Below are positions 1-49,994 of a stretch of 49,994 nt of DNA, piece after piece. Below the pieces are notes generated by a model. It saw only the letters and a program-made list of their open reading frames with translations, was not told the origin of the DNA and did no database searches. Position numbers and translations under genes: made by a program. Where the stretch lies: positions 1 through 49,994 of IMG/VR virus record IMGVR_UViG_3300028025_005993. One strand, given 5' to 3'. This DNA comes from a virus. The first letter of the stretch is position 1. Every line of letters starts with the position of its first letter.

Positions 1-108
1 GGATACGGTAGGGGGGAGGGGGTCTATTACACCATTACCCCCCATGCCAATAGTGAAGGGAGGGAGTGGTTTGTTAATAACTTTAATTGACAATTAAGTG
101 ATCCGTTA

Positions 109-140
109 TTTGATCATATCATTTTTTTTCACTACCTTTG
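109..140 (+). promoter_or_regulatory. Bacteroidota-type promoter (TTTG-N20-TACCTTTG)
   Basis: TTTG at 109-112 and TACCTTTG at 133-140 are separated by exactly 20 bases. This fits the Bacteroidota primary sigma consensus (-33 TTTG, -7 TAnnTTTG). No ORF follows closely; the transcript would begin with the structured region 156-265, so it may drive a noncoding RNA. Confidence 0.75.
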
Positions 141-144
141 TATT

Positions 145-270
145 GTAACCTTTATTAACGAGGGGGACCGAGTAGACTCCATCCTGCTTTATAGTTTAGA
201 AACATACAAGCATAAAAAAATTCCCCACCTATTAGAAAGAGATTAGATTAATGAACCCCTCGTTAGAAGT
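145..270 (+). ncRNA. candidate structured RNA 1
   Basis: Bases 156-165 (TAACGAGGGG) and 256-265 (CCCCTCGTTA) are perfectly complementary over 10 bp and close a roughly 110-nt element starting just downstream of the promoter at 109-140. The element holds the string GTAGACTCCATCCTGC, closely repeated at 494-509 in the second leader. No convincing ORF lies inside. The RNA call is inferred from the promoter, the stem and the shared motif; no known family was recognised. The rest of 271-400 shows only a short CCCA/TGGG hairpin near 340-355. Confidence 0.45.
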
Positions 271-408
271 TCGTATGTCTTATTTGTTTTAAACCTCATC
301 TTAATCTTTACATGTCACTTGGATCATTGATTAACTAATTCCCAACTGTGGGGAAAATAAGATTCTTATTATAAATATACTATTCTTTTAAAAAAGATCA
401 ATGGTTTA

Positions 409-440
409 TTTGTTTATGTCAAAATAAATTTCTATCTTTG
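409..440 (+). promoter_or_regulatory. Bacteroidota-type promoter (TTTG-N20-TATCTTTG)
   Basis: TTTG at 409-412 and TATCTTTG at 433-440 are 20 bases apart, the same geometry as the promoter at 109-140. It would transcribe the structured leader 470-535 and then the small membrane-protein gene at 583. Confidence 0.75.
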
Positions 441-446
441 TATTGA

Positions 447-540
447 AGGTGATGATCACATAATCGGGCTGGGGGAGAAACACCTCTTGGAGTGTAGACT
501 CCAATCTGCACTAATATATTATTATTGATCCCCCAATATT
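447..540 (+). ncRNA. candidate structured leader RNA 2
   Basis: An outer stem pairs TGGGGGA (470-476) with TCCCCCA (529-535). Inside is a perfect hairpin TTGGAG (487-492), loop TGTAGA, CTCCAA (499-504). The loop-side sequence GTAGACTCCAATCTGC is nearly the same as in candidate RNA 1. It lies between a strong promoter and the gene at 583, so it could be a 5' leader or cis-regulator. No named riboswitch class was recognised. Confidence 0.45.
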
Positions 541-569
541 TAATTTGGTGATGTGAAATATTATTCTTA

Positions 570-577
570 TATTTATA
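570..577 (+). promoter_or_regulatory. putative late motif TATTTATA
   Basis: TATTTATA ends 5 nt before the ATG at 583, in the same orientation and spacing as the motif found before many minus-strand genes here. Confidence 0.45.
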
Positions 578-582
578 TTATT

Positions 583-747
583 ATGATTGATATTCTATAT
601 TACTTGGGGATCATTGTCTCCATCTTTTTAGTCCCCCTTTTTATTGGAATGATCTTTTCCATTGTTATGGTTTCCAAGTTCCCCAACTCAAAGGTTTCAC
701 TATGGTTGAAAAAACATATTGTTACCGATGAAGATCTTGAACCCTAG
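583..747 (+). CDS. small membrane protein
   Basis: A 54-aa protein whose first 35 residues are almost entirely hydrophobic (segments like YYLGIIVSIFLVPLFIGMIF), followed by a short charged tail ending in ITDEDLEP-like acidic residues. One or two membrane spans are likely. An in-frame GTG at 553 would lengthen it, but the ATG at 583 sits 5 nt after the late-type motif, so I prefer it. The stop at 747 overlaps the 3' end of the convergent gene ending at 722. Function is unknown; holin, antiholin or host-membrane factor are possible, with nothing in the sequence deciding between them. Confidence 0.55.
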   Translation: MIDILYYLGIIVSIFLVPLFIGMIFSIVMVSKFPNSKVSLWLKKHIVTDEDLEP

Positions 748-1030
748 AAAGTGAGTGATCTCTAATTAACTTATTAACCGTCATTAGATCGTCATCACTT
801 AATGGGGAGTTGGAATGAATATACTCTATAATGTCCCCCATGTCTGTGTTGATAAGTAACCAAGCTTTTTGTTGAAATCTATTATTCACTTCCATTATTC
901 TATATTCACAATATCCTGTCACAGACCGAGACTCTGAGTCGAGTGTCAATGTGTCATATCTATAATTGACCATTATGGAACCATTATTTTCACTTACAGT
1001 TGTTTCGAATTTGTCTATTAGTTGTATCAT
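722..1030 (-). CDS. hypothetical protein
   Basis: A 102-aa soluble, mixed alpha/beta protein starting MIQLIDKFETT. A tail of charged residues (NKLIRDHSLSRVQDLHR) closes it. No domain was recognised. An AT-rich tandem late-type motif lies at 1045-1056. Its last codons overlap the convergent small membrane gene by 26 bp, so their 3' ends would form antisense transcripts. Confidence 0.6.
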   Translation of the reverse strand: MIQLIDKFETTVSENNGSIMVNYRYDTLTLDSESRSVTGYCEYRIMEVNNRFQQKAWLLINTDMGDIIEYIHSNSPLSDDDLMTVNKLIRDHSLSRVQDLHR

Positions 1031-1044
1031 AAGAGGGAATTGTT

Positions 1045-1056
1045 AATAAATAAATA
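1045..1056 (-). promoter_or_regulatory. putative late motif (tandem TATTTATT)
   Basis: On the minus strand this reads TATTTATTTATT, 14 nt upstream of the ATG at 1030. Confidence 0.4.
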
Positions 1057-1433
1057 TGTTAATTTTCTTGATTTTGTCAAAATGTCAGTCTTGCTCGCTT
1101 CACAACACAATCCCTTCACCCACTTTTATACCACAAACTCCCACAATTCATTACCACTTTTCCCCACCATTATTGGTCCTGTTGCTATACTGAGAGTGAA
1201 AAAATCCCCTCTCTTGACCCCTACAGGACCACTTTTTTAACTACTTATATTTTCCAGCTAAAAAAGTATAGTTAAAGAACAAGAAGCGTGGACAGTCCTT
1301 TAGGACGTTAGAATGGTATATTATATACAACTTCAACGAACCTTTAGGTGACCAACTTAACATTCGACCCCCTAATAATAGACACATTATTTAGACTTGT
1401 AAATAATCTACTTAACTGTTCATTATTTCCCTG

Positions 1434-1478
1434 TGTTCAGCGTCGTAGACCGACACGCCAGTGGAGTGTCACTGAACA
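1434..1478. ncRNA. candidate three-way-junction RNA element
   Basis: A 7-bp closing stem (1434-1440 with 1472-1478) encloses two hairpins: GTCG 1442-1445 with CGAC 1451-1454, and CAGTG 1459-1463 with CACTG 1470-1474. An alternative pairing GACAC/GTGTC is also possible. The transcribed strand and the function are unknown. Confidence 0.3.
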
Positions 1479-1527
1479 TTAATCTGTAGTGAACACCTCA
1501 TCTAAGATTACTCTTTGATCTACTAAG

Positions 1528-1577
1528 TTGGTGGTAATAAGTGGGGGAACTTTGTTCCCCATTTCTGAAACCACCAA
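1528..1577. ncRNA. nested hairpin element
   Basis: Outer 8-bp stem TTGGTGGT/ACCACCAA and inner 7-bp stem GGGGAAC/GTTCCCC with a 3-nt loop form one extended stem with internal loops. No T-tract follows on either strand, so it does not look like a plain terminator. Confidence 0.35.
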
Positions 1578-1802
1578 TAAACAGATCACTAAATGTCTAT
1601 CTTATTCGTGTCACTTATAAATGGGGGTCTTTCATTTAGGTGGGGGATTACATTACTGTTTAATATATGTGGTAATTAGTGGGACATATCCTATATAGGA
1701 ATGTAAGAGTGTAGGATAAATTTATGAGGTGAATTCTGAAACGGAGTGTAACGTAGTGGAGGACTATGAACCGAATGAATTGATCATATACTCTTACAAT
1801 AA

Positions 1803-2291
1803 TTATTTATACTTAAGAATTCTTTGAACTATTGGGTGTGATAAAAATTTATCTATATCTTGTTTAACTCTTTTTGTATTACAGAATGAATTATTGAAGA
1901 AGTGTTTTGGTATATCGTATGATTCTTCTTCCCACACATTTAATTGGTATTCTTCAGGGATAAGTGTTAGTTGTCTTTGTTCCCACTCTTCCAATCTTTC
2001 CTGTGCTTTTTCCTTTGTTGTTAATCCATTGGAATCTAATAACATATTATCTATCTGAATGTATGCGTGAATTAAATAATCGTTTTCTACCTCATCGGTG
2101 TCCGTGTTGATCTCTTCCCCTAATAAAAGATAATAGTTTACCTTTTTGTTCGGGAATCGTTCTCTAATACGATCTATGATGTCGTATGCAAAGTAATGAC
2201 AAAAACCATACTGATAATCATAATTCCCCTCGTTCCATTTGGACTCAAGGGTTTCTTTAATTACCTTTCTTATGTGTTCTTGTAGGTTCAT
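1803..2291 (-). CDS. tagged protein, possible cysteine-peptidase-like fold
   Basis: A 162-aa protein beginning MNLQEHIRKVIKETLES, an N-terminal tag shared with many genes here (I-K-E would be the cleavage site). The ATG at 2291 is chosen over upstream in-frame codons because of the tag and the late motif 3 nt before it. The body has GFCHYFAYD near residue 31, an HAYIQID stretch and LLDSNGL, a Cys...His...Asp/Asn order reminiscent of papain or NlpC-type folds seen in phage proteins; that reading is inference. Upstream on the minus strand is a terminator (2311-2340), so it is probably its own transcription unit. Confidence 0.6.
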   Translation of the reverse strand: MNLQEHIRKVIKETLESKWNEGNYDYQYGFCHYFAYDIIDRIRERFPNKKVNYYLLLGEEINTDTDEVENDYLIHAYIQIDNMLLDSNGLTTKEKAQERLEEWEQRQLTLIPEEYQLNVWEEESYDIPKHFFNNSFCNTKRVKQDIDKFLSHPIVQRILKYK

Positions 2292-2294
2292 AGT

Positions 2295-2303
2295 AATAAA
2301 TAT
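2295..2303 (-). promoter_or_regulatory. putative late motif ATATTTATT
   Basis: Minus-strand ATATTTATT ending 3 nt before the ATG at 2291; it directly follows the terminator at 2311-2340. Confidence 0.5.
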
Positions 2304-2310
2304 ATGAAAA

Positions 2311-2340
2311 TAAAAATCCCCCATCTTTACAAACGGAGGA
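2311..2340 (-). terminator. rho-independent terminator
   Basis: On the minus strand TCCTCC (2335-2340) pairs with GGGGGA (2317-2322, G-U allowed) across a short AT-rich loop, followed by TTTTTATTTT. It closes the unit ending at 2346. Two sister terminators with nearly the same stem occur at 3443-3474 and 45392-45420. Confidence 0.7.
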
Positions 2341-2345
2341 TTAAA

Positions 2346-2621
2346 TTATTTTAAATGAAATTTAAGTGGAATTTTTAAATTAATTGATCTGAACCTTTGT
2401 TGTGATATATTCATGTTTTGACCATTTTTGAAATGTATATCTAAAGACCCATCGTTTAATATATCCACTTTATGAACTTCAGTTTTTATGGGCTCAACAC
2501 CCATCAATGTTACTGGTTTATTGATTATATTTTTAATGATGGTGTTTGTGTCACCTGTGGTTTGTTCATTGATAACCCCCATCATTTCTTGTATTCTTGA
2601 TATTTGTTCTTGTAGGTTCAT
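2346..2621 (-). CDS. small tagged protein, RIxxMMG class
   Basis: A 91-aa protein starting MNLQEQISRIQEMMGVINEQ. This second tag class (R-I-x-x-M-M-G-[VL]-[IL]-x-E-Q) is shared with the genes starting at 11722 and 28587. I-N-E before Q is a plausible prohead-protease site. The mature part is about 70 residues with beta character (PVTLMGVEPIKTEVHKV, LDIHFKNGQ). Start at 2621 is set by the tag and by the late motif 4 nt upstream. Function unknown; possibly a small head-internal protein. Confidence 0.6.
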   Translation of the reverse strand: MNLQEQISRIQEMMGVINEQTTGDTNTIIKNIINKPVTLMGVEPIKTEVHKVDILNDGSLDIHFKNGQNMNISQQRFRSINLKIPLKFHLK

Positions 2622-2625
2622 ATCT

Positions 2626-2634
2626 AATAAATAC
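2626..2634 (-). promoter_or_regulatory. putative late motif GTATTTATT
   Basis: Minus-strand GTATTTATT ending 4 nt before the ATG at 2621; it lies at the very end of the next gene upstream. Confidence 0.5.
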
Positions 2635-2892
2635 CTAAGAAACTTTAAATTCGCAAGTGATATAAAAATCAAATGGGAACATATTTGACATATCTTCCTC
2701 TAATTGTTTTAGTATATTTAAATCCCTTCCTTTTCTCCCGAAGAACTTATGAGCCTTTTGTGCTGTATTACAATGCACAGTAATAAAAAATATTTTTTTG
2801 TTGGCACTATATCTGAATTTTAAATCATCATAATCATGTGGAATGATCAGTTTGAAATAGTCTAATATAAGTTTATCTAATTTATTTTCCAT
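2635..2892 (-). CDS. hypothetical protein, MKDL-like family
   Basis: An 85-aa protein starting MENKLDKLILDYFKLI. It is the last of four related small proteins (with 2877-3179, 3180-3431 and 4345-4626) that share an amphipathic N-terminal helix and a following beta-rich segment (FRYSANKKIFFITVHCN). Its start overlaps the upstream gene's end by 16 bp, suggesting translational coupling. No known domain was recognised; the family looks like tandem duplication with divergence. Confidence 0.55.
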   Translation of the reverse strand: MENKLDKLILDYFKLIIPHDYDDLKFRYSANKKIFFITVHCNTAQKAHKFFGRKGRDLNILKQLEEDMSNMFPFDFYITCEFKVS

Positions 2893-3179
2893 GCTCCGTA
2901 TTTATATTCTTTAAGCATTGGTTTTAAATTAATGTTTGGGTAATTAATATATTCCACCAACAATTTGACTTTAAGATTTGGTAAGTATCTTTTTATTTGA
3001 TTTCTTATGTATTTAATGTTTGGTTCTGCGTTTTCAATGGCCATACTATAGAATACATGACTACCTTTTAAATCTTTTGTTATAGAAATAAGATATGATC
3101 CATCTTCCTGTAAAGAAATTTTTAATGGCAAATTAATGTCATCAAACAAAGATTCTATGTATTCGGTTAAGTCTTTCAT
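2877..3179 (-). CDS. hypothetical protein, MKDL family
   Basis: A 100-aa protein starting MKDLTEYIESLFDDI, close to the N-terminus VKDLSKYIESLLDD of the neighbouring gene. The middle (GSYLISITKDLKG) matches the beta-strand segment of its paralogues. Its ATG follows the upstream stop directly. It belongs to the operon 3431 to 2635. Function unknown. Confidence 0.6.
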   Translation of the reverse strand: MKDLTEYIESLFDDINLPLKISLQEDGSYLISITKDLKGSHVFYSMAIENAEPNIKYIRNQIKRYLPNLKVKLLVEYINYPNINLKPMLKEYKYGAWKIN

Positions 3180-3431
3180 TTAAACAAAAATATAAGTTGT
3201 ATGGAACATAACTTGGTTATCAGGAAAAAAAGTTTTCATAATGTCATTTATTGTATAGTCGGTGGTAAACGACATAATATATTGGTAAGAATCTTGTGTT
3301 TCAGGATTAAAATTCTCCTTAGTTATGGTGATTTTAATTGAATACTTATCGTTATATTTTTTAACCTCAACTTTTTTGTCGGGCATATGATCATCGAGCA
3401 ACGACTCTATATATTTGGATAAATCTTTCAC
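3180..3431 (-). CDS. hypothetical protein, MKDL family (GTG start)
   Basis: An 83-aa protein. The GTG at 3431 gives VKDLSKYIESLLDDHMPD, which aligns with the paralogue MKDLTEYIESLFDD; the longer ORF begins with a TTG inside a terminator stem and is rejected. A TTG-N20-TATCTTAG promoter ends 4 nt upstream, so the mRNA is probably leaderless. First gene of the three-gene unit 3431-2635. Function unknown. Confidence 0.6.
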   Translation of the reverse strand: MKDLSKYIESLLDDHMPDKKVEVKKYNDKYSIKITITKENFNPETQDSYQYIMSFTTDYTINDIMKTFFPDNQVMFHTTYIFV

Positions 3432-3435
3432 AACG

Positions 3436-3466
3436 CTAAGATAAAAAAAATCCCCCAATTTTACAA
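3436..3466 (-). promoter_or_regulatory. Bacteroidota-type promoter overlapping a terminator
   Basis: Minus-strand TTG (3464-3466) and TATCTTAG (3436-3443, one mismatch to TAnnTTTG) are 20 bases apart; the start codon GTG follows after 4 nt. The -33 element sits in the loop of the terminator 3443-3474, so one gene's end and the next promoter share DNA. Confidence 0.55.
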
Positions 3467-3474
3467 GTGGAGGA
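3443..3474 (-). terminator. rho-independent terminator
   Basis: Minus-strand TCCTCCA (3468-3474) pairs with TTGGGGGA (3451-3458) and is followed by eight Ts. It terminates the gene ending at 3501. Confidence 0.7.
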
Positions 3475-3500
3475 TCAAATTATTTGTTCTTTTATCTTTA

Positions 3501-4331
3501 TTATATAAAATATAACTTTAGTTGTCCTAATCTCATGGTATCTATAATTGAGTAACCACCAACTGAAGATACTATAAGTTCTAATTCGTCATTTAAATCA
3601 TCAAGTTCTCCTTTTCCTATGATATCACCTAGTCTAATAGGATCTTCTTCTTCCCATCCACTATTTGAAGGAAAAGGTTTATATTCATAATATTCTCTCC
3701 ACTGTTTTGCTCCCCATTCTTCATCTACTTTTAATTCTCCGTAAATTGTTAGTGTGTTGGAAAATTCAGAATAACTAATACTATTTATTTCTATTTCTTT
3801 AAACCAAGAAAACCTCTTTGGTATAATTTTGTTGATCGCACTTTCTATATTGGAGTAATCTTCGTCTTTTGGAGTCCAGTATTCTTTTAATGATTTATTT
3901 TTCTTTTTAACACAATTAGGATATCTCTTACCAAACATTGTCTTCATACCTTTTTGAGTATATCCTTTCCAACATTTCTCTGTAAGTTCCTCTTCACTAA
4001 GTGAAGTTTTATTTTTACAGCGTTTATTCCAAAGATCAATGGTATCTTTTTCATACTTATCTATTAGGTATTTTTGAATATATTCGCTGGCAAAATCCCA
4101 ATCATCGTCACTTACCGTTTCACTAAACCAAGCATGATACAAGTCCGATAAAGTTCTTTCATAAAGAACACTTAATAAAATGTTAGGATTTCTGTAATTA
4201 CAAAAAAGTCTTTTGTATCTACTTCTCATGTTTTCAAACATCTTATCAATTAGATGGTGTCTTCTTATAACTTGAGGAGGAACTTGAGTTTCTTCTTTTA
4301 TTATCCTTCTTATATGCTCTTTAAGGTTCAT
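3501..4331 (-). CDS. tagged virion-type protein with GYxQxGMK motif
   Basis: A 276-aa protein starting MNLKEHIRRIIKEETQ, the common tag with an I-K-E site. Near residues 130-160 it has CWKGYTQKGMKTMFGKRYPNC, a form of the C-x-GY-x-Q-x-GMK...PNCV motif I recall from many uncharacterised marine and T4-like phage proteins. The C-terminal half is beta-rich (NTLTIYGELKVDEEWG). The ATG at 4331 is fixed by the tag and the late motif. Probably a packaged protein; the biochemical role is unknown. Confidence 0.6.
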   Translation of the reverse strand: MNLKEHIRRIIKEETQVPPQVIRRHHLIDKMFENMRSRYKRLFCNYRNPNILLSVLYERTLSDLYHAWFSETVSDDDWDFASEYIQKYLIDKYEKDTIDLWNKRCKNKTSLSEEELTEKCWKGYTQKGMKTMFGKRYPNCVKKKNKSLKEYWTPKDEDYSNIESAINKIIPKRFSWFKEIEINSISYSEFSNTLTIYGELKVDEEWGAKQWREYYEYKPFPSNSGWEEEDPIRLGDIIGKGELDDLNDELELIVSSVGGYSIIDTMRLGQLKLYFI

Positions 4332-4335
4332 ATAG

Positions 4336-4344
4336 AATAAATAC
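4336..4344 (-). promoter_or_regulatory. putative late motif GTATTTATT
   Basis: Minus-strand GTATTTATT ending 4 nt before the ATG at 4331. Confidence 0.5.
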
Positions 4345-4626
4345 TTACATAGTGGAATATTGATAACCTGAATGATCAATAATTTGATAGGATATCATAC
4401 AGTTATGCCAATCTAAATTAAGATAGTCTCTTAAACCATTCATAAGATCTTGTCTGTCGATACCTTTATTGATTGCTGCGTAAAGTCCATCGGTCGGTTT
4501 TAATGCAACTTCTATATGAACATTATATCTTTTTGGTGTGTTGGTCACATTGACCTTGATGTCATCTCTATGTGAAAGATGATTATATACATATTGTTCT
4601 ATTACTTTTGATAAATCCTTTTTCAT
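4345..4626 (-). CDS. hypothetical protein, MKDL family
   Basis: A 93-aa protein starting MKKDLSKVIEQYVYNHL, the fourth member of the local family. It has the same order of amphipathic helix, beta strands (KRYNVHIEVALK) and helix (RQDLMNGLRDYL). It stands between two tagged genes. Function unknown. Confidence 0.55.
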   Translation of the reverse strand: MKKDLSKVIEQYVYNHLSHRDDIKVNVTNTPKRYNVHIEVALKPTDGLYAAINKGIDRQDLMNGLRDYLNLDWHNCMISYQIIDHSGYQYSTM

Positions 4627-4650
4627 ATCAAAAGCAAATATAAGAAAAAA

Positions 4651-5361
4651 TTATATAATATTCAACTTTTTTAAAGTTTGAGGTCCAACAATCCCATCAG
4701 GATTCATTTCATTCTTTTTTTGAAATTCTTTCACTTTTTGTTCTGTCTTTAAACCAAACTTCCCATCACAGTTTTTATCTTCGAATCCCAAACTTTTTTG
4801 AATTTTTTTAACCATGTCACCTTCAGATCCTACCTTGAATATTTGAATCTCTGTTTTTGGTTTTTTGATTGATGAATTTTTATAACAAATAAAATATTCG
4901 GTAATACTTCCCGACTTGTAAGTATATACTTTATCACATCCTAAATATTCTGAACATTTTTCAATCATTTCTTTTTTTCCTGACGTTGCAGGATGTCCCA
5001 TACCACCTCTTCTATTTATTTTTAAAATAGAATTAACCTCATCTGTCTTTTCAAAATAAACTTTAATTCTAAAATATTTTGATTTTTTTTCAAATTCAAT
5101 TTGATCCATCTTTGGTTTTAAATAAACACCCGAATTATAAAGATCTGTTAAATGTTTGTTGGTTTCATAAGTGAACACATTTGACATTTGATGAATGGTA
5201 TCATTTGGATTATAGACCGCACTTTCTAAACTAAAACCTGTTTCAGGTCCTTGATATATAACTTCAGAATATTCTTCAGATTTATTTACGGTTATTTTTG
5301 GTGTTTTTATTCCATCACCATTTTTAAATAAACCTTTGGACCATAACTTTGTTTCTTTCAT
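4651..5361 (-). CDS. protein with C-terminal peptidoglycan-binding domain
   Basis: A 236-aa protein. The last about 65 residues form a PG_binding_1 domain: VGSEGDMVKKIQKSLGF, then CDGKFGLKTEQKVKEFQKK and PDGIVGPQTLKKL, the usual three-helix pattern that binds murein. The N-terminal 170 residues are not recognised and contain a GGMGHPATSGKKEMIEKC stretch. It has no obvious tag. Likely a virion or lysis-related murein-binding protein; no catalytic motif was seen. Confidence 0.65.
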   Translation of the reverse strand: MKETKLWSKGLFKNGDGIKTPKITVNKSEEYSEVIYQGPETGFSLESAVYNPNDTIHQMSNVFTYETNKHLTDLYNSGVYLKPKMDQIEFEKKSKYFRIKVYFEKTDEVNSILKINRRGGMGHPATSGKKEMIEKCSEYLGCDKVYTYKSGSITEYFICYKNSSIKKPKTEIQIFKVGSEGDMVKKIQKSLGFEDKNCDGKFGLKTEQKVKEFQKKNEMNPDGIVGPQTLKKLNII

Positions 5362-5384
5362 ATCAATATTTTTTAATTATTAGT

Positions 5385-8000
5385 CTAATCCCAATAACCG
5401 TTTTGAATTGTTTCCATCATCCAAGAAAGAATTGATAATAACTCTTCATTAGTTAGGTTGTTAATAGTTGTTAGGTATTGGTCGGTTTGTTCTGTATGTC
5501 CATACTCGTCTTGATCAAATTCCAATATCTCAACTCCAATTTGGTCACTGTCTTGAACCATTATATCATTAACATATTTGGTATTACTAAGTGGTATTTC
5601 CACACCAATAAGATAACCACTATTTTTACCAGGAATACTATTATGCTCTAAAACAAATTCTCTAATGTATCGTTTTAATATTTCTTTTGGGTTGTCTATT
5701 TGTTTTATTAACGATCTAACTTGATTGAAGTCTAATCCTGACATTTCAATAAAGTTGTATAGTCCGTCTTTCTCTATTAGTTTTACTAAGGATTTTTCTT
5801 TAATGGAAGATTCATTTAAACTTTTACTATTACACTTTTGTGAAGCATAAGAACCAACATAAAAATTATCTATTGGAAGATAATCTTTGATTGTTTCTTT
5901 AATATCGCGTCTTAATTTACTAACATAATGATTCATACCAAAAACAGCAATAAACTTATCATTTAATTCTTCTGTTCCCATATTTAACTCAATAAGATAT
6001 ATGTCATCTTCTTCATCATACAAAACTATAATATCACAAACACAATCTTCATCTTTGATTGGTTCTACAAGATCTTTGATTATATTCAAATACTTTGGTT
6101 TTTTTTCTTTTGACTCGTTTATATCTCTATCGAAATGTATGTGATATTTGAAGTCCATAGGAAATACCTCCAGGTCTTCCATGACTTGTTTCCCAACTCT
6201 TTTGATAACAGAGTTTATTCCACCGCCCAATTTAATCGAGTCTTGAACATTAAAGAATATATTAACAATAACATCATCGTGTGTGTCATCATAATACACA
6301 GTAAATTTTTTAACACTTGGATATTCGTTGGAGTTTAAATAATCTTCTACATTTTGAATCAATTTATTAAACTTTCTTTCTTGTTTAGATTCGTCAGATT
6401 CGTTTATAATATTTCCTTCATCATCATAGTCAATTTTTTGAACCTCAATAAAAATGTCTGGATTCTTATATTTCCAATCCCAACCTAAAGCCCACCGCGG
6501 AGCTAAAACAATACCATCTCCTGTCATTTCTTTAATATCATCTATTATTCTATGTGTAAACCAATTATCATAGTTTGCTGCGGTATCTTCCACATCATGA
6601 AAGACTTTGATAAGTGGTTTTCCTTGATAATTTGTATCAACTTCAATAAATTCAACCTCATCAAAAAGACTATAAATCATTTCTTTTACTAAGTTCAGTT
6701 TTTTGTTTTCTGATTTACTTTCTGATTCCATCAGTCCTGAGTCTTTACCTGAACCTTCATAAATCAATTTGATTGCGTCTCTTGGTATATTTTCAAATGT
6801 TACAATATGTTTTGACCTTGAATCAAAATGTCTATCTTTAAACCATTTAACATTTGGTATTTTTGTTGTGTCAATTTCCCACACATCATCGTCATATGTT
6901 GAATCAAACCAAGCTCTTTTGTTTGATGAGTTAGTTGCAAATATAGCAGGAATACATTTCTCACCATACCCTACATATATTTTATAACATTCACCAGCAC
7001 GAACTCTCAATCCCTGCTCTTCAATTTTATTTCTAAACATAGGATTTGATTGGTGATAAATTTTTTCTTTTGGTATTACTTCTTTTCCTGCTGGACTATA
7101 TTCTTTATCTTTTGATTCACTTTCTTTTAAATAAATATTTTCTTCATCATCACACTTTGGTGTTTGTTCTCCACGAACACCGATTACTACTCCTGTATAG
7201 TTTGCAATTTCTTTTGAAATGTCCTCTAAAACATTTAAATACATTTGTCTTATACCTTGTGTCATGGGCCAAAGTTTTGTTCCGTAACCACCAATAAATA
7301 AAACTGTAACTTCAGGTATATTAAAAACCTCGTTTAATGTGATTTCATAAGAACAAATAAGATGATTATATTCAGGAAGTATTAGGTCTTCCATAATCAT
7401 TTTTACTATTTTGAAAAGTTTTTGTGTGTCCTTTTCATTTCTGTTTGAACTCTCGTTTAAACTTTCAGATTCACCATAAAGTTTGTCGTGAATGTTTTTA
7501 ACATCAAAGTCTTCTTTACTAAAATCATAACCATAATCTATTGAATCAATATCTTGACCATTTATTTCTTTAATGGTAAAATAATTCACATTGAATGATC
7601 TACTATCTTCAAACTTACTTTCAAAACCACTATGTTGAGCCTCATCCGCTAGATACTTAATCATCTCTTTGAAGACTTCGTTCTCTTCGGGTGTTAGTTT
7701 GTTTTCATCATAAATAACATTAATTACAGGCCAGTGATTAGTGTTATGAATATTACTACGTCTACCAATTATTTCATATTCTAAAGGAAATTGGAGATAT
7801 CCTATATAATAAAAAATAATTGTTCCTGTTAGTTTCTCAAATAAAGAACTAAATTCGGGATCCCCTTTGAATATTCTTTTAAGGTTTTCTACACCACCAA
7901 CCATGTCAGCAGCATCAAAAATATTACTATTTTTGATAACTTGTTTCAACTCTTGTTGGAGTCTATTTTCTTTTAAGATATGTCTGATTAGTTCTCTCAT
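5385..8000 (-). CDS. large tagged multi-module protein, probable polyprotein with ART-like module
   Basis: 871 aa, starting MRELIRHILKENR. Six [I/L]-x-E-S linkers (after E183, E293, E425, E534, E629 and E730) split it into modules of about 95-170 residues, each linker Ser/Glu/Lys rich. Module 1 has AADMVGGVENLKRI, related to AAELVGGIENLKK in the gene at 49443. Module 3 (about 294-425) has YHQSNPMFRNKIEEQGL, then PAIFATNS and FDSTYDDDVWEID, resembling the ADP-ribosyltransferase/KptA-like fold (Y-H-x-S and G-L-x-P/V signature). Modules 4-6 look like repeats of one acidic alpha/beta domain. Last gene of the operon 9835-5385. ART catalytic residues cannot be confirmed by eye; polyprotein cleavage is inference. 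Confidence 0.65.
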   Translation of the reverse strand: MRELIRHILKENRLQQELKQVIKNSNIFDAADMVGGVENLKRIFKGDPEFSSLFEKLTGTIIFYYIGYLQFPLEYEIIGRRSNIHNTNHWPVINVIYDENKLTPEENEVFKEMIKYLADEAQHSGFESKFEDSRSFNVNYFTIKEINGQDIDSIDYGYDFSKEDFDVKNIHDKLYGESESLNESSNRNEKDTQKLFKIVKMIMEDLILPEYNHLICSYEITLNEVFNIPEVTVLFIGGYGTKLWPMTQGIRQMYLNVLEDISKEIANYTGVVIGVRGEQTPKCDDEENIYLKESESKDKEYSPAGKEVIPKEKIYHQSNPMFRNKIEEQGLRVRAGECYKIYVGYGEKCIPAIFATNSSNKRAWFDSTYDDDVWEIDTTKIPNVKWFKDRHFDSRSKHIVTFENIPRDAIKLIYEGSGKDSGLMESESKSENKKLNLVKEMIYSLFDEVEFIEVDTNYQGKPLIKVFHDVEDTAANYDNWFTHRIIDDIKEMTGDGIVLAPRWALGWDWKYKNPDIFIEVQKIDYDDEGNIINESDESKQERKFNKLIQNVEDYLNSNEYPSVKKFTVYYDDTHDDVIVNIFFNVQDSIKLGGGINSVIKRVGKQVMEDLEVFPMDFKYHIHFDRDINESKEKKPKYLNIIKDLVEPIKDEDCVCDIIVLYDEEDDIYLIELNMGTEELNDKFIAVFGMNHYVSKLRRDIKETIKDYLPIDNFYVGSYASQKCNSKSLNESSIKEKSLVKLIEKDGLYNFIEMSGLDFNQVRSLIKQIDNPKEILKRYIREFVLEHNSIPGKNSGYLIGVEIPLSNTKYVNDIMVQDSDQIGVEILEFDQDEYGHTEQTDQYLTTINNLTNEELLSILSWMMETIQNGYWD

Positions 8001-8644
8001 TAATATAATCCTCTTAATCTATCATATTCAACGTTACGAAGTTTTTCTAAATATGTTTTTTCAATCCATCCTGGGTTTTCTTCTTCTTGTTTCAATATAC
8101 CATCTCTTCTAAAAAGTGTGGTTTTAAGAATAAGTTCTATCATATCCTCCTCAGTCACGCCTTCAGGTTTTGTCATGGGTGGAACACAAGTTTGAGCATC
8201 TCTATCATCTATATTAAATTGAGAAATATAGATGTCATTTCTACCCATCTTACTTTGAATTTCACCTAAATAAGTGTCGTCAAACCATTCTTCAATAAGA
8301 TATTTCAGGTAACTGGCTCTTACAGGAATATCAGACATCAAATCTTTAAATATATCATTTGGAATATAAATTGAACCTGAATAAAAATCTCTTTCTTCAG
8401 TCTTTCTTCTATCGTCATAAACATCACTATTATCTTCAAAAAATAATATAAATTTCATTATTTCTTTTCCATGATTACACCATTCAAAATCATGTCTTGT
8501 TTCCCACGATTTGTCGTAATACATTTTTGCACCATCAAAATAGTCGTTTAACCATCTATAAACAAGTTGTTCTATTTTTGGTGTAGGTTTTTCGTATTTT
8601 CTTTTAACCTCATTTTCCAATATTAATTTAATTAAATTTCTCAT
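8000..8644 (-). CDS. tagged hypothetical protein
   Basis: 214 aa, starting MRNLIKLILENEVKRK, a variant of the common tag. Stop and next start overlap as TAATG. The body is acidic and aromatic-rich (YRWLNDYFDG, FEWCNHGKEIMKFILFFEDN) with a C-terminal basic helix. No domain was recognised. Fourth gene of the tagged operon 9835-5385. Confidence 0.6.
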   Translation of the reverse strand: MRNLIKLILENEVKRKYEKPTPKIEQLVYRWLNDYFDGAKMYYDKSWETRHDFEWCNHGKEIMKFILFFEDNSDVYDDRRKTEERDFYSGSIYIPNDIFKDLMSDIPVRASYLKYLIEEWFDDTYLGEIQSKMGRNDIYISQFNIDDRDAQTCVPPMTKPEGVTEEDMIELILKTTLFRRDGILKQEEENPGWIEKTYLEKLRNVEYDRLRGLY

Positions 8645-9078
8645 TTGAATGTGAATTTATCTGGGTCTAATGTTTTTATATCATCAAATAAGTCTTTGGC
8701 CGTTAAATGCTCAGGAAGCATTTCATAAAAGTCATTAAATTCTTGTTTTAATTTTTTCCAATCTTCATACATTTCATCACTTGTCATTTCATCTTTAATT
8801 TTTAATATTGAAACAGGATAAGGATAATCATTGTTAGATAATTCATCTTTGTTTTTTTCGTAATAGGATTTTAACTCACTATTATAAAATTCTTTTAGTT
8901 TTTCTATATCACAAATAATATTAATTTCAATTGTAAACTTACCATCACTAATTAATTTCCATCCAATAATATATGGATAAGATTCTTTTATTAATTTTAT
9001 TACAAGACCAATTCCTTTTTCAAGAGTTTTTGAATCATCCGTTTCTTCTTTTAATATATGTCTAATCAAATCTTTCAT
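8641..9078 (-). CDS. tagged hypothetical protein
   Basis: 145 aa, starting MKDLIRHILKEETDDSK, the clearest tag with L-K-E. Overlaps the next gene by ATGA. The body has predicted helices with a beta hairpin (KFTIEINIICDIEKLKEF). Function unknown; likely packaged with its operon mates. Confidence 0.6.
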   Translation of the reverse strand: MKDLIRHILKEETDDSKTLEKGIGLVIKLIKESYPYIIGWKLISDGKFTIEINIICDIEKLKEFYNSELKSYYEKNKDELSNNDYPYPVSILKIKDEMTSDEMYEDWKKLKQEFNDFYEMLPEHLTAKDLFDDIKTLDPDKFTFK

Positions 9079-9401
9079 TACATTACTTGATCTAAAAACC
9101 TTTTAATTGTTCTAACTATTTTTTGTCTGTAAGGATCATTCTCATTTGAGAAATTATCAACAGGTTCAATAACATTATTTTCTTGTAACATATTCAAAAT
9201 TTTTTGTATTTGTCTTTTTTTACTATCCCACATTGACAAACGATAAAACTCATCTCCAATTTTAAAATTTAGTTCTTTGAAGTTGATGTCGTCACCAATA
9301 TTAATCTCTTTTATTTCATATCTTCGAAGTAAGAAGTTCATGACCTTTTGATCAATCTCTTCGGTTTCTTCTTTTAATATATGTCTAATCAACTCTTTCA
9401 T
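9078..9401 (-). CDS. tagged hypothetical protein
   Basis: 107 aa, starting MKELIRHILKEETEE, with a tag almost identical to the next gene's. TAATG overlap at both ends. The body is short (about 95 residues), with FKIGDEFYRLSMWDSKKRQ and a basic C-terminus. Function unknown. Confidence 0.6.
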   Translation of the reverse strand: MKELIRHILKEETEEIDQKVMNFLLRRYEIKEINIGDDINFKELNFKIGDEFYRLSMWDSKKRQIQKILNMLQENNVIEPVDNFSNENDPYRQKIVRTIKRFLDQVM

Positions 9402-9835
9402 TATGCGTCGTATTCATCTTGTCTTACTATAAAATCTAAAATTAACATAAATGATTCCTCACCACCAGCTTGCCATTTCATACCAATTGGGATACAGCTC
9501 AAAAACCAATCGTTATCAGGACCTCTTTTAATCAAACCGCCGTTTTCTGTGAATGTATATGGTTTTTGAATTTTATAAACTTCATCTTCTAAACGGTCGA
9601 TGTGTCTAGCAAGTGAACCAAAATCATGATCTTCATAATATGATTTAACCGTAAGTTTTGCTTGAATTTCAGGCCATTTTGGATGAAATTCAATTTCACT
9701 TATTTCAACAGAATCAATCTCAGAAGAAACTTGACTTTCAAAAATATATTGGAGTTTTTGCATTGAGTTTCTAAATCTTTGTTCAAGATTGTTATCCTCA
9801 TCTTCTTTTAATATTTTTCGAATAATGTTTTTCAT
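9401..9835 (-). CDS. tagged hypothetical protein, first of operon
   Basis: 144 aa, starting MKNIIRKILKEDEDN. It heads five overlapping tagged genes (9835 to 5385) behind a late motif whose end is 5 nt from this ATG. The C-terminal half has TENGGLIKRGPDNDWFLSC and ends in FIVRQDEYDA. No family recognised. Confidence 0.6.
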   Translation of the reverse strand: MKNIIRKILKEDEDNNLEQRFRNSMQKLQYIFESQVSSEIDSVEISEIEFHPKWPEIQAKLTVKSYYEDHDFGSLARHIDRLEDEVYKIQKPYTFTENGGLIKRGPDNDWFLSCIPIGMKWQAGGEESFMLILDFIVRQDEYDA

Positions 9836-9840
9836 TTTTT

Positions 9841-9848
9841 ATAAATAT
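9841..9848 (-). promoter_or_regulatory. putative late motif ATATTTAT
   Basis: Minus-strand ATATTTAT ending 5 nt before the ATG at 9835. It lies back to back with a plus-strand TATCTTTG promoter box at 9864-9871. Confidence 0.5.
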
Positions 9849-9863
9849 CTAAAAAAACTTTTG

Positions 9864-9871
9864 TATCTTTG
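9864..9871 (+). promoter_or_regulatory. -7 box TATCTTTG, leaderless start
   Basis: TATCTTTG ends 4 nt before the ATG at 9876, the spacing seen at most TAnnTTTG boxes here. No good -33 TTG was seen. Confidence 0.55.
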
Positions 9872-9875
9872 ATGT

Positions 9876-10232
9876 ATGGATAAAATACACAAATTACTAT
9901 ATAAGTTTTGGAACTTGGATTCTGAAGAAAAGATAAAAAAACCTTTTCAATTTAGAAATGATTCAAGGTTAATTTCTGAATTAGAAAATTATATTAACAC
10001 GCCATTAAACTTTGGTTTAATAGATCATGAAGATTTAATTGTCAATGAGTCCATTACTGATTCTAACCATTTTGATCAAATTTTTGAGGTCGAAGATGTT
10101 ATTACAAAACCAAAAAGTAAAAAAGATGAAATTATTCAGTCTTTAAACTATTTGAAATCCAAAGACGTTAAGACTAAACAAGATCGTGATTCGATTTATA
10201 CTTTAGAAATGATTTTAAAAAATATGCGTTAA
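9876..10232 (+). CDS. hypothetical protein
   Basis: 118 aa, one of very few plus-strand genes. Starts MDKIHKLLYKFWNLDSEEK; mostly helical, with an acidic centre (HEDLIVNESITDSNHFDQIF) and a lysine-rich C-terminal helix. Its promoter differs from that of the divergent late operon, so it may be expressed early and might act as a regulator, but no DNA-binding motif was recognised. Confidence 0.55.
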   Translation: MDKIHKLLYKFWNLDSEEKIKKPFQFRNDSRLISELENYINTPLNFGLIDHEDLIVNESITDSNHFDQIFEVEDVITKPKSKKDEIIQSLNYLKSKDVKTKQDRDSIYTLEMILKNMR

Positions 10233-10237
10233 TGTTT

Positions 10238-11722
10238 TTAAGCATTTCTGATTGCACTTGCAACTTTGTCTTTGTTTAACAATCTTGTTTTGTTTCTATC
10301 TTGAATTGCCAACTCAATTAATTCTTTATCTGATAGACCTCTTGAAACACCGTCTTGTAAACTTTTTGCAAACTTTTTAAAGAATCCAGGTCCATTCCAT
10401 GTGGCATAAGACATATGTAGTGTTAATCCTGGTATAGATTCAATCTTTTGTTTAGTTTTAGAATCACTAACAAAATTAGAAATATTTCTATCAAAATTTC
10501 TTTTCATTATTTTTACTGCCAGATCTTTGAGTTTACCTTCTTTATCACCACCTCTATATAACCATTTCCATTCACTACAGAAATTACTCATATTACTCCA
10601 ACTTTTATTTGCTCCTGATCCTGAAGATTTCGCGCCAGCATCATACTTTTCGTCATCAATAATTTTAAAGAATTCTTGACCTTCAGGTGAAGATTCAATA
10701 TTTCCATTATAACGATCTAATCCAAACATAGTTTCTGTAGATCTTCCCATTCCTGAACTTGGATGTTTACAAAATGGATTCCAATATCCACCTTCAAATT
10801 TGTCAATAACAGTTTTGGTAATTCTTTCAAAGTTAGATGATCCACCACCACCTGAAATAACTTCTTCATCTTTAACAACCGAATCTTTACAGATTTTTTC
10901 AACATCATCAATTTCGAATGTAGTTTTTCCGATTTTATCTTCTAACGCCGCTTCTGTTTTTGGTCCGAAATAACCATCTTGAACTGCTCCAATACAACCT
11001 TGAACTTGGTAAATAATGCCATCCATATTTGGATTTTTATATGATGTTCCAGGATCTTTACACCACTTTTTAAATGATGTTTTACAATCACTATATTTAC
11101 CACTTGAAGATGTTGAAAGTTCCATTCCTCCACCACCAATTGCTAATTCTGAATCAGAATCAATAGTCGTTGGGTCTTCTGTTCTTTCGTAATCTGCTGT
11201 TTCTGAATGAGGTGGATATTTTTCAGGGATTGTATATTTAACAAAGAATTGTCTAATGTAGACCCCAGATGGATTTTTAAAATCTAAAACTAATTTTATA
11301 TTTTCAGCACCACTCCTTTTTAATTGTCTTTCTAATCTTGGTAATTGATTTTCAGCTCTTCTATCTGCTGTGTTACCTGCAGATCCTCTTGTTGAGATTC
11401 CCATGTAAGCATTACCATCTTTACTTTCATCTATTGTTGCTTCCCAATTTACAGTATAACTTGTAGAATCAATTTTGATTTTTAAACCTATAATATCAGG
11501 GTTAATACCAGCATCATAAACTTCTTTTAATTTTTCATTGATTTTGGTTGACATTCTACCTCCAAATCCATCTGATTTTCTTCTTTCAAATGAATGTAAT
11601 GCATCGGCATCACCTTTTGGTGCGGTATAACTACCTGTAACTTTAATTGGTAATGAGATTTTTTGTTCTTTCAACAATCCCATCATCAATCTAATTTTTT
11701 TTATTTCTTCACTTATCAACAT
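10238..11722 (-). CDS. tagged virion protein with peptidoglycan-binding and EGGY lysozyme-like domain
   Basis: 494 aa, starting MLISEEIKKIRLMMGLLKEQ (second tag class, L-K-E before Q). Residues about 21-175 are a beta-rich domain of unknown type. About 212-275 has a peptidoglycan-binding-like segment (IYQVQGCIGAVQDGYFGPKT). From about 298 a murein hydrolase-like domain begins, ITKTVIDKFEGGYWNP, where EGGY at 310-313 resembles the catalytic motif of GH108-type phage lysozymes; later MSYATWNGPGFFKKFA fits a helical lysozyme fold. With the tag, it may be carried in the virion and used at entry. The enzyme family assignment is inference. Confidence 0.65.
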   Translation of the reverse strand: MLISEEIKKIRLMMGLLKEQKISLPIKVTGSYTAPKGDADALHSFERRKSDGFGGRMSTKINEKLKEVYDAGINPDIIGLKIKIDSTSYTVNWEATIDESKDGNAYMGISTRGSAGNTADRRAENQLPRLERQLKRSGAENIKLVLDFKNPSGVYIRQFFVKYTIPEKYPPHSETADYERTEDPTTIDSDSELAIGGGGMELSTSSSGKYSDCKTSFKKWCKDPGTSYKNPNMDGIIYQVQGCIGAVQDGYFGPKTEAALEDKIGKTTFEIDDVEKICKDSVVKDEEVISGGGGSSNFERITKTVIDKFEGGYWNPFCKHPSSGMGRSTETMFGLDRYNGNIESSPEGQEFFKIIDDEKYDAGAKSSGSGANKSWSNMSNFCSEWKWLYRGGDKEGKLKDLAVKIMKRNFDRNISNFVSDSKTKQKIESIPGLTLHMSYATWNGPGFFKKFAKSLQDGVSRGLSDKELIELAIQDRNKTRLLNKDKVASAIRNA

Positions 11723-11724
11723 AA

Positions 11725-13314
11725 TTATCTGTTTTCAGGTCTGAACCTTAATGGATTAGCTTTAATTGCCGACTTTGGAAAATAAGTCCCTTGTCCTTGT
11801 CTTCTTGCGTTTTTCAATGATCTACCATATTCGTTCATTTCAACTTCAAAATCAGGTTCATATCTTTCGTCATTTGATTGTTTGATCTTATCTCTTAATG
11901 TTGTAAAAAACTCTCTACCTAATCTTTTCATGAATTTAACGTATTCAGCATCTTCATCATCTTTTTTCTTATAGTATTTACTAACGGGTGGTCTTTTTGA
12001 TCTATCTAAATAACTTAAACCTGAAATGTTAGTAATACATTTGTGTCCACCACTATTAGCATCAATAAGATCCCAAGCTGAAATTGTTATTTTATCTAAA
12101 ACCTCACGTTGTTTGTCTGTTAATGAACTAAATGGTTTTGACATAATAGACTCCAACATTTTCATGTAAGATTCCGATCCTTCTGATTTGTTAAATGAAT
12201 TTGGATAAAGAGCCATAAAGTCTTTGAAAGTAAATCCAACAGATCCTGCACCAAAATCTTTACTATTCTCAGATATCCATTTGATAGTTGATAAGGCAAT
12301 TTTTTTCTCTTTTAATTCAGATTCAAATTTCTTTAAAACCTCATCTTTAACTTCACCCAAATTAACACCTTTCAATGCTCTATCTTTTTTAAATGGATTA
12401 CAAGATGCTTGGATCATTCCCATTGGCCAAACAAGAAGTAAAAAGTCAGCATCAGGATTGTTTTTAAATGGCGTATAACGATCATAAGATCCTATATCAA
12501 AAGTTTTCCCGCCAGTGTATTGTGTAATAATCCCATCAATTACTTTTACCTGTGGAGAAATTTTTTGTCTTTCAATGTAAGCTTCTTTATTTTTTTCTAA
12601 TTGTTGTATATCTAAATAACCATTGTTTTTCATCCAATCTTTAATATTCAAAAGAATATTCAAAATTGAAGGTTTTGAGTTTAACACTAATTGTCTTAAA
12701 AACCCTTTTTTGTTTTTGAATGCCAATAACAATTTATTAGCAACAAGTCCCATCATTCTTTTATTACCTTTAACATCTCTTTCTCGATCTATTTTAAACA
12801 AATAATTCATTACATCACTTGGTGTAATATCATACTTTGCAAAGTCCGCAGAGTCAACCATGTTAATCAATTCAATATCTTCTTGAGTGAAAATATCTTT
12901 TGGTGATAATACTTGAGAAATTGTTTCAACGTTGGATCTTGATGGTCTAAAACTTGTTGCGGTTCCACTTTCAACACCTGCTTGTGTGTCATGGTGGTCT
13001 GTGTGAATAATATACATAGGTTTACCGTGAGCAAAGTCTACCAATACTGGCATAATTTCACCTTCACCTTCAGGTTTTTTAACCGCAAATTCTTTATCTC
13101 CATATTGAATTGTTTCAGCATCAACAACTTTGATTCCGTTTTTTTCTAAATATTCTTTCATAGCCAAGGCGGTTGTTACACCATCTAAGTCCATATGGAA
13201 ATATATTTTAGCCATTTGGTATCTTTTTGCCAAATCATTGATATTTCTAATACCACTCTCATTTAATAATTTTGTGGTTTCTTCCTTAATAATTCTTCTA
13301 ATTAAACTTTCCAT
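11725..13314 (-). CDS. tagged DHH-family phosphoesterase
   Basis: 529 aa, starting MESLIRRIIKEETTKLLNES, with two possible protease sites (I-K-E, L-N-E). Residues 37-45 are IYFHMDLDG, the DxD motif; D93 in VLVDFAHG and 105-109 TDHHD complete the metal-binding DHH core of RecJ/NrnA/GdpP-type enzymes. The C-terminal 200 residues include ISAWDLIDANSGGHKC, possibly the DHHA1-type substrate region. Such enzymes hydrolyse single-stranded DNA, nanoRNA or cyclic dinucleotides; the substrate here is unknown. The tag suggests delivery with the genome. Late motif 3 nt upstream; the lysozyme-like gene follows after 2 bp. Confidence 0.8.
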   Translation of the reverse strand: MESLIRRIIKEETTKLLNESGIRNINDLAKRYQMAKIYFHMDLDGVTTALAMKEYLEKNGIKVVDAETIQYGDKEFAVKKPEGEGEIMPVLVDFAHGKPMYIIHTDHHDTQAGVESGTATSFRPSRSNVETISQVLSPKDIFTQEDIELINMVDSADFAKYDITPSDVMNYLFKIDRERDVKGNKRMMGLVANKLLLAFKNKKGFLRQLVLNSKPSILNILLNIKDWMKNNGYLDIQQLEKNKEAYIERQKISPQVKVIDGIITQYTGGKTFDIGSYDRYTPFKNNPDADFLLLVWPMGMIQASCNPFKKDRALKGVNLGEVKDEVLKKFESELKEKKIALSTIKWISENSKDFGAGSVGFTFKDFMALYPNSFNKSEGSESYMKMLESIMSKPFSSLTDKQREVLDKITISAWDLIDANSGGHKCITNISGLSYLDRSKRPPVSKYYKKKDDEDAEYVKFMKRLGREFFTTLRDKIKQSNDERYEPDFEVEMNEYGRSLKNARRQGQGTYFPKSAIKANPLRFRPENR

Positions 13315-13317
13315 GTT

Positions 13318-13326
13318 AATAAATAC
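13318..13326 (-). promoter_or_regulatory. putative late motif GTATTTATT
   Basis: Minus-strand GTATTTATT ending 3 nt before the ATG at 13314. Confidence 0.5.
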
Positions 13327-13396
13327 CCTGTTTGTATAAAAACTTACAACATTTCATTTCAAGATGTAGCATATTTTAATATGGTTTAATGTTTTT

Positions 13397-13966
13397 TTAT
13401 TTTAATACTGTAACATGACCAGCGACTTTTTGTTTTCCATCATTATTCAAATTATGAATAAATAATTCCCAAGTATAAGTTCCATCAGGAACCATAACTC
13501 CGTTATAAGTTCCATCCCATCTTGCATTCATATCGTGTGTTTGCCAAATAACAACCCCCCACCTATTATAGATTGTTAATTCGTATTGATCGACCGATAT
13601 ACCACTTGTTAATACTGGACCCCAAGTTTGATTATATTCATTACCATCAGGAGTAAATGTATTTGGAATCCAATAAATCAAAGGATCACACTGTGTCACT
13701 GTAACATACAATACAACAGGAGTTCCTGGACATCCCAAATCATTATACCCAATTGCAACTATTTCATAATCACCAGGTTCAGTATAACTCACATCCATCG
13801 ATAATCCTTCACTATAAGGATTACCATTTAAAAACCATTCAACTGTTCCACTTATATCAATAGTAGTTGAGTATGTGACGGTATTATCATCACCACATAT
13901 CTCAAGTTCTTGTTGTGAATACAATAAGAAACTACATAAAGAAAATAAAAGAAACAAATATTTCAT
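13397..13966 (-). CDS. secreted protein with type IX secretion C-terminal domain (type B)
   Basis: 189 aa. Signal peptide MKYLFLLFSLCSFLLYSQ has the Bacteroidota style ending in SQ. A short Ig-like segment follows (GTVEWFLNGNPYSEG). From about residue 100 comes the gliding-motility-associated C-terminal domain: WIPNTFTPDGNEYNQTWGP, YELTIYNRWGVVIW and WDGTYNGVMVPDGTYTW. In Bacteroidota this domain routes proteins through the type IX secretion system to the cell surface. It is last in the three-gene unit 15332-13397 and overlaps the previous gene as TAATG. Finding it in a phage strongly marks the host phylum. Confidence 0.85.
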   Translation of the reverse strand: MKYLFLLFSLCSFLLYSQQELEICGDDNTVTYSTTIDISGTVEWFLNGNPYSEGLSMDVSYTEPGDYEIVAIGYNDLGCPGTPVVLYVTVTQCDPLIYWIPNTFTPDGNEYNQTWGPVLTSGISVDQYELTIYNRWGVVIWQTHDMNARWDGTYNGVMVPDGTYTWELFIHNLNNDGKQKVAGHVTVLK

Positions 13967-14532
13967 TAGTTATGTGAAATTGGAGATAATACAGGTTGAG
14001 GGTTTACTGTAACATTTATTGATCCACTAAATGAACAACCTGATTGTGTGTATAGATATGAAACAGTTGATGTTCCTGCTCCTGCGGTTCCAGGACAAAA
14101 CTGACCATTCACAACACCAGGACCTGCCCAAACACCACCTGCTGGAGTTCCAACTAAAGCAACACAAGGATCTGTTGAACAAAATGGTCCTATTTGAGTT
14201 ATTTGAGGAACAACATTATAGATCAATACATTCAAGTTGATAGGTGCTGATGAACAACCTTGTGGACTTGTATAAGTAACACTAACAGCATTTGTAATAA
14301 GACCTGCAGGACAGTTACTCCAATTGACCATTATGGAGTTTGTTCCTTGACCTGATTGAATTGTCGCACAAGCAGGAACAGTCCAGTTATAGTTTCCGTT
14401 ACCTACTGAGGCAACTGTGTATTGGGATAATGTCCCTGTTTGATAACAAACCGTATCTGGGTTTGTTGTTGTTAATTGACCAAATACGATTGAGGTCAAA
14501 AACAAAAAGAAAGTTAAAAATAAATTTTTCAT
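13966..14532 (-). CDS. secreted Ig/PKD-like protein
   Basis: 188 aa with signal peptide MKNLFLTFFLFLTSIVFGQ. The mature part is Cys- and Gly-rich with PKD-like repeats as in large Bacteroidota adhesins (YNWTVPACATIQSGQG, VGTPAGGVWAGPGVVNGQF). It ends with PVLSPISHN; the upstream gene ends similarly with IILGPINHN. It lacks its own sorting domain, so it may act with the next gene's product or be attached to the virion. Confidence 0.7.
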   Translation of the reverse strand: MKNLFLTFFLFLTSIVFGQLTTTNPDTVCYQTGTLSQYTVASVGNGNYNWTVPACATIQSGQGTNSIMVNWSNCPAGLITNAVSVTYTSPQGCSSAPINLNVLIYNVVPQITQIGPFCSTDPCVALVGTPAGGVWAGPGVVNGQFCPGTAGAGTSTVSYLYTQSGCSFSGSINVTVNPQPVLSPISHN

Positions 14533-14543
14533 TTTTTTGGTTT

Positions 14544-15332
14544 TTAATTATGGTTTATTGGTCCCAATATTATGGGTGGGGGGTTTGTTAATGTTACTGT
14601 CGCAGTTGTTGTGCAACCGCCTGAACCTGTGACTGTAACCGTATAAGTTCCTGCGGGTAAGTTTGTTGCTGTTTGTGTTGTTTGAACGGGATTTGTGTTC
14701 CATGAATATGTAAATGGTGCTGTTCCTGTTGGTGTTACTGTTGCCGATCCATTTGTTCCATTATTACAAGTTGGGTTTGTAAATGTTGCGGTTGCCGAAA
14801 CGGTGCAACAACCAATATACATCCAAGTTCTACTTATGTATGAATTTTCATACCAAACATTTGCCATTGGTTGTCCCCCTGTTGGGCAACTTTGCATTCC
14901 ACTTCGTCTTAATGTAACAGGAAACCCCATGATAGTTGTTACAAAATTTGCAGGTCCATAACTATTGATACAGTTTCCTCTAACACCATAGACACCAATT
15001 ATTTGTCCTGTTGTTATTGGAATGTTGCATGGTATAATTCCACCTGCAGCATTTGTAACTGAAAATAATGTTACAAAATTGTTTGTTGTTGCGGCAAATG
15101 CTGGAGGTGGTCCTGCAGTAAATCTAATCACTCTAATTGTTTGAAGTCCATTACTTGCATCCGTTGGGACTTGAAGTCCGCATATTGTAAAATTTGTTGG
15201 TGCTGTAAAATAATATCCTCGAATTGACCCTGAAAAAGTTGTAACTTGTGCTCCAACACTTATTTGTGTTTGGGAATACGAAAAAAAGGACAAAAGAAAA
15301 GAAACAACAAGAAATATCCTTTTTATAAACAT
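14544..15332 (-). CDS. secreted protein with SprB-type repeat
   Basis: 262 aa with signal peptide [20 protein letters not shown]. Residues about 20-175 form a beta-rich domain with paired cysteines. About 178-255 is a SprB-like repeat: [28 protein letters not shown] and [16 protein letters not shown]. SprB is the gliding adhesin of flavobacteria; this repeat is known in many of their surface proteins. First gene of the unit, with a late motif at 15347-15354. A role in surface binding or host mimicry is inferred. Confidence 0.75.
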
Positions 15333-15346
15333 TTTTATTTTTGCCC

Positions 15347-15354
15347 ATAAATAC
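15347..15354 (-). promoter_or_regulatory. putative late motif GTATTTAT
   Basis: Minus-strand GTATTTAT ending 14 nt before the ATG at 15332. Confidence 0.45.
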
Positions 15355-15426
15355 GACCAAAAACAAAAATAGTAGTCTGTAATTGAATAAACTTTTGTTT
15401 AATTTTATTATTTCGTAGAAAATCGT

Positions 15427-15434
15427 TATATTTG
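15427..15434 (+). promoter_or_regulatory. -7 box TATATTTG, leaderless uvrC-like gene
   Basis: TATATTTG ends 4 nt before the GTG at 15439. A TTTG at 15394-15397 is too far away (29 bp) to be a normal -33 element. Confidence 0.6.
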
Positions 15435-15438
15435 TATT

Positions 15439-16713
15439 GTGATTACAGAGAAACTTTCAAATATCCCCCAATCAAGCGGTTGTTACCTTTTCAAAAACAA
15501 GAAGGGTCAGATCATCTATGTTGGTAAATCAAAGTTTCTTCCAAAACGAGTGAAATCTTACTTTCAAAAAAACCACAAGGATCAGAAGACTTTGTCTTTG
15601 GTAAATGAGATCACTGATGTTGAGTTCATGACTACTAATGATGAGAGTCAGGCTTTGTTATTGGAAGATGAACTTATCAAATCACACAAACCAAAATACA
15701 ACATCAAAGCAAAAGATGACAGGTCTCGTCGTTGGTTTATTACTTTGAGTAGTGATGAGTTTCCAAGACTTTTGGTGTGTAATCCTTCTAATTTTTCAGG
15801 TGAAGTTCTTTTGGAATCTACAAGTTCCAATTCTTGTTATGAAATCTACGAGATGGTTCATGACATTTTCAATCTTAGATCTTGTTCTTACAACTTGACT
15901 GAAGAGAATATCCAAAATGAAAAGTTCAAGACTTGTTTGGAGTTTCATCTTGGTCGTTGTAATGCTCCTTGCGTTTCATCCATTCAAAAGTTTTCTTACT
16001 TGAAGATTGTAAGTGAGATGAGAGATGTATTTTCTTTTCAGTTTGACAAAGTTCGAAATCGTTTGAAAAAATATATGAAGTATCACTCTGATCAGATGGA
16101 GTTTGAGATTGCTCAAAACTTCAAGAACAGAATGGATGTTGTTGATCTATTGGAGAAAAAACTTGAGTCATTTCGTGTTCGAAAGTATAGTGATGTTGCA
16201 AGATCATTCAAAGAACAATTTGGTTTATTGAATGTTCCAACCCTTATCGAAGCTTTCGACAACTCTCATACTGCTGGTGATTGTCAGGTGTCAGCTCTTG
16301 TTCGTTACAAGAATGGTAAAACTGATAAGTCAAACTATCGTAAGTTCAACATCAAAACTGTGGAGGGACCTGATGACTACGCATCTTTTGATGAGGTGTT
16401 AAATCGTAGGTTTAAACGACTTTTGAATGAAAAACAAGAGTTACCTTCACTTGTGGTTATTGATGGTGGTAAAGGTCAGTTGGGTGTTGCTAAGAGAGTA
16501 TTTGAGGATCTTGGTTTATTGAATCGAATTGATTTGATCTCCATTTCAAAAGACGACAAACACCGATCATCTACAATCCACAAGATTGATGGATCAAGTT
16601 TTGATATTCCAAGAAGTGACTTTGGTTTCTTGTTAGCTGAAATTCAAAATGAAGTTCACCGATTTGTTATTACTTTTCACCGTAAGAAACGAAGTAAGTC
16701 TGTTATTAAATAA
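15439..16713 (+). CDS. uvrC: UvrC-like excinuclease subunit, shortened
   Basis: 424 aa from a GTG. The N-terminal GIY-YIG nuclease domain has SGCYLFKN and QIIYVGKSK (residues 13-31). A Cys cluster follows (CLEFHLGRCNAPC, about 170-183). The C-terminal RNase H-like nuclease domain has IEAFDNSHTAGD, GPDDYASFDEVLNRRFKR and LVVIDGGKGQLG. Bacterial UvrC is about 600 aa and ends in two helix-hairpin-helix motifs; these are absent, since the protein stops soon after the RNase H domain. It would incise DNA at lesions or act as a general nuclease; whether it works with host UvrAB is unknown. Probably host-derived. Confidence 0.85.
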   Translation: MITEKLSNIPQSSGCYLFKNKKGQIIYVGKSKFLPKRVKSYFQKNHKDQKTLSLVNEITDVEFMTTNDESQALLLEDELIKSHKPKYNIKAKDDRSRRWFITLSSDEFPRLLVCNPSNFSGEVLLESTSSNSCYEIYEMVHDIFNLRSCSYNLTEENIQNEKFKTCLEFHLGRCNAPCVSSIQKFSYLKIVSEMRDVFSFQFDKVRNRLKKYMKYHSDQMEFEIAQNFKNRMDVVDLLEKKLESFRVRKYSDVARSFKEQFGLLNVPTLIEAFDNSHTAGDCQVSALVRYKNGKTDKSNYRKFNIKTVEGPDDYASFDEVLNRRFKRLLNEKQELPSLVVIDGGKGQLGVAKRVFEDLGLLNRIDLISISKDDKHRSSTIHKIDGSSFDIPRSDFGFLLAEIQNEVHRFVITFHRKKRSKSVIK

Positions 16714-17365
16714 ATTTGGTGTTGTAGTAAGTTGCGATCCAATCAGCCCTTAATAAAGGTTCTTGATTCAATATTGAGTCAATATTTTCATAATATTTTT
16801 CAGTTTCGTAATAAGTTTCTTTATTATACAAATAATTGTCTATGTATTCTTCAATTGCATCTTCGACATCAGTTTTTTCACCATTTAAAGTCGCCGATAT
16901 TAGTTTTACTTTGTTGTCGATATAATAAGTTTCTGCATCTTCCCAACCTAGTCTCATACCAACAGATTCTATATTGATTACATATCTTTTATACCCAACA
17001 AATGGAGTTCCTGTTGTGAATTTAATTTCTCTTACAGAGTCGAAAACTTTTTGTATTTTGTTTTTTGTTTCGTTGTTGAGATAAAATTTAGGAGTATTAT
17101 TCCATATAACTTCAGCGGTAAATTCATAAGTTACATATTCTCCAAACTCTTGAACTATATCCATAAGTTCCTCTTCTACAATCGAATAGAAATAAGAAAC
17201 TTTATTTGGATTTTCTATTTTAAATTCGATTGGGTAATAAGGTTTGTTATGGTTTTTTGATATTATTTGTTCTCCAACTCTAACAGGAATACATTTTAAT
17301 CCGTGAAGATCAATTTCATCTCCCACAAATCTTTTGAATAATTTTAATATTTTTTCTTGATTCAT
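16706..17365 (-). CDS. hypothetical protein
   Basis: 219 aa, starting MNQEKILKLFKRFVGDEIDLHG. Mixed alpha/beta with an acidic, Tyr-rich C-terminal half (EEYIDNYLYNKETYYETEKYYEN). Its ATG overlaps the lysozyme gene's stop and its end overlaps convergent uvrC by 8 bp. No domain recognised. Confidence 0.6.
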   Translation of the reverse strand: MNQEKILKLFKRFVGDEIDLHGLKCIPVRVGEQIISKNHNKPYYPIEFKIENPNKVSYFYSIVEEELMDIVQEFGEYVTYEFTAEVIWNNTPKFYLNNETKNKIQKVFDSVREIKFTTGTPFVGYKRYVINIESVGMRLGWEDAETYYIDNKVKLISATLNGEKTDVEDAIEEYIDNYLYNKETYYETEKYYENIDSILNQEPLLRADWIATYYNTKFI

Positions 17366-18279
17366 TACACAAACATTTTATACTCAGTTTCTCTACGAGT
17401 TTTTAATCCAGGATAAATACCAAAAAGATTTTTACTTGTTGTTAAAATTTCTTCTCTCGCACCTTCAATATCACCTTGTTTTAAAGTTTGTATGAAGTCT
17501 GATCTTCTTATTTTTGGTCCTATATTATATGCCATGGAAACCATTGCATCATACATACCTTGAGTTATTTGTGGTTTTATTCCCTTCTCTTCCCACTCAT
17601 CAAGTATTCTATTGATTATGCTTTCAGCCTCTCTTATATCATCCTTTAAAAGTATTTCAGCCTGATCTTTTGTTATTTTTGTTCTATTTGGAATTATGTT
17701 TTGATAATCAGGTAAAAATGGAAAACCTTCTTTTTCATTAGGAAATATTGCATGCCCATAACCAACGGTATATGCACCATCACCAAGATTATATACCGTT
17801 AATACAGGTTCTCCTTTATCTCTTATTGAACCTTCCTCCCATTTTAAATGACTTAATAGATCTTCAGATGATTTTCGAATTCTTAGATCTTTTGTGATGT
17901 TCTTAACAACTTCTTTTTCTGTTTTAACAGCCTTTTCGATTGGTTCATCAACTTGTTTTTCTATTTGCGAAAAAGTTAAAAGACCCAAAAAGGATATTAA
18001 AACATATCTTAATATTTTCTTTTTTATATCACTTGGTAAAGATTTTATTTTGTCTTTCAAAATTGAAAGGTATTCCAAAGCCTGTTCTTTTGTTTTAACC
18101 CATTCTTTAGATCTATCAATATCTTTTTTTACATTAGTAAAATCCCACTCCATATCAGGTTGGGTCTTTCCGTCTTCATTGATTAAAGATAATTTGAAAA
18201 CAAGGTCATCAAGAACTTGTTCATACATTAGTTTAGATTGTATCCACTTATATTGATCTTCGGTTATTGAAACTTTCAT
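17365..18279 (-). CDS. tagged membrane-anchored GH24 lysozyme
   Basis: 304 aa. Starts MKVSITEDQYKWIQSKL, the third tag class (I-T-E-x-Q). A single hydrophobic segment (about 88-104, KKKILRYVLISFLGLLTF) may be a membrane span. The lysozyme domain runs from about 138: HLKWEEGS with the catalytic Glu, then GDGAYTVGYGHA with Asp/Thr of the E-D-T triad, YDAMVSMAYNIGP and LKTRRETEYKMF, all as in T4-type muramidases. It cleaves the MurNAc-GlcNAc bond. The tag and a membrane-like segment on a lysozyme are unusual and suggest virion association or a signal-anchor mode of export. Confidence 0.85.
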   Translation of the reverse strand: MKVSITEDQYKWIQSKLMYEQVLDDLVFKLSLINEDGKTQPDMEWDFTNVKKDIDRSKEWVKTKEQALEYLSILKDKIKSLPSDIKKKILRYVLISFLGLLTFSQIEKQVDEPIEKAVKTEKEVVKNITKDLRIRKSSEDLLSHLKWEEGSIRDKGEPVLTVYNLGDGAYTVGYGHAIFPNEKEGFPFLPDYQNIIPNRTKITKDQAEILLKDDIREAESIINRILDEWEEKGIKPQITQGMYDAMVSMAYNIGPKIRRSDFIQTLKQGDIEGAREEILTTSKNLFGIYPGLKTRRETEYKMFV

Positions 18280-18282
18280 ATT

Positions 18283-18290
18283 AATAAATA
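18283..18290 (-). promoter_or_regulatory. putative late motif TATTTATT
   Basis: Minus-strand TATTTATT ending 3 nt before the ATG at 18279. Confidence 0.5.
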
Positions 18291-18300
18291 TAAAAGAATT

Positions 18301-18666
18301 CTAAACATACTGAACCTTTGAAACACAGACTTCATTAATTCCAAAATAAACAAGTTCATCTAACAATAATTGTTCATTTTTCCAAAATCTAATTCTGTCA
18401 TTAAGTGATCTTTTATTGCGAGTAATATACCAAGAAGGAAGGTTAGCTTTTTTCAAATCCGCTTTAAGATCAACTTCATAACAATATTTTTGATTAGTAT
18501 GGGTGGACCATCTGTTTAGATATTTTCTAATATTCACAACTTCACATTCAACTTCATAATTCCAAATTTTACAAGTAAGCCGGATTGTTTTTTTCTTTAA
18601 AAGTTTTTTAACTCTTTTAATATGATCGTCTTTAATTATATATCCTTCTTTAAGTCTGTGTTCCAT
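18301..18666 (-). CDS. basic hypothetical protein
   Basis: 121 aa, Lys/Arg rich: MEHRLKEGYIIKDDHIKRVK, then KKLLKKKTIRLTCKIWNYEV and NKRSLNDRIRFWKNEQ. A TATCTTTG box ends 4 nt before the ATG, so the mRNA should be leaderless. A nucleic-acid-binding role would fit the charge, but no fold was recognised. Confidence 0.6.
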   Translation of the reverse strand: MEHRLKEGYIIKDDHIKRVKKLLKKKTIRLTCKIWNYEVECEVVNIRKYLNRWSTHTNQKYCYEVDLKADLKKANLPSWYITRNKRSLNDRIRFWKNEQLLLDELVYFGINEVCVSKVQYV

Positions 18667-18670
18667 AAAA

Positions 18671-18678
18671 CAAAGATA
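18671..18678 (-). promoter_or_regulatory. -7 box TATCTTTG, leaderless start
   Basis: Minus-strand TATCTTTG, 4 nt before the ATG at 18666. No clear -33 partner. Confidence 0.5.
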
Positions 18679-18689
18679 AGAAAAAAATC

Positions 18690-19646
18690 TTAACGACGAG
18701 AATTTTTTTTAATATTTTCGAGTTTTGCCTTTTTTAATGCGATTGATAATTGGGACGACATTGGGTGATTTGTTTTTTTATTAATAGCACCATAATCAAT
18801 TGTTTTTTGTTTTGGTGTAATTTTAGTTGATGACGGAACACTACTAAAAATTGACGCTATTAAATCGTGTTTTTGTTTTTTTAATTCAAATTCTGAAAGT
18901 TCATTGTCTTCTGTGATCTCGTATGCCGATTTTGATAAACCATGATTTTGAATATCAACAATTTTATAATTTGATTTTAATAACTCTTCATTTGAAAAGT
19001 TTTCGATTGTTTTTTTTCTACTTTTAAGAAAATATTGACCTCTCATTTTAGATGCCAATCCAGTTTCAGGATGAACCGTTAATGAGTTTTCATGTATTCT
19101 TCTATGAAACAAAATTTGATTTGTGTGTAAAATTTTCAAATTTGTTTTGTATAATCTTCCCATAAAGTCAGAATCTGCAGCAACTCTCCAACCTTCAAAA
19201 CCATTCATTCCCATAAACAAATCTTTGGTAATTCCAAAAACTCCTTCCCCGAATGCCTCTTTTTTAAAAACCCTGTTGTTTTTCTCATCAACAAAATCAA
19301 TATATTTAGGTTTTACCACAACATATTCATTTAATTTTGAAGTTATTTCTGAAATCATTTTAGACATCATTATATCATCTGAATCAAAAAAAAGAAGTTT
19401 GTTATAAGTTGATAATTCGGCCAAAGTATTTTTAATCAAATAAGGACCATTGTTTTCAATAAAAAAATAAAATTTAAAGTTTGATGGAAATTCGTTTTCG
19501 TAAACATAATTTAATGTTTCACTACAATTATCAATTCCAACTAAAACTTCAAATTCACCGTTATAATCATTTCTAATTATGGAGTTAAACAACTCAGGCA
19601 AAAAATTAACATTTTTATATGTTGGTATGATTACACTTAGACTCAA
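18690..19646 (-). CDS. family 2 glycosyltransferase
   Basis: 318 aa. The N-terminus SLSVIIPTYKNVNFLPELF and LLFFDSDDIM (residues 84-93, the DxD-type metal/nucleotide-sugar site) define a GT-A fold GT2 enzyme. FEGWRVAADSDFMGRLY is the usual acceptor-side loop. The C-terminal 60 residues are Lys/Ser rich. It stands next to the Thr/Pro-rich proteins, so glycosylation of those stalks is a natural hypothesis; modification of host surface sugars or of phage DNA are alternatives. Confidence 0.85.
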   Translation of the reverse strand: MSLSVIIPTYKNVNFLPELFNSIIRNDYNGEFEVLVGIDNCSETLNYVYENEFPSNFKFYFFIENNGPYLIKNTLAELSTYNKLLFFDSDDIMMSKMISEITSKLNEYVVVKPKYIDFVDEKNNRVFKKEAFGEGVFGITKDLFMGMNGFEGWRVAADSDFMGRLYKTNLKILHTNQILFHRRIHENSLTVHPETGLASKMRGQYFLKSRKKTIENFSNEELLKSNYKIVDIQNHGLSKSAYEITEDNELSEFELKKQKHDLIASIFSSVPSSTKITPKQKTIDYGAINKKTNHPMSSQLSIALKKAKLENIKKNSRR

Positions 19647-19714
19647 CTTTAAATTTTTAGTAATTTATATACTTAAAAAAATATAACACTATTACTACGA
19701 GTAAATACCTGAAC

Positions 19715-21895
19715 TTATGATCCAGGTATTGCTTTAATCGGACAACAGTTAGCCGGTGAAGGTGTTACTGTCGGTAGTGGTGTAAGAGTTGCCGTTAGTG
19801 TAGGTGTTGGCGTTGGGTTGATACTAATTGTAACGTTTGGTATAACAACTCCAGCATAGTTTGTAATTGTTATATTATTCACATAAGTTAAATTAGATAC
19901 TTGTGCCGCGTTTCCTGGAAGTGTAGTTGTCACAGATCCTTGTAATGTAGATGCAGGAATCGTAACGCTTTCAGGAACTGTGAAAATAATACCATTTGTT
20001 AAAACAACATTTAATGTAAAGTAAACTATAGTTGGAACTGGAATTCCTAAATTGTAAGAAATAGTTGTTGTTACTGATATTGATCCATCAACCACATCCA
20101 CATTAAAAGTGGCATTTAACGAAGCTGGTGCCGGAGATTTTGATGGTGTAACAGTTGCTGTTGGTGTAGGAGTTTGAGTTTGAGTTTGTGTAACAGTTGG
20201 TGTAAGTGTTTGAGTTGCGGTTGGTGTAATTGTATTAGTTGGTGTAACAGTTGGAGTTAAAGTGGCTGTCGGTGTTACAGTATTTGTCACTGTAGGTGTG
20301 TTTGTTGGGGTTTCTGTTGGTGTTGGTGTAGTAGTCACAGTTGGTGTGACAGTTTGAGTTACAGTAGGTGTTGTCGTTGGTGTTTCTGTTGGAGTTGGTG
20401 TTGTCGTTGGTGTGGTTGTAACCGTAGGAGTTACCGTATTTGTTGGTGTGGTTGTAACCGTAGGAGTTACCGTATTTGTTGGTGTTGTAGTTGGTGTTGG
20501 TGTTTCTGTTGGTGTTGGTGTTACAGAAGCTCCTGGAGTTGACGAAATACTTGGTGTTGGGGTGTTTGTAGGTGTTTCCGTAATTGTAGGTGTTACAGTT
20601 GGTGTTACTGTAGGAGTATTAGTTGGTGTATCCGTAACTGTTGGTGTCACTGTCGATGTCATTGTAGGCGTTGTAGTTGGTACTGGAGTTTCTGTTGGTG
20701 TTTCTGTTGGGGTAGGAGTTATAGTTACCGTTGGTGTAACCGTAGTTGTTGGTGTTGGGGTTTCAGTTGGAGTTTCAGTTGGCGTTGGCGTTGTAGTCAC
20801 AGTTGGTGTGACAGTTTGAGTTACAGTTGGTGTTGGTGTTTGTGTTTGTGTTTCTGTTGGTGTTGTTGTAACTGTTGGTGTATTGGTAGGTGTTACAGTT
20901 GGAGTTAATGTGTTAGTAGGTGTTAGAGTTGGCGTCGCTGTATTTGTAATAGTAGGTGTAGGTGTAGGTGGCGGTCCAACAACAGTCATTTGGATATTAT
21001 TACCAGGTCCATACCAATTATAAGTCCCTACAATTAATCCCATAGCGGAAATTGTTGTCCCCGTAAATACCATACTTGTATTGACATTTCCATTTACAGC
21101 ATTTTCGTCAAAATAAACTCCTTCATTGTCAACTCTAAAAGGGGTAAATTGAGATCCAATATTAGCAACTCTTGAAATACTACCAAAACTCTGTGGAGAA
21201 CTAGTAATTGGGACTTTACAAAACGAAATACTACTATTTCCAAATTGAATTGACTTGTTTGCATCAAAAATTGAATTCCCAGGACCAAATCCAACACCAC
21301 ATGTAGTTGTATTTGATGTGTCTACGGTTCCAACAACTTGAGCATAAACATCATTCCCTTGTTGTAATATTTGAATACTTACATTAGCTGTTGACACTGG
21401 AACAACATTTATTGTTAAAGTTTCAATAACACCTGTAGCTCCAGTCCAACTTCTTGTTATTGTTTGAGGTGCCATTCCTAAACTTGAATAGGATTGGTTT
21501 GGTATTAAAAATCCCCAATTAAATTGGGTACCAGAAACATATCCATATGTGATAAAAAATGGTCCAGTATAACCATACTGACCGACCATAAAATGTTGAT
21601 TAAGACCAAATTTATTGATCGCAGTTGTAAACACTAAAGGAGAAGTCCCATAGTTAGGTGGAGTTATAAATAAATTAGGGTAAGTTGTGTAATTAGTGTT
21701 TGGGGTGTTAAGTCCTATAAAAGATTTAAAATTAAAAGCCGGATTAGGAATTGCTTGTGGTCTAAATATGTCTCCTTGACCACTGTTACCGACACCCCCT
21801 TGTGTTTTTCCGATAAATGAATCTAAATTCAAAGAACCTGAACCTACGAATTGTATTCCATTAGGTTGTTGCGATATAGTAATTGAAATTGGCAT
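19715..21895 (-). CDS. Thr/Pro-rich stalk protein (virion adhesin or fibre-like)
   Basis: 726 aa from the ATG at 21895 (an upstream TTG is rejected). The N-terminal domain (about 1-305) starts [20 protein letters not shown], shared with the next gene. A mucin-like stalk of about 280 residues follows (coded by 20145-20975), built of PTVTPT and TPTPTETPT units. A conserved beta domain (about 585-700) and the C-terminal [11 protein letters not shown] end it. The DNA of the stalk is a near-perfect minisatellite, so its length can change by slippage. Probably a surface fibre; Thr residues could be O-glycosylated by the neighbouring transferases. Confidence 0.7.
20145..20975. repeat. minisatellite coding Thr/Pro stalk
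   Basis: Plus-strand units such as GGTGTTACAGTTGGTGT and GGTGTTTCTGTTGGTGT repeat in 6-, 12- and 18-base steps without interruption. The reverse strand encodes (T/P)-rich repeats. All units keep the frame. Confidence 0.85.
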
Positions 21896-21909
21896 AATCT
21901 TTTTTATAT

Positions 21910-21917
21910 ATAAATAC
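21910..21917 (-). promoter_or_regulatory. putative late motif GTATTTAT
   Basis: Minus-strand GTATTTAT ending 14 nt before the ATG at 21895, directly after the hairpin 21919-21948. Confidence 0.5.
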
Positions 21918-21918
21918 A

Positions 21919-21948
21919 ATGACCCGACAAATTGTTTTATCGGGTCAT
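21919..21948. terminator. probable terminator hairpin between the stalk genes
   Basis: ATGACCCGA (21919-21927) pairs perfectly with TCGGGTCAT (21940-21948). On the minus strand the following tract is only TTGTATTTAT; on the plus strand CATTTTTTTT follows. It probably ends transcripts of the gene ending at 21969, perhaps in both directions. Confidence 0.55.
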
Positions 21949-21968
21949 CATTTTTTTTATTTTTTAAA

Positions 21969-24533
21969 TTAAATTATACAACAGTTAGCCGGTGAAGGTG
22001 TTACTGTTGGGAATGGTGTAAGAGTTGCCGTTGGTGTAGGAGTCGGTGTAGGATTTACCGTAATATTAATATTTGGAATAACAGTTCCTGAGTAATTAGT
22101 GATTACAACATTACTAATATTTGTAAGTCCTTGCGATATTTGTGCCGCATTTCCTGGTAAATTAAATGATCCAAATCCTTGTGGTGTATTTGCCGGCATG
22201 TTGATTGTAAACGGAACAGTATATGTCGATCCATTAGTATAAACCAAGTTAAGGTTAAAGTTTACAACAGTTGCAAATGGAATTGTATTGTTATAATTAA
22301 TTGTAATTAAAATATTAATTGATCCTTCAACAATCAACGCATTAAACGATACAGTAACATTTGATGGTGCTGGTGACACTGTTGGTGTTGGCGTCAACGT
22401 AGGTGTAATTGAAATCGTTGGTGTAACACTTGCTGTTGGTGTTATTGTATTAGTAGGTGTTAACGATGGTGTTACAGTTACATTAGGTGTTACTGTTGGT
22501 GTTGACGTTATTGTTGGTGTAACCGTTGGTTGTGGTGTTAAGGTTGGTGTTGATGTAAATGTGATTGTTGGTGTTACAGTTTGTGTTACAGTAGAAGTTA
22601 CGGTTGGTGTTACAGTTGCTGTGTTTGTAACCGACGGAGTTACTGTTGGTGTTGTGGTAATTGTTGGTGTAACAGTCGGAGTTGTGGTTACAGTTGGTGT
22701 AACCGTTGGTGTTTCTGTAACAGTTGGCGTAACCGTTGGTGTTGGGGTGTTTGTTGGTGTTGGTGATGGAACAGGAGGTGCTGATGCGGTTGTTATAGGG
22801 TCTAAAATTTTACTCGTAATAGTAATAGATCCTGGACCACCAACATAAAAACTACTTGTATAACCTGTGGTAAATGATCCAACGCATGGATCAAATGGGA
22901 ATGGAACTGTCATAGTTCCATATATATTTAAACCTGAACTATCTCTTACTTGAGTCAAGAGTGTTTCTCCAACATTTACATTTACTGACCCGAAATTAAC
23001 TGCAGTTCCACTACAAGCATCTAAAAGTTGAGTTGTCCCTAATTGCGTCCAAGTTAATCCGGTTTGATAAGGTTGTGTTCCTGTTGGTGTAGTGGTAGTC
23101 GCATACCAAACAGTTCCCGATACAGGAGGTGTTATAAGATTATCATAAAGAACATTAATACTTACATCACCCAAAGTTGGTGTTGTTGTAGGTGTAATAG
23201 TTGGAGTGTTTGTTGGAGTGTTTGTTGGAGTTTTTGTTGGTGTTGTAGTAATCGTTGGTGTAACAGTTGGTGTTTTAGTATTTGTAGGTGTAACAGTTGG
23301 TGTTTTAGTATTTGTAGGTGTAACCGTTGGTGTAACTGCTGGTGTATCAGTTGGAGTTACAGTTGGAGTTACGGTATTAGTAACCGTTGGTGTTGTTGTT
23401 AATGTTGGTGTAACCGTTGGAGTTGATGTATTTGTTGGTGTAATTGTTGGTGTAACTGTTGGGCTTGCGGTATTTGTTGGCGTTGCGGTATTTGTTGGTG
23501 TTACAGTAGGTGTTTTGGTTACTGTTGGAGTAACTGTTTTTGTTGGGGTAATGGTTGGGGTAACAGTTGCCGTTGGTGTCACAGTTGGTGTAGGTTGTGC
23601 CACAGGAAGAATATTCATTCTAACTAAAACACCTGTTCCATTATAATCATATGTTCCTGGTATCAATCCAAGTGATTGAATTGTGGATCCTGTGTACGTC
23701 ATTGAAGTATTAAACGTATAAGGTCCATTATAATCCAATAACAAATATTGAGCGTCTATACCAAAATAAGGTGGTTGGGATGGTGCTATTTGTGGAAAAA
23801 TAGGTCCTCCAACATTTCTGAAACTATTTGCAGGCCCTCCATTCATTTGAAAAACACTCATTAAGTCGGTGTTATTGAAAAGATAAACTCGTCTAAAATT
23901 ATCATCCATTTGAGCCGCGGGATTAACAGTTTGATTCCCAATGAATGTCAAATTTGACGGATCAATTGAACCAACAGCACTTACGTTTACCGTCCCTAAA
24001 ACTTCTTGAACAGTAATTGTAAGATCTGGATTTCCTGGTGATAACACTTCAATTTGTAAACTGTCTGACAATCCATTTAATTGGTTTGTCCAAGTATAAG
24101 TGTTATTTTGTACTATCATACCTAAACTTACATAAGTAGCGTTTGGTATTAAATATGAAAAATTAAATGGTTGGTTTGAAATATAATTCTGACTAAGAGA
24201 TAAAGTATTTAACCATGGAGTTCCATTCCAAGGATTACCGACACTAAAAAAATTACCATTTTGTCCAGGTGTTAAATTTATAATATTATTGATCCCATAA
24301 TTAAATGTTGTAACTGTATTTATTGGGGCCAAATTTGGTAATAATCCAATTCTTAGTTCTGAAGAACCAACTACGGCACCAATTAATTTGTTTGGACCAA
24401 AAAAGAAATTTCCACTACCTACGTTTGTACCACCTGATGGTAAATTTTGTGGAAATGAAAGTTTATTTAGTGTTCCTGAACCAGAGAATAAAATTCCATT
24501 AGGTTGTTCTGATATTGTTAATTTAATTGGCAT
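21969..24533 (-). CDS. Thr/Pro-rich stalk protein, paralogue
   Basis: 854 aa, starting [20 protein letters not shown]. Same plan as its neighbour but with two stalks, coded by about 23165-23600 and 22370-22775, separated by a beta domain ([20 protein letters not shown]). A C-terminal beta domain ([19 protein letters not shown]) and ending ANCCII match the paralogue. Tandem duplication is evident. Likely a virion fibre or decoration protein with glycosylated stalks; no cell-wall anchor or signal peptide was seen, which favours a virion role over a secreted one. Confidence 0.7.
22370..22775. repeat. minisatellite, second stalk
   Basis: GTTGGTGTAACAGT-type units in short tandem array encoding TVTPT repeats in the minus frame. 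Confidence 0.8.
23165..23600. repeat. minisatellite, first stalk
   Basis: Same unit type as the other stalks; includes an exact local duplication of GTATTTGTAGGTGTAAC near 23278 and 23308. Confidence 0.8.
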
Positions 24534-24549
24534 ATTCGTATTTTTCTAT

Positions 24550-24557
24550 ATAAATAT
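24550..24557 (-). promoter_or_regulatory. putative late motif ATATTTAT
   Basis: Minus-strand ATATTTAT ending 16 nt before the ATG at 24533. Confidence 0.45.
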
Positions 24558-24565
24558 ATTGTTTA

Positions 24566-24584
24566 AGATAATAGTTTATTATCT
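24566..24584. terminator. AT-rich hairpin at a gene end
   Basis: AGATAATA (24566-24573) and TATTATCT (24577-24584) form an 8-bp stem with a 3-nt loop that contains the stop codon region of the gene ending at 24579. The T-tract is weak, so termination is uncertain. Confidence 0.35.
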
Positions 24585-25511
24585 GAATCTTTTTTTACTG
24601 ATTTGAAGTTTTGAAATTGTTTGAGAATTTAATTTCAAATTGTTTGTATTTTGTTGATTGTTTGGTTTTGATATAGTTGTATTTGATCTAACTTGAAAAA
24701 TAGAATTTATTTTTTCGTAATTTAATTGTTTTTTATTTAATTCAATTTTTTGTTCTATTTTTATTTTTTCTTGTTTTTTTGGTTCTATTTTAGTTTCAAT
24801 AGAAATATTATTTAGGTCTTGATTTAGTTTGATAGTTTTATCGTAAATCGAATTAGTAACCAAAGTCTGTATTTTGTCGTTTTTAGATTCAAGATCATAA
24901 ATAGTTGTTTTTTGAGGAGTATATTTAATATATCCTTCATCATGTTTCAAACAAATAATATCTATGTTATTTTCAATACAATATTTTCCTACCCACACGT
25001 CTGCCATGTTTGGGTTTTGGAAATAATTTAAAGGTATTTTCATAAGTGATGTGTGAAAACACATTACACCAGTTCCCCCAAATTGAACTTTCACATCTTC
25101 ATCAACTCTATTTAAACAGGTATATCTTTCAGTTGCAGATTTGTAATAACTGAATATTGGAAAAGATGAAAAATTCCTCCCGTGATAAGTAACTACTTTT
25201 TTATTATTGAATTCTTTACATTTTTTAATTGTGTCATTGACATAAGTTGGTGGATAGATAAGATCGTCGTCAATTGAAAAGTAGTATCCATCGCTGTCCT
25301 CTAGTCTTAAAAATTTAAAAGCATCTCCTTTTGAGTTGTCCGTAAAAAAAAGATTTATTTTATCATTATATAAAATTGATGGAAGACCCCCATCAAAATC
25401 GTTTAGAGCAACATTTACTACATCACATTGGTCTATAATTGATTCTAATGTTTTAACCAAAGATTCTATTCTTCTGTAAGAAGCAACATTTACTATGATT
25501 TTTTCTATCAT
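24579..25511 (-). CDS. glycosyltransferase, GT-A type
   Basis: 310 aa. IIVNVASYRRIESLVKTLES and YYFSIDDDLIYPP (DDD at 81-83) are GT2-like motifs; VQFGGTGVMCFHTSLMKIP and NMADVWVGKYC resemble the acceptor/metal loop. The C-terminal 90 residues are low-complexity Lys/Asn/Gln (KIEPKKQEKIKIEQKIEL). Overlaps the upstream glycosyltransferase gene by ATGA. Likely acts in the same glycosylation pathway. Confidence 0.8.
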   Translation of the reverse strand: MIEKIIVNVASYRRIESLVKTLESIIDQCDVVNVALNDFDGGLPSILYNDKINLFFTDNSKGDAFKFLRLEDSDGYYFSIDDDLIYPPTYVNDTIKKCKEFNNKKVVTYHGRNFSSFPIFSYYKSATERYTCLNRVDEDVKVQFGGTGVMCFHTSLMKIPLNYFQNPNMADVWVGKYCIENNIDIICLKHDEGYIKYTPQKTTIYDLESKNDKIQTLVTNSIYDKTIKLNQDLNNISIETKIEPKKQEKIKIEQKIELNKKQLNYEKINSIFQVRSNTTISKPNNQQNTNNLKLNSQTISKLQISKKRFR

Positions 25512-26212
25512 TTTGTTAATAAACTTACTTTAGTTCTTTCCAATTTATTCATTTTAGACTCATGTGATCCGTGATGAACCATAGATTTTTTTGTGTGATA
25601 CATATTGTATCCATCTTTATTTAATCTAACACTAATCTGTTGACCAACACCTGAACTAAGATTTGGGTTTTTTACCCATCTAGATTCATGTATTTTATCT
25701 ATTTTATAATTTAAAACCTCGAAAAAATTTTTCTCAGCAATAAAACATAAATCATTCCATTGTGTTTGATAATATTCACCATAATCTACTGAGTTAAAAT
25801 TAGTCCAATTAGTTCTGTTTACTCTATCATCAGTTAATATATTTAAACATATTTTTTTTGGGTGATTTATTGATTGGTAAATACGTTTTGTTTCGTCAAA
25901 AAAATTATCAATAAGTGTTACATCATCAGGTAAATAGATAAAATATTTTGATGTTATATTTTTAATATAACTGAATGTTGCATTTATTAAAAAATAATAT
26001 TTTTTCTTACCCATGTTCGGGTTCATTGTAATTTTTTTTATATTAAATTTTGATAAATCATATTTTTCAATACTATTATCGTCAAACACTAAAACCAATA
26101 TTTTATGATTTTTTTTTTCATTTTCAATATTAGTCAACAAATTAGATAAGAGTTGTGGTCTATTATAAGTTGAAATTATAACACAAAAATCATACTCTTC
26201 CTTCATAAACAT
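25508..26212 (-). CDS. family 2 glycosyltransferase
   Basis: 234 aa. FCVIISTYNRPQLLSNLL and YFIYLPDDVTLID (PDD at 95-97) define a GT2 fold; LVFDDNS is the nucleotide-binding strand. A start three codons on (MKEEYDF) is equally possible. It sits between two other transferase genes and overlaps the next. Confidence 0.8.
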   Translation of the reverse strand: MFMKEEYDFCVIISTYNRPQLLSNLLTNIENEKKNHKILVLVFDDNSIEKYDLSKFNIKKITMNPNMGKKKYYFLINATFSYIKNITSKYFIYLPDDVTLIDNFFDETKRIYQSINHPKKICLNILTDDRVNRTNWTNFNSVDYGEYYQTQWNDLCFIAEKNFFEVLNYKIDKIHESRWVKNPNLSSGVGQQISVRLNKDGYNMYHTKKSMVHHGSHESKMNKLERTKVSLLTK

Positions 26213-26249
26213 TATATATATTAGTTTTTATTACTCTTTTCAAAAAATA

Positions 26250-26819
26250 TTATTTAAGATGTTGATTATTTGTCACTTTATTTACAATATCGCTATATCC
26301 TTCTTTTTGCCAAGCAATCGTTGGGTTGGCAATAAAACACTTACCTTTTGTCAAAACTTCACTTAATAATACATCAACTTTCCAATCCCTACTATTTAAA
26401 CCCTCAATTATAACATCAAAAAATTTATTTTGGACAATGAAGGCATGTGTGGTATATACTTTCTCTGCAAAATTTAATAACTCAGAGTATTTCTTTTGTT
26501 CGCCAAGGTTCCATCCTCCAAGATAAACCAAATCCCAATCTTCAGGTAATTGATCCATAATTTTATCAAGTTGTTCATTGAAGTTTTCACCAACTTCAAT
26601 GTCATCTTCCATCACCAATAGAGTTTCAATATTATTTTCTTTAGCAAAATTAAAAAGTCTTCTATGACTATCCGTGCATCCTAAATGTCCTTGTAATTTT
26701 CCTGCGTCCGAAAATTTTTCTTTACCATCAGTTGCTTCAAAAACTTTATATTCGAATGGGAGGTTTAAACTTTCTAATCTGTCTTTTCTTCGTTTTAAAT
26801 TGATTACATATTTTTCCAT
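26250..26819 (-). CDS. family 25 glycosyltransferase
   Basis: 189 aa from the ATG at 26819: MEKYVINLKRRKDRLESL is the classic GT25 (LPS beta-galactosyltransferase-type) N-terminus. GHLGCTDSHRRLFNFA and LLVMEDDIEVG carry the donor and ED-D metal motifs; VYTTHAFIVQ follows. The longer in-frame ORF upstream is a shadow of the zinc-ribbon gene in another frame. It follows that gene directly, so it is in the operon starting at 29318. Confidence 0.85.
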   Translation of the reverse strand: MEKYVINLKRRKDRLESLNLPFEYKVFEATDGKEKFSDAGKLQGHLGCTDSHRRLFNFAKENNIETLLVMEDDIEVGENFNEQLDKIMDQLPEDWDLVYLGGWNLGEQKKYSELLNFAEKVYTTHAFIVQNKFFDVIIEGLNSRDWKVDVLLSEVLTKGKCFIANPTIAWQKEGYSDIVNKVTNNQHLK

Positions 26820-26820
26820 A

Positions 26821-27132
26821 CTAATTTTTTGGTTTTTTTCTTCCCTGACAATGTGCTCTCTGACTAAATCCTTTTGGGTTATTACAGTTGATTGATCTTT
26901 TATATTTTTCAGACCATTTTTCTTCAATTGGTTCTTTAGATAATTTATTCTTCCAAAACTTAAATAAGTTTTCTTTATCGTAAAGACCTTTTTTTTGATC
27001 CCACCCACAATCATGACAAAGAAATGGATGTTTGTCATCATTCTCTTTTTTCCAAGAGTGTTCACACTTTTCACATTCAATCTTTTCGTTGAATATTCTA
27101 TCTGCCTGTTTTTCTGAAATTAGTATTTTCAT
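26821..27132 (-). CDS. tagged zinc-ribbon protein
   Basis: 103 aa, starting MKILISEKQADRIF (I-S-E tag). A zinc ribbon is formed by CEKC (about 20-23) and CHDC (about 40-43). The C-terminus KWSEKYKRSINCNNPKGF with SQRAHCQGRKK is a motif I recall from many marine myovirus proteins of unknown function. Overlaps the upstream gene by ATGA. DNA or protein binding inside the head is a guess. Confidence 0.65.
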   Translation of the reverse strand: MKILISEKQADRIFNEKIECEKCEHSWKKENDDKHPFLCHDCGWDQKKGLYDKENLFKFWKNKLSKEPIEEKWSEKYKRSINCNNPKGFSQRAHCQGRKKPKN

Positions 27133-27425
27133 CTTCTTTTTTTAACTTTATTAAAACCATTTCTAATTTTTTCATTAAATTGACCACTAGATAACAATAA
27201 AAAATCAAATTTATCAGGTATTATCTTTGAATTTCTATATTCAAACTCCCTTCTAACTCTACTAATAATCCAATTTTCATAAACCCCAAAATTATCAGGT
27301 TTATTACCTGGTCCTCCTTTTTTAATATCATTATTAAGTTCAATAATAACCTCATCAATGATTTGACCTATTTCGGTTAATCTTCGTAATAATTTTATTT
27401 GATCTTCTGTTATTAGTATTTTCAT
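27129..27425 (-). CDS. tagged hypothetical protein
   Basis: 98 aa, starting MKILITEDQIKLLRRL (I-T-E-x-Q tag, almost the same as the next gene's). The centre has KKGGPGNKPDNFGVYENWI and the C-terminus is basic. ATGA overlaps on both sides. Function unknown. Confidence 0.6.
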   Translation of the reverse strand: MKILITEDQIKLLRRLTEIGQIIDEVIIELNNDIKKGGPGNKPDNFGVYENWIISRVRREFEYRNSKIIPDKFDFLLLSSGQFNEKIRNGFNKVKKRR

Positions 27426-27721
27426 TCCTCACAATCATCGTCATTATAAATATCAACTAAATAGTCGAAGTATTTTTTGTGCATATAGTCTGATACCTCC
27501 TCACGAACCTCAATTATATCATCGCTTGGATATTCATATTCTTCATCTTCTTCATCATTATAATAAAAACTTATTCCCTGCCCAATACAAAAATCAGCGT
27601 AATCGACTTCATCCTCAAAATCACAAGGATCTTGTATTTCTGTTTGGAATTCTATTATACTACCAATCTTTTCTAAATCTACACCTCGTCTAAGTAATCT
27701 AATAGGTATCTCTAAATTCAT
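27422..27721 (-). CDS. acidic hypothetical protein
   Basis: 99 aa and strongly acidic (DPCDFEDEVDYADFC, YNDEEDEEYEYPSDD). No tag of the usual kind, though it starts MNLEIPIRLLRRG. ATGA overlap with both neighbours. Function unknown. Confidence 0.55.
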   Translation of the reverse strand: MNLEIPIRLLRRGVDLEKIGSIIEFQTEIQDPCDFEDEVDYADFCIGQGISFYYNDEEDEEYEYPSDDIIEVREEVSDYMHKKYFDYLVDIYNDDDCEE

Positions 27722-28587
27722 AACTTAATTTTTTCTTTGGTTTTATTGTCATAAATAGTAAATGGATTAGCAATTACCACCCAATCAACATAAGGATATT
27801 CATCTTCAGGTCTCCAAGCGGATTTGTTAGTTTTAACTTGTATAGTTTTTAACCCAAAGTCAGGATGAGACATAATCAAATCAGTTCCAAATACCATATC
27901 AATTAAATCACCATTTCCACCACTATATTCCTCCGTAAACCCTTTTTTCTCCAATTCCTCTCTTACTTTATTTTCAGCCTCTTCACCACTCTTAGTTGTT
28001 CCAAGAGTATTTTTTGTGTAATCGTTGAAAACTCTGGGATCGTCAAAATATTTATTGATTAATCTTTTAATAAAAGGTTTTAATTTGCTTAGTTCTTCTT
28101 TTGGATTTTCTATGACTTTTTGAATTATTGGTTGAGCTCTATTTCCTCCCATAAAAAGTAAATCGGTTACCAATTCACCCAAATCGTAATAGTTTGTGTT
28201 TAGTTTATTAATTGGTTGCCATTCTCCGTTGAAATAAACCAATTTACCTCCCATAACTTTATTTTCAATAAAATTGTTTTTTTCTTCTTCAGTAATTTTT
28301 CCTGCCGATTGTAACAAATTGGCACCTTCAATAAACTTTTTTTTCAAGTCATCAGGTATGTCTGTTCTTAAGTCTTTGATATTATCTTGAATTATATTAT
28401 TTAGATCCAAACCATAATACTTGTGAAGCCAAGATTTTAAAGTTATAATACTTTGACATAAATTATGTTTTTGTGAATTTTCGGGATATCTTTGACAAGC
28501 ACGATATTCTGATTCCGTAATTAATGGTGGAAGACCCATCAACTCACCAATTCTTGTTATTTCTTCGTTAATTAATTTATCCATCAT
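27718..28587 (-). CDS. tagged PD-(D/E)XK nuclease-like protein
   Basis: 289 aa, starting MMDKLINEEITRIGELMGLP, a second-class tag with I-N-E and I-T-E sites. The C-terminal 90 residues look like a restriction-endonuclease fold: SGEEAENKVREELEKKG helix, GNGDLIDMVFGTDLIM with D227/D230/D236, then LKTIQVKTNKSAW where QVK (250-252) matches the (D/E)XK motif, and VDWVVIAN strand. This could degrade host or rival DNA after injection, or act in packaging. The catalytic assignment is from pattern only. Confidence 0.65.
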   Translation of the reverse strand: MMDKLINEEITRIGELMGLPPLITESEYRACQRYPENSQKHNLCQSIITLKSWLHKYYGLDLNNIIQDNIKDLRTDIPDDLKKKFIEGANLLQSAGKITEEEKNNFIENKVMGGKLVYFNGEWQPINKLNTNYYDLGELVTDLLFMGGNRAQPIIQKVIENPKEELSKLKPFIKRLINKYFDDPRVFNDYTKNTLGTTKSGEEAENKVREELEKKGFTEEYSGGNGDLIDMVFGTDLIMSHPDFGLKTIQVKTNKSAWRPEDEYPYVDWVVIANPFTIYDNKTKEKIKL

Positions 28588-29318
28588 TAAAATTTTAAAG
28601 TCATATAATGTTCATCAACATTGTCTTCTACATTCTGATAATGGAATAATTGAACTGTTTGTTCTTGAAAGTTAAAATCAATTCTTCCGTTTGATCCTTC
28701 ATTTATTTCCCAACCTCCATAAAATAATTCTAAAAGGTCATAACAAATATATTCTAATACTTGATTTAATCCTTTTGGTCCTTTACCAGAATCTACCATA
28801 TCTTGAACCCATCCACTATCTCCACTTCCATCATAACTACAAACACAATAATTACCATAGTCAGATTTCATTTGTTCAATAATTGAAGGGTCTAATAGTT
28901 TTTTTACCTCTCTTTCATCTCCTCTCCATCCTGCACTTACATCTGAAAAGTCTGAAAAATCTTTTTCAATATGACTATCTTCGGTGTTTATTTCATAATA
29001 ATCATACATCACATCTATTTCATTTCCGTTTGCATTGATCCTAAAAGTTAAAGCTCCGTTTTCATTATCGTAATAATCATTATAAAAATTTCCTGTATCA
29101 AAATTATCTCTAATGGTTTCAAAAACCTCTTCAATAGAACCTGGTAAAAATGGCAATTCGTCACTAACATTTCTACCTCTATATATTGGTCCATATAATT
29201 TTTCAAATTCACCATCATAACATTGATAATACCAAGAAACACCATCCTCCATGTTTAGTGAGTTCAGTAATTTTGAATACTTTTTTAAATCTTGTATTTG
29301 TTTTTCTGTAAGTTGCAT
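28587..29318 (-). CDS. tagged protein with GSGDSG motif
   Basis: 243 aa, starting MQLTEKQIQDLKKYSKLL (L-T-E tag). Residues about 160-230 carry SYDGSGDSGWVQDMV and YGGWEINEGSNGRIDFNF, a motif pair I associate with the uncharacterised DUF6878-type family. Very acidic overall. First gene of the operon running to 26250, behind a late motif. Confidence 0.65.
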   Translation of the reverse strand: MQLTEKQIQDLKKYSKLLNSLNMEDGVSWYYQCYDGEFEKLYGPIYRGRNVSDELPFLPGSIEEVFETIRDNFDTGNFYNDYYDNENGALTFRINANGNEIDVMYDYYEINTEDSHIEKDFSDFSDVSAGWRGDEREVKKLLDPSIIEQMKSDYGNYCVCSYDGSGDSGWVQDMVDSGKGPKGLNQVLEYICYDLLELFYGGWEINEGSNGRIDFNFQEQTVQLFHYQNVEDNVDEHYMTLKF

Positions 29319-29330
29319 ACGATATTTTCT

Positions 29331-29339
29331 AATAAATAC
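29331..29339 (-). promoter_or_regulatory. putative late motif GTATTTATT
   Basis: Minus-strand GTATTTATT ending 12 nt before the ATG at 29318; it heads the operon 29318-26250. Confidence 0.5.
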
Positions 29340-29341
29340 TT

Positions 29342-29695
29342 TTAATCTTCAAACTCTAACTTTTTTGATCGAGTTACCCAAGTTGGTCTTTCACCTGAAA
29401 TTAATATTCTCATCCAATCTGATGCCGAAGGTATAAACCCATCACAGTCTTCTTTTACATGTTGTTCTCCAAGATATCTAGTATAAACGGTTTTCCCGTC
29501 ACTATTTTTGAATTCTGATCCAAATTTTTGTTCCATTTCAAATATACCTTCACTGTGATGTCGAAAAGCTCTATGTAAAGAATGTCCATACCACCCTTTG
29601 GTCTCATCTAACCAGTTATGAAGATGAATGTAATCTTCCCATTTTCCACCAAACTTTTTGGCTGAACTTTTAGAATGGAGTATCGGATGTGCCAT
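29342..29695 (-). CDS. DUF6915-like protein
   Basis: 117 aa. MAHPILHSKSSAKKFGGKWE, HNWLDETKGWYGHSLHRAFR, then RYLGEQHVKEDCDGFIPSA match a small conserved family (DUF6915 as I recall) found in phages and plasmids. His-rich; no enzymatic activity is known. Divergent from the plus-strand gene at 29765. Confidence 0.7.
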   Translation of the reverse strand: MAHPILHSKSSAKKFGGKWEDYIHLHNWLDETKGWYGHSLHRAFRHHSEGIFEMEQKFGSEFKNSDGKTVYTRYLGEQHVKEDCDGFIPSASDWMRILISGERPTWVTRSKKLEFED

Positions 29696-29738
29696 GTTTA
29701 TTTAATTTTTTATTATTATACTATTATAAAATATAAAC

Positions 29739-29746
29739 TATTTATT
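29739..29746 (+). promoter_or_regulatory. putative late motif TATTTATT
   Basis: TATTTATT ends 18 nt before the ATG at 29765, in the orientation of this plus-strand gene. Confidence 0.4.
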
Positions 29747-29764
29747 TCAAAAAAGAAATTGATA

Positions 29765-30592
29765 ATGGACTACACGAAAATTCCTTTACTTGTAAAATAT
29801 ACCAAACAAATTCATAACTCTTTGGAAGATTCTTCCCATCCCGATATTTTTAATACTATTGGTGACATTAAAAATGAGATCTACAATGATGATTTTTTGA
29901 GTTTGTATCTTTCTAAATTAAATGGTTCTGAGGAATTATACTTGTTTTTTTCAATATATCTTTATCATAAAAATGGTGACGTTGCAAAATCAGTAAAGTA
30001 TGTTTTAGAAAACCTCAAAGGGTATCGTTTTCAGGTGTTTGAGCTTGGTGGTTATAAACTTGAAGAATGTGAAAGATGTAATGGTTATGGACAAGAGGAG
30101 TGTGATTATTGTGATGGATCAGGAACTGAAGAATGTAGAGAATGTGATGGATCTGGTAAGGAAACATGTGATTCATGTGATGGTGATGGTGAAATCGATG
30201 GAGAAGATTGTATTCAGTGTGGTGGTAGTGGTGATGTAAATTGTTCTTCTTGTGGTGGAGAAGGTTCTGAAACTTGTCATTATTGTAGTGGTGATGGTCA
30301 GTTTGAATGTGGTGAATGTTATGGTTCAGGTGAAATAGAAACTAATGAACAATTGGTTGATGATTTCAAAGATTTAATTTACACATTAAACGATTTGGAT
30401 CTGATTTTTAATGAAGATGAATTAGTCAGTCCAAATATTTATGATAATAGAGTATTAAAACAACCTTATTTTAGAAATAGACAATTCGAAGGTGAATACA
30501 CAATCGAAGATATCGAGTATGAATATGACTTAAGAAATTTGGACTTGAATCACGGTTATGTTGCCATGTATTACGGAAAGGCATCAATTTAA
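29765..30592 (+). CDS. DnaJ-type zinc-finger protein without J domain
   Basis: 275 aa from the ATG at 29765. Residues 102-189 contain eight CxxCxGxG-type motifs (for example CERCNGYG, CDYCDGSG, CIQCGGSG, CGECYGSG), twice the four found in DnaJ, and so four zinc sites. The N-terminal 100 residues are helical and unlike the J domain (no HPD). The C-terminal 80 residues are acidic with EYTIEDIEYEYDL. It may act as a chaperone or thiol-disulphide helper in virion assembly, or bind a partner through the cysteine module. Plus strand, overlapping the convergent gene by 9 bp. Confidence 0.75.
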   Translation: MDYTKIPLLVKYTKQIHNSLEDSSHPDIFNTIGDIKNEIYNDDFLSLYLSKLNGSEELYLFFSIYLYHKNGDVAKSVKYVLENLKGYRFQVFELGGYKLEECERCNGYGQEECDYCDGSGTEECRECDGSGKETCDSCDGDGEIDGEDCIQCGGSGDVNCSSCGGEGSETCHYCSGDGQFECGECYGSGEIETNEQLVDDFKDLIYTLNDLDLIFNEDELVSPNIYDNRVLKQPYFRNRQFEGEYTIEDIEYEYDLRNLDLNHGYVAMYYGKASI

Positions 30593-31093
30593 AAACTTCA
30601 ACTTATACATAGTTGAATAGATTAACTCCTGAACTGTATCGATTTGATTTTGAAGGTATGAATCATCGCAACAATCTCTTTTCTCATCGATCATATTTAC
30701 CAAACTTGTAAAGTATTTTAATACTTGGTTTTTGTTTTTGTAAGTTTGATTTTTATATGATTTATAGTTTGTTAAAAGACCGTATTTACCTTGATAAGAT
30801 TCAACAATACCATCAACAAGAGCATCAATTCCTTCATAATAACCTTGTAACGCTTTGTGTTCAGAATAAGATTTTGTTCCTAAATGGAAAATATGAACTT
30901 GTGTTTGTGAATGTAACATTTGACAAACCATTTCACAGAAATCTTCATTATGATCTGAAGAAGTTTGATCTTCATCTTCATTCTGATCATCGTTTTCTTC
31001 TTGGTCATCATCATCTTCGTCTTCTTCTTGTTCCCAAAGATTTCTTCTTTTTAATTCTTCTTTTACCTTTTCTGTTAAATCAAACTTGTTCAT
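30584..31093 (-). CDS. ferritin-like (DUF5856-type) protein
   Basis: 169 aa. After an acidic low-complexity segment (residues 20-45) comes a four-helix region: QTQVHIFHLGTKSYSEHKAL, YYEGIDALVDGIVESYQGKY. I recall this as the DUF5856 family, frequent in marine T4-like phages, with a ferritin/Dps-like look. The starting MNKFDLTEKVKEELKRRN may be a tag variant (L-T-E). Late motif at 31111-31118. Confidence 0.7.
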   Translation of the reverse strand: MNKFDLTEKVKEELKRRNLWEQEEDEDDDDQEENDDQNEDEDQTSSDHNEDFCEMVCQMLHSQTQVHIFHLGTKSYSEHKALQGYYEGIDALVDGIVESYQGKYGLLTNYKSYKNQTYKNKNQVLKYFTSLVNMIDEKRDCCDDSYLQNQIDTVQELIYSTMYKLKFLN

Positions 31094-31110
31094 AATATTA
31101 TATTTTTATT

Positions 31111-31118
31111 ATAAATAC
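31111..31118 (-). promoter_or_regulatory. putative late motif GTATTTAT
   Basis: Minus-strand GTATTTAT ending 17 nt before the ATG at 31093. Confidence 0.45.
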
Positions 31119-31135
31119 TACAAAAATGAGATTAG

Positions 31136-31828
31136 TTATAAAAAACTAACCTCATTTGTTATTGGATTCCAATCAATATGCCAAGGCAATTGAGCGTATA
31201 AGTATCGTTCATTCAACACGGCAGCATTGAAGTAGTGTGTATGTCCGTCATAATAATGTCCATAACCACTATGAATGTGACCGCAGATATGGATCTTTGG
31301 TTTGATTTGTTTAATTCGTTCTGCGAGCAATTCACAACCCAAATGTTGTCCTCGACGACCTTCAACATCATCTAACATACCCCAAGCCGGACCGTGAGTA
31401 ATTAAAATATCAATATCATCAGGAATATCTTTCCATTTTTGTTCTAATTCCCACCCGCCTTTAGGTAAGTTAAACGCCCAATTATAAAACTCAGGTTGCC
31501 AAGGACTACCCCAAATTTTAATCTCAGGTTCACCACCATCTATAATACCCAAAAATTCATCTTCAAGGTATTTGATGTCTTTATAGGTTTCTAAAATCTC
31601 TTTAGTTTTTTCAACATTATTTTGAAATCCCCAATCGTGGTTACCGGCAATAAAAACTTTAGTTGTATAATTATTCAAACCATTATACCACTTCGCAAAC
31701 TCACGAATCTCATGCTCATATCCCATAGAAGAAATATCTCCTGCGTGTAACAGCAAATCACCACCCTTCAAATCACCTGTAATGTGTTTGTGTTTGTTGT
31801 GAGTGTCGCTTAATATTGTTAGTATCAT
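31136..31828 (-). CDS. calcineurin-like metallophosphoesterase
   Basis: 230 aa. All metal motifs are present: LSDTH (D8, H10), HAGDIS (D31), AGNHDWGF (N63, H64), ITHGPAWG and ICGHIHSGYG. The length and order match small phage and bacterial calcineurin-like phosphoesterases; substrate unknown (nucleotides, cyclic nucleotides or phosphoproteins). A TAAATTTG box lies 4 nt before the ATG, so it should be leaderless and expressed outside the late class. Confidence 0.9.
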   Translation of the reverse strand: MILTILSDTHNKHKHITGDLKGGDLLLHAGDISSMGYEHEIREFAKWYNGLNNYTTKVFIAGNHDWGFQNNVEKTKEILETYKDIKYLEDEFLGIIDGGEPEIKIWGSPWQPEFYNWAFNLPKGGWELEQKWKDIPDDIDILITHGPAWGMLDDVEGRRGQHLGCELLAERIKQIKPKIHICGHIHSGYGHYYDGHTHYFNAAVLNERYLYAQLPWHIDWNPITNEVSFL

Positions 31829-31832
31829 GATA

Positions 31833-31840
31833 CAAATTTA
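31833..31840 (-). promoter_or_regulatory. -7 box TAAATTTG, leaderless start
   Basis: Minus-strand TAAATTTG, 4 nt before the ATG at 31828. No clear -33 partner was seen. Confidence 0.45.
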
Positions 31841-31850
31841 ATTATTTTTT

Positions 31851-31988
31851 TTACATTATTGAAATTAAAGTCATTCCAACTAAAAATCCTAAAATCATTA
31901 CAAATAATAATCCAACATCAGGACCTTCTTTAACCATTCTTGGTTTTACTCTAATAACTTTTTTTGGGTCTATTTTAATCTTTTTCAT
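31851..31988 (-). CDS. small single-span membrane protein
   Basis: 45 aa: a basic N-terminus MKKIKIDPKKVIRVKPRM, then a hydrophobic span (VGLLFVMILGFLVGMTLISIM) to the end. Its ATG overlaps the lipoprotein gene's stop by ATGA, which supports it as a real coupled gene. It may work with the lipoprotein at the host membrane; function unknown. Confidence 0.6.
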   Translation of the reverse strand: MKKIKIDPKKVIRVKPRMVKEGPDVGLLFVMILGFLVGMTLISIM

Positions 31989-32206
31989 TTTAATTTTTTA
32001 ATTGTATATGGTTGACATAATCTAGTTGGGTAACCTGGCGTTCCTTCGTAACCTGGTTTGTCATTAAACATAACACATCCATCGCCAGAAATATTATAAA
32101 AATTACAAAGATAACGATTTCCTCTCTCGTCTTTAATCATGTATTTGTATTTGGACGGATAACAAGAAAATAAAAACAAAGTAAGTATTATAAACATTTT
32201 TTTCAT
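31985..32206 (-). CDS. small lipoprotein
   Basis: 73 aa from the ATG at 32206 (a TTG at 32215 is rejected because it lies in the promoter). MKKMFIILTLFLFSC is a signal peptide with an LFSC lipobox. The mature part begins CYPSKYKYMIKDERGNRYLC. The lipoprotein at 43076 is similar (KYKYEIKG, paired Cys). Small phage lipoproteins often block receptors against superinfection; that role is inferred only. A full TTTG-N20-TACCTTTG promoter lies upstream. Confidence 0.7.
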   Translation of the reverse strand: MKKMFIILTLFLFSCYPSKYKYMIKDERGNRYLCNFYNISGDGCVMFNDKPGYEGTPGYPTRLCQPYTIKKLK

Positions 32207-32212
32207 ACCCAA

Positions 32213-32244
32213 CAAAGGTAATAAAAATTAAAAGAAATATCAAA
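32213..32244 (-). promoter_or_regulatory. Bacteroidota-type promoter (TTTG-N20-TACCTTTG)
   Basis: Minus-strand TTTG (32241-32244) and TACCTTTG (32213-32220) are exactly 20 bp apart; the ATG at 32206 follows after 6 nt. Confidence 0.8.
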
Positions 32245-32245
32245 T

Positions 32246-32279
32246 AAAAAACCCCAACTTTGAAGAAGGGGTTTTATTT
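32246..32279 (-). terminator. rho-independent terminator after amidase gene
   Basis: AACCCC and GGGGTT (32250-32255, 32268-32273) form the stem; T-rich tracts flank both sides, so it can work on either strand. It ends the endolysin gene, just before the lipoprotein promoter. Confidence 0.7.
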
Positions 32280-32281
32280 TT

Positions 32282-33160
32282 TTAAAGAGTTAATAACATG
32301 TCTATTAATTCAGGTTGTGGAAACATATCCACTTTATCTTTTCTGACATTTGTGTGTGTCCAAAGTCCTCTTGTTTTTTCCACTAATGAAAGATCAAAGT
32401 GATCGAAGGCATCAGCACCTTTTTTATGAATTAACTCAACAAGTCCTTTTCTAATATCAATATCATCACGATCAGCAATAAACAATAACCAATCTTTAAT
32501 TGCGGTTATTTGTAAGTCAGAATATTTGTGCCAAAATTGATGACCTCTAAATGGTTTTGGAAGTTTTACAATCTGAGCTTGATGAGCAACCGTTCCAACA
32601 TAAGTTTTCCCGTCTTTTAACTGACCAAAATTACAAACTTCTAATCCTACCGAACAACTATGTAATTTATTTGATCCTGTTCCTAAATGCCAAGCGTAGT
32701 GTCCTGTTGGAAATGCTTGAACCATAACACCATCGTGAGTTTTATCACATGTTTTAATGTTTTGACCTCCCAAAACAAATTCGGTTGCAATTGCACCTCT
32801 TGTGTCATTTGCCCAAGCATCGATTGTTTTAAATGGATTTTCCCATCCTGCTGTGTGATGAAGAAATACCCATTCTTTTTTTGTTTTTTCACGTTTGTAT
32901 TCGCCTGCCGGTAAAAAGTGTTGTTTTATCTCTAAACCTTTTGCCTGATTTTTGTTTTCAGATAAATCCGTTGATACAAAACCCATAGCCTCCCATGTTT
33001 CTTTTCCAACAATACCATCAGAAGCCAAGTAATGTTTTTTTTGAAATTCTTTAACAACTTTTTCTGTCATTGGCCCAAAATCACCATCAACCTTTAAATC
33101 AAAAAACTTTTGAAGTTTTTTAACCTCTTCACCTTTTGATCCTAATTTTAATATTTCCAT
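32282..33160 (-). CDS. N-acetylmuramoyl-L-alanine amidase endolysin
   Basis: 292 aa. An N-terminal peptidoglycan-binding domain (residues 1-60: LGSKGEEVKKLQKFF, VDGDFGPMTEKVVKEFQKK, SDGIVGKETWEAMG) precedes an Amidase_2 catalytic domain: VFLHHTAGW (zinc His 101/102), HYAWHLGTGS, CSVGLEVCNFG and WTHTNVRKDKVDMFP with the second His. It cleaves the bond between MurNAc and L-Ala. It has no export signal, so release would need a holin. Late motif 14 nt upstream; terminator immediately downstream. Confidence 0.9.
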   Translation of the reverse strand: MEILKLGSKGEEVKKLQKFFDLKVDGDFGPMTEKVVKEFQKKHYLASDGIVGKETWEAMGFVSTDLSENKNQAKGLEIKQHFLPAGEYKREKTKKEWVFLHHTAGWENPFKTIDAWANDTRGAIATEFVLGGQNIKTCDKTHDGVMVQAFPTGHYAWHLGTGSNKLHSCSVGLEVCNFGQLKDGKTYVGTVAHQAQIVKLPKPFRGHQFWHKYSDLQITAIKDWLLFIADRDDIDIRKGLVELIHKKGADAFDHFDLSLVEKTRGLWTHTNVRKDKVDMFPQPELIDMLLTL

Positions 33161-33174
33161 AATCTTTTTTGATT

Positions 33175-33182
33175 ATAAATAC
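33175..33182 (-). promoter_or_regulatory. putative late motif GTATTTAT
   Basis: Minus-strand GTATTTAT ending 14 nt before the ATG at 33160. Confidence 0.5.
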
Positions 33183-33188
33183 TTGATC

Positions 33189-33437
33189 TTACGATATTAT
33201 GTTTATATCACTTGTGGTTTCGATTACAACTCTTGCACCACAACTCAAAAGTGGTTTAGCATCCACCCCATCACCACCATAAATAATTCTACTTGGACCT
33301 AATATTTCCACTTCATTACAATAAGTGTTTTTTTTACCTTCTTTAATTGTAATCACAGGAAGATCTGTTCCTTTTGTTTTGTTGGATCTAATGTGGTGTT
33401 GATTAACGTGAATTCGTTTTACTTTTGGTCTTGCCAT
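33189..33437 (-). CDS. conserved phage hypothetical protein (MARPKVKRIHVNQ type)
   Basis: 82 aa from the ATG at 33437: MARPKVKRIHVNQHHIRSN, then PVITIKEGKKNTYCNEVEIL and LSCGARVVIET. This small family is familiar from prophages and mobile elements of several phyla, function unknown. Overlaps the preceding gene by 19 bp. Confidence 0.65.
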   Translation of the reverse strand: MARPKVKRIHVNQHHIRSNKTKGTDLPVITIKEGKKNTYCNEVEILGPSRIIYGGDGVDAKPLLSCGARVVIETTSDINIIS

Positions 33438-33676
33438 TCCCAACCCAGTAACAATTTTGTAAAAAACCTATGAATTGAATTAGGTTTTTTATCAAAGAAA
33501 ATGTGAAAACTCTTTCCCACTTTGTATGATCCAACTTGTTTTGGTTTTTTTAACGTTGGTATGTCACCTGATCTTAACACAAAATCATCATACTTTTCGT
33601 TTTCTTTATTTTTTGTGTGTTTTTGTTTTTTATTATCATTTTTGTAATGATAACTTTCTTTCTTTACTAGTCCCAT
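33419..33676 (-). CDS. small basic hypothetical protein
   Basis: 85 aa; Lys-rich N-terminal half (HYKNDNKKQKHTKNKENEK) and an FHIFFDKKPNSIHRFFTKLL C-terminal half. Overlaps the next gene by 19 bp. Function unknown. Confidence 0.5.
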   Translation of the reverse strand: MGLVKKESYHYKNDNKKQKHTKNKENEKYDDFVLRSGDIPTLKKPKQVGSYKVGKSFHIFFDKKPNSIHRFFTKLLLGWEWQDQK

Positions 33677-33677
33677 T

Positions 33678-33845
33678 TTAATGTTCTATGTCTTCTATAT
33701 TTATTTTATCTGTGTTTAGATTCAAGTTTTTTTTCCAATCACCCAAATTAATACTTGTCCAAACTTTCTTTTCTTTGTCATACAAAGTAATCATAAGATA
33801 ACCTAACTCTGATATGTATATTTTATCTACTTTATACTTTTTCAT
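33678..33845 (-). CDS. small hypothetical protein
   Basis: 55 aa: MKKYKVDKIYISELGYLMIT, then KEKKVWTSINLGDWKKNL. One base separates it from the next gene and one from the previous, and codon use looks normal, so it is likely real. A beta-rich small protein; function unknown. Confidence 0.55.
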   Translation of the reverse strand: MKKYKVDKIYISELGYLMITLYDKEKKVWTSINLGDWKKNLNLNTDKINIEDIEH

Positions 33846-33846
33846 T

Positions 33847-34080
33847 TTAATTCGCCCTTTCTAATTGATCTTCGTTAAAGATGTGAAGAAGTCCATATTC
33901 ATCCATTTCACCAACGACTCTGGTATTTCCTTCTACCGTTTGAAATACTGATACGATTGTGCAAGGAAATTTATATCCTTTAACTTTAACTGCTTTATCC
34001 CCTACTTTGAACTTAGGTTGATTTGAGGGGAAATCTCCGTCTGATAATTGTGGGTCATCCCACGATGTGTCTCTGTCCAT
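33847..34080 (-). CDS. small hypothetical protein, SH3-like segment
   Basis: 77 aa. FKVGDKAVKVKGYKFPCTIV followed by RVVGEMDEYGLLHIFNEDQL resembles an SH3-like or KOW-like barrel common in small phage proteins. Overlaps the upstream gene by 26 bp. Function unknown. Confidence 0.55.
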   Translation of the reverse strand: MDRDTSWDDPQLSDGDFPSNQPKFKVGDKAVKVKGYKFPCTIVSVFQTVEGNTRVVGEMDEYGLLHIFNEDQLERAN

Positions 34081-34246
34081 GTCTTTTTTCGTTTAATTGT
34101 TTATATCTTTCATAATCACCTTTCTTATCATAACCTTGAGTTACAACATATTCAAGAGTGATTAATTCTCGGTATTCTTCATTGGTTAAATTACCTCGTA
34201 GTTCCTCAACCACTTTGTCGTAAATTTCGTCAAAGTTTTTTTCCAT
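34055..34246 (-). CDS. small helical hypothetical protein
   Basis: 63 aa, charged and helical: MEKNFDEIYDKVVEELRGNL. The last codons overlap the next gene. Function unknown. Confidence 0.5.
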   Translation of the reverse strand: MEKNFDEIYDKVVEELRGNLTNEEYRELITLEYVVTQGYDKKGDYERYKQLNEKRHGQRHIVG

Positions 34247-34247
34247 T

Positions 34248-34490
34248 TTAATAAATTTTAATAGTAGGGTATTCTATAATCTCAACATGGTTTTTACACA
34301 CTCGGTAATGTTTGTCTAAAACTTCATCAAGTAACGTTTCTTTCGTTTCACCAGAATATATCATGTAACAACTACCATATCCCATATGAACACTATAACC
34401 AATATCTTTCCATCTACCAAACCACCCTTCTCTTTGGATGTTATAATAACCGCTCGGTCTTTTTACAAATCTGATTTTAATTGTCCTCAT
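34248..34490 (-). CDS. small hypothetical protein
   Basis: 80 aa: RFVKRPSGYYNIQREGWFGR, then SVHMGYGSCYMIYSGETKE. Aromatic-rich beta protein; overlaps the upstream gene by 14 bp. Function unknown. Confidence 0.55.
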   Translation of the reverse strand: MRTIKIRFVKRPSGYYNIQREGWFGRWKDIGYSVHMGYGSCYMIYSGETKETLLDEVLDKHYRVCKNHVEIIEYPTIKIY

Positions 34491-35034
34491 TTTCTATTTT
34501 TTTAAGTATTAAACATCCATCTGCATCGAGCTTTGGTTTACTCATATTAGTAATATATCTTGCTCGTGTCTTCAATTGGATTACATCTTCCATCTCAATC
34601 TCAACTTCTATTTCTGTTGGTTGCAAGGAATGAATAAACTCACCCAAAGTTACTTTGGTTTGTTTAAATTTAAGAGCCGTATTCCAACACATCATCATTT
34701 CTTCTAAAGTAAATGTCTTGGTCGCATTCAACTCCATTGCTTTGTTAAAGCCTGCTATAAATCCCACTTGTTGGTGCATAGCATCTTTCATTATACATTC
34801 GTTCATTCCTTCAAAAGAATCCTGATATGTTCTTCGGTGATTATAAGCCAACTCCTCAACATCTACTACTCCAAATATCTCATCACAGTTTTGTTTGGAT
34901 ATCTTATGATAACCTTCACCATCTGTGCTGCCCATCATTGCTTCTAAAACCGCACCACTTATACTTTTTGATGGTATTTGTTCTAAGTAATAATGTCCAT
35001 TAGCCTTTATTAGTTTTGCTTTCATTGTTTTCAT
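34477..35034 (-). CDS. hypothetical protein of phage type
   Basis: 185 aa, starting MKTMKAKLIKANGHYYLEQI. The pattern AKLIKANGHYYL, HQQVGFIAGFNKAMELN and TFTLEEMMMCWN is typical of unannotated proteins in Bacteroidota phages. Alpha/beta with a Met-rich middle. Function unknown. Confidence 0.6.
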   Translation of the reverse strand: MKTMKAKLIKANGHYYLEQIPSKSISGAVLEAMMGSTDGEGYHKISKQNCDEIFGVVDVEELAYNHRRTYQDSFEGMNECIMKDAMHQQVGFIAGFNKAMELNATKTFTLEEMMMCWNTALKFKQTKVTLGEFIHSLQPTEIEVEIEMEDVIQLKTRARYITNMSKPKLDADGCLILKKIENEDN

Positions 35035-35037
35035 AGT

Positions 35038-35568
35038 TTAATCAATTACGTCAGCCAAATACTGACCTGAACCAACTTTAATTTTATGACAACCTTCCTG
35101 ATTGTCCATCTCATCCATCCAATTATCCCAATTTTTTTCCAATAAATCAACAAACGCATCGTTGTTTCCTCTGTCTTTATATCGTTGGATGTATTCATCT
35201 TTGATGTCTCTATTTGGATAAACCAATACAAATGGAATACCTTTTTTAAGAAGTGCGTCTCTCACATCTTTATGTGATGATACTAGAATCTTATCTACTT
35301 TTGGATCCTGAATGTTTCTTTCAATGTGTTCAATGTAGTTTGCTGGAAAATGTTTCTTATCAAACTTTGAACTATCGCTGTCCAACACATTTCTATCTGT
35401 AGTGTTGAAGTAGGTTGTTTTCCCTACACCGGGGAATGCTGAATATACTTTTGTTTTCATATCTATTTTAATTGTTTTTTCCAAGTTTTCTTGAACAAAT
35501 TTATCAATTTCAAGGTCACCGTGTTGGTCTAACCATTCCGAAATTATGTTGTTTTTTTTCATAATCAT
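35038..35568 (-). CDS. P-loop kinase-like protein
   Basis: 176 aa. Walker A FPGVGKTT at residues 45-52 after strand KVYSA; DSDSSKFDKK follows and KILVSSHKDVRDALLKKGI matches the strand-helix pattern of small nucleoside or polynucleotide kinases. Near thyA, so a nucleotide kinase role is possible. The first 35 residues precede the P-loop core; an internal Met at 36 could be an alternative start. Confidence 0.7.
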   Translation of the reverse strand: MIMKKNNIISEWLDQHGDLEIDKFVQENLEKTIKIDMKTKVYSAFPGVGKTTYFNTTDRNVLDSDSSKFDKKHFPANYIEHIERNIQDPKVDKILVSSHKDVRDALLKKGIPFVLVYPNRDIKDEYIQRYKDRGNNDAFVDLLEKNWDNWMDEMDNQEGCHKIKVGSGQYLADVID

Positions 35569-35858
35569 ACTTTTTCGTATGTTAATTCAAAAATGTCAGG
35601 TTTACACGGATAAAAATCTCTATCACCTGTTGGGAAGGGTTCTTTAATAATCCAATCACCCCTAAAGGCTTTCATCACACCTTCTTTTGTTTCAATCAGT
35701 AAACTAAATATCGGAGCACCTTTTCCTGCAACATAGGCGGTTTCACTCTCCAATTCCGATTTCAATTCTTTACCGACAAATTGTTCTATTTCTTGTTTGT
35801 TACTATTTCCATTCCATTGGATTGCTTCAATCTCAACCGGTTTTTTTCTGTATTTCAT
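35565..35858 (-). CDS. conserved phage hypothetical (KYRKKPVEIEAIQW type)
   Basis: 97 aa: MKYRKKPVEIEAIQWNGNSN, then FRGDWIIKEPFPTGDRDFYP and CKPDIFELTYEKV. A widespread small phage family in Firmicutes and Bacteroidota phages, function unknown. Overlaps the P-loop gene by ATGA. Confidence 0.75.
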   Translation of the reverse strand: MKYRKKPVEIEAIQWNGNSNKQEIEQFVGKELKSELESETAYVAGKGAPIFSLLIETKEGVMKAFRGDWIIKEPFPTGDRDFYPCKPDIFELTYEKV

Positions 35859-35994
35859 AATTTAATGTTTTTTTTTTAAACCTATAACCAACAAACCATA
35901 AATCAACCCTGAAAAACCAATTACCATCGTGTTTTCCAAAACCAATTCTAATCATTCGATTATCGTGGTTAAGTTTTATTTTATCAATTTTCAT
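35833..35994 (-). CDS. small hypothetical protein
   Basis: 53 aa as read: MKIDKIKLNHDNRMIRIGFG, WFFRVDLWFVGYRFKKK, then a tail overlapping the next gene by 26 bp. The N-terminal 40 residues look like a common small phage protein that usually ends near GYRF. A run of 10 As follows GYRF; one base fewer would end the ORF after KKKH. So the 3' end is uncertain (slippage or a sequencing ambiguity). Confidence 0.5.
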   Translation of the reverse strand: MKIDKIKLNHDNRMIRIGFGKHDGNWFFRVDLWFVGYRFKKKTLNYEIQKKTG

Positions 35995-35996
35995 TT

Positions 35997-36983
35997 TTAA
36001 TTAGATAAGGGTGCTTTAATAGAGGGGTGTGATTGATAATTTTTCAATGTGAAATCACTTACAACATAAGATTCAATACTTGGTCTTGACCCTTCATAAG
36101 TTGGGAACTGATTTAATGTAGGTAATTCAAATGGTTCTCTACCAATCTGTTCTTTTGCTTGTTCAATATGATTTAAGTATAAGTGAGTATCACCCAAGTT
36201 TCCAATCAATTGATCAGGAATCATATTCACTTCTTTTGCCAAGATTGTAAGTAATAATCCGTAAGACGCAATGTTGAATGGTAAACCTAAGAATGTATCT
36301 ACAGAGCGTTGATTCCACATTAAAGAAAGATATTTACCCTCTCTGACATAACATTGAAATCCATAATGACAAGGTGGAAGAACCATTTGGTCTAATTCAC
36401 CAACATTCCAAGCATTAACCATTAAACGTCTTGAGTCTGGGTTTGTTTTAAGGTCGTTGATTAGGTTTGCAATTTGGTCGATATAGATTCTTTTTTCATC
36501 TTCATACCCCCACTTATTAAAAAAAGTAGAATAGTTTTCAGTTTTCCATTTTCTCCATTGCTTACCATAGATTGGTCCCAAATTACCAAAGTCTTTTGCA
36601 AATGCATCATTTGTTTTTATTAAATCAATAAATTGTTCTTGTTTATATCTAGGACCATGAAAGTCTTTGGTGAATAACTTTGTGTAGTTCTTATAAGCAT
36701 CTCCGTCCCAAATATGACAACCATTATCAACAAGGAATTTAATGTTTGTATCACCACGAAGAAACCATAATAACTCGGTCACCATAGTTTTCCAAGCCAT
36801 TTTCTTGGTTGTAAGTAAAGGAAACCCCTCACTCATTTTATGACGGATTTGTCTTCCGAATACTGAAATAGTTCCAGTCCCTGTTCTGTCTTTTTTTTCC
36901 ACACCATTATCCAAAATGTCTTGGAGTAATGCTTGGTATTGTTTATCCAGGGTGTTACCCTTTATCGCATTTATTTTTCCCAT
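35997..36983 (-). CDS. thyA: thymidylate synthase (ThyA type)
   Basis: 328 aa. Typical ThyA motifs: DRTGTGTISVFGRQIRHKM, EGFPLLTTKKMAWK, ELLWFLRGDTNI, catalytic C205 in LPPCHYGFQ, QRSVDTFLGLPFNIASY and GDTHLYLNH. It converts dUMP to dTMP with methylene-tetrahydrofolate, supplying nucleotides for phage DNA. Longer than bacterial ThyA (about 264 aa) through an insertion around residues 105-175. Its start overlaps the GIY-YIG gene by 29 bp. Confidence 0.95.
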   Translation of the reverse strand: MGKINAIKGNTLDKQYQALLQDILDNGVEKKDRTGTGTISVFGRQIRHKMSEGFPLLTTKKMAWKTMVTELLWFLRGDTNIKFLVDNGCHIWDGDAYKNYTKLFTKDFHGPRYKQEQFIDLIKTNDAFAKDFGNLGPIYGKQWRKWKTENYSTFFNKWGYEDEKRIYIDQIANLINDLKTNPDSRRLMVNAWNVGELDQMVLPPCHYGFQCYVREGKYLSLMWNQRSVDTFLGLPFNIASYGLLLTILAKEVNMIPDQLIGNLGDTHLYLNHIEQAKEQIGREPFELPTLNQFPTYEGSRPSIESYVVSDFTLKNYQSHPSIKAPLSN

Positions 36984-37602
36984 GATTTCTAGTTATAACT
37001 GTTTTTGTTGTATAAACCCCACATATTTCACATGTTGAATGGTTTCTTATTTTGTCTTTCGGTTTCTTCAATGCTTGTTTGTGCGATTCGGTTAGTGGTT
37101 TTCCTTTTTTAACTTTAGATATTGATTCTGCTCTTTTTTTATTTCTTTCCGGTGAATCTTTCTGAGAACTTCTCGCTTTACTCATTTTCATTTTTGTTTC
37201 ATCTGAAAAAACAATACCTTTTCTTGATTCACTCATCCTTTTTCTTTCTTCTGGTGTTCTTTCTCTTTTAGACATTAATTCTTTCCATTCTTTTGTTTTA
37301 GGCACACCTTTAATATGTCCCCACCCTCCGTCACCATTTTCAGGTTTAAGATTGGCAAAATCATTACTTTTTACTATATCCCATAAATTAGAATAATATT
37401 CACCAACTTTTTTTAACTCATCAACATCTTTAGTTTCTAATAGAACCGTTGTCTTTATATCTTTGTAAGTTAAATTGTGTTTAAGTATGTGGTTTTTCCA
37501 TCTTTTACCACTCCCCATATATGTGTAAACATCTCGATTAACACACTTACCTAAATATTTTAATCCTAACGGACTTTCTTTTAAGTATAAAATAATATTC
37601 AT
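36955..37602 (-). CDS. GIY-YIG homing endonuclease (Seg-like)
   Basis: 215 aa. N-terminal GIY-YIG domain: ILYLKESPLGLKYLGKC, then TYMGSGKRWKNHILKH. Two or three NUMOD3-like DNA-binding repeats follow (MSESRKGIVFSDETKMKMSK, SISKVKKGKPLTESHKQALK), then a C-terminal zinc-finger-like CEICGVYTTK...H...C. This is the usual layout of free-standing T4 Seg-type endonucleases. It overlaps thyA, a known favourite target of homing elements (as with T4 td). A late motif lies 14 nt upstream. Confidence 0.85.
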   Translation of the reverse strand: MNIILYLKESPLGLKYLGKCVNRDVYTYMGSGKRWKNHILKHNLTYKDIKTTVLLETKDVDELKKVGEYYSNLWDIVKSNDFANLKPENGDGGWGHIKGVPKTKEWKELMSKRERTPEERKRMSESRKGIVFSDETKMKMSKARSSQKDSPERNKKRAESISKVKKGKPLTESHKQALKKPKDKIRNHSTCEICGVYTTKTVITRNHGKNKCDKG

Positions 37603-37616
37603 AATAGTTCTTTATT

Positions 37617-37624
37617 ATAAATAT
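37617..37624 (-). promoter_or_regulatory. putative late motif ATATTTAT
   Basis: Minus-strand ATATTTAT ending 14 nt before the ATG at 37602. Confidence 0.4.
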
Positions 37625-37638
37625 CAAAACTTTATTGT

Positions 37639-37800
37639 TTATCTAAGTTGTTCATTATCCATTTGTTTAATCACATCTTTTATACTTTTCATCCAAGAAC
37701 CTAAAATGTCTAGTCTCCAATTCCATATTGACATATGAGCATCCCATATATCTTTTGGAACTTCTACTTTGATAATTCTTCTGTTTTTTAAATTTATAAT
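37639..37800 (-). CDS. small hypothetical ORF, start uncertain
   Basis: In frame from about 37800 the minus strand reads NLKNRRIIKVEVPKDIWDAH and MSIWNWRLDILGSWMKSIKD, which looks coding. The first ATG is only at 37734 (31 aa); the longer form would need an ATT or ATA start overlapping the previous stop. It fills an otherwise empty gap. Low confidence. Confidence 0.35.
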   Translation of the reverse strand: MINLKNRRIIKVEVPKDIWDAHMSIWNWRLDILGSWMKSIKDVIKQMDNEQLR

Positions 37801-38000
37801 GTATCTAAAAATTCGTTGAAATCTATTTTAGATGGTGGTCTTCCATCTATATTACAACAGGTGTTATAATAATTTCTAATCTTTTGAATTGTCTCTTCTT
37901 TGTCAAGATGTTCTAATCCATCCATTAAAGTGTTGTCCCATAGTTTTTGTTCCTCTTCATCCATGTCGGATCTTAAATAGGGTATTCTGTCTTCACTCAT
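37794..38000 (-). CDS. small hypothetical protein
   Basis: 68 aa, acidic: MSEDRIPYLRSDMDEEEQKL, ending FNEFLDTL. Overlaps the upstream gene by ATGA. Function unknown. Confidence 0.55.
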   Translation of the reverse strand: MSEDRIPYLRSDMDEEEQKLWDNTLMDGLEHLDKEETIQKIRNYYNTCCNIDGRPPSKIDFNEFLDTL

Positions 38001-38302
38001 AATATGTTTAATTCTGTTCTGTATTTTTTAATTTTCTCTCTTGTCTTTTGAAACTCATCACCATCGCTCGATTTATGACCTTTACCAACGGCTTCTGTAA
38101 TCATTAATTCGTTTTTTAAAATAAAAGTCAATTTTTCTGAATTTGTCAATTCATAAGGAACAACTTCTGTTCTGATGAACTCACGAATCATCCCTCTGAT
38201 CTTATCAATCTGTTTGGTTGGGTTACCTTTGGCGTTATGACACATGATAGATGTTTGATAGATTGTTCTACTCAACTCTAATATTTTTTTATCAAATCCC
38301 AT
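37997..38302 (-). CDS. hypothetical protein
   Basis: 101 aa, helical: MGFDKKILELSRTIYQTSIM, then RGMIREFIRTEVVPYELTNS. Its start overlaps the end of the repeat-array gene by 11 bp. Function unknown. Confidence 0.5.
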   Translation of the reverse strand: MGFDKKILELSRTIYQTSIMCHNAKGNPTKQIDKIRGMIREFIRTEVVPYELTNSEKLTFILKNELMITEAVGKGHKSSDGDEFQKTREKIKKYRTELNIL

Positions 38303-39941
38303 CTTTATTCGTATTTCTAATTACACCTTCAACTCTACTTTTATGATTGTAAGAATCTTCAATTACTTCATTTACGTATTCAGTATGTGGTTTTGTCATA
38401 TGTCCTTGTCTTCGGTAATAATCACCATAACCTCTAAATTCACCGCTCTTGTCAGGTAACTCTTTAAGTTCTTTAACACCATTTTCAATAACATCCTGAA
38501 CTTTATCTAATGGTGTAATTGTCCCTTGTTCTTTGTTGTAGTGAGCATGATAGGTTGTCCTATCGTGTGTCATTTCTTTAGTCTCTTTCACTCCATTCTC
38601 AATCGCATCATTAATACTTTCAGTAATCTCAAAAGTAGCCGATAAATGATCTTTTTGTTCCCAACTTTCGACCAACCTATGTTTAGTTTCTTTCACCGCA
38701 TTTTTAATTGTATTTTCAATAAACATTTGGTTCAAGAATGTTACCTCTCTAGTTTCTTTAACACCATTTTCAATGGCATCGTCAATTAATTCAGGAATAT
38801 CCATTGATTTGTGTTCCCATATAAAGTCAATAACATCTCCAGCATCACAGGGAACCATTGTTTTAGTTTCTTTAACACCATTTTCAATAGCATCGTTAAT
38901 ACTTGATCCAAATGTGAATGGTCTATCAGATACGTCTTTAACGCCACTTTGAATGGTGTCTTCAATACCGACTAATCTATCCGTTTTTGCTAACACAGTG
39001 TCCTTTACCCCATTTTGAATGGCGTCCTTAACCCCACTCCTTATCCTCATCCCATCTACTTCGGTATGTCTTACCCCATTTTGAATGGTGTCTTCAACCG
39101 CACCCACTGGAGGCCACATCCGTGTTTGGGTCTCCTTCACCCCATTTTGAATGGTGTCTTCAACGATGAGAAGGATACTGAGATGGGAGTATATGGTCTC
39201 CTTCACCCCATTTTGAATGGTGTCTTCAACGGCGTTCCATCTTCTAGGAACGGCATATCTGGTATGTTTCACCCCATTTTGAATGGTATCTTCAACTAAG
39301 GTATTATTAGTATATTCAAAATAATCGGTGTGTCTTACCCCGTTTTGAATGGTATTTTCAATCCCGGTGGTCCTAACACCGGCTTTAGATCGGGTGTGTT
39401 TCACTCCTTCTCGAATGGTGTTTTCAACTTCTGATTTAGAAATCCCTATCGAATCTAAGGTGTTCTTTACCCCATTTTGAATGGTGTCTTTAACTGCAGA
39501 AATTTCATCCGCATTTAAATCCCAAGTGTGTTTTACCCCATTTTGAATGGTATCTTTAACTTCATCCGTTGTGATATTCCACGAAACCTGAGTGTGTTTA
39601 ATCCCATTTTCAATGGTGTCTTCAACCTTCAATGGTTTTCCAGCAGTGCTTAAACTTTCCTCAACCACATCAATACCCAAAAATCTTGATTCAAACCAGT
39701 TCTTGATCAAATCTCTTTCTTGAGTGCAGTCCTTACTGACTAGATCCAACTCATTTTGAAATAGGTTATAGTTGAACCACAAAGTTTTATCTTTTGTGAA
39801 TTCAACCACCCATCTTTTGTCTTCGGTAAAGATCAACCAAGTTGAGCCTTGTTCTGTAACATACTTGTCTGCACCTTCAATCATTTGGTCAAACAACCCA
39901 AAGACAAGTTTCTCTAATTTTTTTCCTGATGGATTTTTCAT
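38292..39941 (-). CDS. protein built on CRISPR-like 36-bp repeats (long paralogue)
   Basis: 549 aa from the ATG at 39941, whose MKNPSGKKLEKL matches the paralogue. Residues 1-100 form a conserved domain (LFDQMIEGADKYV, TWLIFTEDKRWVVEFT, LWFNYNLFQNEL). After that come 16 units of 12 residues, consensus VEDTIQNGVKHT, separated mostly by 10 residues with no similarity to one another (for example RYAVPRRWNA, QTRMWPPVGA). Units from 38865 to 39626 recur at exactly 66 bp; the C-terminal ones are degenerate. Function unknown. The N-domain looks like a small alpha/beta module; the repeats may form an extended or solenoid-like surface. Confidence 0.65.
   Translation of the reverse strand: MKNPSGKKLEKLVFGLFDQMIEGADKYVTEQGSTWLIFTEDKRWVVEFTKDKTLWFNYNLFQNELDLVSKDCTQERDLIKNWFESRFLGIDVVEESLSTAGKPLKVEDTIENGIKHTQVSWNITTDEVKDTIQNGVKHTWDLNADEISAVKDTIQNGVKNTLDSIGISKSEVENTIREGVKHTRSKAGVRTTGIENTIQNGVRHTDYFEYTNNTLVEDTIQNGVKHTRYAVPRRWNAVEDTIQNGVKETIYSHLSILLIVEDTIQNGVKETQTRMWPPVGAVEDTIQNGVRHTEVDGMRIRSGVKDAIQNGVKDTVLAKTDRLVGIEDTIQSGVKDVSDRPFTFGSSINDAIENGVKETKTMVPCDAGDVIDFIWEHKSMDIPELIDDAIENGVKETREVTFLNQMFIENTIKNAVKETKHRLVESWEQKDHLSATFEITESINDAIENGVKETKEMTHDRTTYHAHYNKEQGTITPLDKVQDVIENGVKELKELPDKSGEFRGYGDYYRRQGHMTKPHTEYVNEVIEDSYNHKSRVEGVIRNTNKDGI
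38466..39626. repeat. 36-bp repeats with 30-bp unrelated inserts (16 units)
   Basis: Plus-strand unit: GGTNTNYTTYACCCC, then ATTTTGAATGG, then TGTCTTCAAC, 36 bp in all. Units begin at 38865, 38931, 38997, 39063, 39129, 39195, 39261, 39327, 39393, 39459, 39525 and 39591, exactly 66 bp apart. Degenerate units lie at 38466, 38580, 38685 and 38751. The 30-bp inserts share nothing and vary widely in base composition (some about 60% GC in an AT-rich genome). Third codon positions of the repeats are conserved, including a rare GGG codon. Confidence 0.8.
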
Positions 39942-39942
39942 T

Positions 39943-40632
39943 TTATTTAATTTTTTCTCCGTTTTGAATGGTGTTTTCAACTACTTCGGTTTTATCCCAT
40001 AGTCGTGGTGCTATGTTTTTTACTCCATTTTCAATAGCATCGTTAATAAACCAATCACGATTATCTGGTGCACCAAGTTTAGTTTCCTTCACCCCATGTT
40101 GAATAGTGTATTCAACCCTTTTATATCGTAAGTCAGTTGATGTTCCTGTAGTGTGTTTCACCCCATTTTCAATTGTGTCTATAATATAATGAGTCGCATC
40201 CAAACGCCACTCTTGGGTCTCCTTTACCCCATTTTGAATGGTGTCTTCAATAGATTCTTCTATTTTCAAATTTAATGTTTTGGTGTCCTTCACCCCATTT
40301 TGAATGGTGTCTTCAATTTGATACCACACATCTACCGGATTGTCCCAAGTTTTATCAACCTTTGGTTTATTCAAAAATCTATCTTCAAACCATCTGGTTA
40401 TGTATTCTTTATTTTCAACGCAATCCATACCAACCAATTCCATTTCATTTTTGAATAGTTTGTAGTTATACCATAGAGTTCCTCCTTCGGTATATTCAAC
40501 AACCCATTGTCGTTCATTGGTAAAGATGATCCATAAACTACCACTATGATTGTATTGGTCAACACCTTCAATCATTTGGTCAAATAGTTTGAACAAAATC
40601 TTATCTAATTTTTTTCCTGATGGATTTTTCAT
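39943..40632 (-). CDS. protein built on CRISPR-like repeats (short paralogue)
   Basis: 229 aa, starting MKNPSGKKLDKILFKLFDQM; its first 100 residues are clearly paralogous to the next gene (WIIFTNERQWVVEYT, LWYNYKLFKNEMELV). Six repeat units follow, IEDTIQNGVKDT and variants, the last truncated to VENTIQNGEKIK at the stop, one base before the next gene's ATG. Spacing is 66 or 69 bp. Tandem duplication of the N-domain plus independent growth of the arrays is inferred. Confidence 0.65.
   Translation of the reverse strand: MKNPSGKKLDKILFKLFDQMIEGVDQYNHSGSLWIIFTNERQWVVEYTEGGTLWYNYKLFKNEMELVGMDCVENKEYITRWFEDRFLNKPKVDKTWDNPVDVWYQIEDTIQNGVKDTKTLNLKIEESIEDTIQNGVKETQEWRLDATHYIIDTIENGVKHTTGTSTDLRYKRVEYTIQHGVKETKLGAPDNRDWFINDAIENGVKNIAPRLWDKTEVVENTIQNGEKIK
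39946..40317. repeat. 36-bp repeats, second array (6 units)
   Basis: Same 36-bp unit as in 38466-39626, starting at 39946, 40012, 40081, 40150, 40216 and 40282. The spacing is 66, 69, 69, 66 and 66 bp, so inserts are 30 or 33 bp, always multiples of three. Confidence 0.8.
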
Positions 40633-40633
40633 T

Positions 40634-40951
40634 TTAATATCCTATTCCTGTATCGTTAGTAAATTCAACACCATTTTCTTTTGCGAACTCTGAAACAAGT
40701 TCTTCCACGATCTCTTCGTCCATATAACCATAGTCAATTGATCGTCCATATACTCTAATTCCAAGATCAGACCATCTAACTCTTCCACCACCAAGAATTC
40801 TCCAATCCTTTAATTCTGGTTCAAGTTCTTTGGATCTATTTGCAACATCTTCGTGGAACTCTCCCGGCCCTGAACGAAATACAAATTCACCGTCTTTTTC
40901 CAAGATCACACATTTGTGTAATTTATCTTTTTCAATAATAACTTTTTCCAT
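40634..40951 (-). CDS. PHPT1/Janus-type phosphohistidine phosphatase-like
   Basis: 105 aa. GEFHEDVANRSKEL carries His33 where PHPT1 has its catalytic His (EYHADIYDK). DWRILGGGRVRW and IRVYGRSIDYG match the CLGGGRI...VYGYSMAYG core, and the C-terminus NDTGIGY recalls NDGY. Length fits the family. It would remove phosphate from phosphohistidine or phospholysine; a phage role is undescribed to my knowledge. Leaderless promoter upstream. Confidence 0.75.
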   Translation of the reverse strand: MEKVIIEKDKLHKCVILEKDGEFVFRSGPGEFHEDVANRSKELEPELKDWRILGGGRVRWSDLGIRVYGRSIDYGYMDEEIVEELVSEFAKENGVEFTNDTGIGY

Positions 40952-40955
40952 AATA

Positions 40956-40986
40956 CAAATATATGGATTAAAAATTAAAATAACAA
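40956..40986 (-). promoter_or_regulatory. Bacteroidota-type promoter (TTG-N20-TATATTTG)
   Basis: Minus-strand TTG (40984-40986) and TATATTTG (40956-40963) are 20 bp apart; the ATG at 40951 follows after 4 nt. Confidence 0.75.
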
Positions 40987-40999
40987 TAAATAAACTTAA

Positions 41000-41437
41000 T
41001 TAATTTTCGGTGTCTTTATTTAAGAAATATTTTTCAAATGAAGTTAATTTATCGACACCAACATCAAGTATTCTATCTAAAATACTATCAACATCTAAGT
41101 TGTCAGTTAGAAATTCATTTAATCTTTCCATAAAATAATCGGTGAATACCTCATTTGGATTTGTTAAAAGGTTTTCAGTTAGATTTTCTTTAGCATATGA
41201 AACATCATATTTTTTTAAAATAGTTTCAATTTGTGTTTCTAACTCTTCATTTAAGAAGAATAAGTCCCAAGCTCTCGATTCCGTTATACCAGCAGTATCG
41301 TTAATACCTTCTAAGGTTATTCTAACTGCCCATTTGACCTCCTCATCAGACATGTTGTCCCATACTTTTGACTCAAGTTCTTCAGTGGAGAATTCGTATT
41401 GGTATTTTATAATTTTGTAGTTTGTTAAATCAATCAT
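41000..41437 (-). CDS. hypothetical protein
   Basis: 145 aa from the ATG at 41437 (an upstream TTG is less likely). Acidic and helical; the C-terminus ILDVGVDKLTSFEKYFLNKD resembles a short motif (L-x-x-LT-x-x-E-x-x-FL) seen at the ends of many Bacteroidota proteins. Late-type motif at 41455-41462. Confidence 0.6.
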   Translation of the reverse strand: MIDLTNYKIIKYQYEFSTEELESKVWDNMSDEEVKWAVRITLEGINDTAGITESRAWDLFFLNEELETQIETILKKYDVSYAKENLTENLLTNPNEVFTDYFMERLNEFLTDNLDVDSILDRILDVGVDKLTSFEKYFLNKDTEN

Positions 41438-41452
41438 CCCCAATTTCCTTTA

Positions 41453-41707
41453 CTAATAAATAGTATCGAAATCAATTAGTCGGATCTTAGCACAGTAATT
41501 TTTAATTAACATTTCTTTGGTCGGACAATGCTCACCCTTTACCACGATGTCAAAATCAACGGTTTTGGTGTTTTCAAATACATTGTCCAATGAATGTTTT
41601 TTTACCCAATTTAAGGTTTCTTCACATAGGTTATAACTTTTAACTTCAGAACCATTGTCATGTTCAACAATCCATTGGTCTTCTTTTTTTAAAATCTTCC
41701 CTGTCAT
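41453..41707 (-). CDS. hypothetical protein
   Basis: 84 aa: MTGKILKKEDQWIVEHDNGS, ending YCAKIRLIDFDTIY. Looks like a small beta-rich phage protein of a type often seen in pairs near replication genes. Overlaps the upstream gene by ATGA. Confidence 0.55.
   Translation of the reverse strand: MTGKILKKEDQWIVEHDNGSEVKSYNLCEETLNWVKKHSLDNVFENTKTVDFDIVVKGEHCPTKEMLIKNYCAKIRLIDFDTIY
41455..41462 (-). promoter_or_regulatory. putative late motif TATTTATT
   Basis: Minus-strand TATTTATT ending 17 nt before the ATG at 41437; overlaps the end of the upstream gene. Confidence 0.35.
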
Positions 41708-41946
41708 AACTCAAATTGTTTTTTATATAAGTCATCCATTTTGTCTGACATAATCAACTCAAGAGGTCTAATTATATTATAATGATCATCTCTCCAATAT
41801 CTTTCAATGGATTGTCTTTGAAGTTGTTTTTCAAAATTAAAAATTAAGGTTTTGGCGGCAAATAATTGTTCTCGAGTTTCACAAGATTCAATAACTTTCT
41901 CAATCCATTTGATTATATCCCCGTAGTGTCTGCTTCTAGTTTCCAT
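41704..41946 (-). CDS. hypothetical protein
   Basis: 80 aa, helical: HYGDIIKWIEKVIESCETRE, then FEKQLQRQSIERYWRDDHYN. Overlaps rmlB-like gene by 11 bp. Function unknown. Confidence 0.55.
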   Translation of the reverse strand: METRSRHYGDIIKWIEKVIESCETREQLFAAKTLIFNFEKQLQRQSIERYWRDDHYNIIRPLELIMSDKMDDLYKKQFEL

Positions 41947-42865
41947 ATTGTTTATTTAGATAATCGTATAAGTTCATAAATTTAGGTAATTTTTCCCCAT
42001 TTTTCAAATGATACGCATTTAACTTTAAGCAATCAAGGGCATATACCCTATCATGTCCTAGTCTATCTTCAACGTATTTGATTTTAACTTCCTTGTTTAA
42101 AATCTCTGATATTTTATTTACAATATCAATGTTCTTCACTCTAAATCCTGTTCCTATGTTATATACGGTATTTTTAACCTTATCGTCTAACATCAATTTT
42201 ATTATCATTTCAACATTATCATAAACATACATCCACTCTCTCACTTGATTTCCATCACCATAAACAGGTATTTCATTTCCTAAACTAATTGATCTTGCAA
42301 TTGTTGGTAAAAACTTTTCTTCAAATTGGTGTTCGCCAAAGTTATTACAAGTTCTTGTGATCAAATATGGTAATCCATATGTTCTACCACAAGCCTCCAC
42401 CAATAAATCGGATGCCGCTTTGGATGCCGAATAATATGAACTACCTTTAATTTTATAGTTTTCGTTTGACTCTTTATTTATGTTTGGATTTTCTTCCATG
42501 TCACCATAAACTTCGTCAGTTGAAATGTGGATGAACTTTTTTAAATTTTTATTCTTTCTTGAAATTTCTAATAAGTTGAATGTTCCTTCAACATTGGTTC
42601 TAATAAAAGGCAAACCATTTTTGATTGAATTATCAACGTGTGATTCTGCAGCAAAATGAACCATATAATCAAAATCACCTAACTCTTCTGAGGTGACATC
42701 ACAAATATCTTTTTGTAAAAACGTAACATTATGTTTAATGTTCTCTTTACGACCAGCATATGTCAGTTTATCAACACAAAGAACATTACATTCAAAGTTA
42801 TCCAATAAATGATTTATAAATGCCGATCCAATAAATCCAGCCCCACCTGTTACTACTACTCTCAT
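41936..42865 (-). CDS. dTDP-glucose 4,6-dehydratase-like (RmlB family)
   Basis: 309 aa. GGAGFIG (7-13) binds NAD; HFAAESHVDNS, STDEVYGD (115-122) and YYSASKAASD (YxxxK at 145-149) are the RmlB/extended SDR signatures, with RTCNNFGEHQF and VREWMYVYDN as in the family. It probably makes dTDP-4-keto-6-deoxyglucose, a donor precursor for the glycosyltransferases at 18690-26819; the matching nucleotidyltransferase is not in the window. Other NDP-sugar epimerases or dehydratases are possible. Confidence 0.85.
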   Translation of the reverse strand: MRVVVTGGAGFIGSAFINHLLDNFECNVLCVDKLTYAGRKENIKHNVTFLQKDICDVTSEELGDFDYMVHFAAESHVDNSIKNGLPFIRTNVEGTFNLLEISRKNKNLKKFIHISTDEVYGDMEENPNINKESNENYKIKGSSYYSASKAASDLLVEACGRTYGLPYLITRTCNNFGEHQFEEKFLPTIARSISLGNEIPVYGDGNQVREWMYVYDNVEMIIKLMLDDKVKNTVYNIGTGFRVKNIDIVNKISEILNKEVKIKYVEDRLGHDRVYALDCLKLNAYHLKNGEKLPKFMNLYDYLNKQYGN

Positions 42866-42866
42866 A

Positions 42867-43046
42867 TTATCTTAATAAATTTTCAAGTTGTTTCATTATT
42901 ATTAGTTGTCGTCTTTGTAATTCGGCAACTTTTCTTTTTTCTTCTTCGTTTAATTCATAGCTATTTGCCTTAATATCGGCAATTTCATTTGAGATCAATC
43001 GATGTTCATTCATCAATTGTCCGTGTATAATTCTTTTGTCTTGCAT
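42867..43046 (-). CDS. small coiled-coil protein
   Basis: 59 aa: MQDKRIIHGQLMNEHRLISN, then SYELNEEEKRKVAELQRRQL. Almost certainly one or two long helices. One base separates its stop from the rmlB-like start codon. Function unknown. Confidence 0.6.
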   Translation of the reverse strand: MQDKRIIHGQLMNEHRLISNEIADIKANSYELNEEEKRKVAELQRRQLIIMKQLENLLR

Positions 43047-43075
43047 AATTTATTTGTTTAATTGTTTATATGTTT

Positions 43076-43336
43076 TCACTTGTCTAATGTATGATCAATT
43101 AAAATGTAAGGCGGATTGATTCTAACTTCAGATCCATCACTATTAAAGTAATAGATAGTGTCTCCGTCAAAACTAATAGTGTCGGTATACCAAATTGCAT
43201 CAATCATTGACTTTTCTTTTGGTGTTGTGATACAAACCTTTCCTTTAATTTCATATTTATATTTCTTTCTAACACAAGAAAAAAATAAGGTTAAAAAAAC
43301 AAATATTAAGATTGTTTTTATGTAATTTTTATCCAT
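43076..43336 (-). CDS. small lipoprotein
   Basis: 86 aa from the ATG at 43336. MDKNYIKTILIFVFLTLFFSC is a signal peptide with FFSC lipobox (about residue 20). The mature part, CVRKKYKYEIKGKVC, parallels the lipoprotein at 31985 (KYKYMIKD, second Cys). Overlaps the membrane-protein gene by 8 bp. Superinfection exclusion is a plausible role, inferred only. Confidence 0.65.
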   Translation of the reverse strand: MDKNYIKTILIFVFLTLFFSCVRKKYKYEIKGKVCITTPKEKSMIDAIWYTDTISFDGDTIYYFNSDGSEVRINPPYILIDHTLDK

Positions 43337-43604
43337 CGTTTCCAAATCTCGTATCATATTCATCTTTTAGTTCTTGGTATTCTTCCATTGCTTCTTTAAA
43401 TTTTTTTCTCAAGTGATAAGACCCGATAATATACATAATTAACATTATCCAATAAATCGGGGTCACTAATTGTTTATAAAAAAATGTATAAGCAAATTGA
43501 AAAATAAAAATTATGGTTAATATAAGTGAAATTCGATTATAGGTTCCTGCCTCATCAATTTTGACGACCATTCTATTTAATAATTCATATTCCTTGTCTT
43601 CCAT
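43329..43604 (-). CDS. membrane protein with two spans
   Basis: 91 aa. Hydrophobic segments ISLILTIIFIFQFAYTFF (about 25-42) and YWIMLIMYIIGSYHL (about 51-65), then a charged helix KKFKEAMEEYQELKDEYD. Coupled to the lipoprotein gene, so both may act at the host envelope. Confidence 0.6.
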   Translation of the reverse strand: MEDKEYELLNRMVVKIDEAGTYNRISLILTIIFIFQFAYTFFYKQLVTPIYWIMLIMYIIGSYHLRKKFKEAMEEYQELKDEYDTRFGNDG

Positions 43605-43619
43605 GTTATTAGTATAGTA

Positions 43620-45377
43620 TTATAAAGGTAAATCATCAAGCCAATTATGTTGAACAGGATCAAAATCAAATCCTAATAACTCATTTTGCCAAGTTTGTAA
43701 TTCAGGTGTTGAAACATCCCAATGAGGAGTCATTGCAATTACTTTAGTCCCTTCATGTTCCAAACTTTTGAATGTTGCTTCTTGTTCCACAGTTCTACCA
43801 TTACGATATTTTTTAATCAACTTTGGTAACTTTAAAGTTCCAAGTTTATACATAAGATTGATGTTTGCAAGTTGTATTTTGGCAACCTGTGAAAACTCTA
43901 ACGATGGTGTTTCATTAAACTTAGATCTTTCTTGAACATTCAATATTTCATCTATTTTGTATCGATATTCAACAGTGATTCTATCATCACCATCTTTTGA
44001 TCCTTTACGAATTGAGAATATCAAACAATCCGGTCTTTCTGAATACCCACGAACACAATTTCTTTGGTGTTGAGATTCCTTTTCATAGTCCGCAGTTTTT
44101 CTTAAAAGAACAGGATAGTAGGTTTCACCTTGGTGTTCAATAGGTGTCTCTAAACTATCAACATCACCATAAAATCTTTCAACTTCACCTTTTCTATATG
44201 ATTGTAAAAGACGACTAAACTCCTCGTGTTCTAAATTGAAAGAACTAATATTTTCAAACTTTAATTTTACATTTTCACCAAGATTAATTAGGTCTCGTTT
44301 CATTTCTAAATGATCCAATAAAATCCTATATTTATCATAATCAAAATATGTTATAATGTTTAAAATTCTTTCTTTTTCTTTTGGTGTTAGATGAACTAAA
44401 AATATACTATTTAAGTAAGTATGATTTTGACGATAGAAACATTCAAAAAACCTTCCCATTTTAGTATCCTCCATCGACATATTAGTATCCTCCATCAACA
44501 TAGAATATGAATTTGAAAAGTATTCATCAAAATATTTGTTTTCAATTTTATTAAACCTGTCAATACCTAAGATATTATAAACAACATACATTCTATCAAA
44601 ATCAACCCACTCTAATTCATTTAAAATTTGCTTAACCTTTGATCCTTTAAGATTAATTTGTTTCATCACAGTATCGACCAAATTCATATTTGATAATCTT
44701 AGATCTTTCTTCGGAAGAAACATGTGGGTGAATTTTCTCCAATAATTAGGAATTTTAATATCATTAACCAAATAAAAAGTTAAACTATAAAATGATTCAG
44801 GTGAATCCCACTCAAAGTTTTGTGGGTTTTCAATTCCCATTCTATCCCATATTCTTTCTAAAAAGAAATAAAAATGATTATTTGGTTTAACATTTGGATC
44901 TATATGAACATTACACAAAAAACTTTGTATCGCATTATATGTCGGATTGACTTTCATACTAGAACCTCTTTTTTGTTTTTTCTTTGTATGAAATGTTCCT
45001 GAATAGAATAATTTAGTTTTAAAATTGAATGATATATAGTTTGTTGATTTTCTTTCAATAAAATACTTACCACCTACTCTTCTTAATTTGTTATAGACTT
45101 GGAATTTTAAAGATATTTTTTCATCACTTTCTTCAACGAAAAATCTATATCGTAGAAGGCTTACTGACGCACATGGATTTCCAAAATGTTTAACAAAATC
45201 ATCTTCAGAAAATAATTGGGTGTCGTTAAAATATCTCTCCTTGTGTTTTCCAGTGTGATATAAACCTAATTCATGTCTGTTTGAATCGTCTATTTTACAG
45301 AAGTTATGATAAAGATCAACTCTGTAATTTTTTTTCTCAATAAACTTATGAAATGTTTTACCTTCTACTTCTAACAT
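43620..45377 (-). CDS. PcfJ-like protein
   Basis: 585 aa from the ATG at 45377 (MLEVEGKTFHKFIEKKNYRV); the upstream in-frame extension enters the promoter and terminator. About residues 420-500 carry QHQRNCVRGYSERPDCLIFS, ITVEYRYKIDEILNVQE and KFNETPSLEFSQ, the PcfJ pattern (HCV..Y...C..S.R...TVE....Q..GK.N). PcfJ proteins occur on plasmids and phages; their function is unknown. The N-terminal 400 residues are helical. Leaderless promoter upstream. Confidence 0.75.
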   Translation of the reverse strand: MLEVEGKTFHKFIEKKNYRVDLYHNFCKIDDSNRHELGLYHTGKHKERYFNDTQLFSEDDFVKHFGNPCASVSLLRYRFFVEESDEKISLKFQVYNKLRRVGGKYFIERKSTNYISFNFKTKLFYSGTFHTKKKQKRGSSMKVNPTYNAIQSFLCNVHIDPNVKPNNHFYFFLERIWDRMGIENPQNFEWDSPESFYSLTFYLVNDIKIPNYWRKFTHMFLPKKDLRLSNMNLVDTVMKQINLKGSKVKQILNELEWVDFDRMYVVYNILGIDRFNKIENKYFDEYFSNSYSMLMEDTNMSMEDTKMGRFFECFYRQNHTYLNSIFLVHLTPKEKERILNIITYFDYDKYRILLDHLEMKRDLINLGENVKLKFENISSFNLEHEEFSRLLQSYRKGEVERFYGDVDSLETPIEHQGETYYPVLLRKTADYEKESQHQRNCVRGYSERPDCLIFSIRKGSKDGDDRITVEYRYKIDEILNVQERSKFNETPSLEFSQVAKIQLANINLMYKLGTLKLPKLIKKYRNGRTVEQEATFKSLEHEGTKVIAMTPHWDVSTPELQTWQNELLGFDFDPVQHNWLDDLPL

Positions 45378-45382
45378 AAAAA

Positions 45383-45413
45383 TAAAGATACAAAAAACCC
45401 CCAACTTAATCAA
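45383..45413 (-). promoter_or_regulatory. Bacteroidota-type promoter overlapping a terminator
   Basis: Minus-strand TTG (45411-45413) and TATCTTTA (45383-45390, one mismatch) are 20 bp apart; ATG at 45377 is 5 nt away. The -33 box lies in the terminator stem-loop, as at 3436-3474. Confidence 0.6.
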
Positions 45414-45420
45414 CTGGGGG
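45391..45420 (-). terminator. rho-independent terminator
   Basis: Minus-strand CCCCCA (45415-45420) pairs with TGGGGG (45398-45403) and TTTTTT follows at 45392-45397. It closes the transcript of the Smr-like gene. Confidence 0.75.
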
Positions 45421-45431
45421 ATTACACTTTT

Positions 45432-45671
45432 TTAAACTAAACTAACAATTAACTTACCGGGATTGTTGAATTCTTCAATATAAGAAAACCCATAATCATT
45501 GATTGTGTTTATAACAATAAGTTTCATTTGATCACTTATACCTGTGATTATTTCAACCTCTTGGGACTTTGATTTCATATTCTCCCAAATAAACTGATCC
45601 ACCAATTTAGAAACTTCGGCATGTTTAATACCGTGTAGATCCAAAGTTTTGGTTGGCGGATTCTTAACCAT
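45432..45671 (-). CDS. small Smr-domain protein
   Basis: 79 aa consisting of a single Smr domain: TLDLHGIKHAEVSKLVDQFI (LDLHG at 10-14), VEIITGISDQMKLIVINTI (TGxS) and a final GKLIVSLV strand. Smr domains nick or bind branched DNA or RNA. Stand-alone copies are common in phages. Terminator directly downstream. Confidence 0.8.
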   Translation of the reverse strand: MVKNPPTKTLDLHGIKHAEVSKLVDQFIWENMKSKSQEVEIITGISDQMKLIVINTINDYGFSYIEEFNNPGKLIVSLV

Positions 45672-45687
45672 GTCTTAATCGATTAGT

Positions 45688-46326
45688 TTATTCGTTTTCG
45701 GTGTCGTAGAACATTCTATCACTATCTTCCGTGTGCCACTTATCAAAACCTTCACAATTATAATAATCTTTATTTACCAAATAATCCGGTCTTTCAGGGA
45801 ATGGTTTGGTTACAAAGCTTGGTTCAGACCATTTAATTCTATTATTTGGTTGAAGTGCGATTTGTCCATTATCCAATAATATAATATGGTGTGATTTATG
45901 TTCCAATGGATCTTCAGCCAATGTTATATCTGTATTAACATCACTAGATCCCCAATTTATTGTTGCATAATAACTTCCAGAGTAAAACTTTTTGTCTTTC
46001 ATAAACACCTCAACTCTTGTATCATAAAGATATGACAGATGTATTAACGTAAAGTTATATGAAAAACAATTCCATATTTGAAGATAATGGAATGGTAGAT
46101 CTGGTTTTGGCATTTCAGGTTCATGTAATAAAGCATGACTTGGGAGTTTGTCTCTTAACACACCATTTTCCAATAACACCTGAAATAATGCCGCTTGACC
46201 TGGCATGCATCTAACAGAGATTATAACTCCTGGTGTCAATTCACCAAGTCCTTTTTTGTGTTGATACATGTATTCATTTCTAACCCAAACTTTTAAGGGA
46301 AAGAAGTTGTGTTCAATATAAGCCAT
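45688..46326 (-). CDS. conserved hypothetical protein of marine phages
   Basis: 212 aa: NFFPLKVWVRNEYMYQHKKG, GVIISVRCMPGQAALFQVLL, LQIWNCFSYNFTLIHLSYL and ALQPNNRIKWSEPSF. I recall close relatives in cyanophages and other marine myoviruses, always unannotated. Beta-rich and soluble. The first codons overlap the stop of a tiny membrane gene (TAATG). Confidence 0.65.
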   Translation of the reverse strand: MAYIEHNFFPLKVWVRNEYMYQHKKGLGELTPGVIISVRCMPGQAALFQVLLENGVLRDKLPSHALLHEPEMPKPDLPFHYLQIWNCFSYNFTLIHLSYLYDTRVEVFMKDKKFYSGSYYATINWGSSDVNTDITLAEDPLEHKSHHIILLDNGQIALQPNNRIKWSEPSFVTKPFPERPDYLVNKDYYNCEGFDKWHTEDSDRMFYDTENE

Positions 46327-46436
46327 TATTTCTTTTTTCTTTTCTTAAAATATCTATAGATCAAATAAAACCCGATTATGTTGATTACAAATAATATTCC
46401 ATATAGATGAACATAAGTTTCTAAAACGTTTGTCAT
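46326..46436 (-). CDS. tiny membrane protein
   Basis: 36 aa: MTNVLETYVHLYGILFVINI, span to about residue 28, then basic KKRKKK. ATGA and TAATG overlaps on both sides show it is translated in line with its neighbours. Function unknown. Confidence 0.55.
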   Translation of the reverse strand: MTNVLETYVHLYGILFVINIIGFYLIYRYFKKRKKK

Positions 46437-46750
46437 ATGCTGTATTTATATACTCCATTCTCAAACTCAACGTCCATTAACCCATCATTTTCCAAGATTT
46501 TTTCAATTTGATCTGCTTGAAATTTAATGTTTTCTGGTTCCATGAAGACCTTATACGCCTGATTTGAAGAAAGTTTATTTTGTGTGACCAAATTATAAAT
46601 TGTCTCGTTTTCACATTTTATAAGTGATCCGTGTTGTCCTGCAACTGTAACTATAACATTATCACCGATTTCGATTTTCTCTAACGATACGATATATGGT
46701 TTTTCATCAACCATAATCATTTTTACTTTTTGTTTTGTTGTTTCACTCAT
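46433..46750 (-). CDS. hypothetical protein
   Basis: 105 aa: KVKMIMVDEKPYIVSLEKIE, GDNVIVTVAGQHGSLIKCEN, with a helical C-terminal half. Common small phage type; function unknown. Confidence 0.55.
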   Translation of the reverse strand: MSETTKQKVKMIMVDEKPYIVSLEKIEIGDNVIVTVAGQHGSLIKCENETIYNLVTQNKLSSNQAYKVFMEPENIKFQADQIEKILENDGLMDVEFENGVYKYSI

Positions 46751-47058
46751 AATCTAATACCGTATAATTTCGATACGGCCTCCATGTATTTTTTTAAATT
46801 TATTACAGATTGTTTAAAATCTGTTTTTGGTAGTTCTTCAAATCTTTGTGCCAATTCCTCATCGGTCAAAGTATTAATACAACTATCATAGATGTCTTTT
46901 AGTATCTGTAAATAAATTTCTTCTTTACTATAAGTATCATCTATTTTTTTTTCAAGCACCTGACCTTCCAACTCAACACAATAGTCGATTAGTTCTTGAA
47001 CTTCAGGATGATCCATTAACGTTTTATTAGTTTTTAATATTTGATTTATGTTCTTCAT
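46747..47058 (-). CDS. hypothetical helical protein
   Basis: 103 aa: MKNINQILKTNKTLMDHPEV, then VELEGQVLEKKIDDTYSKEE. Overlaps the upstream gene by 32 bp and the next by ATGA. Function unknown. Confidence 0.55.
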   Translation of the reverse strand: MKNINQILKTNKTLMDHPEVQELIDYCVELEGQVLEKKIDDTYSKEEIYLQILKDIYDSCINTLTDEELAQRFEELPKTDFKQSVINLKKYMEAVSKLYGIRL

Positions 47059-47413
47059 AATGTTTATTACATAATGTTCTATACCAACCTATATTTGTTC
47101 TTAATTCACCTTTTTCCCCACATGTCTCACAGGTCTCATAACTTAGATTTTCAGCCTGACTTATTCTTTTATGAACCTCATCTGACGCGGAGTTTATATA
47201 AAATCTAAGTCCTCCAAACTTCTCTTTTACTTGGCAAGTTTGTTTATCCCATCCTAATTCTATTAGATCAATTATAAGATCCTTAATTAGTGAATACCAA
47301 CCAGAACCAACATCAAAGAATCCGGAGTCTTTAATTGGTGGTCTATCATTGTAAAATCCATTTTCTAATCCTCCAATGGATTCCAAAAACTCATTCATTT
47401 CTTTATCTGTCAT
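47027..47413 (-). CDS. zinc-ribbon phage protein
   Basis: 128 aa. CQVKEKFGGLRFYINSASDE and the C-terminal zinc ribbon CETCGEKGELRTNIGWYRTL with a final C-N-K-H identify a conserved phage and plasmid family of unknown function (GW..TLC..H). Confidence 0.65.
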   Translation of the reverse strand: MTDKEMNEFLESIGGLENGFYNDRPPIKDSGFFDVGSGWYSLIKDLIIDLIELGWDKQTCQVKEKFGGLRFYINSASDEVHKRISQAENLSYETCETCGEKGELRTNIGWYRTLCNKHYEEHKSNIKN

Positions 47414-47423
47414 ATAATATAAT

Positions 47424-47507
47424 TTAAAGATTCCAAATTGATTTTCGTTTTTTCTTTGGAAATCTAAACGACCACCAAAGAAGAATCTTTTGAATTGTTC
47501 TTTTCAT
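47424..47507 (-). CDS. tiny basic ORF
   Basis: 27 aa: MKRTIQKILLWWSFRFPKKK, very basic with a WW pair. Its ATG overlaps the previous stop as ATGA, the usual coupling in this genome, which is the main reason to list it. Confidence 0.35.
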   Translation of the reverse strand: MKRTIQKILLWWSFRFPKKKRKSIWNL

Positions 47508-48091
47508 TTTAAAAAATTAATAACCTTTTCTTTAATCCCACTTTGTTTAATACCTTCTCTTGATCTTGGTGTTAAAACAAAATTAGTTAGACCAGGGTTT
47601 TTATCCTCACTATCCAAGAAGTATTTTGATAAAAACTCAAGACTCATATTAAGATCATCAATCGCAACCCAATGTGTGACTTCAGGATGATTCTTTAACC
47701 AATGTCCGATCTCCATACTTCGTTCTAATTCCAACTCAGCACGAAATCTAAACGCATTCCATTCTTTTGGAAAAAGGTCTCTAAATATGTCAGTCACCGC
47801 AATTGGTCGTTTAATAATACCTTGACTAATATAGTAATCACCAAGTTCATCAAGTGTTGCATGTAATCTCCAATCAGAACTTACCACTATTTCACATCCA
47901 GTTTCTTCAATGATCTCATTTAGAACTTTAATTGTCCCTTTATCAAAGTCATCAAAACGATATTGCACCGGAATTTCTCTTGGGGTCATGGATAATTTTC
48001 TTCCTCCCCATTTGTGTTGTTTTTTGTAACGACTACCCCAATTATTAGAGAGACAAATTACACTATCATGATCTAAGAATATAACTTTCAT
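47504..48091 (-). CDS. HAD-like hydrolase
   Basis: 195 aa. FLDHDSVICLS is the HAD motif I (DxD), CEIVVSSDWRLHATLDEL motif II and THWVAIDDLNMSLEF motif IV. The pattern with SSxWR resembles HAD domains of RNA-repair-type proteins (HAD_SAK). The same layout in the next gene points to duplication. Likely a phosphatase, perhaps for RNA or DNA ends. Confidence 0.75.
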   Translation of the reverse strand: MKVIFLDHDSVICLSNNWGSRYKKQHKWGGRKLSMTPREIPVQYRFDDFDKGTIKVLNEIIEETGCEIVVSSDWRLHATLDELGDYYISQGIIKRPIAVTDIFRDLFPKEWNAFRFRAELELERSMEIGHWLKNHPEVTHWVAIDDLNMSLEFLSKYFLDSEDKNPGLTNFVLTPRSREGIKQSGIKEKVINFLK

Positions 48092-48726
48092 TATCTTATT
48101 GTTTGTGTTAATTTTTCGTAATTACTTTTGTTTTCAAATTGTCTTCCAATTCTATACAAGTGGTTTGGGGATAAACCAAACCAAGTGTCACAGTGATGGA
48201 ACTTTGAAAATTGTTCTGTCAACATATCTGAATCATCGTCTAATATTGCGTAATCATCAACTTCAGGGTGTTGATCCAACCACTCTTTAATTTCTTCACC
48301 TCGTAAAGTTCTTCTATTACCAGTGATTCCTACATAAGTTCCTGGTTTAAATCCAAGTTTAACAAATGCGTCTTCCCATCTATAAGGTGTTGATATATGA
48401 TCCTCAATACGAAAGTGATGTTTCCAACTCGAAGAAACACAAATTTTTGTGTTAGTTTTATTACACCATTCGCTCAACCATTTCCACTTTTGATCACAAG
48501 TTTCTTCTCGTAAATCCTTGAATTGATATTCAAAAGTGAAAGACTTTTTAGGTGGTTTATAATCCGCCAAAGAAACTCCTTTTGATTTAATTCTAAACAA
48601 TTTTCTAACCAATCGCTTTAATTCATACCACCATGTGATAGGTTTTCTCCATCGTCTTCTATGTCTTTCTTTATAAAAAACATTAGAGTTCATAACTCCA
48701 TCAATATCCAAGAATATAACTTTCAT
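48091..48726 (-). CDS. HAD-like hydrolase, paralogue
   Basis: 211 aa. FLDIDGVMNS (motif I), KICVSSSWKHHFRIEDH, RGEEIKEWLDQHPEVDDY and AILDDDSDML (motif IV). A basic insertion (HRRRWRKP...RLVRKLFRIKSKG) distinguishes it from the neighbour. Same HAD_SAK-type family; substrate unknown. Confidence 0.8.
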   Translation of the reverse strand: MKVIFLDIDGVMNSNVFYKERHRRRWRKPITWWYELKRLVRKLFRIKSKGVSLADYKPPKKSFTFEYQFKDLREETCDQKWKWLSEWCNKTNTKICVSSSWKHHFRIEDHISTPYRWEDAFVKLGFKPGTYVGITGNRRTLRGEEIKEWLDQHPEVDDYAILDDDSDMLTEQFSKFHHCDTWFGLSPNHLYRIGRQFENKSNYEKLTQTIR

Positions 48727-48797
48727 TTTAAAAATTTTCTGTGTTTTCCTAAAACACCAATTACTAATACTGCAAATGTAAATAAAATAATAACCAT
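48723..48797 (-). CDS. tiny membrane ORF
   Basis: 24 aa from the ATG at 48797: MVIILFTFAVLVIGVLGKHR, then KFLK; a TTG two codons upstream is also possible. The stop overlaps the HAD gene's ATG (ATGA). Confidence 0.35.
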   Translation of the reverse strand: MVIILFTFAVLVIGVLGKHRKFLK

Positions 48798-48827
48798 AAT
48801 CAAATGATAGTGGTTTATATAAAATAG

Positions 48828-48874
48828 AAAAGAAAGTATAACTATTTCATTATAGATTGTAAGCCTCAGACAAC
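48828..48874. other. conserved array-end element 1
   Basis: AAAGAAAGTATAACTATTTC followed by ATTATAG joins a 19-bp half-repeat (48856-48874, ATTGTAAGCC...CAGACAAC). The same block recurs at 49469-49515. It marks the gene-distal end of the array and has a weak TATAA/TTATA stem. In the direction of the gene's transcript it would be a trailer with a T-rich tail. Confidence 0.5.
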
Positions 48875-49072
48875 TGAGCGGTGTAAAAATTGGCGATGAA
48901 TAGTTGTTACTCCCCTCAAATTGTAAGCCTCAGACAACTTCGAATATGCGTGGCCAATCCTCCAGGTGTGTTGTTACTCCCCTCAAATTGTAAGCCTCAG
49001 ACAACTTCTGAGGTAAATTCAAATTCACTGGCTCTTGTTGTTACTCCCCTCAAATTGTAAGCCTCAGACAAC
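48856..49072. CRISPR. CRISPR-like array 1: 3 full 36-bp repeats, 1 half repeat, 3 spacers
   Basis: Full repeats (starting GTTGTTACTCCCC, ending TCAGACAAC, identical) lie at 48903-48938, 48970-49005 and 49037-49072, with a half repeat at 48856-48874. Spacers are 28, 31 and 31 bp (48875-48902, 48939-48969, 49006-49036), unrelated to each other; the second is over 50% GC in an AT-rich genome. Repeat ends GTTGT/ACAAC are inverted. Length, ends and centre resemble type VI-B (Cas13b) repeats I remember; type II repeats share some features. No cas gene is in the window. The last repeat is part of the gene 48997-49443. Confidence 0.75.
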
Positions 49073-49443
49073 CACTCTTCTGTAAGTTGTTGTATTTCAG
49101 AGTATTTAAGATCAAAACCTTCTTCTAAAAATTGCCAAATGGCATAATAATTTATATAAACATTGTTATTTATTCTATCGTAAACCATTTTATTATTTCC
49201 TTTTTCATACCTAAATAAAGTCCAATTAGGGATTTCTTCACTCTGAACAACATCCAAATCAGTAAAAATATTTAAAAAATCTATAGGAGTTTCAATTCCT
49301 GTCAATTTTTTAAGATTCTCAATACCTCCAACTAATTCAGCAGCAGATTCCCAACCTTCGTATTTAATAATATCAATTAAAGATTGATTTTTTTTATTTT
49401 CAAATAAAAGATTATACTGACTTTCTGTTATTATTATTTTCAT
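48997..49443 (-). CDS. tagged protein whose 3' end runs into CRISPR-like array 1
   Basis: 148 aa as read. MKIIITESQYNLLFEN is the I-T-E-x-Q tag; AAELVGGIENLKKLTG matches the first module of the 871-aa protein. The residues LSEAYNLRGVTT near the C-terminus are encoded by the array's first repeat in the gene's direction, then the ORF reads through the first spacer and stops at a TGA in the next repeat (ending VV). A late motif is 5 nt upstream, so gene and array are probably one transcript. The duplicate at 49773 shares the same ending. The natural C-terminus before array growth is unknown. Confidence 0.65.
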   Translation of the reverse strand: MKIIITESQYNLLFENKKNQSLIDIIKYEGWESAAELVGGIENLKKLTGIETPIDFLNIFTDLDVVQSEEIPNWTLFRYEKGNNKMVYDRINNNVYINYYAIWQFLEEGFDLKYSEIQQLTEEWLSEAYNLRGVTTRASEFEFTSEVV

Positions 49444-49448
49444 ATAAG

Positions 49449-49456
49449 ATAAATAC
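49449..49456 (-). promoter_or_regulatory. putative late motif GTATTTAT
   Basis: Minus-strand GTATTTAT ending 5 nt before the ATG at 49443; it would transcribe gene plus array 1. Confidence 0.5.
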
Positions 49457-49468
49457 TTTGTTAAATAA

Positions 49469-49515
49469 AAAAGAAAGTATAACTATTTCATTATAGATTG
49501 TAAGCCTCAGACAAC
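49469..49515. other. conserved array-end element 2
   Basis: Same block as at 48828-48874, including the half repeat at 49497-49515. It separates array 2 from the late motif of the gene starting at 49443. Confidence 0.5.
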
Positions 49516-49848
49516 ACAAAGAACAATATCATGGCGAGTCCAATTTGTTGTTACTCCCCTCAAATTGTAAGCCTCAGACAACAATACATCGTGAGCGTGT
49601 AAATTTCCAATATGTTGTTACTCCCCTCAAATTGTAAGCCTCAGACAACCGGGATTACTGAGGAAAATTTACAAAAACTGTTGTTACTCCCCTCAAATTG
49701 TAAGCCTCAGACAACTAAATCTCTTGTGCAAAATGACGGGCTTGTGTTGTTACTCCCCTCAAATTGTAAGCCTCAGACAACAAGGGAGTGCTTCGATCTT
49801 TTTCTTGAAGAAGTTGTTACTCCCCTCAAATTGTAAGCCTCAGACAAC
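49497..49848. CRISPR. CRISPR-like array 2: 5 full repeats, 1 half repeat, 5 spacers
   Basis: Identical full repeats lie at 49547-49582, 49614-49649, 49680-49715, 49746-49781 and 49813-49848; half repeat at 49497-49515. Spacers are 31, 31, 30, 30 and 31 bp (49516-49546, 49583-49613, 49650-49679, 49716-49745, 49782-49812), all different from each other and from array 1. The gene-side flank (CACTCTTCTGTAAG...) is identical to that of array 1 for about 68 bp. Confidence 0.8.
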
Positions 49849-49994
49849 CACTCTTCTGTAAGTTGTTGTATTTCAGAGTATTTAAGATCAAAACCTTCTT
49901 CTAAAAATTGCCAAATAACATAATAATATATATAAACATTGTTATTTTTTCTATTGTAAATCATTACATTATTTTTTTTTTCATACCTAAATAA
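49773..49994 (-). CDS. duplicate tagged protein (partial, N-terminus outside window)
   Basis: In-frame from the window edge. Readable part: MIYNRKNNNVYIYYYVIWQF, EEGFDLKYSEIQQLTEEW, then repeat-coded LSEAYNLRGVTT, spacer-coded SSRKRSKHSL and VV before the TGA. The last 40 gene codons are near-identical to the copy at 48997, with synonymous and conservative changes further upstream, which shows both copies are maintained as protein-coding genes. Gene-array units are thus tandemly duplicated. Confidence 0.65.
   Translation of the reverse strand, partial: LFRYEKKNNVMIYNRKNNNVYIYYYVIWQFLEEGFDLKYSEIQQLTEEWLSEAYNLRGVTTSSRKRSKHSLVV

Follow-up and report, generated by a model that had tools for sequence, protein, structure and literature searches.

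Gene-embedded CRISPR-like arrays at the ends of a phage gene family, probably loaded with foreign DNA by a host-type Cas1-Cas2

What are CRISPR-like arrays doing in a phage, and where do their spacers come from? The window, which is the whole stretch of DNA analyzed here, is a single virus record of 49,994 bases. It contains a 36-nt repeat in eight exact copies, two identical 19-nt half repeats, and eight spacers, all different and 28–31 nt long, that are split over two arrays (Table 1, plus-strand numbering). A sequence-only reading had described this set of repeats, half repeats and spacers, and every element was confirmed. A 36-mer that recurs eight times at a spacing of 66–67 nt is not a product of chance, and the combination of identical repeats with unique spacers of similar size is that of a CRISPR array. 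Both arrays belong to the minus strand, on which the repeat reads GTTGTCTGAGGCTTACAATTTGAGGGGAGTAACAAC and the half repeats form the gene-distal ends. The gene-proximal repeat of each array is coding sequence and forms the 3′ end of a gene. The window has two copies of the gene-plus-array unit, arranged head to tail, and the record ends within the second copy of the gene.

Table 1. Positions of the two array-bearing genes and of the array elements in the window.
Feature	Position	Strand	Remark
Array-bearing gene, copy 1 (P0001)	48997..49443	-	148 aa, novel fold; ORF and family of 71 loci
Array-bearing gene, copy 2	49773..49994	-	5′ part lost at contig end; 95% identical over overlapping 182 nt
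Array 1, gene-proximal repeat	49037..49072	-	coding, GTTGTCTGAGGCTTACAATTTGAGGGGAGTAACAAC
Array 1, spacer 1	49006..49036	-	gene-proximal, translated
Array 1, repeat 2	48970..49005	-	contains the gene's stop codon
Array 1, spacer 2	48939..48969	-	
Array 1, repeat 3	48903..48938	-	
Array 1, spacer 3	48875..48902	-	distal, 28 nt
Array 1, terminal half repeat	48856..48874	-	first 19 nt only
Array 2, gene-proximal repeat	49813..49848	-	coding
Array 2, spacer 1	49782..49812	-	translated
Array 2, repeat 2	49746..49781	-	
Array 2, spacer 2	49716..49745	-	
Array 2, repeat 3	49680..49715	-	
Array 2, spacer 3	49650..49679	-	30/30 to siphophage tail gene
Array 2, repeat 4	49614..49649	-	
Array 2, spacer 4	49583..49613	-	
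Array 2, repeat 5	49547..49582	-	
Array 2, spacer 5	49516..49546	-	distal
Array 2, terminal half repeat	49497..49515	-	

The protein encoded by copy 1 ends in ...EEW LSEAYNLRGVTT RASEFEFTSE VV*, which corresponds to repeat, spacer, and a stop in the next repeat. The first repeat is read in the frame TGG|TTG TCT GAG ... GTA ACA AC to give W-LSEAYNLRGVTT, about ten spacer codons follow, and translation terminates at GTT GTC TGA (VV*) within the second repeat. Within the 148-aa protein, the repeat accounts for the final helix and strand, the latter spanning the repeat–spacer junction in the AF2 model (pLDDT 90). P0001 has no match in Pfam, PHROGs or PADLOC, an Rfam search likewise returned no match, and a comparison of the fold found none in the PDB and only uncharacterised phage proteins in the viral library.

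The same arrangement is found in other phages. We fetched 71 IMG/VR loci of the gene family (29–91% identity to P0001), most of which have an array of their own, yielding 45 array instances with 1–5 spacers each and 71 distinct spacers, mostly 27–33 nt. The family arrays share their design and lie at the same codon, and their 36-nt repeats begin with GTTG. Repeats are near-identical inside one array and differ from phage to phage; the commonest, GTTGGATGAGGTCTACAATTTAAGGGGAGTCACACC, occurs in 22 stretches, in arrays behind genes of the family. The terminal repeat often, and indeed usually, ends abruptly after 19–24 nt. In one phage record of 296 kb the gene is present about 18 times, in several cases with an array, and the repeats of that record are confined to the ends of family genes. 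Members without an array also exist. The family was absent from the 396 Bacteroidota genomes searched and belongs to large phages of Bacteroidota bacteria. The closest relatives of the window (91% protein identity) carry a single repeat–spacer unit with a different spacer, and a relative at 69% protein identity carries yet another, so that the spacers are not conserved parts of one locus; such conservation was among the findings that, for the sequence-only reading, would have told against it. Nothing was found in favor of ordinary tandem duplication or an assembly artefact, and we regard this origin as practically negligible: independent contigs from different samples repeat the design with different spacers, and the inserts match outside DNA.

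The outside DNA includes that of other phages. The window spacer at 49650–49679 is identical over 30/30 bases to a conserved siphophage tail gene (L282:5707–5736) and is antisense to the tail mRNA. A codon-degenerate search with this spacer hit seven contigs (one at 30/30, five at 29, one at 28). The tail gene is phrog_6195 and lies near the tape-measure gene of siphophages that have capsid and portal genes of the HK97 type; annotated phages distantly related to them infect Flavobacterium, Polaribacter, Cellulophaga and Bacteroides. One of the eight window spacers thus has a perfect match in another phage group. As this match stems from three IMG/VR spacer scans only, further protospacers would likely turn up beyond them. 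At L282:5312–6245 we also observed two overlapping ORFs ahead of the tape measure gene that resemble frameshifted tail assembly chaperones, with the protospacer in the overlap.

Bacterial chromosomes are the second source. A search of 398 Flavobacteriales genomes, which had no decoy control of its own, identified five matches: L151 spacer 1 is complementary to Flavobacteriales 23S rRNA (30/30), L151 spacer 2 matches acs (acetyl-CoA synthetase gene, 28/29), L125 spacer 4 matches lpd (dihydrolipoyl dehydrogenase-type gene, 28/30), L150 spacer 1 matches leuS (leucyl-tRNA synthetase, 27/29), and L115 spacer 1 has 24/24 identical bases within a response regulator gene. All five lie in conserved genes and the four protein-coding ones keep the protein reading frame, as is expected if the true hosts are related to the genomes of the library but lie outside it. 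A second search, of 400 genomes with the spacers and reversed decoys (without L151 spacer 1, and with two candidates scored per genome), returned nothing, which is weak evidence. Sources were found for 6 of about 65 spacers searched, and four of the six are antisense to RNA and two sense. By eye, no flanking motif is common to the six matched protospacers. No spacer matched its own phage record, including the ten spacers of the 296-kb record, and a comparison with annotated phages gave only one 21-nt chance match. Against 50 related phage records, the spacers found only the arrays themselves and partial matches. L100 spacer 2 also had a 16-nt match in four phages, which we discarded because the spacer carries a stop there in the reading frame of the target. 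Judged by these sequence matches, the family spacers are copied from rival phages and bacterial chromosomes.

Two patterns indicate that the arrays grow from one end. Three arrays (L100, L101 and L206) have four distal spacers in common and in the same order, and L100 differs at the gene-proximal spacer only. In the frame that continues the repeat, the first five codons are free of stops in all 71 spacers, whereas 20.6 spacers with such a stop are expected from random phage DNA (P about 3e-11). Early stops are found in 24/71 and 19/71 spacers in the other two frames and in 56/182 spacers of host VI-B arrays. The 33 spacers that lie outside the present translation are also free of early stops (P about 1e-5), and the simplest reading is that every spacer was once gene-proximal. 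The predicted structure suggests why early stops are absent, since the last strand crosses the junction and would need a few residues of any kind to be completed.

The missing early stops and the strand that runs across the repeat–spacer junction in the AF2 model could also mean that the inserts matter as peptides, in a cassette system that would give the protein varying C termini through the translated gene-proximal spacer. We give this a very slim chance. The inserted foreign DNA occurs in either orientation and in every phase, antisense rRNA included, the insert lengths are not multiples of three, and the lack of early stops is accounted for by the few residues that completing the last strand requires.

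The sequence-only reading had called the repeat VI-B-like. For comparison we assembled 29 distinct VI-B repeats from GTDB species, with Cas13b confirmed next to the F. columnare array, and 17 36-nt II-C repeats. Because the VI-B set was gathered with a pattern partly taken from the window repeat, only relative comparisons are drawn from it: the phage repeats are closer to VI-B repeats than they are to II-C repeats and than synonymous recodings of the same peptide are, and they score below the leave-one-out values among VI-B repeats themselves. Most array-bearing repeats are closer to VI-B than their synonymous recodings at z of about 2.3–3.5, with the window and L013 at 1.1–1.6, and array-less homologues are not closer (z 0.5–1.5). 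Codon identity follows a similar division, being 0.79 in the repeat codons of array-bearing genes versus 0.68 upstream, and 0.55 in the corresponding region of array-less homologues versus 0.58 upstream. Type II-C, a candidate prompted by the terminal half repeat, was rejected, as the phage repeats do not match II-C repeats. The opposite strand of the window contains no copy of a repeat half at up to 3 mismatches.

The likeness to VI-B arrays of Bacteroidota (F. columnare, Chryseobacterium, Riemerella) extends to the 36-nt repeat length, spacers of about 30 nt, the GTTG start, a central TTTRAGGGG and a similar 3′ end. The phage arrays differ from them in having no hairpin, no cas13b and no antisense bias, in a repeat that is the coding sequence of a gene and drifts with it, and in the terminal half repeat. 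The VI-B hairpin is absent in all 21 family repeats tested (mean z +0.7 versus −2.8), and the antisense fraction of the family spacers is 0.45 (0.30–0.61) versus 0.745 (0.65–0.82) in host VI-B arrays. Spacer lengths in the phages (27–33) are more scattered than in host VI-B arrays (mostly 30). We found no Cas13b or full Cas9 in the window or the 296-kb record and no Cas1 in 28 array-bearing phage records, and neither cas genes nor a repeat shared with a host system turned up in the phage records and genomes searched. The exact window repeat is absent from the GTDB genome collection, and the family repeat pattern is absent from the 400 Flavobacteriaceae searched. The earlier claim of CRISPR-like arrays in a phage with no cas genes nearby is borne out, with real spacers, one of them matched perfectly by a sequence in another phage group. 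The claimed resemblance to VI-B, for which a repeat alignment had been suggested, is partly supported, relative to II-C repeats and recodings; membership in type VI-B is not, because the hairpin, the antisense bias and nearby cas genes are all absent. The phage repeat seems to imitate a VI-B repeat at the DNA level rather than to serve as a VI-B crRNA precursor.

These results bear on whether the arrays are functional phage mini-CRISPRs that give crRNAs to host Cas13b against rival phages or host transcripts. Such a role would agree with the 36-nt repeat, its GTTG...ACAAC ends and TTTGAGGGG stretch, and its resemblance to VI-B above synonymous recodings. It would also agree with the sole phage protospacer found being antisense to a conserved tail gene mRNA, with one spacer complementary to 23S rRNA, and with the absence of self-targeting spacers. 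We nevertheless consider it unlikely. Cas13b requires a whole repeat 3′ of the spacer, and the terminal repeat of the phage arrays is truncated; the hairpin is found in none of the 21 family repeats; and the missing antisense bias, together with the absence of the repeat from the GTDB collection and the 400 Flavobacteriaceae, argues further against it.

How, then, were the arrays written? We consider it probable that they are CRISPR-like arrays embedded in phage gene ends and loaded with foreign DNA by a host-type Cas1-Cas2. The repeat unit is the coding 3′ end of the phage gene family, and the sequences show that fragments of about 30 bp from Flavobacteriales chromosomes and unrelated phages were inserted serially at the gene-proximal repeat, each insertion copying that repeat and shifting older spacers downstream. 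Lying on the coding strand directly behind the gene, the array would presumably be co-transcribed with it. The integrase is most likely a host Cas1-Cas2 acting in trans on the VI-B-like phage sequence, as capture of foreign fragments of about 30 bp with copying of the repeat at one end is, to our knowledge, known only from Cas1-Cas2. Acting in trans has been demonstrated in F. columnare, where a II-C Cas1 serves the VI-B array (PMC8092290). Most newly acquired spacers there have no mRNA target, and the unbiased phage spacers fit this mode of acquisition (PMC8092290). Plain Cas1-Cas2 integration does not explain the abrupt end of the terminal repeat at 19–24 nt, and none of the other mechanisms considered accounts for it well. 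A counterpoint to copying by the host is that some self spacers would be expected if any intracellular DNA were taken, and none was found.

Cas1-Cas2 insertion at repeat-like genomic sites is the origin of off-target (spontaneous) CRISPR loci. The phage arrays resemble these in using a non-CRISPR sequence as the repeat and in leader-end insertion, but here the site is conserved across a phage gene family and is under nucleotide-level constraint.

For loading by host Cas1-Cas2, the use of the arrays is a separate question. The arrays may have no guide role and be a sink for spacers or a by-product of host adaptation; this has close to an even chance and agrees with the lack of a hairpin, the truncation of the last repeat and the absent strand bias. 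Nearly as probable is that they yield guide RNAs with which a host effector acts on rivals or host transcripts, which would agree with the lack of self spacers and with a rival tail gene and host rRNA being the targets chosen. Some other use takes only a minor share of the probability.

Phage-borne arrays and repeats have precedents. Huge phages are known to carry cas-less arrays directed against other phages and hosts (PMC7162821), and viral mini-arrays with host-identical repeats have been described (PMC11656645). Like the arrays of huge phages and archaeal viruses, those described here are cas-less and small, with spacers against structural genes of other phages and against host genes (PMC7162821, PMC11656645). 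Mini-arrays are described as reusing host CRISPR repeats, whereas the repeat of the present arrays comes from the 3′ end of a phage gene with several copies, and the searches turned up no host repeat that matches it. Phages have solitary repeat mimics of every type except VI (PMC10651486). The phage arrays share with solitary repeat units and Racr RNA anti-CRISPRs a CRISPR-repeat mimic borne by a phage (PMC10651486). They differ in holding real spacers (1–5 per array, as opposed to a single repeat with none) and in that a structured RNA is not evident.

The constant tie between array and gene could alternatively point to a self-contained guide system in which the family protein binds its own 3′-end RNA and uses the spacers as guides. 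The layout would be TnpB-like, as in TnpB the guide RNA scaffold overlaps the 3′ end of the gene. The array is always fused to this family, and the 296-kb record has none elsewhere. The repeat is under nucleotide-level constraint, one phage has multiplied the gene to about 18 copies, some of which bear arrays, and the fold is unlike any solved structure. We regard such a system as highly improbable, since the most conserved residues of the family protein are hydrophobic or structural with no obvious catalytic set, array-less members exist, and the repeat has no stable RNA structure. A combined form, in which the gene family is the phage's own adaptive memory, loaded by a host-type integrase and read by the gene's own non-Cas protein through guides, is very unlikely.

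The foreign origin of the spacers suggests that the genes of a phage can themselves take up DNA 'memories'. In many phages, spacers have been acquired into genes, at a site different from the known host CRISPR repeats, and their sources trace to rival phages and bacterial chromosomes. It becomes testable whether phages exploit or blunt host adaptation by means of a repeat mimic, and to what extent protein-coding targets can attract Cas1-Cas2. For uncultured huge phages, the spacers are a record of hosts and competitors.

Several further observations concern the window and the loci compared with it. The window protein at 11725–13314 shares about 44% and 39% identity with proteins from metagenomic phages of 634 kb and 642 kb, so the window probably represents part of a huge phage genome; the array-bearing gene family is absent from the records of those 634–642 kb phages. 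Natural spacers of Bacteroidota VI-B arrays (GTDB loci L014–L089) are about 75% antisense to coding sequence under the codon model (interval 0.65–0.82). Long proteins at L159, L163, L165 and L161 contain array-like repeats and spacers in frame, and they give the impression of an array that became fixed as coding sequence. The N-terminal sequence MKIIITESQ, or near variants of it, opens several otherwise different ORFs (window 48997–49443; L013:3500–5120) and is perhaps a shared targeting or packaging signal. At 47504–48726 of the window, two neighboring genes both match HAD_SAK_2, the HAD domain of Swiss Army Knife RNA repair proteins.
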